DNA from: Bacteroidales bacterium
GTDB lineage: Bacteria; Bacteroidota; Bacteroidia; Bacteroidales; Muribaculaceae
Length of the DNA stretch: 37,113 bases
Reading direction: 5' to 3'
Assembly: GCA_014800785.1 (NCBI GenBank)
Contig: JAAVFK010000018.1
Location: 166,118 to 203,230, forward strand
Shown: positions 1 to 37,113 of the stretch, piece after piece
How the letters are laid out: every line of letters starts with the position of its first letter
Numbering within the stretch: position 1 is the first letter of the stretch
Program-made: the position numbers and the translations under genes
Notes under the pieces: model-generated
Told to the model about the DNA's origin: nothing
The model's database searches: none
Seen by the model: only the letters and a program-made list of their open reading frames with translations

Positions 1-1057
1 TGGGATCAACCCAGCCTGTATACTCACCGGGGTTGGAGATACGCTCGAAACCGGAGGGCGAGAGCGAGTAATAAACATCGGTATCGTCTGTTACTGTCTC
101 GGGACCATAGGCCTCGTTGTCGGCAAACAGAGTGATATTCACTGGACGCGAGGCGGGAAGCTCCCATACGGCATAGCTCACGCCGTTCACTATCTTGGTC
201 AGTTCGGAGTCGGCACCCGGTTGGGGACCGTAGAAGTCGTCGGTCGAAGACCAGACGCTCAGTTTTCTTGCCTTGAGCGCATTCTCGACATAAAGGTATT
301 TTGCGTCGGGATTGGCATAGGAGGCGGTGATAACTATGTCGTCAATCGCCAGACCGGGAGCCTTGTCGGGTGTGCTTCCGGTTGCCACCGAGATATTCCA
401 GGCGAGATAGATCGTCTCTCCGGGAGCGACGTCGGCCAGAAGCCATTTGTCAGACACCTCGGTTACGGAGATGGGCACGACCGGGGCGCCGTTAGTCTCG
501 CTGTCCGCGGTGAAGAATGTGCGGAAGCTGTCGCCGGCGCTTGTCCACTGTTCGCCGTCGAGCGAATAGTAAAGCTGGACTGCGAAGCCGGCCGCATTTG
601 CTCCGTTGCGATATTTTTCGATATCATAGGAAATGGAAAGACGGTCGATCGGGAGATCGCCGGCGTTGGTCAGCGCGGTCATCAGCGATACTCCGCGCGT
701 TCCGTTGGCGACCGTCGTGGTCAGGCCACCGATCGCGCGGTCCGTATTGTCGGCCGACGATCCGAAGTTCCATGTTCCGTTCTTTGCGTTGGAGGCGATT
801 GAGACACCTCCGTCATACATCACCGTGGCTGAGGCGTCGGCCCATTTGCCGACAGTGCGCGGAGCGGTCAGGTTGCGGTCGATTGCCCATCCTTCTGGGA
901 GGGTCAGCAACGCCTCACCGGTTGCGGGATTCCACATGGAATTGAAATCCTCGCTGACAGTCGGTCCGGCAGGGTTGACCGACAGCGGAGATACGGCTCC
1001 GGCGGCAAAAGCCACCGCGACGGCTCCGATCAGAAAAGTTGTGCGTAAGCTGTTCAT
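1..1057 (-). CDS. Secreted multidomain protein, truncated by the window start (choice-of-anchor/jelly-roll-like N-terminal region)
   Basis: Minus-strand frame open from ATG at 1057 to window start; reads MNSLRTTFLIGAVAVAFAAGAVSPLSVNPAGPTVSEDFNSMWNP... with signal peptide and 'LAIDDIVITASY' typical of choice-of-anchor domains. Not listed in the ORF track because it is truncated. Confidence 0.75.
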   Translation of the reverse strand, partial: MNSLRTTFLIGAVAVAFAAGAVSPLSVNPAGPTVSEDFNSMWNPATGEALLTLPEGWAIDRNLTAPRTVGKWADASATVMYDGGVSIASNAKNGTWNFGSSADNTDRAIGGLTTTVANGTRGVSLMTALTNAGDLPIDRLSISYDIEKYRNGANAAGFAVQLYYSLDGEQWTSAGDSFRTFFTADSETNGAPVVPISVTEVSDKWLLADVAPGETIYLAWNISVATGSTPDKAPGLAIDDIVITASYANPDAKYLYVENALKARKLSVWSSTDDFYGPQPGADSELTKIVNGVSYAVWELPASRPVNITLFADNEAYGPETVTDDTDVYYSLSPSGFERISNPGEYTGWVDP

Positions 1058-1227
1058 GGTTATGTCAGTTTGATTGTTATCGTTCACCATCCTCTTCCGG
1101 TTGCGGAAGAAGTGTGCGACAAATTTAGCACAACCTCCGGTCCTGTAAGGGTAAATGGAGTCTTAATGTAGGGGGATCATTATAGACAATATTCTATGCC
1201 ACAAATATTTGGCAAAATAATTAATTT

Positions 1228-2880
1228 CTAATTTGTAGGGGTTGATTGAGGGTTTTCACCAAAGAAAAAGGCCACAAATGCGTCCTTGTCGAGCGCCTTT
1301 GCCCGATAGCGTGTCCGATAATTGTAGACCGTCGATTGGGAACAGTGGAGAAAACGGGCTATCTCCGCGCTCTCTGTGATCCCGAGTTTCATAAGCGCAA
1401 AAATTCTCAGTTCGGTGTTGAGGATTCCCTCCTCCTTGAGCATGATTCTCTCTTCAGGACGCATAAAGGAGTTGAACTCATCGACAAAGTCCGGATAGAG
1501 TTCGAGGAAAGCCTGATCGAAGCTCGCATAGAATGTGTCGGCAGAGCGCTCAACAATGTCGGCGGAGCGTATGGCGTCGAGAAGTTTGTCCAGATTCCTT
1601 GTCGATCCGATCTTAAAGAGGTGTGAGCGATAACCGTCGAGCTTTTCAAGATACTCGCGACTGAGATACATGAACCGTCTGACATATTTTTCTCTTACCG
1701 TTCCGGCGACTGCGAGCCGGTGGTTACTTTCCTCAAGTTTCTCTCGGGCACGCGATAGCTGGCGGTTGCGCCGTCTTACAAACTGAAGCGATACTACCAC
1801 ACCTGCAAGCAGAATACAGACCAGCACCAAAAGAAGCGTGACACTCGTCCTCAATGACCGCTGTCGTACGGCATAGGCCTCCGAGATCACCGGTATTGCC
1901 TCGGTCATATCGAAAAGCCTGACCGGTGCGTTACACGCCTTCGCATCCTCTATCGAACGGCGCATGTACCTGTACGCCCGGTCCACATCCCCCTCTTCAT
2001 AAAGTAGCAATGCGAGTTGAGGCAGGGCGAGATATTCCCTCACACCATTCTCAATATCGGCTTTAGCGGCCATCGCGAGATACTCTTTCTCCATTTCCCG
2101 ATCTCCCGTCTGCCGGCTCGCACGCGCGAGTATATGATACATCGCACCGTTCGCCCTGCTATAACCTTTGTCGGACATGTCCGAACGGAAAAGTTCAAAC
2201 ACCTCGGCCGATCGACCGGCGTCCAATAGCTCGTTGGCTCTAATAAATTTTTCGTCGGGGACCAGAGCCATCACCGAATCACGAAAAGCCTGTTTGCGCC
2301 GCGTATATACACGCCTCAGCGAATCGTCCGGAGCCAAAGATTCAAGGTTACGGAAAAGCTGTACGCCCAAGATGAAATAATCACATTTGGTCCTGCGGTC
2401 TGCCGAGTCAGCTTTGATCGCGGAGAAGAGGTCATTCGCCTCCTTATACATCATCTTCGACGAGTTGTAGAGCGACGCAAGCTGAATGTCAGACCGCATC
2501 CGCTCGGCTCCGGACGAAGCGACCGCTCGTGCCATCCGGTTATATCGCAACGCGGAATCGGTATTGAAGCTCGCGTATTCTCCGGCCAGCCGATGATACA
2601 GATCCCAACGCCCGATATCCTTACCGGGCCCACCCACGGCCCCGCGCGCACCGACAACCTCTCCTCGTTCCCCTCCGGAGCCCCGCGAGCCATCCATACC
2701 AATGATTCCTTCGAGACCAACGATTCCTTCGAGACGTTTCAAAGAATCAAGACGATGTTCCTTGACCGAAACAAAATCGCCGGTCAGCACACGATCCAAC
2801 TGCTTCAGACAAGGATTTTCACCCCATCCGAAGACCACAGCGCCAAAGCACCCCAATATCAAAAACAGCAACCGTTTCAT
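1228..2880 (-). CDS. Membrane-anchored TPR/DUF6377-type transcriptional regulator with C-terminal LuxR-like HTH
   Basis: Signal peptide MKRLLFLILGCFGAVVFG, TPR-like periplasmic part, one TM (TSVTLLLVLVCILLAGVVVSLQFV), coiled coil, C-terminal ELRIFALMKLGITESAEIARFLHCSQSTVYNYRTRYR helix-turn-helix. Start placed at internal Met (ORF track start 2922). Confidence 0.85.
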   Translation of the reverse strand: MKRLLFLILGCFGAVVFGWGENPCLKQLDRVLTGDFVSVKEHRLDSLKRLEGIVGLEGIIGMDGSRGSGGERGEVVGARGAVGGPGKDIGRWDLYHRLAGEYASFNTDSALRYNRMARAVASSGAERMRSDIQLASLYNSSKMMYKEANDLFSAIKADSADRRTKCDYFILGVQLFRNLESLAPDDSLRRVYTRRKQAFRDSVMALVPDEKFIRANELLDAGRSAEVFELFRSDMSDKGYSRANGAMYHILARASRQTGDREMEKEYLAMAAKADIENGVREYLALPQLALLLYEEGDVDRAYRYMRRSIEDAKACNAPVRLFDMTEAIPVISEAYAVRQRSLRTSVTLLLVLVCILLAGVVVSLQFVRRRNRQLSRAREKLEESNHRLAVAGTVREKYVRRFMYLSREYLEKLDGYRSHLFKIGSTRNLDKLLDAIRSADIVERSADTFYASFDQAFLELYPDFVDEFNSFMRPEERIMLKEEGILNTELRIFALMKLGITESAEIARFLHCSQSTVYNYRTRYRAKALDKDAFVAFFFGENPQSTPTN

Positions 2881-3241
2881 ATCCGCAAATTTAAATCCCC
2901 CTGCGCTTCGGGCTCCGCGCAAACGCGCCCCCCAAGCTTCCCCCGTTTGTCCCCGGTACCGCGCGGTTCAAAGCACGATCCAAAGCGCTCCGGTCTCCGT
3001 TTTGTCTCCAAAATTACGAATTTTCAGAGAGTTTGCAAAAGGGATTGAAAAGTTTTATCATTATTGAAATATGTTTTACAACATAACTTAAAAATCATGT
3101 TGAAGTTTTATGTAAATTTGCCGTCGATTTCGGACAAGGGTGCTAAAGGCCATTGCGCTTGCTCCACCTCCTGCCTCACAATCTAACACTATCGCTACTA
3201 TATAATACCTAATATACCTAACTTTATCTGTAATCTGATTT

Positions 3242-6200
3242 ATGAACAGATTCTCACGAATCCTGACGGCCGGTGCCTTGGCGCTTGCCGGATTCTCCTC
3301 TATGTCGGCCGCAACCTTTGTAGGCGACCGTGCCGACTTTCGCGATGAGACAATCTACTTCGCGATGACGACCCGTTTCTATGACGGTGATCCCAAAAAC
3401 AATGTCTGCGGATGGGACCGCCAGAGCGTCCAGATCGCCAACAATGACCCCGACTGGCGTGGCGATTTCAAGGGCCTGATTGAGAAACTCGATTACATCA
3501 AGGCGCTCGGCTTCACTGCCATCTGGATCACTCCGGTCGTTCAGAACGCCTCGGGCACCGACTTCCACGGCTATCACGCGATGGACTTCTCGCGCGTCGA
3601 TCTCCGCTATGAAAGCCGGAAGAGTTGGGGATCATCGGAAGATGTGACTTTCCAGTCTCTCATTGACGCCGCCCACAAAAAGGGAATGAAGGTCATTCTC
3701 GATATCGTCCTCAACCATACGAGTAATTTCGGTGAGGACCATTTCGCCCACCTCTTCGATCGCTCTCAGAATATCCGCAACCAGGCGTCGGTGGAGGCTT
3801 CGCTGATTCCCGATCAGGAAAAACTCGGCGGTCAGTCTTACTGGAAGCTCGATCCCAACACCCAGCAATATCCTACCCGCTTCAAATATCTGAAGAATAC
3901 GGACGGTCAGAACCATGACAACCACAACTACTGGCACCACGTTGCTACCGCCTGGAACTGGGACGAACCCTCGCGCTGGTGGGGTCAGATCGCAGGCGAC
4001 TGCGTAGACCTCAACACCGAAAACCCTGCCGTGGCCGAATATCTCGTGAAGTGCTATGGCAAGTTCATCGAGATGGGCGTCGACGGTTTCCGTATCGACA
4101 CGACCGGCCACATCTCGCGCCTGACCTTCAACACACAGTTCATTCCGCAGTTCCTCGAAATCGCCGAGAAGAACAAGAGCAAGCGTCTGAACGGCTGCCC
4201 CTTCTTCATGTTCGGTGAGTGCTGCGCCCGCTTCAGCGAAGTGACCTATCGCGACCAGCCCAATCTTTCCTCCTACTTCTACACGTGGAAGTCACCGGCT
4301 GCAAGCGTGAACGCATGGAACAAGGACGCATCTTTCTGGGACAACATCTTCATCAAGGAGGGCGATGACACCCGATACGGCAACATGGCGCTCTGCGAGG
4401 CGGAACCCTCTTCACAGCCCACTTCGGAGAATGTCTTCCTGAAGAACAGCCAGTGGCACGAGCCCGACTATTCCCAGTATTCAGGATTCTCGATCATCGA
4501 CTTCCCGATGCACTATAACTTCAACAACGCGGCAGCCGCCGTCGACGTCGCCAAGAAAGGAGACAAGTACTACAACGACGCCTCATACAATGTCGTTTAT
4601 GTCGACTCCCACGACTACTGCCCCGGTCCGAACGACGGGACCCGCTTCAACGGCGGCACCGAGCAGTGGGCCGAGAACCTCGCTCTGATGTTCACCTTCC
4701 GCGGAATTCCCTGTATCTACTACGGCTCGGAAGTGGAGTTCCAGAAGGGATGTAAGGTGGATGCCGGCGGTACGGATATGCCCGTCAAGGAGTCAGGCCG
4801 AGCATACTTCGGACATTATCTCGAAGGCTCTGTCAACACCACCGACTTCGGCGTTTACTCAGGCGCCACCGGCAATATGGCCAAGACCCTCAACGGCGAC
4901 CTTTCTCAGCATATCATTCGCCTCAACAAGATCCGCGCAGCCGTTCCGGCTCTTCGCCGCGGCCAATACACATTCGATGGCTGTACCGCCAACGGCGGCT
5001 GGGCCTTCAAGCGTGCCACCAAAGATTCATACGCTCTGGTGGCCATCAACGGCGGTGCGACATTCACCAATGTTCCCGCAGGCACATACGTGGACCTCGT
5101 GACCGGTACCTCCTACACAGCGTCGAGCGGCAAGATCACCGTCGACGCCCCCAAGACCAAGGGTCAGCTCCGCGTCCTCGTCAAGGACTGGAAGGGTGGC
5201 AAGATCGGCGATGACGGCAAGTTCATCTACGCCTCTTCACCCGTTGCCCACGGCGGCAAAGTAAGCTTCACCGACCCCGGCACAACCGAGTTCTACACTT
5301 CCGCAGATGCCGAACCTATGGCCGGCCTAACCCTCTCGCCTGCCGGAGGCTCATTCAAGACAGAGACCCTGACCGTCACCGCCACCCTCAACAGCTCGGC
5401 TGTTTCCGGCTGGTATAAGGTGGGTTCAGCCGCTCAGGTGACTCTGACTCCGGGCAAGAGCTCGGAATTCACCATCGGCAAGGACCTCGACTATGGCCAG
5501 AGCGTGACAGTAACCTGGAGCGTTAAGGATGCCGAAGGCGAGAGCTACAACGGCTCGGCGACCTATAAGAAGGTCGATCCGTTCGCGACCATCACTGTAT
5601 ATGTGAACGCTCCCGTCGCCCCCAACCTCTATGCCTGGGGAACCAATTCCGAAGGGAAGTCTGTAACGCCCTGCGGCGCATGGCCCGGCACCAAGCTTTC
5701 GGAGACAACTGTAGTTGACGGACGCACGTTCTACTACTATACATTTGACGATCTCGACGCCGTCAACGTAATCTTCAGTAACGGATCCGCGCAGACAGGC
5801 GACATCGAAGGCATCACCGAAGATGTCTACTACGAATATGACGGCGGTTCCAACGCTACTCCGGTTGACGTGAACGTTACTCCGGTTCCCGCAGTCCGCT
5901 TTTCGCCCAACGGCGGTTCATTCAGCGGTACCCTCGACGTCGACGTGAAGTACGTCAACGCTACTTCAGCCTGGTATAAGATCGGAAACGGCAACCAGAT
6001 CAACATTCCTGCCGACGGCACCACATTCACCCTCGGTAACAATATGGCCGACGGCGAAAGCGTGACAGTCACCTGGAGCGCCACTGACGGAAACGAAACC
6101 AAGACCGGATCCGTAACTTTCACCAAACGCGAGGAGGTTGTCCTCGAAGGCCTCCGTATCTTCTACGACAACGTGATCACCAACTGGAGCAACGTCCTTG

Positions 6201-6568
6201 TCCACTACTGGGGTGGCGCCTCCTCGTCAGAATGGCCCGGAGCCGAGATGGAGCGTGTCAACAACACGGCCTACGCAAACCTCTGGTCATACACCGTTCC
6301 GACCGGCACCACCGGCCTCGTATTCAACAACGGCGGCGGTGACCAGACCAACGACATCACGAATGTTCAGGACAACATGATCTACAAAGGCACCGGCAAC
6401 CGTGGCTTCGAAGAGTCGGGCTTCTACACCTCCGTCTCCTTCATCGATGCCGACGAAGACGCCCCGATCGAGTTCTATAACCTTCAGGGTGTCAAGGTAG
6501 AGAACCCCACCGCCGGATTCTACATCATGCGCCAGGGTCGCAACGTGACCAAAGTCCGTATCCGCTAA
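3242..6568 (+). CDS. Secreted GH13 alpha-amylase-family protein with duplicated C-terminal starch-binding-type modules and sorting-like tail
   Basis: GH13 motifs DIVLNH, DGFRIDTTGH, VDSHD; two copies of an Ig-like module (LTLSPAGGSF.../VRFSPNGGSF...) each followed by a CBM26-like module (ITVYVNAPVAPNLYAWG..., LRIFYDNVITNWSNVLVHYWG...); C-term IEFYNLQGVKVENPTAGFYIMRQGRNVTKVRIR. Confidence 0.93.
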   Translation: MNRFSRILTAGALALAGFSSMSAATFVGDRADFRDETIYFAMTTRFYDGDPKNNVCGWDRQSVQIANNDPDWRGDFKGLIEKLDYIKALGFTAIWITPVVQNASGTDFHGYHAMDFSRVDLRYESRKSWGSSEDVTFQSLIDAAHKKGMKVILDIVLNHTSNFGEDHFAHLFDRSQNIRNQASVEASLIPDQEKLGGQSYWKLDPNTQQYPTRFKYLKNTDGQNHDNHNYWHHVATAWNWDEPSRWWGQIAGDCVDLNTENPAVAEYLVKCYGKFIEMGVDGFRIDTTGHISRLTFNTQFIPQFLEIAEKNKSKRLNGCPFFMFGECCARFSEVTYRDQPNLSSYFYTWKSPAASVNAWNKDASFWDNIFIKEGDDTRYGNMALCEAEPSSQPTSENVFLKNSQWHEPDYSQYSGFSIIDFPMHYNFNNAAAAVDVAKKGDKYYNDASYNVVYVDSHDYCPGPNDGTRFNGGTEQWAENLALMFTFRGIPCIYYGSEVEFQKGCKVDAGGTDMPVKESGRAYFGHYLEGSVNTTDFGVYSGATGNMAKTLNGDLSQHIIRLNKIRAAVPALRRGQYTFDGCTANGGWAFKRATKDSYALVAINGGATFTNVPAGTYVDLVTGTSYTASSGKITVDAPKTKGQLRVLVKDWKGGKIGDDGKFIYASSPVAHGGKVSFTDPGTTEFYTSADAEPMAGLTLSPAGGSFKTETLTVTATLNSSAVSGWYKVGSAAQVTLTPGKSSEFTIGKDLDYGQSVTVTWSVKDAEGESYNGSATYKKVDPFATITVYVNAPVAPNLYAWGTNSEGKSVTPCGAWPGTKLSETTVVDGRTFYYYTFDDLDAVNVIFSNGSAQTGDIEGITEDVYYEYDGGSNATPVDVNVTPVPAVRFSPNGGSFSGTLDVDVKYVNATSAWYKIGNGNQINIPADGTTFTLGNNMADGESVTVTWSATDGNETKTGSVTFTKREEVVLEGLRIFYDNVITNWSNVLVHYWGGASSSEWPGAEMERVNNTAYANLWSYTVPTGTTGLVFNNGGGDQTNDITNVQDNMIYKGTGNRGFEESGFYTSVSFIDADEDAPIEFYNLQGVKVENPTAGFYIMRQGRNVTKVRIR

Positions 6569-6596
6569 AAATCCCCCATACCTGATAAACTCCCGA

Positions 6597-6631
6597 GTCC
6601 GGTTCCGTCACAACGGAACCGGACTTTTTTT
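6597..6631 (+). terminator. Rho-independent terminator of the GH13 gene
   Basis: Perfect 12-bp stem GTCCGGTTCCGT-CACA-ACGGAACCGGAC followed by TTTTTTT. Confidence 0.92.
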
Positions 6632-6661
6632 GTTAAAATGGGGTCTTGAGACTTGTGATTT

Positions 6662-6692
6662 TTTGAAAATTCAGAAACTTGTCGTAACTTTG
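6662..6692 (+). promoter_or_regulatory. Bacteroidetes housekeeping (sigma-ABfr-type) promoter
   Basis: TTTG (6662-6665), 19-nt spacer, TAACTTTG (6685-6692); matches the established TTTG/TAnnTTTG consensus with correct spacing. Confidence 0.8.
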
Positions 6693-6696
6693 CAGA

Positions 6697-7003
6697 CGCA
6701 GACCGTTTGCGGAAGCCCGGTCAGGGCAAGCGGGAGGGTCTGCAGACATAATCGAAAAGCGTTACTCGACGCTCTTTCTTGGCTATCAGAAATCTGGTAA
6801 ATTTCATGTGGAGTCAAGGATGAGACAGCGACTGACAGCTTATGTGGATATGCATTCTATCAGCAATCCGTACGCGCGAGCGTACCGGTTTGTTGTTGGC
6901 ATATTGCGCGTGAGGCTTCTGCGTTGTCCGTTCTACTCCACCGGGCATTACCAGAGCCTCTGATAGCGGGACGGGCAACAAGTACGGCTCTCACGCTTTT
7001 TTT
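6697..7003 (+). ncRNA. Candidate structured non-coding RNA of unknown family (~300 nt)
   Basis: Own promoter; 5' hairpin GCAGACC(6698-6704)/GGTCTGC(6737-6743); long hairpin 6848-6904 with GCGA tetraloop; terminal GCGTGAG(6908-6914)/CTCACGC(6990-6996) plus GTTGTCCGTT/GACGGGCAAC helix followed by T7. Confidence 0.6.
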
Positions 7004-7070
7004 GCATACAATTATTTCACAACCAAGTACTTACAAGATGAGCCGGAAGTACACAAAACCACATCACATT

Positions 7071-7478
7071 ATGAAGAAATTCTTCAAGTACTTCTTTGCC
7101 CTGGTGATGCTCATCTCTGCATCCATGGCTTTCGTCAGCTGTAGCAATGATGACGATCCCAAATCGCCCACTACGGGTAACATCGTCGGCACATGGGTAA
7201 GCACGGAGACCGAAACCCAAGGCTCAGTTACCTGGACAAAGACCATGACACTCTGCTTCAAGGCTAACGGCACAGGCTATCGCCAGACTGAGGAGAAAGC
7301 AAGCACCGGCGCTACCAACTCGTCAATGTACAATTTCCACTACACCGTACTGACTCAGCAGAACGGTACATTGAATATCACCATTGTCGATGATGACGAC
7401 AACAATATGATCAAATGGGAAGCACAACAGACCGGCAACACTCTTCTCATTGGCACTCGCTCTTATAAGCGTAAATAA
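7071..7478 (+). CDS. Small lipoprotein, lipocalin-like fold suspected
   Basis: Lipobox FVSC after signal peptide; 'GNIVGTWVSTETE...' lipocalin-like start. Start set at MKKFFKYFF rather than the upstream 6924 start. Confidence 0.8.
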   Translation: MKKFFKYFFALVMLISASMAFVSCSNDDDPKSPTTGNIVGTWVSTETETQGSVTWTKTMTLCFKANGTGYRQTEEKASTGATNSSMYNFHYTVLTQQNGTLNITIVDDDDNNMIKWEAQQTGNTLLIGTRSYKRK

Positions 7479-7498
7479 TCAACCGTACAGTCTTATGT

Positions 7499-7532
7499 GT
7501 CGAGGGTAACCGGAAATCCGGTAACCCTTGAC
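7499..7532 (+). repeat. Intergenic hairpin between two lipoprotein genes
   Basis: GTCGAGGGTAACCGGAAATCCGGTAACCCTTGAC folds end to end with one mismatch and one G-U pair; no T-tract. Confidence 0.65.
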
Positions 7533-7550
7533 GCTAAACCACACACTAAA

Positions 7551-8651
7551 ATGAAGAAATTATACCGCAAACTAATCTACGTCCTGATGTTCGCCGCTGT
7601 CGCCACCGCTTTCACAGCCTGCGACAAGGACGACGACAAGAATAAGCCCGATGATCCTACCACCATCGATCCGAACGAGCCGACCAATCCCTCAACAGCT
7701 ACCCCCTCGTGCGTCTACACCCTCCCCACCGGCTATAAGGTGGTCCTCTCGAAACTCGGAAGCGACGAGTTCATCTACAACGAGTCGGGACGTGTTACCG
7801 GCATAAACAGATATGGCGACTGGGCCATCATCGACTATTCTGCCGGAACGATCACGGACAAATACGACACCTACAATTTCACCCTCAACGCAAACGGCTG
7901 CATTAGCAGCATGACCGAAAGCTGGTCAGAGAACCAAGGTGACGAAATCGAAAACGGCACTACCACCTACCAGTTCACCTACACATCTGACAACAGACTG
8001 TCAAAGGTAGAAGCAACCTCAAAGGTGAACTTCACGTATCCCGACACAGGTGTCACTAACTACATTACTGACAAGTACAGCTGTGATTACACCTGGGAAA
8101 ACGGAAGTCTGACAAAGATCGTATTCAAAGCTTGGGTAGACGATTGGGATTATCCCGAAGCCGAGGGAGATTACTACAGCGAAGAAGGTACATTTACCAT
8201 CCAAAGCAGTCAGGAAAACTCGCTCCGACAGTACACCAAATTTCTCTCGGAGGGGTATGACTTTTCCGACTATGGCGAAGAACTCTATCTCTGCGGACTG
8301 TTTGGAGCCGCTCCTAACCGTCTTCCCGCGCTGGTGATTTATACAAATAAGGAATTCGATATAAACGGAAACCAAACTGATTCATACTCGAGGACAAGTC
8401 GCTATACATACGATATGAACACAGACGGCACGATCGCATCTGAGATTGAGCAGACCGATTATAGCACCTACACCACTAATTACACCTACGAGTTCTTCGG
8501 GCAAAGACCTCCGCAGAACGACGACAACAGCGGAAACGTAGGCGGTGGTAATGGCGGTGGTAGCAGCTGGGACAAAGCTCCCCAGTATCGCCCCGCATCC
8601 AAATCAGCCCGCAAAGGTCTCCGCGCGCGCCGCGCTCTGCGCCGCCGCTAA
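7551..8651 (+). CDS. Lipoprotein with YD-repeat/DUF4595-like body, glycine-rich linker and basic C-terminus
   Basis: Lipobox FTAC; 'FIYNESGRVTGINRYGDW', 'YTYDMNTDGTIASEIEQTDY' repeat-like; ends ...GNVGGGNGGGSSWDKAPQYRPASKSARKGLRARRALRRR. Confidence 0.75.
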   Translation: MKKLYRKLIYVLMFAAVATAFTACDKDDDKNKPDDPTTIDPNEPTNPSTATPSCVYTLPTGYKVVLSKLGSDEFIYNESGRVTGINRYGDWAIIDYSAGTITDKYDTYNFTLNANGCISSMTESWSENQGDEIENGTTTYQFTYTSDNRLSKVEATSKVNFTYPDTGVTNYITDKYSCDYTWENGSLTKIVFKAWVDDWDYPEAEGDYYSEEGTFTIQSSQENSLRQYTKFLSEGYDFSDYGEELYLCGLFGAAPNRLPALVIYTNKEFDINGNQTDSYSRTSRYTYDMNTDGTIASEIEQTDYSTYTTNYTYEFFGQRPPQNDDNSGNVGGGNGGGSSWDKAPQYRPASKSARKGLRARRALRRR

Positions 8652-8684
8652 ATCCCCGGCAGTTTCATAATTGACAGATGCAGG

Positions 8685-8725
8685 GACATCGCTTCGCGAT
8701 GCTTCGGGCGTCAACAAGCGATGTC
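8685..8725. repeat. Intergenic inverted repeat with nested alternative hairpin
   Basis: GACATCGCTT (8685-8694) / AAGCGATGTC (8716-8725) perfect 10-bp arms; nested alternative CATCGC-TTC-GCGATG at 8687-8701. Confidence 0.65.
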
Positions 8726-8832
8726 TCCGCATAATTCATCATCTCGATTATGAATCCGTACCGCGTAAGACACGCACATAACAGGAGAGAACCTTTCCTT
8801 CACAACTATACTGAATATAAAACCAACATTAC

Positions 8833-9846
8833 ATGAAAAAAATCCATTTATGGCTGCTCGTAGTGATGAGCATATTCATCACTACTCTGACAGCCAATGC
8901 CGAAGTCCATTACGGCATTGTTATCGGTGATCTAAGTTACGATCTGGATGATGATTACCACACTGCCGCTGTTAGTACTCTTGAAAGCACAGCCATCGAA
9001 ACAGTAATTATCCCCTCAAACGTCTCCTATAAAGGACAAAGTTATGCAGTTACATTTTTAGATTGCGCCGCATTTGCAGAATGTAAAAGCTTGAAATCCG
9101 TCACAATTCCAAATGGGGTAAAAAGGATAGGAGATGGTTGTTTCCAGGATTGTGAGAATCTATCTTCCGTATCCTTGCCTGAAGGATTAAATAAACTTGA
9201 AAACGAAGTTTTCAGAGATTGTATAAACCTTTCATCCATCACATTTCCTGAAGATCTGACAGAAATAGGATTTGCGTGTTTCTGGTGTTGTTACAACCTG
9301 TCTTCCGTATACTTACCTGAGGGATTAAAGATAATTAGGGATGACGCTTTCCGAAATTGTAAAGGTTTGACATCCATTACGATTCCCCAAAATGTAACAG
9401 AAATAGAAGGATTCTGTTTCGGGGATTGTTCCAATCTGACTTCCGTTTCCTTACCTGAGGGATTGAATGAAATAGGCAGCGGAGCTTTTTATAATTGTTA
9501 TAAGTTGAACCGTGTAATTGCTAATAATCCGGTTCCTGCTATTATTACTGATTCCTCTTTCCCATTGGATATAGATTCAAAAACTGAATTTTTATATGTA
9601 CCGAAAGGATCCGTTGAGGCCTACGAATCATCGGACTGGAAATATTATTTTGAAAAAATCCTGGAGATAGACTCAGCCGAGGTTGAGGAGATCGGGGCCT
9701 GCCCGACCGGAATAAACTATTCGGAGCCATACGAAGTCTTCACTTTTGCCGGAGCTAAGGTGCACACAGATTTTGACTCACTCTCTCCGGGTATCTATAT
9801 CATCCACCAGGGTAATCTGACCGAGAAACTATCTGTCCACAACTGA
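8833..9846 (+). CDS. BspA-like leucine-rich repeat (LRR_5) secreted protein
   Basis: Signal peptide; repeats of 'LxSVxLPEGLxxIxxxxFxxCxxL'. Confidence 0.92.
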   Translation: MKKIHLWLLVVMSIFITTLTANAEVHYGIVIGDLSYDLDDDYHTAAVSTLESTAIETVIIPSNVSYKGQSYAVTFLDCAAFAECKSLKSVTIPNGVKRIGDGCFQDCENLSSVSLPEGLNKLENEVFRDCINLSSITFPEDLTEIGFACFWCCYNLSSVYLPEGLKIIRDDAFRNCKGLTSITIPQNVTEIEGFCFGDCSNLTSVSLPEGLNEIGSGAFYNCYKLNRVIANNPVPAIITDSSFPLDIDSKTEFLYVPKGSVEAYESSDWKYYFEKILEIDSAEVEEIGACPTGINYSEPYEVFTFAGAKVHTDFDSLSPGIYIIHQGNLTEKLSVHN

Positions 9847-9852
9847 CCATAA

Positions 9853-9982
9853 GTGCCTCGCGTCGCAGACGAATAAGGCAGAGAATCACGGGAGATGACG
9901 CAGGGAAGGGCTCCAACAGCAATTTGTAGTCGTCTCAATTTCCGGGGATCCATATTCCCGCATCGTCCTCGACGCGAGGCAC
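9853..9982. repeat. 130-bp element bounded by perfect 13-bp inverted repeats
   Basis: GTGCCTCGCGTCG (9853-9865) and CGACGCGAGGCAC (9970-9982); internal AGACGA/TCGTCT and CGGGGA/TTCCCG pairings. Confidence 0.7.
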
Positions 9983-10067
9983 CCCTATCCTGCTTTTCCC
10001 CGGATAGAACCGGGAAGGGATAACCTATATAACTGATATCAGACATATATATTTATCGTAAATCTTC

Positions 10068-10781
10068 ATGAAACGTTTTTTGTTTTTTTCGCTCTTGTTA
10101 TTGACATGCTCTTATGCGGTTGCTCAGGACCTCATTATTCTTCGTTCGGGCGAGGAGTGTGAGGGGAAAGTTACACAGGCAAGTCAAAACGCTGTCGTCG
10201 TCGAGTCTAAAAAAGGAGGGCTCTTTTCGAAGGAGGCCAAACAGGCGACTCTCGCTCCGTCTGATGTCTATATGATCAAATATAAGGAGCGGGGAAACAT
10301 CTATTTCAAGGAAGACGGCAAACGCGTCTCGGGCGAAAACCAGAAGCTGGACAAGTCAGCCGACATAATTTATCTAAAGGAGGGTAAGGAAATTCCGGCA
10401 TGGGACCTCACTTTTGATGCCGAGACGATTTCTTTCCGGACCTCAAAGGAGTCCAAAAAGGCCAAGTCGGCGACTGTCACCGTGGCCACACCCGAAGTAT
10501 TCATGATCAAGTATTCGGACGGCTCCAAGGATGTCATTAACGACATGAGCGCCCCGACGCCACCGACAGCAGACGCCTCCCTACGAAACGTTTCGACCGA
10601 CCCGCGATTCAAGGTGATATTCCACACCGTGAAGGCCGGAGACACGCTTTCGTCCATAGCCTCACAATATAATGTAAAAATCGAAGATCTTCGCGATTGG
10701 AACGATGTGGAGTCACACATCCGCTCCAACTCCCGTCTGAAGGTCGGGCAGGAATATATGATTCAACAACCTATTGAGTAA
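10068..10781 (+). CDS. Secreted protein with two tandem related domains and C-terminal LysM
   Basis: Signal peptide; repeated 'DLIILRSGEECEGKVTQ...VYMIKYKERGNIYF' / 'DIIYLKEGKEIPAWDLT...VFMIKYSDGSKDVI'; LysM 'IFHTVKAGDTLSSIASQYNVKIEDLRDWND...LKVGQEYMI'. Confidence 0.87.
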   Translation: MKRFLFFSLLLLTCSYAVAQDLIILRSGEECEGKVTQASQNAVVVESKKGGLFSKEAKQATLAPSDVYMIKYKERGNIYFKEDGKRVSGENQKLDKSADIIYLKEGKEIPAWDLTFDAETISFRTSKESKKAKSATVTVATPEVFMIKYSDGSKDVINDMSAPTPPTADASLRNVSTDPRFKVIFHTVKAGDTLSSIASQYNVKIEDLRDWNDVESHIRSNSRLKVGQEYMIQQPIE

Positions 10782-11653
10782 TGAAACGGTTCTTTCCTAT
10801 ATCAACTGTTCTTTGTCTTTTCCTTATCAATCTCATCACCGGCTGTGGCCAGTCGACCGATGAGGTGGCACGCATCATATCCGAACGTGACTCCTTGCGA
10901 CTCACGACCGAACGTCAGGAACGCCGGATGAAGAACCTTGACGACGTTCTTACAGCCGTCAACAACGGACTCGACTCGATAGCCCGCGGAGAAGACCTGA
11001 TTTTCATCTCATCTAAAAACGAGGGGGCTCCGAACCGCGACGATGCACTCAGGAATATAGACAATCTCTCAAAACTGATAGAGTACCAGAAACAACGGAT
11101 CGCCGACCTTGAGAAAAAGCTGGCCGTTTCTGAAGAACAAGACGGTGAGGACGAAAATCTGAAACGCACAATAGACCGGTTCAAAGCTCAACTGAGCGAG
11201 AAAGACCGGGAAATCGCCTCGCTCAAAAAACAACTCGAACAGAAAAATGTCGATATCGCCCAACTGAAAAACCAGGTGGGATCGCAAGCTCGTGCGATAG
11301 AGGAGCTCGACCGCCGCAATGCCTCTCAGACCGAAGCCTTGAAACGTCAGGACGCGATGCTTAACCAATGTTATGTCAAGGTGGGAGATAAAAAGACCCT
11401 TGAGAAGTCGGGAATTGTCAAAAAGGGGAAGATCGTAGCCCAGAACGCCCTCGACCGATCGAAATTCTCTAAGGTTGATATCCGCACGTTCACCGAGCTT
11501 GAGTTTGAAGCCAAGCGTCCGCGAATCCTCACCTCAATGCCCGCAAGCGCCTACGAACTGACATCAAACGGCAAAAATCACTATTTGCTCCGAATCACTA
11601 ATCCGGCCGAATTCTGGCGTATATCAAACTATCTGGTTATCCAGACAAACTGA
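10781..11653 (+). CDS. Coiled-coil lipoprotein, Cbp1-like (Bacteroidales collagen-binding adhesin family) by recall
   Basis: Lipobox ITGC; long coiled coil; C-terminal 'FSKVDIRTFTELEFEAKRPRILTSMPASAYEL...YLLRITNPAEFWRISNYLVIQ' is the family hallmark as I remember it; start overlaps previous stop (TAATG). Confidence 0.7.
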   Translation: MKRFFPISTVLCLFLINLITGCGQSTDEVARIISERDSLRLTTERQERRMKNLDDVLTAVNNGLDSIARGEDLIFISSKNEGAPNRDDALRNIDNLSKLIEYQKQRIADLEKKLAVSEEQDGEDENLKRTIDRFKAQLSEKDREIASLKKQLEQKNVDIAQLKNQVGSQARAIEELDRRNASQTEALKRQDAMLNQCYVKVGDKKTLEKSGIVKKGKIVAQNALDRSKFSKVDIRTFTELEFEAKRPRILTSMPASAYELTSNGKNHYLLRITNPAEFWRISNYLVIQTN

Positions 11654-11660
11654 CCCTCTC

Positions 11661-12917
11661 ATGAAAACAAACCGAACCGCCACCGAAATTATACCGATTC
11701 TTGCGTTCATCCTCTTCACTCTCCTCGGACAAGAAGTATCGGCAGAGAGCAGTGCTCATATCACGGACGTGATAGAGATGGAAAATCTCGTACGCGGTAT
11801 GGCCATAGAGTCTATAGAAAAAGAACACGGAAAAATCGAACCGCACATAGTCGAACGCGGTGAGACCTTGGAGTTTCTGGCGGCCCGATCGGGAGTTGAA
11901 GTCTGGGAACTGGAGTGTCTAAACCCGAATTTGACCGAACTCGCCACCGGAATGGAGATATTGATACCGGTTTTTCCCGAGAGAAGTTTCAGGTATGAAA
12001 ACCGGCTTGTCTCCTCAAATCCAATGTATAGTGAAGCCGAATCTCTGATAAAAGCCGAAGCGTGGAAGAAAGCCGGTAAAGTCCTCGATCAGATCCTGAA
12101 AACAGAGGACACCCTGACCGGATATTACATGAGGGGCATCACAAACTACAACTCGGGGAAATTCAAAAAGGCCGGTGAGGATTTCACCCATGTCGCTGCC
12201 CTCGACACGTACTCGCTTTATCCCGACGCCACAGATATGGCACAGCAATCCTATCAGGCATGGGAACGTAAGAAAGAGGAGCGTGGACAATTGTGGGGGC
12301 AGATTTTTCAAGGCATCGCGCAGGCAGGCCTTGTCGCTTTAAATACCTACGCTCAGGTGAAACAAGCCGAAAATTTTTCCAAATCATCGTCAGGCGGATC
12401 ATCTACTCCGGGCGGAGATTACCAAAATGTATATCAGGCTCTGATGTTCAAGACAATCAATGACGTCCAACGTCAGGAACAGGATTACCGGAATGTATAT
12501 CAGGCTCTGATGGCCAAGACAGTCAACGATGTCCAACGTCAGGAACTGGAAGAGTACGAGATGTTTCGGCAGAATAGTCTTCGATGGAGTGGTGAAGACA
12601 TATCGCTTGAGGAGTTCCGGATGCTTAAAGCGCAGGCGATGGCGATGAGTCAGTATGAAGATTCAGGAAGCTACGATACGCCATCAACCACAACAAGTAA
12701 CAGTGGGTCGAATAACAGCTATTTTGATAAATATGGAGACAAGCAATGTCACATATGTCACGGTCGCGGTATATGCCCGACATGTAACGGACACGGAGTC
12801 TACACATCAGGATCCGGATTTTCAGCAGAATGTCCGAATTGTCTTATAGAAGGCGGACGCCGCACCGGCAAATGCTCGCGGTGTCAGGGCCGAGGCACGG
12901 TCTACGGTATACGATAG
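11661..12917 (+). CDS. LysM + TPR + DnaJ-type CxxCxGxG zinc-finger protein
   Basis: LysM 'HIVERGETLEFLAARSGVEVWELECLNPNLTELATGMEILIPV'; TPR 'GYYMRGITNYNSGKFKKAGEDFTHVAAL'; C-term CHICHGRGICPTCNGHG...CPNC...CSRCQGRGTVYG. Confidence 0.85.
   Translation: MKTNRTATEIIPILAFILFTLLGQEVSAESSAHITDVIEMENLVRGMAIESIEKEHGKIEPHIVERGETLEFLAARSGVEVWELECLNPNLTELATGMEILIPVFPERSFRYENRLVSSNPMYSEAESLIKAEAWKKAGKVLDQILKTEDTLTGYYMRGITNYNSGKFKKAGEDFTHVAALDTYSLYPDATDMAQQSYQAWERKKEERGQLWGQIFQGIAQAGLVALNTYAQVKQAENFSKSSSGGSSTPGGDYQNVYQALMFKTINDVQRQEQDYRNVYQALMAKTVNDVQRQELEEYEMFRQNSLRWSGEDISLEEFRMLKAQAMAMSQYEDSGSYDTPSTTTSNSGSNNSYFDKYGDKQCHICHGRGICPTCNGHGVYTSGSGFSAECPNCLIEGGRRTGKCSRCQGRGTVYGIR
12417..12548 (+). repeat. 66-bp in-frame tandem duplication (2 copies)
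   Basis: GATTACC(A/G)(A/G)AATGTATATCAGGCTCTGATG... repeated with 66-bp period; encodes DY(Q/R)NVYQALM(F/A)KT(I/V)NDVQRQE twice. Confidence 0.92.
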
Positions 12918-12984
12918 AAACCGCACGGATATGATCTGAGAATAATTGACGGGCATTTAATTTCCGTATTACGCAAATGTTTCG

Positions 12985-12992
12985 TAATTTTG
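12985..12992 (+). promoter_or_regulatory. Candidate -7 element upstream of purC
   Basis: TAATTTTG 36 bp before ATG; -33 element not clearly matched. Confidence 0.5.
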
Positions 12993-13027
12993 CAGGTGAA
13001 AACTATCCCTAACACGCCAGTATTCTT

Positions 13028-13996
13028 ATGGAAGCAAATCCTGCAAGCCAGCCGGCTACTCTCTCCCAAACAGATTTCAAGTTCGATAACCAGCGTTCGC
13101 TCTACCACGGCAAGGTGCGCGACGTGTATGATATTGATGACCGTCTGATGGTTATGGTCGCTACCGACCGCATCTCGGCTTTCGATGTCGTCCTCCCGAA
13201 GGGAATCCCCTTCAAGGGTCAGGTGCTCAACCAGATCGCAGAGTATTTCCTGGATGCAACTTCCGATATCGTCCCCAACTGGAAACTGGCTGTTCCCGAT
13301 CCGATGGTCACCATCGGCATCAAATGTGAGCCTCTCAAGATCGAAATGATCGTCCGCGGCTATCTGGCCGGTTCCGCATGGCGCGACTATAAGGCCGGCG
13401 CCCGCGAAATCTGCGGCGTCCGCCTCCCCGACGGCCTGCGCGAGAACGAGAAGCTTCCCCACCCCATCCTCACCCCGACAACCAAGGCCGACGCCGGCCA
13501 CGACGAGAATATCTCGCGCGAGGAAATCATCGCACGCGGAATCGTCCCCGAAGAGGTTTACAAACAGGTTGAGGAATATGCGCTGGCCCTCTTCAAACGC
13601 GGTTCGGAAATGGCAGCCGAACGCGGACTCATCCTCGTCGACACCAAATATGAGTTCGGTCTCCATGACGGCAAGGTGATCCTCATCGACGAGATCCACA
13701 CCCCCGACTCTTCGCGCTACTTCTATGCCGACGGCTATCAGGAGCGCTTCGAAAAGGGCGAGGAACAGCGTCAGCTGTCGAAAGAGTTCGTGCGCCAGTG
13801 GCTGATCGCCAACGGCTTCATGGGCCGCACCGGCGAGACCGTCCCCGAGATGACTCCCGAGTACTGCAATGAGGTTTCCGAGCGATATATCGAGCTGTAT
13901 GAGCACATCACGGGCCGCAAGTTCGAACGCGCCCCGTCTGATGACCTTCAGCACCGCCTCGAGACCAACATCGAAAAGTCTCTCAAAACCCTCTGA
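13028..13996 (+). CDS. purC: Phosphoribosylaminoimidazolesuccinocarboxamide (SAICAR) synthase
   Basis: [78 protein letters not shown]. Confidence 0.97.
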
Positions 13997-14009
13997 CCTG
14001 AAAAGATTG

Positions 14010-14043
14010 AAAAAGGCAAGCCGCTTTTTCGGCTTGCCTTTTT
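14010..14043. terminator. Rho-independent terminator after purC
   Basis: AAAAAGGCAAGCC / GGCTTGCCTTTTT perfect 13-bp arms around GCTTTTTC. Confidence 0.92.
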
Positions 14044-14098
14044 CGCAATGAAGCCGGACTCCGGCCAAATCCCGGACACTCCAAAGACAATCCCCCCG

Positions 14099-15370
14099 AT
14101 GAAACAAACGATTCTGATCAAGGAGGCCCGCCATTATGCCACAGGCGAGGCGGTCGACGTGATAATCGCCGACGGCCAGGTGGCCGCGATGGCCTCGTCA
14201 CTGCCCGCTCCCGAAGGAGCGGCGGTTATCGACGCCCGCGGACTGACGCTCCTCCCCGGTCTGGTAGACCTCCATGTCCATTTCCGCGAACCGGGCTACT
14301 CGTACAAAGAGACAATCAAGACCGGTTCCGAAGCGGCCGCCCGCGGCGGCTTCACGACCGTCTGCACGATGCCGAACGTCAACCCGGTGCCCGATTCAGA
14401 CGAGGCGCTCTCAGTTCAGGAGAAGCTGATCTCCGACAACGCTCTGATTCAGGTCCTCCCCTACGCTTCGATCACACGCCGGCGCCTCGGCGAGGAGACT
14501 GTCGATTTCGCGGGACTCGCCCACAGAGTTGCCGGTTTCTCGGACGACGGGACAGGTGTCCAGTCGGAACAGGTGATGGCCGAAGCCATGAAAGGGATCG
14601 CCGCCACCGGCGCCCTGCTCGCCGCCCATTGTGAGGTCGAGTCGCTTCTCAACAAAGGCTATATCCATGACGGCGACTACGCCGCAGCACACGGCCACCG
14701 GGGAATCTGCAGCGAGAGCGAATGGAAAGAGGTCGAACGCGACATACGTCTGGCCGAAGAGTCGGGATGCCGTCTGCATATCTGCCACGTTTCGACCAAG
14801 GAGAGCGTCGATCTCGTCCGCGACGCCAAGTCGCGCGGAGTGAAAGTGACATGCGAGACGGGTCCCCACTATCTTTGGTTCACTGACGCCGACCTCCAGG
14901 AGGAAGGTCGTTTCAAGATGAACCCGCCGATACGCTCGGCCGCAGACCGCGAGGCGCTCCGCGCCGGTATCATCGACGGCACGGTGGACGCGATCGCCAC
15001 CGACCACGCACCCCATTCGGCCGAGGAAAAAAGCCGCGGACTGGAGAAGAGCGCGATGGGAGTCGTAGGCCTTGAGACCTCGTTCGGAGCGTCATACACC
15101 GCGATGGTGGTTCCGGGACTGATGACCCTCGACAAGCTTGTAGAGCGGATGTCGCTCACACCCAGATCACTTCTCGGGCTTCCCGACCCCTTCGAGACCG
15201 GATCGCCGGCCGATTTCGTTCTCGTCGACCTCGAAAGCAAATGGAGGGTCGAGCCCGCCGAGTTCGTCTCGATGGGCAAGGCGACACCTTTCGAAGGTCT
15301 CGCACTCCAAGGCGAAGTGGTGATGACAATCCACGACGGCGAGATCGTCTACAGCCGCAACGGACTTTAA
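14099..15370 (+). CDS. pyrC: Dihydroorotase
   Basis: GLVDLHVHFREPGYSYKETIKTGSEAAARGGFTTVCTMPN; ATDHAPHSAEEK. Start moved to MKQTILIKEARHYATGE. Confidence 0.95.
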   Translation: MKQTILIKEARHYATGEAVDVIIADGQVAAMASSLPAPEGAAVIDARGLTLLPGLVDLHVHFREPGYSYKETIKTGSEAAARGGFTTVCTMPNVNPVPDSDEALSVQEKLISDNALIQVLPYASITRRRLGEETVDFAGLAHRVAGFSDDGTGVQSEQVMAEAMKGIAATGALLAAHCEVESLLNKGYIHDGDYAAAHGHRGICSESEWKEVERDIRLAEESGCRLHICHVSTKESVDLVRDAKSRGVKVTCETGPHYLWFTDADLQEEGRFKMNPPIRSAADREALRAGIIDGTVDAIATDHAPHSAEEKSRGLEKSAMGVVGLETSFGASYTAMVVPGLMTLDKLVERMSLTPRSLLGLPDPFETGSPADFVLVDLESKWRVEPAEFVSMGKATPFEGLALQGEVVMTIHDGEIVYSRNGL

Positions 15371-15426
15371 GAGTACGCACACTCTAAGAATAAGCGCACT
15401 CTAAATTTATAAAAAGCTTTCAGTCA

Positions 15427-16170
15427 ATGAATATCCGCAACCTGTTCAAGGTAACCGAAAATATAAAAGTGGCCGAGAAGACCTGGAGAATGGTTCTCGA
15501 GGGCGACACGGAGTCAATCAAGGCTCCCGGCCAGTTTGTCAACCTCGAGGTGGAGGGCCACTTCCTCCGCCGCCCCATCTCGCTCTGCGACGCGGCCGAC
15601 GGCAAGATCACACTGCTCTATGACGTTGTCGGCGAGGGCACCCGCGAGATGAGCCGCTGGGAACCGGGTCACGTGACCGATGTCCTCACCGGCCTCGGCA
15701 ACGGCTTCAACCCCGACTGCGCGGCTGAGCGTCCGCTCCTTCTCGGCGGCGGTATCGGCGTCGCGCCCCTCCTTCTGCTCGCCCGTATCCTCGTGGCCAA
15801 TGGAAAGAGCCCGATCGCCGTTCTGGGCTTCAACAAGGCCGAGGACATAGTGCTGGCCGACGAGCTTCGTCTGGCCGGCGCCGAAGTGTATGTGGCCACA
15901 GCCGACGGATCGGCCGGAACCAAAGGATTCGTGACCGACGCTATCAAGGCCCACTGCCTCCCGACCGAATATTTCTATGCCTGCGGACCGATGCCGATGC
16001 TCAAGGCCCTCGCCCTCGGGATGGAGTGTCCCGGCGAGCTCAGCCTCGACGAACGCATGGCCTGCGGATTCGGCGTCTGCATGTGCTGTTCGATCAAGAC
16101 ACGCTCGGGCGCCAAGAGAATATGCAAGGACGGCCCCGTCTTTGCGAAAGAGGAACTCATTTTCGAATAA
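15427..16170 (+). CDS. pyrK: Dihydroorotate dehydrogenase electron-transfer subunit
   Basis: GQFVNLEVEGHFLRRPISLCD; YACGPMPMLKAL; [2Fe-2S] motif MACGFGVCMCCSIK. Confidence 0.95.
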   Translation: MNIRNLFKVTENIKVAEKTWRMVLEGDTESIKAPGQFVNLEVEGHFLRRPISLCDAADGKITLLYDVVGEGTREMSRWEPGHVTDVLTGLGNGFNPDCAAERPLLLGGGIGVAPLLLLARILVANGKSPIAVLGFNKAEDIVLADELRLAGAEVYVATADGSAGTKGFVTDAIKAHCLPTEYFYACGPMPMLKALALGMECPGELSLDERMACGFGVCMCCSIKTRSGAKRICKDGPVFAKEELIFE

Positions 16171-16229
16171 TCAGCGATTTATGCTTCGCCGCAACCTGCG
16201 TCGGAGCATTCCAAGCAACTTCCAGATAA

Positions 16230-17147
16230 ATGTCTGACAACAAAAAATATGATCTCAGCGTCGAGCTGAGCGGAGTGCGTCTCGACAACCCGGTGATTCC
16301 GGCCAGCGGATGTTTCGGCTACGGCTACGGAATGGCCGAGTATTATGACATCAACTGCCTCGGCTCGATCTCGTTCAAAGGCACCACCCGCGAACCGCGT
16401 TTCGGAAACCCGCTTCCCCGCGTGGCCGAGTGCGAGGCCGGACTGATCAACTCGGTCGGCCTGCAGAACCCGGGAATCCACGCGGTCATAGCCGAAGAGC
16501 TCCCGAAAATGCGCGCGGCTTTCCACAAGCCAATCATAGCCAACATCTCCGGATTCGCTATCGACGAGTATGTCGAGTGCTGTTCGCTGATCGACAAGGA
16601 AGAGCAGGTCGAAATCATCGAGCTCAACGTCAGCTGTCCCAACGTCCACGGCGGCGGAATGAGCTTCGGCACCTGCCCTGAATCGGTGGCCGAAGTGACC
16701 CGCGAGGTCAAGAAGGTGACGACCAAACCCCTTTATGTGAAGCTCACCCCGAACGTGACCGACATCGTGTCTATCGCCCGCGCGGCTGAAGAGGCCGGCG
16801 CCGACGGTCTCTGCCTGATCAACACGATGCTCGGAATGAGAATCGACCTCAAGACGCGCCGACCGGTGATCGCCAACGTGATGGGAGGCTTCTCGGGTCC
16901 CGCGATTTTCCCGGTGGCCCTGCGTATGGTCTGGCAGGTCAGCCACGCATGCTCGATCCCGGTGATCGGATGCGGCGGTGTGGCGACGGCAGCCAACGTG
17001 ATCGAAATGATGATGGCCGGCGCCAAGGCCGTGCAGGTCGGTGCTGAGAATCTTCGCAACCCCTACGCCTGCCGCGACATCATCGAGGCCCTTCCGGCCG
17101 AGATGGAACGGCTCGGAATCACCGCTCTCCGCGACCTGGCAATCTGA
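16230..17147 (+). CDS. pyrD: Dihydroorotate dehydrogenase catalytic subunit (class 1B)
   Basis: NPVIPASGCFGYG; ELNVSCPNVHGGGMSFG; VKLTPNVTDI; GCGGVATAANVIEMMMAGAKAVQVG. Confidence 0.96.
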   Translation: MSDNKKYDLSVELSGVRLDNPVIPASGCFGYGYGMAEYYDINCLGSISFKGTTREPRFGNPLPRVAECEAGLINSVGLQNPGIHAVIAEELPKMRAAFHKPIIANISGFAIDEYVECCSLIDKEEQVEIIELNVSCPNVHGGGMSFGTCPESVAEVTREVKKVTTKPLYVKLTPNVTDIVSIARAAEEAGADGLCLINTMLGMRIDLKTRRPVIANVMGGFSGPAIFPVALRMVWQVSHACSIPVIGCGGVATAANVIEMMMAGAKAVQVGAENLRNPYACRDIIEALPAEMERLGITALRDLAI

Positions 17148-17224
17148 ACCCGGAACGGAGTGACCCTTAATTGACCCGCGACAACAAAAAACAAATTCAA
17201 GAAATCCAAATTACCCCAAAATAT

Positions 17225-17929
17225 ATGCGCGACGTAATCATTGCATGCGATTTCCCTAACGCCGAGGAGACTCTCCGCTTCCTCGACAAGTTCAAGGACG
17301 AAGAGCGCAAGCCTTTCGTCAAAATCGGTATGGAGCTCTATTATGGAGCCGGCAACGAGATTGTCCGCGAGCTCAAGCGCCGCGGCCACAAGATCTTCCT
17401 CGACCTCAAGCTCCACGACATCCCCAACACGGTCAAGAAAGCCATGCGCGTTCTTTCGGCTCTCGATGTCGACATGACCAACGTCCACGCCGGAGGCGGT
17501 GTGGCAATGATGCGCGCCGCCATCGAGGGTCTGACCCGCGAGGATGGTTCGCGCCCGCGTCTGATCGCCGTCACCCAGCTGACCTCGACCTCACCCGAGA
17601 CTCTCAAGAACGAGCTTCTGATCGACACCCCGATGAACGATACGATCGCCCGCTACGCACTCAACGCACGCGAGGCCGGCCTCGACGGCGTGGTCTGCTC
17701 TCCGCTCGAAGGAGCTCTTGTCAAGGAGGCCTGCGGTCCCGAGTTCATGACCGTAACCCCCGGCATCCGCTTCGCCGACGCCAAGGCCGACGACCAGTGT
17801 CGCGTGACAACCCCGGCCCGCGCACGCGAGATCGGCTCAGACTATATCGTTGTCGGCCGTCCCATCACAGCAGCCGAGGATCCCGTAGCCGCCTACCGCC
17901 GCTGCGTAGCCGAATTCGTCGGCGAATGA
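17225..17929 (+). CDS. pyrF: Orotidine 5'-phosphate decarboxylase (short class-I type)
   Basis: [53 protein letters not shown]. Confidence 0.95.
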
Positions 17930-17984
17930 TAATGAACTCAGTTTAAACGAGCTCAATAACATCACCAATCATCCCCTTATTATC

Positions 17985-18614
17985 ATGCAGAAAGAAATAG
18001 CCAACCAGCTTCTCAAGATACAGGCCGTCTTCCTCCGTCCCGACGAGCCTTTCACCTGGGCTTCGGGTATCCAGAGCCCCATCTATTGCGACAACCGTCT
18101 TATCCTCACCTCTCCCGAGGCCCGCGATATTGTCGAGAGCGCCATCGCACGCACGATCGCACGCCTCTATCCCCAGACCGAGGTTATCATGGGCACCAGC
18201 ACCGCCGGCATCGCGCACGCGGCTATCGCCGCCCACAAGCTCGGTCTGCCGATGGGCTACGTCCGCGGCTCGGCCAAGGACCACGGTCGCGGAAACCAGA
18301 TCGAAGGCCGTCTTGAAAAAGGACAGAAAGTCGTTGTAGTCGAAGATCTCATCTCGACCGCCGGTAGCTGTATCGAGGTTGTTGAGGCACTCCGCGCCGC
18401 CGGTGCCGAAGTGCTCGGAGTAGTGTCTATCTTCACCTACGGTATGAAGAAAGGACTTGACCGCCTGAAAGCAGCCGAAGTCGAGAACACCTCGCTCTCA
18501 AACCTCGACGCTCTCGTGGAGGTAGCAGCCGAACAGGGATACATCGCCCCCGAAGACAAAGGCCGTCTGCTGAAATTCCGCGACAATCCGTCCGATCCCT
18601 CCTGGCGCGACTGA
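17985..18614 (+). CDS. pyrE: Orotate phosphoribosyltransferase
   Basis: FTWASGIQSPIYCDNRLILTSPEARD; VVVVEDLISTAGS. Confidence 0.96.
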   Translation: MQKEIANQLLKIQAVFLRPDEPFTWASGIQSPIYCDNRLILTSPEARDIVESAIARTIARLYPQTEVIMGTSTAGIAHAAIAAHKLGLPMGYVRGSAKDHGRGNQIEGRLEKGQKVVVVEDLISTAGSCIEVVEALRAAGAEVLGVVSIFTYGMKKGLDRLKAAEVENTSLSNLDALVEVAAEQGYIAPEDKGRLLKFRDNPSDPSWRD

Positions 18615-18665
18615 ACGCCGGAGATTTTAACAAGAACCCGGGAAACCCCATAACTACATAATTCA

Positions 18666-19754
18666 ATGAAGCATCTGATTGACCCCACCGACCTTTCGCG
18701 CGAGGAGACCGAAGAAATCGTAGACCTCGCTCTCGACATAATCTCAGACCGCAAGAAATATGCCCACGCCTGCGACGGCAAGAAGCTCGCGACCCTCTTC
18801 TACGAGCCCTCGACACGCACGCGTCTGAGCTTCACCGCCGCCATGATGGAACTCGGCGGCAACGTACTCGGATTTTCCGACGCACAGAACTCGTCGGTCA
18901 GCAAGGGCGAGACGTGCGCCGACACGACCAAAGTCATCAACTGCTTCGCCGACATCATCGCGATGCGCCACTTCGAGGAGGGCGCGGCCCTCGTATCGGC
19001 GATGAACTCGAAAATCCCGGTGATCAACGCCGGCGACGGCTCCCATGCCCACCCGACCCAGACCCTCACCGACCTGCTCACGATCAAGCGTGAGATCGGA
19101 CGCTTCGACAACATCACGATCGGCTTCTGCGGCGACCTCCGTTTCGGGCGTACCGTCCACTCCCTCATCAAGGCGCTCTCCCGCTACGAGGCTGTGAACG
19201 TGGTTCTGATCGCCCCCGAGCAGCTGCGTCTTCCCGACTATATGAAACACGAGGTCTGCGACCTGAACGGTGTTCCCTATCGCGAGGTCGACACTCTCGA
19301 AGAGGTGATGCCGGAACTCGATGTGCTCTACATGACCCGCGTCCAAAAGGAGCGTTTCCTCGACGAAGACGACTATGACCGCGTGAAGGACTGCTTCGTT
19401 CTCGATGCCGAGAAACTGAAGACCGCCAAGCCTGAAATGCGAATCCTCCACCCCCTGCCCCGCGTGAACGAGATCACCGTCGACGTGGACGCAGATCCCC
19501 GCGCGGCCTATTTCCGCCAGGTGGAGAACGGCAAGTTCGTCCGCATGGCCCTCATTCTGAAACTTCTTGAATGGGCAGACCGCGAAGACAAGAACACCGT
19601 TCTCGTTCCCGAAGATGCCGTAGCCGACGAATACACTTGCTCAAACCGCCGTTGCATCTCCAACATGGAGCCGGGAGTGAAGTCTCTCTTCCGCCCCGCG
19701 ACCGACAAGCCGGGCACCTACCGTTGCGTCTATTGCGAGTCGAAGCCGAAGTAA
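18666..19754 (+). CDS. pyrB: Aspartate carbamoyltransferase with C-terminal PyrI-like zinc domain
   Basis: [42 protein letters not shown]-term [37 protein letters not shown] with CX4C-X23-CX2C. Confidence 0.96.
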
Positions 19755-19767
19755 TCTGAGATTTAGG

Positions 19768-20202
19768 ATGCTACTCGTTCAATTCGCCTGTCTGTTCCTG
19801 TTTCTGGCTCTCGGCGAGCTGATCGTCTGGCTGCTGAAGATACCCATCCCCGGGAGCATCATAGGCATGCTGCTGCTGGCGTTCTCGCTCCGGTTCCGGA
19901 TAGTGAAACCACACTGGATCGAGTCGCTGGCAGACTTCCTTTGCGCCAATCTCGGGTTCTTCTTCGTTCCGGCCGGAGTCGGGGTGATGAAATGTTTCGG
20001 CATCATCAAGGCCGAATGGTGGCCGATAGTGATGGCTACCCTGCTCTCGACCATCATAATCATCGCCACAACGGGCTGGGCCCATCAGTGGACCCACCGG
20101 CTCTTTCACAAAAGAAACCGTTGTTCTCATAGAAAAGATTCCCGACTCAATCATGTCGCAGATGGTGTCGAGTCAGAAAGAAAGGAGATCGAGAAATCAT
20201 GA
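19768..20202 (+). CDS. lrgA: CidA/LrgA family membrane protein
   Basis: ALGELIVWLLKIPIPGSIIGMLLL and FFVPAGVGVM motifs; overlaps lrgB by 4 nt. Confidence 0.87.
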   Translation: MLLVQFACLFLFLALGELIVWLLKIPIPGSIIGMLLLAFSLRFRIVKPHWIESLADFLCANLGFFFVPAGVGVMKCFGIIKAEWWPIVMATLLSTIIIIATTGWAHQWTHRLFHKRNRCSHRKDSRLNHVADGVESERKEIEKS

Positions 20203-20897
20203 TTGAATGGCTAACCTCTCCCGTGACTCTCGTAGCGGTCACGTTTCTGACCTTCCTGCTGGCCAAATGGATTCAAGTGAAGACACGTCTGCCGTTATTT
20301 CAGCCGATTCTTGTCACCATAGTGCTCCTGATATGTCTTCTGCTCTTTCTTGACATACCCTACGAGGATTATGCTGAAGGGGGTGGGTATATCGAGTTCT
20401 GGCTGAAGCCGGCTGTGGTGGCGCTCGGTGTCCCCCTGTGGCGCCAGATGGAGACCATCCGCCGCCAGATGATTCCTCTTCTGATCGCCGAGCTTGTCGG
20501 CTGTGTGGCCGGATTGATCAGCGTAGTCTTTTTTGCCGAACTCTTCGGCGCGTCACACGAAGTCATCGTGTCGCTCGCACCCAAGGCTGTGACTACTCCG
20601 ATCGCCATGGAGATCTCCAACGCAACGGGAGGTATCCCGGCCCTTACGGCCGCAGTGGTTGTCTGCACCGGTATCTTCGGATCAATGGCAGGATTTCAGA
20701 TAGTCAAGCTCAGCCGGGTAAAATCTCCCATTGCCGGTTCCCTTTCAGTCGGCACCGCCGCCCATGCGGTCGGCACCGCCGCCGCTCTCGAACGGGGACA
20801 ACGATACGGAGCTTTCTCGTCTCTCGGTCTGACGCTCAACGGCCTCCTCACCGCCCTGCTTGCCCCCATGATTCTCTCGCTTCTCGGCTACGCCTAA
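20199..20897 (+). CDS. lrgB: LrgB/CidB family membrane protein
   Basis: SLAPKAVTTPIAMEISNATGGIPALTAAVVVCTGIFGS; GTAAHAVGTAAAL. Confidence 0.92.
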   Translation: MIEWLTSPVTLVAVTFLTFLLAKWIQVKTRLPLFQPILVTIVLLICLLLFLDIPYEDYAEGGGYIEFWLKPAVVALGVPLWRQMETIRRQMIPLLIAELVGCVAGLISVVFFAELFGASHEVIVSLAPKAVTTPIAMEISNATGGIPALTAAVVVCTGIFGSMAGFQIVKLSRVKSPIAGSLSVGTAAHAVGTAAALERGQRYGAFSSLGLTLNGLLTALLAPMILSLLGYA

Positions 20898-20906
20898 AGT
20901 CATAGA

Positions 20907-20966
20907 TCTACGCATATAATAAAGAGTGTCAGATTATAATCTGACACTCTTTATTATATGCGTAGA
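20907..20966. repeat. 60-bp perfect zero-loop palindrome between convergent genes (possible bidirectional terminator)
   Basis: TCTACGCATATAATAAAGAGTGTCAGATTA|TAATCTGACACTCTTTATTATATGCGTAGA; 30-bp perfect arms. Confidence 0.96.
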
Positions 20967-20975
20967 AGTTGGGGG

Positions 20976-22937
20976 TTAGTAGAGGATCTTCCAGCTCTTC
21001 TCGCCGCTGCGGAGGATATAGACACCGTTGGCGGGGAGGGTGATGGAGGTCGAAGCGGGTCCGTTGTAGACCGCACGGCCATCAAGAGTGTAGAGGCTGA
21101 TCTCGCCGTCGCCATCAACATGAAGGAGGTTTCCTTCAACATACCAGCTGACCATAGCCACAGCGCTCTCCGCGACACCGCTGAGAATCGGATCCGAATA
21201 AGGATCGAAGCCGATCACCTGATCGAGATGGGGGATCTGTCCGCGGATATAGCTGCGCACGAACTCCACCTCGCTCTCGTAGCTGCCCATTGCGACGGCA
21301 TTCATGTGGACCTTCTCGTTGAGAATCGGCCAACGCTTGAAGTTGAGGGTCTGCGACTCGTCGAGTTCGGCCGCAGTACGGTCGATGAGTTCGAGGAGCC
21401 AATCGGCCGAGAAACCGGCGCGGCGTGCCTCTCTCCAGATGTCGAGGATCTCAGCCGTCGTGGACTCATCTTTCAGGAACACGCGCTGTGCGAGATAACG
21501 CATGTTGCCGGCAGCCGAAGCCGCTCCGCAGTCCCAGAGATATGAGTTGCCGCTGCGTGAGGTCACCGGATATACGCGCCAGTCATTGTTGTATCCGAGA
21601 TCGAAGTCCCAGACCGGACCGGTGTAGAGCTTCGGATCGTTGCGGCGCTTGATCATATAGACGCTCCAATAGCAGTCGGTGTTACCGGCCACCTCGTTGG
21701 TCAGCATGTGGCGGATGAACGACGGGGTGTCGAACACATCGCGATAGGGATAACCCATTGGTTCGGGATTGTTGTCGCTCGGGAACGCGCGCTCCACTTC
21801 ATTGAAGTAGTCGCGGATATAGTTCAGCTGCTCGGGGGTGATGTCATCCTCGTCGGGAGATTTGAAAGACACGGGGAGAAAATATCGGCTGGTAGTGAAC
21901 CATACCTTCTCCTGGTCAGCATATCCATCGATCTCGCAGAGGTAGCCACCCGTCAGAGCCTCACCGCTGTTGTCTTCGGGAGTCAGTTCGTCGATGTCCA
22001 CACGGTTCTCACGCACGTCAATCTGGTCGCAGAGCTGATAACAACCCTTGTACTCACCGTTGAGCACGACATCGACCGCACGGCAGAAGGGAACGTAATC
22101 CGCACCCAACATCTTGGCCGTCTCGAACGAGAGGATGTTACGCATAAGCGACTTGTCGCCATAGTTGTTCAGAAGGGTCCATTTCTTCGCCTCTGCGGGA
22201 GCGTCGAGTACGGAGGTCTTCTTTTCGAACTTGATGCGGTAGGGTTTCTTGGGAAATTCACGGCTGGCGTTTCCGCGCTCGCGGATACCGGCGCTCTTTG
22301 AGAGCACCTCTTTACCATCTTCGGAGATGATGGTGACCGTACAGGGAATCTCGTGCTCCTTGTCATAGGGAATCTCGCCGTTGACCGTGTTGACATATAC
22401 GGTCGGGAGATTGGTCAGCTGATAATACCGGGAGTCGTCACCCTCGCCGGGCTCGCCGTAGAACTCAAGTTCGGCCACCTGACAACGATAACCGCTGGGG
22501 CCGACATAGCGGACATAGCGGAAGCCGCGCGACACGTTGACGTCAATGTAGTTCATCACGGAGTCTCCCTGACCATCCTTCACGATGGCGATAGGCACAG
22601 CGTCGGAGAAGTCAGGCGAGTTGGCTCCCTCGAAGAGACCGAGGATAACGGCGCGCTCACCGTTCTTGATGTTTCGTGCGGTCCAGCCGATACGCGTGAT
22701 CACGTGGGGCTGTCCGAGATCGAGTCCGCCCCATGTGTAGGCTTTCTCGTAAGTAGCGAAAAAGGTTTCGGGATCGCCGTCGAAAAGATTGACCACGGTG
22801 TTGACGGTCGTCGACTTCATGTTCTTTCCGTAGTCGAAACATTCGGCCGTTCCGATAGGCTGACCTTTGAGGGGAGAGGCGGCGAATGATGTGCCGGCAA
22901 CAGCCAAAACGGCAGCTCCGGCAAATAATCGTTTCAG
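20976..22937 (-). CDS. Secreted CotH-kinase-like family protein with N-terminal F5/8-type-C-like region and C-terminal sorting-like tail
   Basis: Signal peptide xKRLFAGAAVLAVAGTSFA; CotH pattern (IRERGNASREFPKKPYRIKFEKK, LLNNYGDKSLMRNILSFETAKMLG, YKGCYQLCDQIDVRENRVDI, PVWDFDLGYNN). ORF track uses a TTG at 22943; CTG at 22935-22937 is proposed instead (see finding). Confidence 0.85.
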   Translation of the reverse strand: MKRLFAGAAVLAVAGTSFAASPLKGQPIGTAECFDYGKNMKSTTVNTVVNLFDGDPETFFATYEKAYTWGGLDLGQPHVITRIGWTARNIKNGERAVILGLFEGANSPDFSDAVPIAIVKDGQGDSVMNYIDVNVSRGFRYVRYVGPSGYRCQVAELEFYGEPGEGDDSRYYQLTNLPTVYVNTVNGEIPYDKEHEIPCTVTIISEDGKEVLSKSAGIRERGNASREFPKKPYRIKFEKKTSVLDAPAEAKKWTLLNNYGDKSLMRNILSFETAKMLGADYVPFCRAVDVVLNGEYKGCYQLCDQIDVRENRVDIDELTPEDNSGEALTGGYLCEIDGYADQEKVWFTTSRYFLPVSFKSPDEDDITPEQLNYIRDYFNEVERAFPSDNNPEPMGYPYRDVFDTPSFIRHMLTNEVAGNTDCYWSVYMIKRRNDPKLYTGPVWDFDLGYNNDWRVYPVTSRSGNSYLWDCGAASAAGNMRYLAQRVFLKDESTTAEILDIWREARRAGFSADWLLELIDRTAAELDESQTLNFKRWPILNEKVHMNAVAMGSYESEVEFVRSYIRGQIPHLDQVIGFDPYSDPILSGVAESAVAMVSWYVEGNLLHVDGDGEISLYTLDGRAVYNGPASTSITLPANGVYILRSGEKSWKILY

Positions 22938-23067
22938 TTGCAAAGTTATTTTAAATTAAGGGGTTAAATAGTTTAAGCGTTAGCTTCCGAACCCTTCTCC
23001 CAAACACTGGGACATGGATCCGGACTACAAAGTTAGTCAATCTTTACTTATTATCCAAACAACGAAA

Positions 23068-23096
23068 CGGCGCAGACCCGAGTGGAGTCTGCGCCG
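23068..23096 (-). terminator. Hairpin downstream of ansA, likely terminator
   Basis: CGGCGCAGAC / GTCTGCGCCG perfect 10-bp stem; weak T-rich tail on minus strand (GTTTCGTTGTTT). Confidence 0.65.
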
Positions 23097-23140
23097 AATG
23101 TTTTCTATAATCCATAGGTAAGTGACTGAGCACTACCCTA

Positions 23141-24175
23141 TCAGTCGCTGAGTTCACCGACCATCGAGACCTGAAGATAATTCTTGATCTCGTCGGGGGT
23201 ATATCCGCTGCCGATCAGATACATGAGTTTTGTGATCGCGGCCTCGGCTGTGATGTCGTAGCCGCTGATGACGCCTGCCTGCGAGAGCATATCGCCGGTA
23301 TAGTAGCGCTTCTGCTCGTCGCCGCCGTTCGCACACTGTGTGACGTTATAGACGATCAGACCGCGTTTGACAGCGTCCGAGATCGCGTCAAGGAACCATT
23401 TCTCTGTCGGTGCGTTGCCCGCACCGAACGTGCGGAGAACGACAGCCTTGATACCGGGGGTCGAGAGCTGTGCGCGGACGACATCCTCGGTGATTCCGGG
23501 ATAGAGCCAGAGAACGAGAAGATTGGGATCCATATCGTAGAAAGGCTCCAGGGGAAGCTTCGTGTCGTGTCTGAGCAGATAGGGTTCCGCGTAAGTGATG
23601 TGCAGATCGATCTGACCCAGGACAGGATAATTGAAGCTCTTGAAAGCGTCGAATCCGGTGGATGTAAACTTAGTCGCGCGACAACCGCGGATGATGTAGT
23701 CCTGGAAGGAGATGACGACTTCCTGAATCATCGGATCGCCGTTCTCATCCTTGGCTGCGGCCACCTCGACTGCCGAGATAAGATTCTCCGTGCCATCCTC
23801 ACGGATGTCTCCGATAGGAAGCTGGGAACCTGTGACCACTACCGGCTTACGCAGGTTGCGGAGCATGAACGCGAGGGCCGAAGCGGTATAGGCCATTGTG
23901 TCTGTTCCGTGAAGAACCACGAAGCCGTCGAACTCATCATAGTTGTCTGCAATATCCTTGACGATCTGTCCCCAATAGGAGGGATTCATATTCGACGAGT
24001 CTATAGGATTTGCGAACTGCACGCTCTTGATGTCATATCCGAGTTTCCCGATCTTCGGGACATTGTCCATCAGATGCGAGAAATCAAAGGGCTGAAGACC
24101 GTCAGGGGTCTCTACCATTCCGATCGTCCCGCCCGTGTAGATGATCAGAATTTTTGGTTTATTTGTGTTTTCCAT
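23141..24175 (-). CDS. ansA: Type I L-asparaginase
   Basis: PKILIIYTGGTIGMV; FVVLHGTDTMAYTASALAFML; VVTGSQLPIG. Start at MENTNKPK (ORF track start 24211). Confidence 0.93.
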   Translation of the reverse strand: MENTNKPKILIIYTGGTIGMVETPDGLQPFDFSHLMDNVPKIGKLGYDIKSVQFANPIDSSNMNPSYWGQIVKDIADNYDEFDGFVVLHGTDTMAYTASALAFMLRNLRKPVVVTGSQLPIGDIREDGTENLISAVEVAAAKDENGDPMIQEVVISFQDYIIRGCRATKFTSTGFDAFKSFNYPVLGQIDLHITYAEPYLLRHDTKLPLEPFYDMDPNLLVLWLYPGITEDVVRAQLSTPGIKAVVLRTFGAGNAPTEKWFLDAISDAVKRGLIVYNVTQCANGGDEQKRYYTGDMLSQAGVISGYDITAEAAITKLMYLIGSGYTPDEIKNYLQVSMVGELSD

Positions 24176-24268
24176 AATATTAATTTGAAATTGACTGAAC
24201 CGGGCACTCATGCCAGCAGACCCGGCTCAGACAACTTCTTGAATTAAGATATTAAACGTAAGTGAAGG

Positions 24269-25567
24269 TTATTCGTAATATTGCTTGTGGATGCCGAAGA
24301 CAAAGTGATCGACACGTATGATGGTGAATACAAGCACAATCGCTACGGCAACGCCGGTTACGATGAACGGGAAGAGGTTGGTGTGATTCGAGAAGATGCT
24401 CTCAAAGAGACCGATCAGAACCGGAACCAGCGAGATAGCCACATAGTTGGCGACCTGAAGATATGCGAGGGCAAGTGTAGACTTGGACTGGCTGACACAA
24501 ATCTGGGTTGCCTTGGTGTAGAAGATAGGCTGGGCAAGACCGTTGCCGAGACCTACGAGGGCCGAGGCGATAATATAGACCGGGAGCGAACGGGTGAACA
24601 CGAAGAGTGCGAAACCGAGCAAGATCATACCGGTGGCAAGGATAAAGGTTGCCTTACGGAAAACCTTCATTGTGCCGGTTACAACCAGACCGATGACGAA
24701 CATAGCCAGATAGAAGATCGAGGTCACGGTCGACACGTCTTCGGTAGACATATGGTATTCAGGCATCAGGTTCGGCAGGTAATAAGCCGGAACCGAAGTT
24801 GCGAATACGAAGAAGAAGTACGCGAGCAACAGCCATACGGTACGTCCGAGATAGAATCCGCCTGACACCTTCTGTCCCTTGGTGGAGAAACCGTCAGCAT
24901 CGACTGCGGGAACAACAACGGGAGCCGTTTTGATAGCGTCTTTCGCATCGCCCGAAGCGGCGGGTGCGGAAGTCTGATCGTAGTCGGATTCAGGAATCTT
25001 CTTAAGGAAGGGGATCAGCACAAGCGATACGAGCGGGATCAGGTAAACGAGGAACGGGAGGTGCCAGCTCTTGGCCGCAAGGAAACCGACCACGAAGGTG
25101 GCACCCACGAGAGCGATGTTGCCGATGGCGGAGATGATACCCATCTGTTTGGTGCGGTACTTACCGGTGAACACGTCGGCGATGAGGCCTGTCGAGAAGG
25201 GAAGAATCAGACCGCAACCGGCTCCGAGGAGACAGCTCAGCCAGATGAGCGACGTCAACGAATTCGAGAAGATGGAGAGCGCGCCGGCCACTATATACAG
25301 AACCGTGCCGGCCGTGATTACCAATATCTTGTGTTTTGTTTCCGAGAGTTTGCCCGAAAGGAGCACAAACGGAATGATTACTACGTTCGGAAGGACCGTC
25401 AGAAGCTGAATCTTAAAATCGGTTACATCCGGAAAAATTGAACGGAGGCTTCCCTCGATAGGTGTTACCGCCAGACCCGGAAGGTCGACGGCCAGCGAAA
25501 GCGACCAAATTGCAAGGACGACCATCATCGATATCGTTCCGTTGCCTTTACCTGTTTTGATTTGCAT
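24269..25567 (-). CDS. Major facilitator superfamily transporter
   Basis: ~12 hydrophobic segments with central hydrophilic loop; MFS-like repeat structure. Confidence 0.85.
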   Translation of the reverse strand: MQIKTGKGNGTISMMVVLAIWSLSLAVDLPGLAVTPIEGSLRSIFPDVTDFKIQLLTVLPNVVIIPFVLLSGKLSETKHKILVITAGTVLYIVAGALSIFSNSLTSLIWLSCLLGAGCGLILPFSTGLIADVFTGKYRTKQMGIISAIGNIALVGATFVVGFLAAKSWHLPFLVYLIPLVSLVLIPFLKKIPESDYDQTSAPAASGDAKDAIKTAPVVVPAVDADGFSTKGQKVSGGFYLGRTVWLLLAYFFFVFATSVPAYYLPNLMPEYHMSTEDVSTVTSIFYLAMFVIGLVVTGTMKVFRKATFILATGMILLGFALFVFTRSLPVYIIASALVGLGNGLAQPIFYTKATQICVSQSKSTLALAYLQVANYVAISLVPVLIGLFESIFSNHTNLFPFIVTGVAVAIVLVFTIIRVDHFVFGIHKQYYE

Positions 25568-25604
25568 GGCTGTGTGTTTTTCGTTAGTACTTCAGTTAGA
25601 TAGA

Positions 25605-25636
25605 CCCTTCACCCCCATAGATAAACCCTTCCCCCC
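25605..25636 (-). promoter_or_regulatory. G-tract cluster (possible RNA G-quadruplex) in glsA-MFS intercistronic region
   Basis: mRNA-sense GGGGGGAAGGGTTTATCTATGGGGGTGAAGGG: four G-runs of 3 or more with loops of 2, 9 and 4 nt. Confidence 0.45.
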
Positions 25637-25656
25637 GTCAGGAATCAGATCAGTTC

Positions 25657-26622
25657 TCAGTCTACAATCTCCACAGTATCTCCATTGAAGACACCGAGAC
25701 CGAGCTTATTCATAATTGACTTGATTGCAGCCTGGGCCTTAACGGAGTTTCCGGCTTCGTCCAACGGAGGAGCGAAAGCGGCAACACCAAGTAGTCCGGG
25801 CAGAACACCGAGTACGCCGCCGCCGACACCGCTCTTTGCGGGGATACCGCTGGTGTACATCCAGTCGCCGGTGTTCTGATAGAAACCTACTGACGAGATC
25901 AGCGTAGTGATCTTCGGAGCGAGATCGCGTGCGAACACCTCTTCTTTGGTCACGGGGTTTACGCCGCCGTTGGCGATAGTGCCGGCACATACAGCGAGTT
26001 GGGAGGCGGTGATACCGATACTGCACTGGCGGGTATAAAGGTCAAGGCTCATAGGCACATCGTCATAGATACGGTTGTAGTCCTTGAGCAGCCATGCGAT
26101 CGACCTGTTCTGGAAGTTTGTCTCGGACTCAGATCTGTAGAGTTCATCAAGAACTTCTGAACGAGAGCCGCAGAGAGCTTCGAAATTATTAATGATCGCT
26201 TCCCATTTGCCCCAGGAGTCGCCCTGCGGTTTCACCATAGAGCAGGCCGAGATAGCTCCGGCGTTCACGAGAGGTGTCGAGGGGTGATCATTTTCGAGAA
26301 GGATAGCGAAGATGGAGTTGAACGGGAGGCCCGTGGCGTCGGCACCGATCTGTTTGAGCACAGCCTCTGCGCCATACTGCTTGAGGATAAGGATGGCGGT
26401 GAGAACTTTCGATACGGATTCCACGCCGAATTTGTATTCTGTGTCTCCGACACTGATCTGAGTGCCGTCGAGAAGTGTCAGCGAGATACCGAACAGGTCG
26501 GGGTTGACATTGGCCAGAAACGGGATGTAGTGTGCGTTGACACCACCTTTGATGTCTTTGCACTCGGCATAAGCCTCTTCTACGGCCTGCCTGATCTGGG
26601 CCTTTGTGAGTGTCTTTTTCAT
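25657..26622 (-). CDS. glsA: Glutaminase A
   Basis: FGVESVSKVLTAILIL; FNSIFAILLENDHPSTPLVNAGAIS; IPAKSGVGGGVLGVLPG. Confidence 0.95.
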   Translation of the reverse strand: MKKTLTKAQIRQAVEEAYAECKDIKGGVNAHYIPFLANVNPDLFGISLTLLDGTQISVGDTEYKFGVESVSKVLTAILILKQYGAEAVLKQIGADATGLPFNSIFAILLENDHPSTPLVNAGAISACSMVKPQGDSWGKWEAIINNFEALCGSRSEVLDELYRSESETNFQNRSIAWLLKDYNRIYDDVPMSLDLYTRQCSIGITASQLAVCAGTIANGGVNPVTKEEVFARDLAPKITTLISSVGFYQNTGDWMYTSGIPAKSGVGGGVLGVLPGLLGVAAFAPPLDEAGNSVKAQAAIKSIMNKLGLGVFNGDTVEIVD

Positions 26623-26637
26623 AATCTTATTTTTTAG

Positions 26638-26686
26638 GAAGTGTGTTTTTCAGGAAGTGCGTCTTTCAGGTGAAGTACGTCTTCAG
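26638..26686 (-). repeat. Three tandem 16-17-nt repeats in the glsA leader
   Basis: Plus-strand units GAAGTGTGTTTTTCAG, GAAGTGCGTCTTTCAG, GTGAAGTACGTCTTCAG; mRNA-sense CTGAAARACRCACTTC. Confidence 0.75.
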
Positions 26687-26770
26687 CAATTATTCTTATG
26701 ATTTTCAAACATCCTGACAGCGATTTAGTTCATTAAATTTTCAATTATAGTCAGATATTATAAAAAAATT

Positions 26771-26799
26771 CAGCGGCATGCTTTTGAAGCATGCCGCTG
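26771..26799 (-). terminator. Rho-independent terminator downstream of the 26848-27708 gene
   Basis: CAGCGGCATGCTT-TTG-AAGCATGCCGCTG perfect 13-bp stem; minus strand continues AATTTTTTTATA. Confidence 0.9.
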
Positions 26800-26847
26800 A
26801 GTATATCGAGTATAAGTACGCGTTGCAATTCGGTGCAGACGAAGCGG

Positions 26848-27708
26848 TTACTTAACTTGAGGCGCGACGCTGTCCGTAAGCTGCTCCCTGCTCTTGAGAA
26901 GTTCGAGCCAGTAAGCGGAAGTGACCGTATCCGTGTGGTTCACCCCGTCCGGATCGGTGAAGAGGACGCGGGGCTGATCGTCGGGACTGTTGACATCGCC
27001 CATATAGACAGCCTTGGCGCCGTTTGGCGAGGCGAAGAAATAGGTGCGGACATCCGCGGTTCCCTCGACATTGCAACGGCCGATAAACACCGCTGTCGGG
27101 TCCCGGTCTATTTGCGTGCTGTCGGCCCAGACCATCATTCGATAATCTTTGCCGGCGTGCGCTTTCGGATTACGGTCAAGTCGATAGACGGCTGTTGAGG
27201 TAACTGAACGCATACACCCTATCGGACTCCACCCTTTGCGATATCTGGAGGGAAGACTTTCTATCTCCCTCTTCTCCAGTTCCGCGCGGTGAATCTTCTC
27301 GAGATGCGAGAGATAGGGAACGGTATATAGCTGCTCGTCGATCCAGAGATATTCTCCCTTGTCGAGCGTCCAGCCACGCCATCCGAGCGATGACCAGTCT
27401 GCATAGGGAGAGCCGATGATCATCTTGCGCAACGAGTCGTCGACAAGCGTCGGGTAATAGGCGCGCATCTGCTCTTCGGTGTTGATATCCCGCAGAGGAT
27501 AGGGGCGCACGAGAGGATAACTGACCATCGAGGCGAACCGCGCGGAGTCGTTGTCGCGCACGGCTGTGATCAAATCCTTGACTGCCTCCGGAATGGAATC
27601 GGCTCCCGCCGAGTCGCTGTCTCCATGGTTCCCGGAACCGCCTCCGCAGGCAGTGACGACAAACCCAAGGGCCGCCGTCAGAATAAGGTATAAAATTTTA
27701 TTCATCAT
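26848..27708 (-). CDS. Lipoprotein of unknown function
   Basis: MMNKILYLILTAALGFVVTAC lipobox; no recognised domain; overlaps the upstream lysozyme-like gene by 4 nt. Confidence 0.78.
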   Translation of the reverse strand: MMNKILYLILTAALGFVVTACGGGSGNHGDSDSAGADSIPEAVKDLITAVRDNDSARFASMVSYPLVRPYPLRDINTEEQMRAYYPTLVDDSLRKMIIGSPYADWSSLGWRGWTLDKGEYLWIDEQLYTVPYLSHLEKIHRAELEKREIESLPSRYRKGWSPIGCMRSVTSTAVYRLDRNPKAHAGKDYRMMVWADSTQIDRDPTAVFIGRCNVEGTADVRTYFFASPNGAKAVYMGDVNSPDDQPRVLFTDPDGVNHTDTVTSAYWLELLKSREQLTDSVAPQVK

Positions 27709-28400
27709 AACGTTGGATCCTTGGATAATTCAGATTCTGTGTTGGATAATTGTTTCTCATCGTTGACAATAGCGTCGGCGAGCCAGTCCATGAATACCGG
27801 AGCCGGTTCGTCGCCGTCTACAAACGGTTGCAGGAAAAGGGGTGCAGGCTCGGCCTGGGCAAGCTCGCTGCCGGCATAGAGATTCTCGAATTCCTCGATG
27901 CGGCGGCGCTTGATCTGAGCATGCTCTTTCCCGCGGTAACGACAATAAGAGATGTACGTGTCATGAATGTTCCGGTCACCCGCTTTCAACTTCGACACAA
28001 TAGACGATCTGTTGACTGCCCCGTGGCCGATGTTGTAGGCCAGCGTAGCAAGAAGAATCGAATCCTTACCATATGAACGGTAGATGGCACAAAGTTTCTT
28101 CAGGTCTTTACGCAACAACGCGTCGGCCTCTTTCTCAGAAAGAGCCCGACTGCGTGAAAACTTTTCACCGGGAAGAACTTTGTGGCCATATCCAACCAGC
28201 GGCCAATGCTTGGGCTGGTGGAGGGTTTCATATTTCTTAATGATAGTGACCGCTTTTTCAAATAAGTCTGTCTGCCTGATCTCACTCTTCTTTTCGGCAG
28301 CCGTGATATCAGTGAAAACCGATGAGCCACAGCCTGTAAACAGCGTCGAAAAGACCAGTATGAACATGACAAACACCATAGCGTATGTCTTTTTCATCAT
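27705..28400 (-). CDS. GH24-like lysozyme lipoprotein
   Basis: Lipobox LFTGC; IIKKYETLHQPKHWPLVGYGHKVLPGE; YNIGHGAVNRSSIVSKLKAGDRNI. Confidence 0.75.
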   Translation of the reverse strand: MMKKTYAMVFVMFILVFSTLFTGCGSSVFTDITAAEKKSEIRQTDLFEKAVTIIKKYETLHQPKHWPLVGYGHKVLPGEKFSRSRALSEKEADALLRKDLKKLCAIYRSYGKDSILLATLAYNIGHGAVNRSSIVSKLKAGDRNIHDTYISYCRYRGKEHAQIKRRRIEEFENLYAGSELAQAEPAPLFLQPFVDGDEPAPVFMDWLADAIVNDEKQLSNTESELSKDPTL

Positions 28401-28586
28401 TTATATAACGCATCGCAAAGAAAATTGTTTTACGACGCATCAATTTTCTGCAACATTGCCACCATTTTTCTAAACATTTTAGAGATAGCATTGGAGCAAA
28501 GATGAAAAATTAACAGCGATTTTTATGGCGTTTCCGGCAGCCTTTTTCCGGTTCTTTCCACGGCTCTGTCCGCTGGGATGGTCGGG

Positions 28587-29198
28587 TCAATCCTCTGGCT
28601 CTCCCGCCACGCTTTCGGACGGATTTTCGGGAGGCAGAAGGATAGCCGGATTGACAGAGTCGACATCGGTGACCACGAGCTTGCTCGATCCGCGCCACGG
28701 AAGAGTGGCGTGATATTTCTTGTAGGTGACTCTCAAGGGGACGCCACGGTCAAGATACCCTCTGAGCGTGCGCGCAACCTCCTTGTCAGTGACCGAAAAG
28801 ATGAAGTCGCGGTTGTAGATCTGAGTCGTGTCGTGCATCTCCTTGTACGGCAGGAGCACCCCTTCGTATGTCTTGAAGACGGTCCCGCGATATTCGATGC
28901 TTTCCAGATACCCGCTCTGAGTCGCTCCTTCGACATAGGGTGAGGCATATCTGAGCCAGAACCCGATGCAGGCGGCTATAGCGAGCACGGCCACGCCGAG
29001 CCACACCCATACGATGTGTCGGCGGGGATGATGGGGAAGGATATGGGCGAATTCCGATTCTTCCTCATCCCAGTAGTCGGGATTGTCGGGAGTCAGACGG
29101 GGTTTCTTCGGCTCCTCCGGTTGCTCAGGGACGTCAGGCCCGTCGAAATAATCGGGCTTGTCGTCTTCGTCATCGCTGAAGTTGGGACGGAATTTCAT
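28587..29198 (-). CDS. Single-pass membrane protein with acidic/proline-rich N-terminus, conserved-hypothetical type
   Basis: Acidic N-term, TM IVWVWLGVAVLAIAACIGFWL; 22 nt downstream of the flippase-like gene. Confidence 0.75.
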   Translation of the reverse strand: MKFRPNFSDDEDDKPDYFDGPDVPEQPEEPKKPRLTPDNPDYWDEEESEFAHILPHHPRRHIVWVWLGVAVLAIAACIGFWLRYASPYVEGATQSGYLESIEYRGTVFKTYEGVLLPYKEMHDTTQIYNRDFIFSVTDKEVARTLRGYLDRGVPLRVTYKKYHATLPWRGSSKLVVTDVDSVNPAILLPPENPSESVAGEPED

Positions 29199-29219
29199 TG
29201 GCAGCTATAATTTTGGAAT

Positions 29220-30275
29220 TTAAGACTTTGAAACCGCGTTTTCGGAGACCGGCTTGGCAGAAGCGCGTCCGGAATCGCGTGCTATGTAGATCATGGTGAA
29301 GATCCCGAGAAGCACGAGCATGACGGTCTGTCCGCTCCATTGGAGCATCGAGAAAGCGACGCCCTCGCTGTCGGTGACGCCATAGAGCGAAAGGCCGAAC
29401 ATGACCGCCAGGTTCCAGGGGCCGAGACCGCCGTTGGAGGGGATGGCCATACCGACCGAACTCAGTACGAAGGCCACCAGACACGGAATCAGACCGAAGG
29501 CGAGCGAGGACTCCTCACACAGCCGCTCCGTGAAGCCGAAAGCGAAGAAAGCGACATAGAGCTGAATAAAATAACATCCCCAGAGAGCAATCGTCAGCAG
29601 AATGAATTTGCCACGACCCGGCATAGTGAGAACGGCCGCGAATCCGTTCCATATCTGCGAGGCGACATGACGTCCCTTGCGGACAAGGGGATTGTTCTTG
29701 AACAGCAGCGCGATGCCGACCACAAAGCCGACACTGGCGATACCTACAACCCACCATACCGGATTGCGCAGGACACCGAGGATGTCGCGTCCCACGGCAT
29801 ATTTATCCATAAAGGCCTCTATTGATCCGAACGCCACGGCGAGCGCAAGCAGAAAGAGCACAAGAACGGCCACGGCATCAGCGGCACGGTCAGCAACGAG
29901 TGAACCGAGCACGGTCGCGAACGGAGCTTTCCCCTTGCGCGAGACATAGGTGCACCGCCAGACCTCTCCGAGACGCGGAAAGAGCAGATTCAGAGCATAG
30001 CATCCGAAAATAGAACAGCTCAGGGCCATAAGAGGCACCTCGATATCAAGTGAACGCAACTGCAGACGCCAGCGCATAGCCCTCACGACGTGCGAAACCA
30101 CGCTCAGACACATCGCCAGCAGGATCCACCAGTAGCAGACCGGTCCGCGGAGTATCTCCATCATCGTTCCGAAGGGCACCTTCGAGAACATATACCATAC
30201 CAGCCCCACAGTCAGCAAGACCGGGATTCCGATACTGAAAATTTTTCCGATTATGTGCCTTGCGCGTGCTATCAT
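29220..30275 (-). CDS. Lysylphosphatidylglycerol synthase TM/flippase-like (UPF0104-type) membrane protein
   Basis: Polytopic; MRWRLQLRSLDIEVPL, NLLFPRLGEVWR, IPSNGGLGPWNLAV motifs. Start at MIARARHIIGK (ORF track start 30341). Confidence 0.85.
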   Translation of the reverse strand: MIARARHIIGKIFSIGIPVLLTVGLVWYMFSKVPFGTMMEILRGPVCYWWILLAMCLSVVSHVVRAMRWRLQLRSLDIEVPLMALSCSIFGCYALNLLFPRLGEVWRCTYVSRKGKAPFATVLGSLVADRAADAVAVLVLFLLALAVAFGSIEAFMDKYAVGRDILGVLRNPVWWVVGIASVGFVVGIALLFKNNPLVRKGRHVASQIWNGFAAVLTMPGRGKFILLTIALWGCYFIQLYVAFFAFGFTERLCEESSLAFGLIPCLVAFVLSSVGMAIPSNGGLGPWNLAVMFGLSLYGVTDSEGVAFSMLQWSGQTVMLVLLGIFTMIYIARDSGRASAKPVSENAVSKS

Positions 30276-30330
30276 CGTGCGAAGTTGATATTTTGGCTTA
30301 TTGCTACGCAAAATTAACGATTTTTTTCCG

Positions 30331-30338
30331 TATCTTCG
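30331..30338 (+). promoter_or_regulatory. Candidate -7 element for the LRR gene at 30344
   Basis: TATCTTCG followed by CACCG and the ATG. Confidence 0.5.
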
Positions 30339-30343
30339 CACCG

Positions 30344-31147
30344 ATGAAACAGATTGCCCTCATTTCTTTGTTCATATTGGCCCTCGCCGTCTTTTCAGCG
30401 TCGGCCCGAACCGTAGTCATCGGTCCGGAAACGTCACGCATCGAGGCTTTCCGATATGGTGGCACCGCTGCGCCGGACACACTGCGTATCTTGCCGCGCG
30501 GAGACGCACCTCTCGAAGTGGAGGAGTATGCATTCTGGGAAGGACGCGCTTTGCGGGCGATAGAATTTCCGCCTGAGTGTCGGGTACATATCCGTGAGGG
30601 GGCTTTCCGAGGATGCGGAGGTCTGCGGAAAATCATCTTGCCCGCAGAATGTGTGCTTGATGGCCAATATATATTCAGTGACTGCTTCTCGCTTGAGGAG
30701 ATCCTCTTGCCGGAGAGTCTGACCGTTATCCCTCCCCACACCTTCTCCTACTGCATCTCACTGAAAAGCATACTTTTTCCGAAGGGACTGAAGCGCATAG
30801 GCAACAATGCGTTCAGCGAATGCCGCGCGCTCGGAGAGGTCTGGATTCCAGATAGCGTGACGGAGCTCGAGAGCTACGCATTCTCCGAATGTATCGAACT
30901 GAGGGAGGCCCGACTGCCGGCCAACGGCGCCATGTTAGGGGAATTGCTATTCAGCGGATGCCGGAACCTGAAAGTGCTGATCGAGCCGAGTCCGGAGGTT
31001 CCAACGCTGGACTGCGACAGCTTCCTCTTCGAGCCCGACGAGGCGAATCTCTACCGCTCCTGCTGTCTGAAAGTTCTTCCGGAAGCCATGGGGGGCTACC
31101 GCCACGCCCACGCCTGGTCCCGCTTCAAGACAATCACGTCCCTCTGA
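30344..31147 (+). CDS. BspA-like leucine-rich repeat secreted protein
   Basis: Signal peptide MKQIALISLFILALAVFSASA; LRR_5 repeats (HTFSYCISLKSILFPKGLKRIGNNAFSECRAL). Confidence 0.87.
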   Translation: MKQIALISLFILALAVFSASARTVVIGPETSRIEAFRYGGTAAPDTLRILPRGDAPLEVEEYAFWEGRALRAIEFPPECRVHIREGAFRGCGGLRKIILPAECVLDGQYIFSDCFSLEEILLPESLTVIPPHTFSYCISLKSILFPKGLKRIGNNAFSECRALGEVWIPDSVTELESYAFSECIELREARLPANGAMLGELLFSGCRNLKVLIEPSPEVPTLDCDSFLFEPDEANLYRSCCLKVLPEAMGGYRHAHAWSRFKTITSL

Positions 31148-31175
31148 CCGATTCACATATCTCCAATTATATGCA

Positions 31176-31213
31176 CCCCGGGCGTCAAGGATCGCGATCC
31201 TTGACGCCCGGGG
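31176..31213. repeat. 38-bp perfect zero-loop palindrome between convergent genes
   Basis: CCCCGGGCGTCAAGGATCG|CGATCCTTGACGCCCGGGG. Confidence 0.96.
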
Positions 31214-31301
31214 AAACAATATAACTTATGGCTATGTACTTGATTTAGGATTGACCTGCCGAAAAACGTTTGACCTCTTGTAAGCGTTTGGCCCGTCGCA
31301 A

Positions 31302-31934
31302 TCAGAGATTGGCTGCGGTCATCGGGACAGCGTTGGTGGGAACGACGCTGATCAGGAGAACGAACTGGCCCTCGCGGTCTGCGGGGATGGCGCCTGCGGG
31401 CAGATCTTCGCCCGGAGTCTCGGATGCCACCTCTTCGGTGAGAGCGAGATGGAAGTCACCTCCGCTGAAAGCTCCGGACACATCGAAGAGCGAATCGGTC
31501 TCGAGATCAGAGCCGAGCGTGAGACCCATATCGGAAAGCTCCTGAAGGAGAGCCGAACAGAATTCACACTGCTCGTGATTGGCCGCGTTGCGCTGCGTTG
31601 CCTCATAGGGGAAGTAGAAGATGTAGCCGTATCCGGCAACCTCTCCACGCTCGTAGCGTGCCATCGCCTCTACTTCGGGCGACTGCCCTTCGTAGACCAG
31701 AACGAAACCGTTGTCTGACGAAAGCCATTCGGCTCCTTCTTCCACCTCGGGAAGCGTTTCGAAACGTGCCTGTGCCTCTCTTCTGCATTCGGATTCGGAA
31801 CAACCCGGATCCGCCACGCCGTAAACCTTACCGATCAGATCGGCAGCGTTTACCGTCACCGGTGCCTTCGCGAAAGCGGGCATGGCGACGAGGGTCATGA
31901 GGAGTGCGGAGATTGAGGCGATGATGCTTTTCAT
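31302..31934 (-). CDS. Secreted protein of unknown function
   Basis: Signal peptide MKSIIASISALLMTLVAMPAFA; no family recognised; two cysteine pairs (CSESEC, CEFC). Confidence 0.75.
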   Translation of the reverse strand: MKSIIASISALLMTLVAMPAFAKAPVTVNAADLIGKVYGVADPGCSESECRREAQARFETLPEVEEGAEWLSSDNGFVLVYEGQSPEVEAMARYERGEVAGYGYIFYFPYEATQRNAANHEQCEFCSALLQELSDMGLTLGSDLETDSLFDVSGAFSGGDFHLALTEEVASETPGEDLPAGAIPADREGQFVLLISVVPTNAVPMTAANL

Positions 31935-31968
31935 TGTTTTGTTCTGTTCGTTATGGCATTTAAACCGA

Positions 31969-31998
31969 AAAAGAGCGCCGATGGTTCGACGCTCTTTT
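31969..31998 (-). terminator. Rho-independent terminator downstream of mrp
   Basis: Minus strand AAAAGAGCG-TCGAACCATCGG-CGCTCTTTTTC. Confidence 0.8.
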
Positions 31999-32085
31999 AA
32001 AATTTAACTAAAAAAGTAACATAAGAGATCTTGACAGACAGTCGTCCTAAAGAACCAACTATCTATCCGTCACCACTATGCAAGA

Positions 32086-33228
32086 TTATCCATGCACCTC
32101 AACTTTGGAGGTCGCAGGAAGTGTCGCATTGCGGCGCTCGGTCTCTTCAACCACGCGGTCGGCGAGAGCGGAGAACGCTTCGGCTTCGGGATTGCCACCC
32201 TCAAGCGCGGAAGTATTCTGCTCGGCAACGAGCGAGAGGGCTGTGGGATGTCCGAGGTCGAGGGTCTCGCAGATCTGGGCCACGAGGGGAATCTGCGCGA
32301 GCAGCGGGAGATCGAGTTCTTTGGCAAGACGTTCGGCTCCACCCTGGCCGAAGATATAGTATTTCTCGTCGGGATGGGGAGCGGGGGTGAACCAGGCCAT
32401 GTTCTCAACCACACCGAGAACCGGGACATTCACCTTGTCGCCTTGGAACATGGCTATACCTTTGCGGGCGTCGGCCAAGGCGACTTCCTGAGGAGTGGAG
32501 ACCACCACCACTCCGGTGATGGCCAGTGTCTGCACGAGTGTCAGGTGGATATCGCTCGTTCCGGGTGGCATATCGATCAGGAAGTAGTCGAGATCGCCCC
32601 ACCAGGCGTCGGTAATCAGCTGTTTGAGGGCGTTGCTGGCCATGCCGCCACGCCAGAGCACAGCCTCATCGCGCTTGACAACAAAACCGATGGAGAGCAT
32701 CTTGACACCGTACTTCTCCACGGGTTCGATCCAGTCGCGGCCGTTCTGGTTGACCATGTAAAGCTGTTCGTCTTCGACTCCGAACATTTTCGGCATCGAG
32801 GGACCGAAGATGTCAGCGTCCAGAAGGCCGACCTTGTAACCCTTTGCGGCGAGCGCGACGGCGAGGTTGGCGGCCACGGTAGATTTGCCGACACCACCCT
32901 TGCCGGAAGAGACGCCGATGATATTCTTCACCCCGGGAAGCGGATTCTCGGGCTTAGGAGCGTGGGCAGCCTGACGGAACTTCACGCTGATACGGTCTTT
33001 CACGTCAATGTCGGGCGACGCATAGACCGGGAGGGCCGCTTCGGCGGCGCGCACCACAGACTTGATGAACGGGTCGGTGGGTTTGTCGAAAATAAGCGAG
33101 AACGAAACCTTGTTTCCGTCGATTCGGATATCATCCTCGACCATCTCGTTTTCGACGATATTCTTCCCGTTGCCGGGATATTTCACGTTTTTCAGGGCCT
33201 CAATAATGAGGTTTGGATATAGAGCCAT
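32086..33228 (-). CDS. mrp: Mrp/NBP35-family Fe-S cluster carrier ATPase
   Basis: IIGVSSGKGGVGKSTVAANLAVALA deviant Walker A; GLLDADIFGPSMPKMFG. Confidence 0.95.
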   Translation of the reverse strand: MALYPNLIIEALKNVKYPGNGKNIVENEMVEDDIRIDGNKVSFSLIFDKPTDPFIKSVVRAAEAALPVYASPDIDVKDRISVKFRQAAHAPKPENPLPGVKNIIGVSSGKGGVGKSTVAANLAVALAAKGYKVGLLDADIFGPSMPKMFGVEDEQLYMVNQNGRDWIEPVEKYGVKMLSIGFVVKRDEAVLWRGGMASNALKQLITDAWWGDLDYFLIDMPPGTSDIHLTLVQTLAITGVVVVSTPQEVALADARKGIAMFQGDKVNVPVLGVVENMAWFTPAPHPDEKYYIFGQGGAERLAKELDLPLLAQIPLVAQICETLDLGHPTALSLVAEQNTSALEGGNPEAEAFSALADRVVEETERRNATLPATSKVEVHG

Positions 33229-33260
33229 TACGATTCAGATTTCTTGGGAGGTATTTGGAT

Positions 33261-34019
33261 TCATTCGGCCGAGCGGGAGCCATCGGCCACTCCGCGCGGA
33301 TAGGCGCGGTAGTCGTCGCGCTCTATGTCGTCGGTCTCGGGTTCGAGCAGCTCGCCATCATGAAGCTTGAAGGATATGAGCTTTATCTTCTTTCCGCGCG
33401 ACAGCCACTGGGCTTCATAGAAAGTCTTGATGGCGGTGGCGGGGTCCTCGTTTCCTTCGCCGTAAAGGTCCGCGGTCTGTCTCAGGACCTCGAAGCCGTT
33501 CAGCTCGACAAGACGGCGCGTATATTCGTAGAGGAAAGGGGAATCGGTCTTCAGATGAATCACTCCGCCGGGGCGCAATATCTTGCGATAGTCCTTAAGG
33601 AAGCGGGTCGAGGTCAGTCTCTTCCGCGTCTTCTGCATCTGCGGATCCGGAAAGGTGATCCAAATCTCGTCGACCTCCTCGGGGGCGAAGAAGTTCGAGA
33701 TAAGCTCGATCTCGGTTCTGAGGAACGCGGCGTTGGGGATCCCGCGCTCTTCTACCTGACGGGCACCGCTCCACATCCGCGCACCCTTGATGTCGATTCC
33801 GATATAGTTGCGTTCCGGATGTGCTTCGGAGAGGCCGACGGTGTATTCACCTTTGCCACATCCGAGTTCGAGAGTCACCGGAGAGTCGTTATGGAAGAAA
33901 TCCGAGGTCCATTTCCCCTTATAAGGGAAATCCCCGGCCACAACGACGTGACGGGGATATTGAAGGACACACTCGAACCGATCCATGTCGGCAAATTTCT
34001 TCAATTTGTTTTTTCCCAT
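33261..34019 (-). CDS. trmB: tRNA (guanosine(46)-N7)-methyltransferase
   Basis: VTLELGCGKGEYTVGL; ERNYIGIDIKGARMW; EIWITFPDPQMQKTRKRLT. Confidence 0.95.
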   Translation of the reverse strand: MGKNKLKKFADMDRFECVLQYPRHVVVAGDFPYKGKWTSDFFHNDSPVTLELGCGKGEYTVGLSEAHPERNYIGIDIKGARMWSGARQVEERGIPNAAFLRTEIELISNFFAPEEVDEIWITFPDPQMQKTRKRLTSTRFLKDYRKILRPGGVIHLKTDSPFLYEYTRRLVELNGFEVLRQTADLYGEGNEDPATAIKTFYEAQWLSRGKKIKLISFKLHDGELLEPETDDIERDDYRAYPRGVADGSRSAE

Positions 34020-34046
34020 AGATTTAGGTTGGAGATGTGTGGGTTA

Positions 34047-35447
34047 TCAGTTGATGAGAAGTTTGTATGTGTAGAGGCCGGCCGAGGTCTTCACGCGCAC
34101 GACCAGCATATTCTCGTCGGTCGAGAGCGTGGTCTCGAAGTTCTCGGCCATAGGCGAGACATTGAGAAGCAATGCGCCTGCAAGCGAGTAGACCTCCACC
34201 CTTTCGATCGCGAGCGGAGAGTCAATCTTGAGGATGCCGTTCTCATAGACGATACGGTTATCAGCCATGACGTTTTCAATCACGTCGTTGCCGGTATAGG
34301 CGCCGGTATAGATGTTGAAACGTCCCCATACGGGATGTTCTTTCCAAACATTCTCGGTGTTGTCAGCTACATGGAGCATCACCGACGGCGTGTCGATCCC
34401 TACGAAAGCGGTTTCGTCGGCCTCGGGGACATTGTCACCGAGAGCTCGGGCGTCGATACGTTCCAACGTCTCGACATTTCTGAGCGCGCCGGCTCCGACA
34501 GAGGTAAGTCCGGGAGAAAGGATGAGCTCAATCGCCATTGTGTTGGCGAGCGAGAAATCACCGGCAGAAGTCGTTTCAGACATCAGCGTGTTGGAGTCGA
34601 AAGATGAGCAGTTGGCCGCAAAGAGCGCCGGGAGATTGTGGGGTGCGTTGACGATGGTCTGCAGATTGGTGTCGTCCATCAGCACGCCGTTTCCGAACGT
34701 CACACCGGGAGCAAAGTTAATTTCCACAAGGCGCGACATACCGGCCAGCGCATAGTCGGCAAAATTAGTGACGCCATCCACATTGAGTGTCTTGATAGCC
34801 GTTCCGTCGAAGCAGTGGCTGCCGATCGAACGCAGAGAGAGAGGAAGTGTCACCGTCGAGAGCGACGAGCATCCGGCGAATAGATTGGCCGGCAACGCAG
34901 TCAACGACGCGCGGGAAAGATCGGCCTCCTTGAGCGCCGTATCGTTGGCAAAGGCATAGACACCTATCGACGACACCGACGACGGAAGAGTCGCCGAGGT
35001 CAGAGAGGAGCATCCGTAGAAGGCGTGCTCTCCGATAGTCCGCAGACCCGAGGGGAGCGTTACAGACTTCAGATCCGAGTCAGCGAATGCTCCGGCACCG
35101 ATCTCGACGGTACCCGAAGGGAGGGTCACCGAGGTATAGGGGGCTTTGAAGAAGGTGTACTGGGGGATGAGGTTCTCACGATAGTAGCTCTGGCCGTGGG
35201 AGTCGCGGTTAAGATCGGAATAGGCCACGATCTTGGCTCCTGACATATCGAGAGTGGTGACCTTGACCTCGGCGAGCGCACGCAGGTCGCGGACATCAAT
35301 CTCGCCCTTGATCTTCAGTTCGTCGTCAGTCAGCGATATACCTTTGAGTTCTGATTCAAGAGAACCCGGCGTAGCGGTTATGGTGGTTCCGTTTGCCGCG
35401 AAGATAACCGCGGACAGCACAACGGAGAAGAGAATCGTTCGTTTCAT
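34047..35447 (-). CDS. BspA-like leucine-rich repeat secreted protein with C-terminal sorting-like domain
   Basis: Signal peptide; LRR_5 repeats (LPSGLRTIGEHAFYGCSSL); C-term VEVYSLAGALLLNV...LVVRVKTSAGLYTYKLLIN. Confidence 0.9.
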   Translation of the reverse strand: MKRTILFSVVLSAVIFAANGTTITATPGSLESELKGISLTDDELKIKGEIDVRDLRALAEVKVTTLDMSGAKIVAYSDLNRDSHGQSYYRENLIPQYTFFKAPYTSVTLPSGTVEIGAGAFADSDLKSVTLPSGLRTIGEHAFYGCSSLTSATLPSSVSSIGVYAFANDTALKEADLSRASLTALPANLFAGCSSLSTVTLPLSLRSIGSHCFDGTAIKTLNVDGVTNFADYALAGMSRLVEINFAPGVTFGNGVLMDDTNLQTIVNAPHNLPALFAANCSSFDSNTLMSETTSAGDFSLANTMAIELILSPGLTSVGAGALRNVETLERIDARALGDNVPEADETAFVGIDTPSVMLHVADNTENVWKEHPVWGRFNIYTGAYTGNDVIENVMADNRIVYENGILKIDSPLAIERVEVYSLAGALLLNVSPMAENFETTLSTDENMLVVRVKTSAGLYTYKLLIN

Positions 35448-35451
35448 TTTA

Positions 35452-35459
35452 CAAAGTTA
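35452..35459 (-). promoter_or_regulatory. -7 element 4 nt upstream of the start codon of the 35447 gene
   Basis: Minus-strand TAACTTTG-TAAA-ATG. Confidence 0.55.
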
Positions 35460-35556
35460 CAAAATCTTCCGGAAAATCCCGCCTGTTTCCGAACGGAAGT
35501 GTCAGGAGCAGAGGTTTATGAAACGCCCATGAGGAGACCCTGGCGGACATTTCCAT

Positions 35557-35594
35557 ATTCAAGCAGTATTAGAGCATTCAAGCAGTATTAGAGC
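35557..35594. repeat. Perfect 19-bp tandem duplication
   Basis: ATTCAAGCAGTATTAGAGC twice, adjacent to the 3' end of the propeller gene. Confidence 0.95.
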
Positions 35595-35601
35595 GCGATG
35601 A

Positions 35602-37113
35602 TCAGTTGACAACAAGCACCTTGCCGACGCGGGAGAGACCCGAATCGGACTCACCGCCGGAAGCAAGGATATAGTAGACACCGGAAGGCACGCGCTTTCC
35701 GTTCAGGTTGGCCGCATCCCACTGGATCGTGCCCCCCTCAACACGTCCGAGTTCACGGACTGTGTTGCCGTGGGCATCGGTGATCTTCACCAGCGCGCCT
35801 TCGGTCAGGCCGTCGATGGTAACCCATCCGAAATATTCAGGACGAACGGGGTTCGGGAAGACGCGGAGGTTGTCGAAGTCGCTGCCGTCACCTTCGCCCG
35901 AGGGGAAGAACTCGCAGAGACCCTTTGCCGTAGAGATCATCAGCGATCCTGTAGCGTCGTTCCAGCCGATTCCATAGACATTGTTGTCGGGAAGCGAAGA
36001 GGTCTCAGCGGTCCACTCACCTTTGACGACACGGCCGTCAGAGGTAGTGCAGACGATGCCGCCACCTACGGTTGCGAACCATTTACGACCGAACGGATCA
36101 TCAAGAATGTTGGAGACATCGACACCGTTGAGAAGGTAGTCCGCAAGGGAGGTTCCGTCGTCACGCGCGACCTTGATGCGGTTGACCTGAGAGGGATTGC
36201 TCATGAAGGTCGAGGGATTGACGGTGAACACACCGCTGTCTGTACCCACCCACACCAGACCGGTCGAGGGATCCTCATAGAGGGTACGGATATAGTTGTA
36301 GCTGACCGGCTGTCCATCCTGGTCATAGAAGTTAGCGGCGCTCGCTTGAACATCGTCACCGGTGTTTGCAAACGTTCCTTTGTGGTCGACCATCGCCAGA
36401 CCACCCCCATAGGTACCTAAAGATACGAGCGCACGCGTCGTGTTGCCGTTGCTTGAGAGGGGAACGACAAGCGAGTTCCAGCTGAAGTCTTTGGACTTGA
36501 CCGGAATCTTCACCCATGGTTTGAACGACTTTGCATCTTTGGTTGCGTCGATATTGGCACGCGGCCAAACCCAGATCTCCGAGGGATTGGAGGAGTCAAG
36601 GTTATTGAAGACCGACCAGAGATTCCCCTCGCGGTCAAACACCGGAGGCGCCATACGCGCCGAACGGTCCCATTTATCCGACGTCGGAAGCATGGCCACG
36701 AATTCGGGATAACCGGCTCCGCGGTCATTCTCCGTACTCATATGGAATATATCCGAGGAGTCACGAAGGCTTATTCTACCGATACCTGAAGTCAAGGAAC
36801 CGAAGTAGACATATTCGGGTTTCTTTGGGTCTATAGCAAGCCCCGACGGATTGAACATCATCATCCAGCGCGATGAGTTGGTATATCTAAGACCATGCTG
36901 GATCCAATCTCCCCCTTTAAGGGCGCTAAGCTGAATCGGTCGTATATATGAATCGGTCGGAAAATAGTTGACGTTGCCGTGATTGGAGACGAGCATCCCG
37001 TAGGTCGGATGATACTTCATATCCTGAGATATGAAGACTGTGGAAGCATTGGGCATCATATAGTCTTTCGTCACCTTCCATTCCGTGCCTTTGTTTACAC
37101 GTCTGAGACCCAG
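35602..37113 (-). CDS. Two-component-regulator-type beta-propeller protein with T9SS type A-like CTD (PorZ-like), truncated by window end
   Basis: Propeller repeats (SGLVWVGTDSGVFTVN, KWFATVGGGIVCT, SLMISTAKGLCEF); CTD 'LRVFPNPVRPEYFGWVTIDGLTEGALVKITDAHGNTVREL...GVYYILAS...KVLVVN'. Frame stays open to 37113. Confidence 0.82.
   Translation of the reverse strand: MGLRRVNKGTEWKVTKDYMMPNASTVFISQDMKYHPTYGMLVSNHGNVNYFPTDSYIRPIQLSALKGGDWIQHGLRYTNSSRWMMMFNPSGLAIDPKKPEYVYFGSLTSGIGRISLRDSSDIFHMSTENDRGAGYPEFVAMLPTSDKWDRSARMAPPVFDREGNLWSVFNNLDSSNPSEIWVWPRANIDATKDAKSFKPWVKIPVKSKDFSWNSLVVPLSSNGNTTRALVSLGTYGGGLAMVDHKGTFANTGDDVQASAANFYDQDGQPVSYNYIRTLYEDPSTGLVWVGTDSGVFTVNPSTFMSNPSQVNRIKVARDDGTSLADYLLNGVDVSNILDDPFGRKWFATVGGGIVCTTSDGRVVKGEWTAETSSLPDNNVYGIGWNDATGSLMISTAKGLCEFFPSGEGDGSDFDNLRVFPNPVRPEYFGWVTIDGLTEGALVKITDAHGNTVRELGRVEGGTIQWDAANLNGKRVPSGVYYILASGGESDSGLSRVGKVLVVN

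What the first reader, a model, noticed from the sequence alone, without database searches (positions are those of the whole stretch)
6697..7003. Promoter-to-terminator structured RNA of unknown family between the amylase and a lipoprotein gene
Seen: a well-spaced TTTG-19-TAACTTTG promoter at 6662-6692, isolated from the amylase by its own terminator (6597-6631). About 5 nt downstream, hairpin 1 (GCAGACC/GGTCTGC with inner GTTTGC/GCAAGC or GCCC/GGGC) begins. A long hairpin at 6848-6904 is ATATGC...CAGCAATCC-GTACGC-[GCGA]-GCGTAC-C-GGTTTGTTG...GCATAT, with one bulge, one mismatch and a GNRA tetraloop. A terminal GCGTGAG/CTCACGC plus GTTGTCCGTT/GACGGGCAAC helix ends in T7. Hallmarks of tmRNA, RNase P, SRP and TPP-type RNAs are absent. 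It could be an independent sRNA, or a terminating leader of the lipoprotein gene at 7071, which has no clear promoter of its own.
Basis: partly seen in the sequence, partly recalled or inferred. Interest (0 to 1): 0.72.

Follow-up and report, generated by a model that had tools for sequence, protein, structure and literature searches.

The report
Large switching RNA leader in Bacteroidales
The stretch is one of many copies of a previously uncatalogued, roughly 310-nucleotide RNA that sits between the promoter and the start of many unrelated genes in gut Bacteroidales and appears to decide, by switching between two covariation-supported folds, whether transcription stops early or runs on into the gene.

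Summary
Window 6690-7003 is one copy of a dispersed, strongly covarying RNA family. It has 9 clear copies in this genome and up to at least 14 per genome in the genus. It occurs in at least 24 Bacteroidales genera at 80 bits or more, and in none of about 297 other Bacteroidota genomes. Rfam 15 has nothing for it, even at E<=5. It is not a free sRNA. Of 114 copies with a downstream ORF, 108 face the same way as that ORF (66% for upstream genes), with the start codon typically 45-70 nt after the T-run. So it is the 5' leader of the gene behind it, here the lipoprotein gene at 7071. A near-invariant segment (6908-6931) has mutually exclusive partners: 6821-6844 (antiterminator side), or 6971-6996 (terminator) plus 6709-6717 (pseudoknot). 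The terminator's 3' arm can also pair with 6755-6762 or with a co-evolving hairpin loop just before the start codon. This is the anatomy of a transcription-attenuating RNA switch. The signal is unknown. The controlled genes fall into about 74 unrelated clusters; about half look secreted, and most have no Pfam name. Switching and termination are inferred from covariation; no transcript data were available.

The parts
6662..6692 (+). Bacteroidetes-type promoter: TTTG (6662-6665), 19-nt spacer, TAACTTTG (6685-6692)
   Evidence: sequence; TAnnTTTG in 108/119 copies vs 4.5% of shuffles
6690..7003 (+). the RNA element as modelled (about 310 nt, to the end of the T-run)
   Evidence: alignment A1 and model R1, 280 bits for this copy
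6698..6743 (+). hairpin H1 (GCAGACC/GGTCTGC) with inner CCC/GGG
   Evidence: 76% of cells paired; weakest of the main helices
6709..6717 (+). 5' strand of pseudoknot helix B; pairs with 6914-6922
   Evidence: 98% of cells paired in 93 copies, 4 pairs with changes on both sides in A1
6755..6762 (+). 5' strand of helix G (AAA[A/T]GCGT); pairs with 6993-7000, over the terminator 3' arm and T-run; overlaps hairpin H2
   Evidence: 93% paired; A-T/T-A exchange at 6758-6997, z=8.8
6759..6772 (+). hairpin H2 (GCGT...ACGC, conserved loop)
   Evidence: 98% paired
6773..6974 (+). long rod; core strands 6782-6813 and 6936-6967
   Evidence: 97% of 2960 cells paired; covariation z up to 47
6821..6844 (+). 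5' strand of helix A (antiterminator side); pairs with 6909-6930
   Evidence: 94-95% paired; z 16-17 at 6825-6927/6928
6848..6904 (+). variable apical hairpin with GCGA loop
   Evidence: covariation z 12-22 at 6869-6884, 6873-6882, 6874-6881
6908..6931 (+). near-invariant switch segment GCGTGAGGCTTCTGC...TTGTCCGT with mutually exclusive partners (A versus B + C + C2)
6971..6996 (+). 3' strands of terminator helices C2 (6971-6979) and C (6990-6996)
   Evidence: C 99%, C2 93% of cells paired; C2 covaries, z=12.9; 96-nt hairpin of -40.9 kcal/mol
6997..7003 (+). T-run of the terminator
   Evidence: run of at least 5 T in 95/119 copies
7027..7052 (+). post-terminator hairpin F (GTACTT/AAGTAC); loop GAGCCG (7040-7045) complementary to CGGCTC (6985-6990), helix E
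   Evidence: loop co-evolves with the terminator arm: mean 6.7 contiguous pairs vs 5.6 permuted, p=2e-4; fold
7071..7478 (+). controlled gene: small lipoprotein (135 aa, no Pfam match)
   Evidence: 68 nt from the T-run to ATG

Best explanation
It is a cis-acting 5' leader that works as a transcription attenuator of the riboswitch type. Shown by comparison: a promoter starts an RNA of about 310 nt that ends in an intrinsic terminator about 50-70 nt before the start codon of the gene it precedes; one near-invariant segment can pair in mutually exclusive ways. OFF fold (inferred): the rod core stays formed, 6709-6717 pairs with 6914-6922 (pseudoknot), and 6908-6931 pairs with 6971-6996 to make the terminator. 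ON fold (inferred): 6909-6930 pairs with 6821-6844 and the terminator's 3' arm and T-run are captured by 6755-6762, so polymerase reads on. In the read-through mRNA the freed 3' arm (CGGCTC) pairs with the loop of a hairpin just upstream of the start codon, perhaps tuning translation or locking the ON state. What tips the balance (metabolite, ion, protein, temperature or another RNA) is unknown. The targets, many of them secreted, suggest that one signal sets expression of a varied accessory and cell-surface gene set.
For: 108 of 114 downstream ORFs are on the same strand, p=2.6e-13 against the upstream-gene rate of 66%. The distance to the start codon is narrow. Orthologous genes 61-95% identical keep the leader in different genomes. 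Promoter and T-run are conserved. Both alternative helix sets pass the pair counts with 0/500 shuffles reaching the covariation score, and sliding the partner by 1-3 columns drops paired cells from about 95% to 31-47%. The all-against-all covariation scan recovers rod, helix A, C2 and G without being told. The loop behind the terminator co-evolves with the terminator arm. No conserved leader peptide.
Against: No transcript, termination or expression data. Covariation proves pairing, not the order or exclusivity of folding in the cell; C is nearly invariant inside the genus and is supported mainly by G-U and a few compensatory changes. In A1 the MAFFT columns around H2 and G were misaligned, so their support rests on the larger alignments. 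The controlled genes share no obvious pathway, unusual for a metabolite riboswitch. H1 pairs only 76% of cells. Two copies in this genome have lost their gene to an IS110-family insertion.
Confidence: 0.82

Rival explanations
1. Independent trans-acting sRNA that merely happens to lie upstream of genes.
For: It has its own promoter and strong terminator, so a stable RNA of about 305 nt probably accumulates and could act in trans as well.
Against: Same-strand downstream gene in 108/114 at a narrow distance; loop behind the terminator co-evolves with the terminator arm, meaningless if the RNA always ended at the T-run.
Confidence: 0.07
2. Protein-, tRNA- or ribosome-responsive attenuator (for example an RNA-binding antiterminator protein) rather than a small-molecule riboswitch; same switching anatomy, different sensor. 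This is a sub-case of the best explanation, not an alternative to its leader and attenuator parts.
For: Diverse regulon of about 74 gene clusters suggests a global cue; Bacteroidales have RNA-binding regulators and specialised NusG proteins (general knowledge).
Against: No leader peptide with conserved frame; no T-box or ribosomal-protein leader match in Rfam. The size and pseudoknot are typical of self-sensing RNAs, but this is not a test.
Confidence: 0.4
3. Mobile DNA unit (MITE-like or cassette-like) that carries a promoter and a hairpin.
For: Multi-copy and dispersed, sometimes three copies within 9 kb (L057).
Against: Copies diverge to about 70% identity while keeping base pairs; they stay in front of orthologous genes; edges coincide with the promoter and the start codon. 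Flanking duplications were not tested systematically.
Confidence: 0.05
4. Translation-coupled attenuator with a leader peptide.
For: Short ATG ORFs occur in some copies.
Against: No ORF start keeps a common length or frame across the 93 copies; conservation is of pairs, with indels not in threes.
Confidence: 0.03

Closest known systems
Terminator/antiterminator riboswitches (for example lysine, fluoride, ykkC/guanidine-I classes)
   Same: Structured 5' leader with mutually exclusive terminator and antiterminator next to the gene; pseudoknots in some classes
   Different: No sequence or model match to any Rfam class; far less coherent target genes; very many copies per genome; ligand unknown; extra pairing of the terminator arm with a loop behind the terminator
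T-box leaders
   Same: Large leader of about 300 nt with terminator choice; several copies per genome
   Different: No T-box match by cmscan; target genes not aminoacyl-tRNA or amino-acid genes
Orphan structured RNA motifs of Bacteroidetes reported by comparative genomics (for example Weinberg 2010 PMC2864571; Fremin and Bhatt 2021 PMC8040213)
   Same: Same discovery type; some lie directly upstream of genes or contain terminators
   Different: None matched in Rfam 15; the Bacteroidetes motifs named in the passages read of PMC8040213 are at most 132 bp; its supplementary motif list could not be read, so a short overlap cannot be excluded
Bacteroides sRNA families such as FopS (PMC11697453)
   Same: RNA regulators in Bacteroidales
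   Different: This one is cis-linked to the gene behind it and ends in a switchable terminator; not compared sequence to sequence, and the paper was found by search only, not read

Membership tests
Any described RNA family (Rfam 15) | Match to a covariance model | tested here: not met
   No gathering hits in the window; at E<=5 only two weak hits, both on the amylase terminator; 20 divergent homologues give only tRNAs
Cis-regulatory leader | Constant position and orientation before a gene | tested here: met
   108/114 same strand; start typically 45-70 nt after the T-run
Transcription attenuator / expression platform | Intrinsic terminator and a mutually exclusive antiterminator | tested here: met
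   At the level of covariation only: helices A and G versus C and C2
Riboswitch | Direct binding of a ligand by the RNA | not testable with these tools
   Needs in-line probing or transcription assays
Riboswitch | Controlled genes share a pathway that points to the ligand | tested here: inconclusive
   101 downstream proteins in 74 clusters; LRR_5 in 8, most without Pfam; 53% signal-peptide-like vs 33% of upstream genes by a crude hydrophobicity rule
T-box leader | T-box model match | tested here: not met
Leader-peptide attenuator | Short ORF conserved in frame and length | tested here: not met
Independent trans sRNA | No fixed relation to a neighbouring gene | tested here: not met
   a secondary trans role of the terminated RNA is not excluded

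The most novel reading that the evidence does not exclude
A new riboswitch-like class, among the larger ones, that gives Bacteroidales a genome-wide RNA-only control circuit: one unknown signal read by up to a dozen or more related leaders, each in front of a different accessory or cell-surface gene, with control of termination and a second checkpoint at the start codon.
Probability: 0.4. Interest if true: 0.88.

Novelty: new variant of a known kind. Interest (0 to 1): 0.74.

Why it matters
Muribaculaceae and related Bacteroidales dominate the mouse gut and are common in other animals, yet how they regulate surface genes is barely known. A conserved leader in front of dozens of unnamed genes defines a regulon by sequence alone, so the open questions (what signal, which genes) become directly testable. 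It would also be one of the few RNA switches with such a scattered target set, raising the question of how a leader spreads to unrelated genes.

Tried and rejected
Phage and plasmid collections: no similar DNA. Viral contigs pattern scans failed four times because the machine gave no answer, so presence in uncultivated viruses is untested. First idea of a kissing loop between 6793-6799 and 6949-6955 was dropped: these are nested pairs of the rod. The RNAalifold H1 inner pairs 6715-6727 and 6716-6726 are poorly supported. Weak model hits of 25-39 bits occur on the antisense strand because the rod is near-palindromic, so genera resting on hits of about 40-60 bits and about 200 nt were not counted as members. 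A mobile unit was considered: two own-genome copies with identical sequence behind the element turned out to border an IS110-family insertion. A trans sRNA was rejected as the main role. Literature: no paper with the core sequence and none on such a leader in Muribaculaceae; the library is open-access only.

Full report
What was checked. The promoter, the amylase terminator, hairpin 1, the 6848-6904 hairpin and the terminal helix with its T-run are all in the sequence at the stated places. The RNA 6697-7003 folds 7.2 standard deviations below dinucleotide shuffles. Rfam gives no match at curated thresholds anywhere in the window, and at E<=5 only two weak matches, both on the amylase terminator.

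It is a family. BLASTN of 6640-7080 finds copies at about 70-77% identity throughout the genus, several per genome. A covariance model R1 from 20 full-length copies finds 9 copies above 138 bits in the window's own genome, up to at least 14 per genome in the genus (only 14 candidates per genome were scored), and members in 39 of 178 Bacteroidales genera at E<=0.001. Antisense matches reach 39 bits because the rod is near-palindromic, so I count only genera with at least 80 bits, about 24. A phylum-wide sample of 299 Bacteroidota genomes gave a match only in the window's own genome. Named records include Muribaculaceae, Duncaniella, Paramuribaculum, Muribaculum, Candidatus Amulumruptor, Barnesiella and Paludibacteraceae. 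Twenty divergent members have no Rfam match except neighbouring tRNAs.

It is a leader. Among 125 distinct copies, 114 have a downstream ORF on the DNA held; 108 of these are on the same strand and 6 are not, while upstream genes split 75 to 38 (p=2.6e-13 against the upstream rate). The start codon lies 40-75 nt after the T-run in 64 of the 108. Several orthologous genes (61-95% identical) carry the leader in different genomes. In the window the gene is the 135-residue lipoprotein at 7071, with no Pfam match. TAnnTTTG is present in 108 of 119 copies against 4.5% of shuffles, and a run of at least five T in 95 of 119.

The structure switches on paper. An all-against-all covariation scan of 93 copies puts the rod core first (z up to 47, 97-100% paired), then helix A (6825 with 6927/6928, z about 16), helix C2 (6928 with 6974, z 12.9) and helix G (6758 with 6997, z 8.8). 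A and C2 share the same strand, and G and C share the terminator's 3' arm, so they cannot coexist. Per helix, cells paired are: rod core 97%, A 94%, C 99%, C2 93%, B 98%, G 93%, H2 98%, H1 76%. On the wider alignment A3, both the ON set (core, A, G) and the OFF set (core, B, C, C2, H2) reach about 95% paired, with 0/500 shuffles reaching the covariation score; sliding the partner by 1-3 columns gives 31-47%. B, C, C2 and G were not part of the model structure used to make that alignment; the rod, H2 and helix A were, so their counts there lean on it. On the independent MAFFT alignment A1 the same holds, except that the H2 and G columns were misaligned there. Shuffle counts are not probabilities because the copies are related; the slide control and compensatory types such as CG/GC exchange are the better evidence.

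There is pairing across the terminator. Between T-run and start codon most copies carry a small hairpin whose loop is complementary to the strand just before ACGC of the terminator. Among 57 copies with a variant arm, the copy's own loop matches better than other copies' loops (6.7 against 5.6 contiguous pairs, permutation p=2e-4). In the window CGGCTC 6985-6990 faces GAGCCG 7040-7045, and the local fold forms it. This suggests that selection acts on read-through RNA, which an always-terminated sRNA would not explain. Its role (translation or stabilising the ON state) is inference.

What is controlled. The 101 downstream proteins fall in 74 clusters; BspA-type LRR is commonest (8), followed by scattered lipoproteins, TRL-like, LytTR, PEGA, BACON and zinc-ribbon proteins, and most have no Pfam match. 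In this genome at least one further copy precedes a DUF3575 gene and similar proteins follow others. Signal-peptide-like starts are more frequent than among upstream genes, 53% against 33%, by a crude rule. This does not point to a metabolic ligand.

Verdict. A new, Bacteroidales-wide, multi-copy family of switching leaders: leader status and pairing are shown by comparison; termination and switching are inferred; the signal is unknown. No earlier description was found in the open-access library, which does not cover subscription journals or supplementary motif lists.

Noticed in passing
L038 6729-7822 (G000:C30) and L034 (G000:C15:71956): Two copies of the leader in this genome have the same foreign sequence starting inside the terminator (CTCACGTATTC...). 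In L038 an IS110-family transposase gene (DEDD_Tnp_IS110, Transposase_20) lies there on the opposite strand; in L034 the contig ends about 100 bp on. IS110-type elements are guided by a bridge RNA, so this one may target the conserved leader.
   Followed up: partly
L234-L239 (G000 contigs C11, C12, C35, C21, C8, C23): Several own-genome copies lie within about 1 kb of a contig end, some in front of DUF3575-like genes: a repeated surface-gene family that probably breaks the assembly.
   Followed up: partly
L057 (three copies in 9 kb) and L056 (two copies): Leader-gene-leader-gene arrays with unrelated genes between the leaders.
   Followed up: no
L056:11190-11966, L170:1325-2137, L136:4450-5316: A recurring controlled protein family (about 260-290 aa, no Pfam match in the member scanned) whose N-terminus looks to the eye like a phage-integrase core-binding region; function unknown.
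   Followed up: no
window 8833-9846, 30260-31147, 34047-35447: Three BspA-type LRR proteins in the window itself; no strong copy of the leader was found in front of any of them.
   Followed up: no
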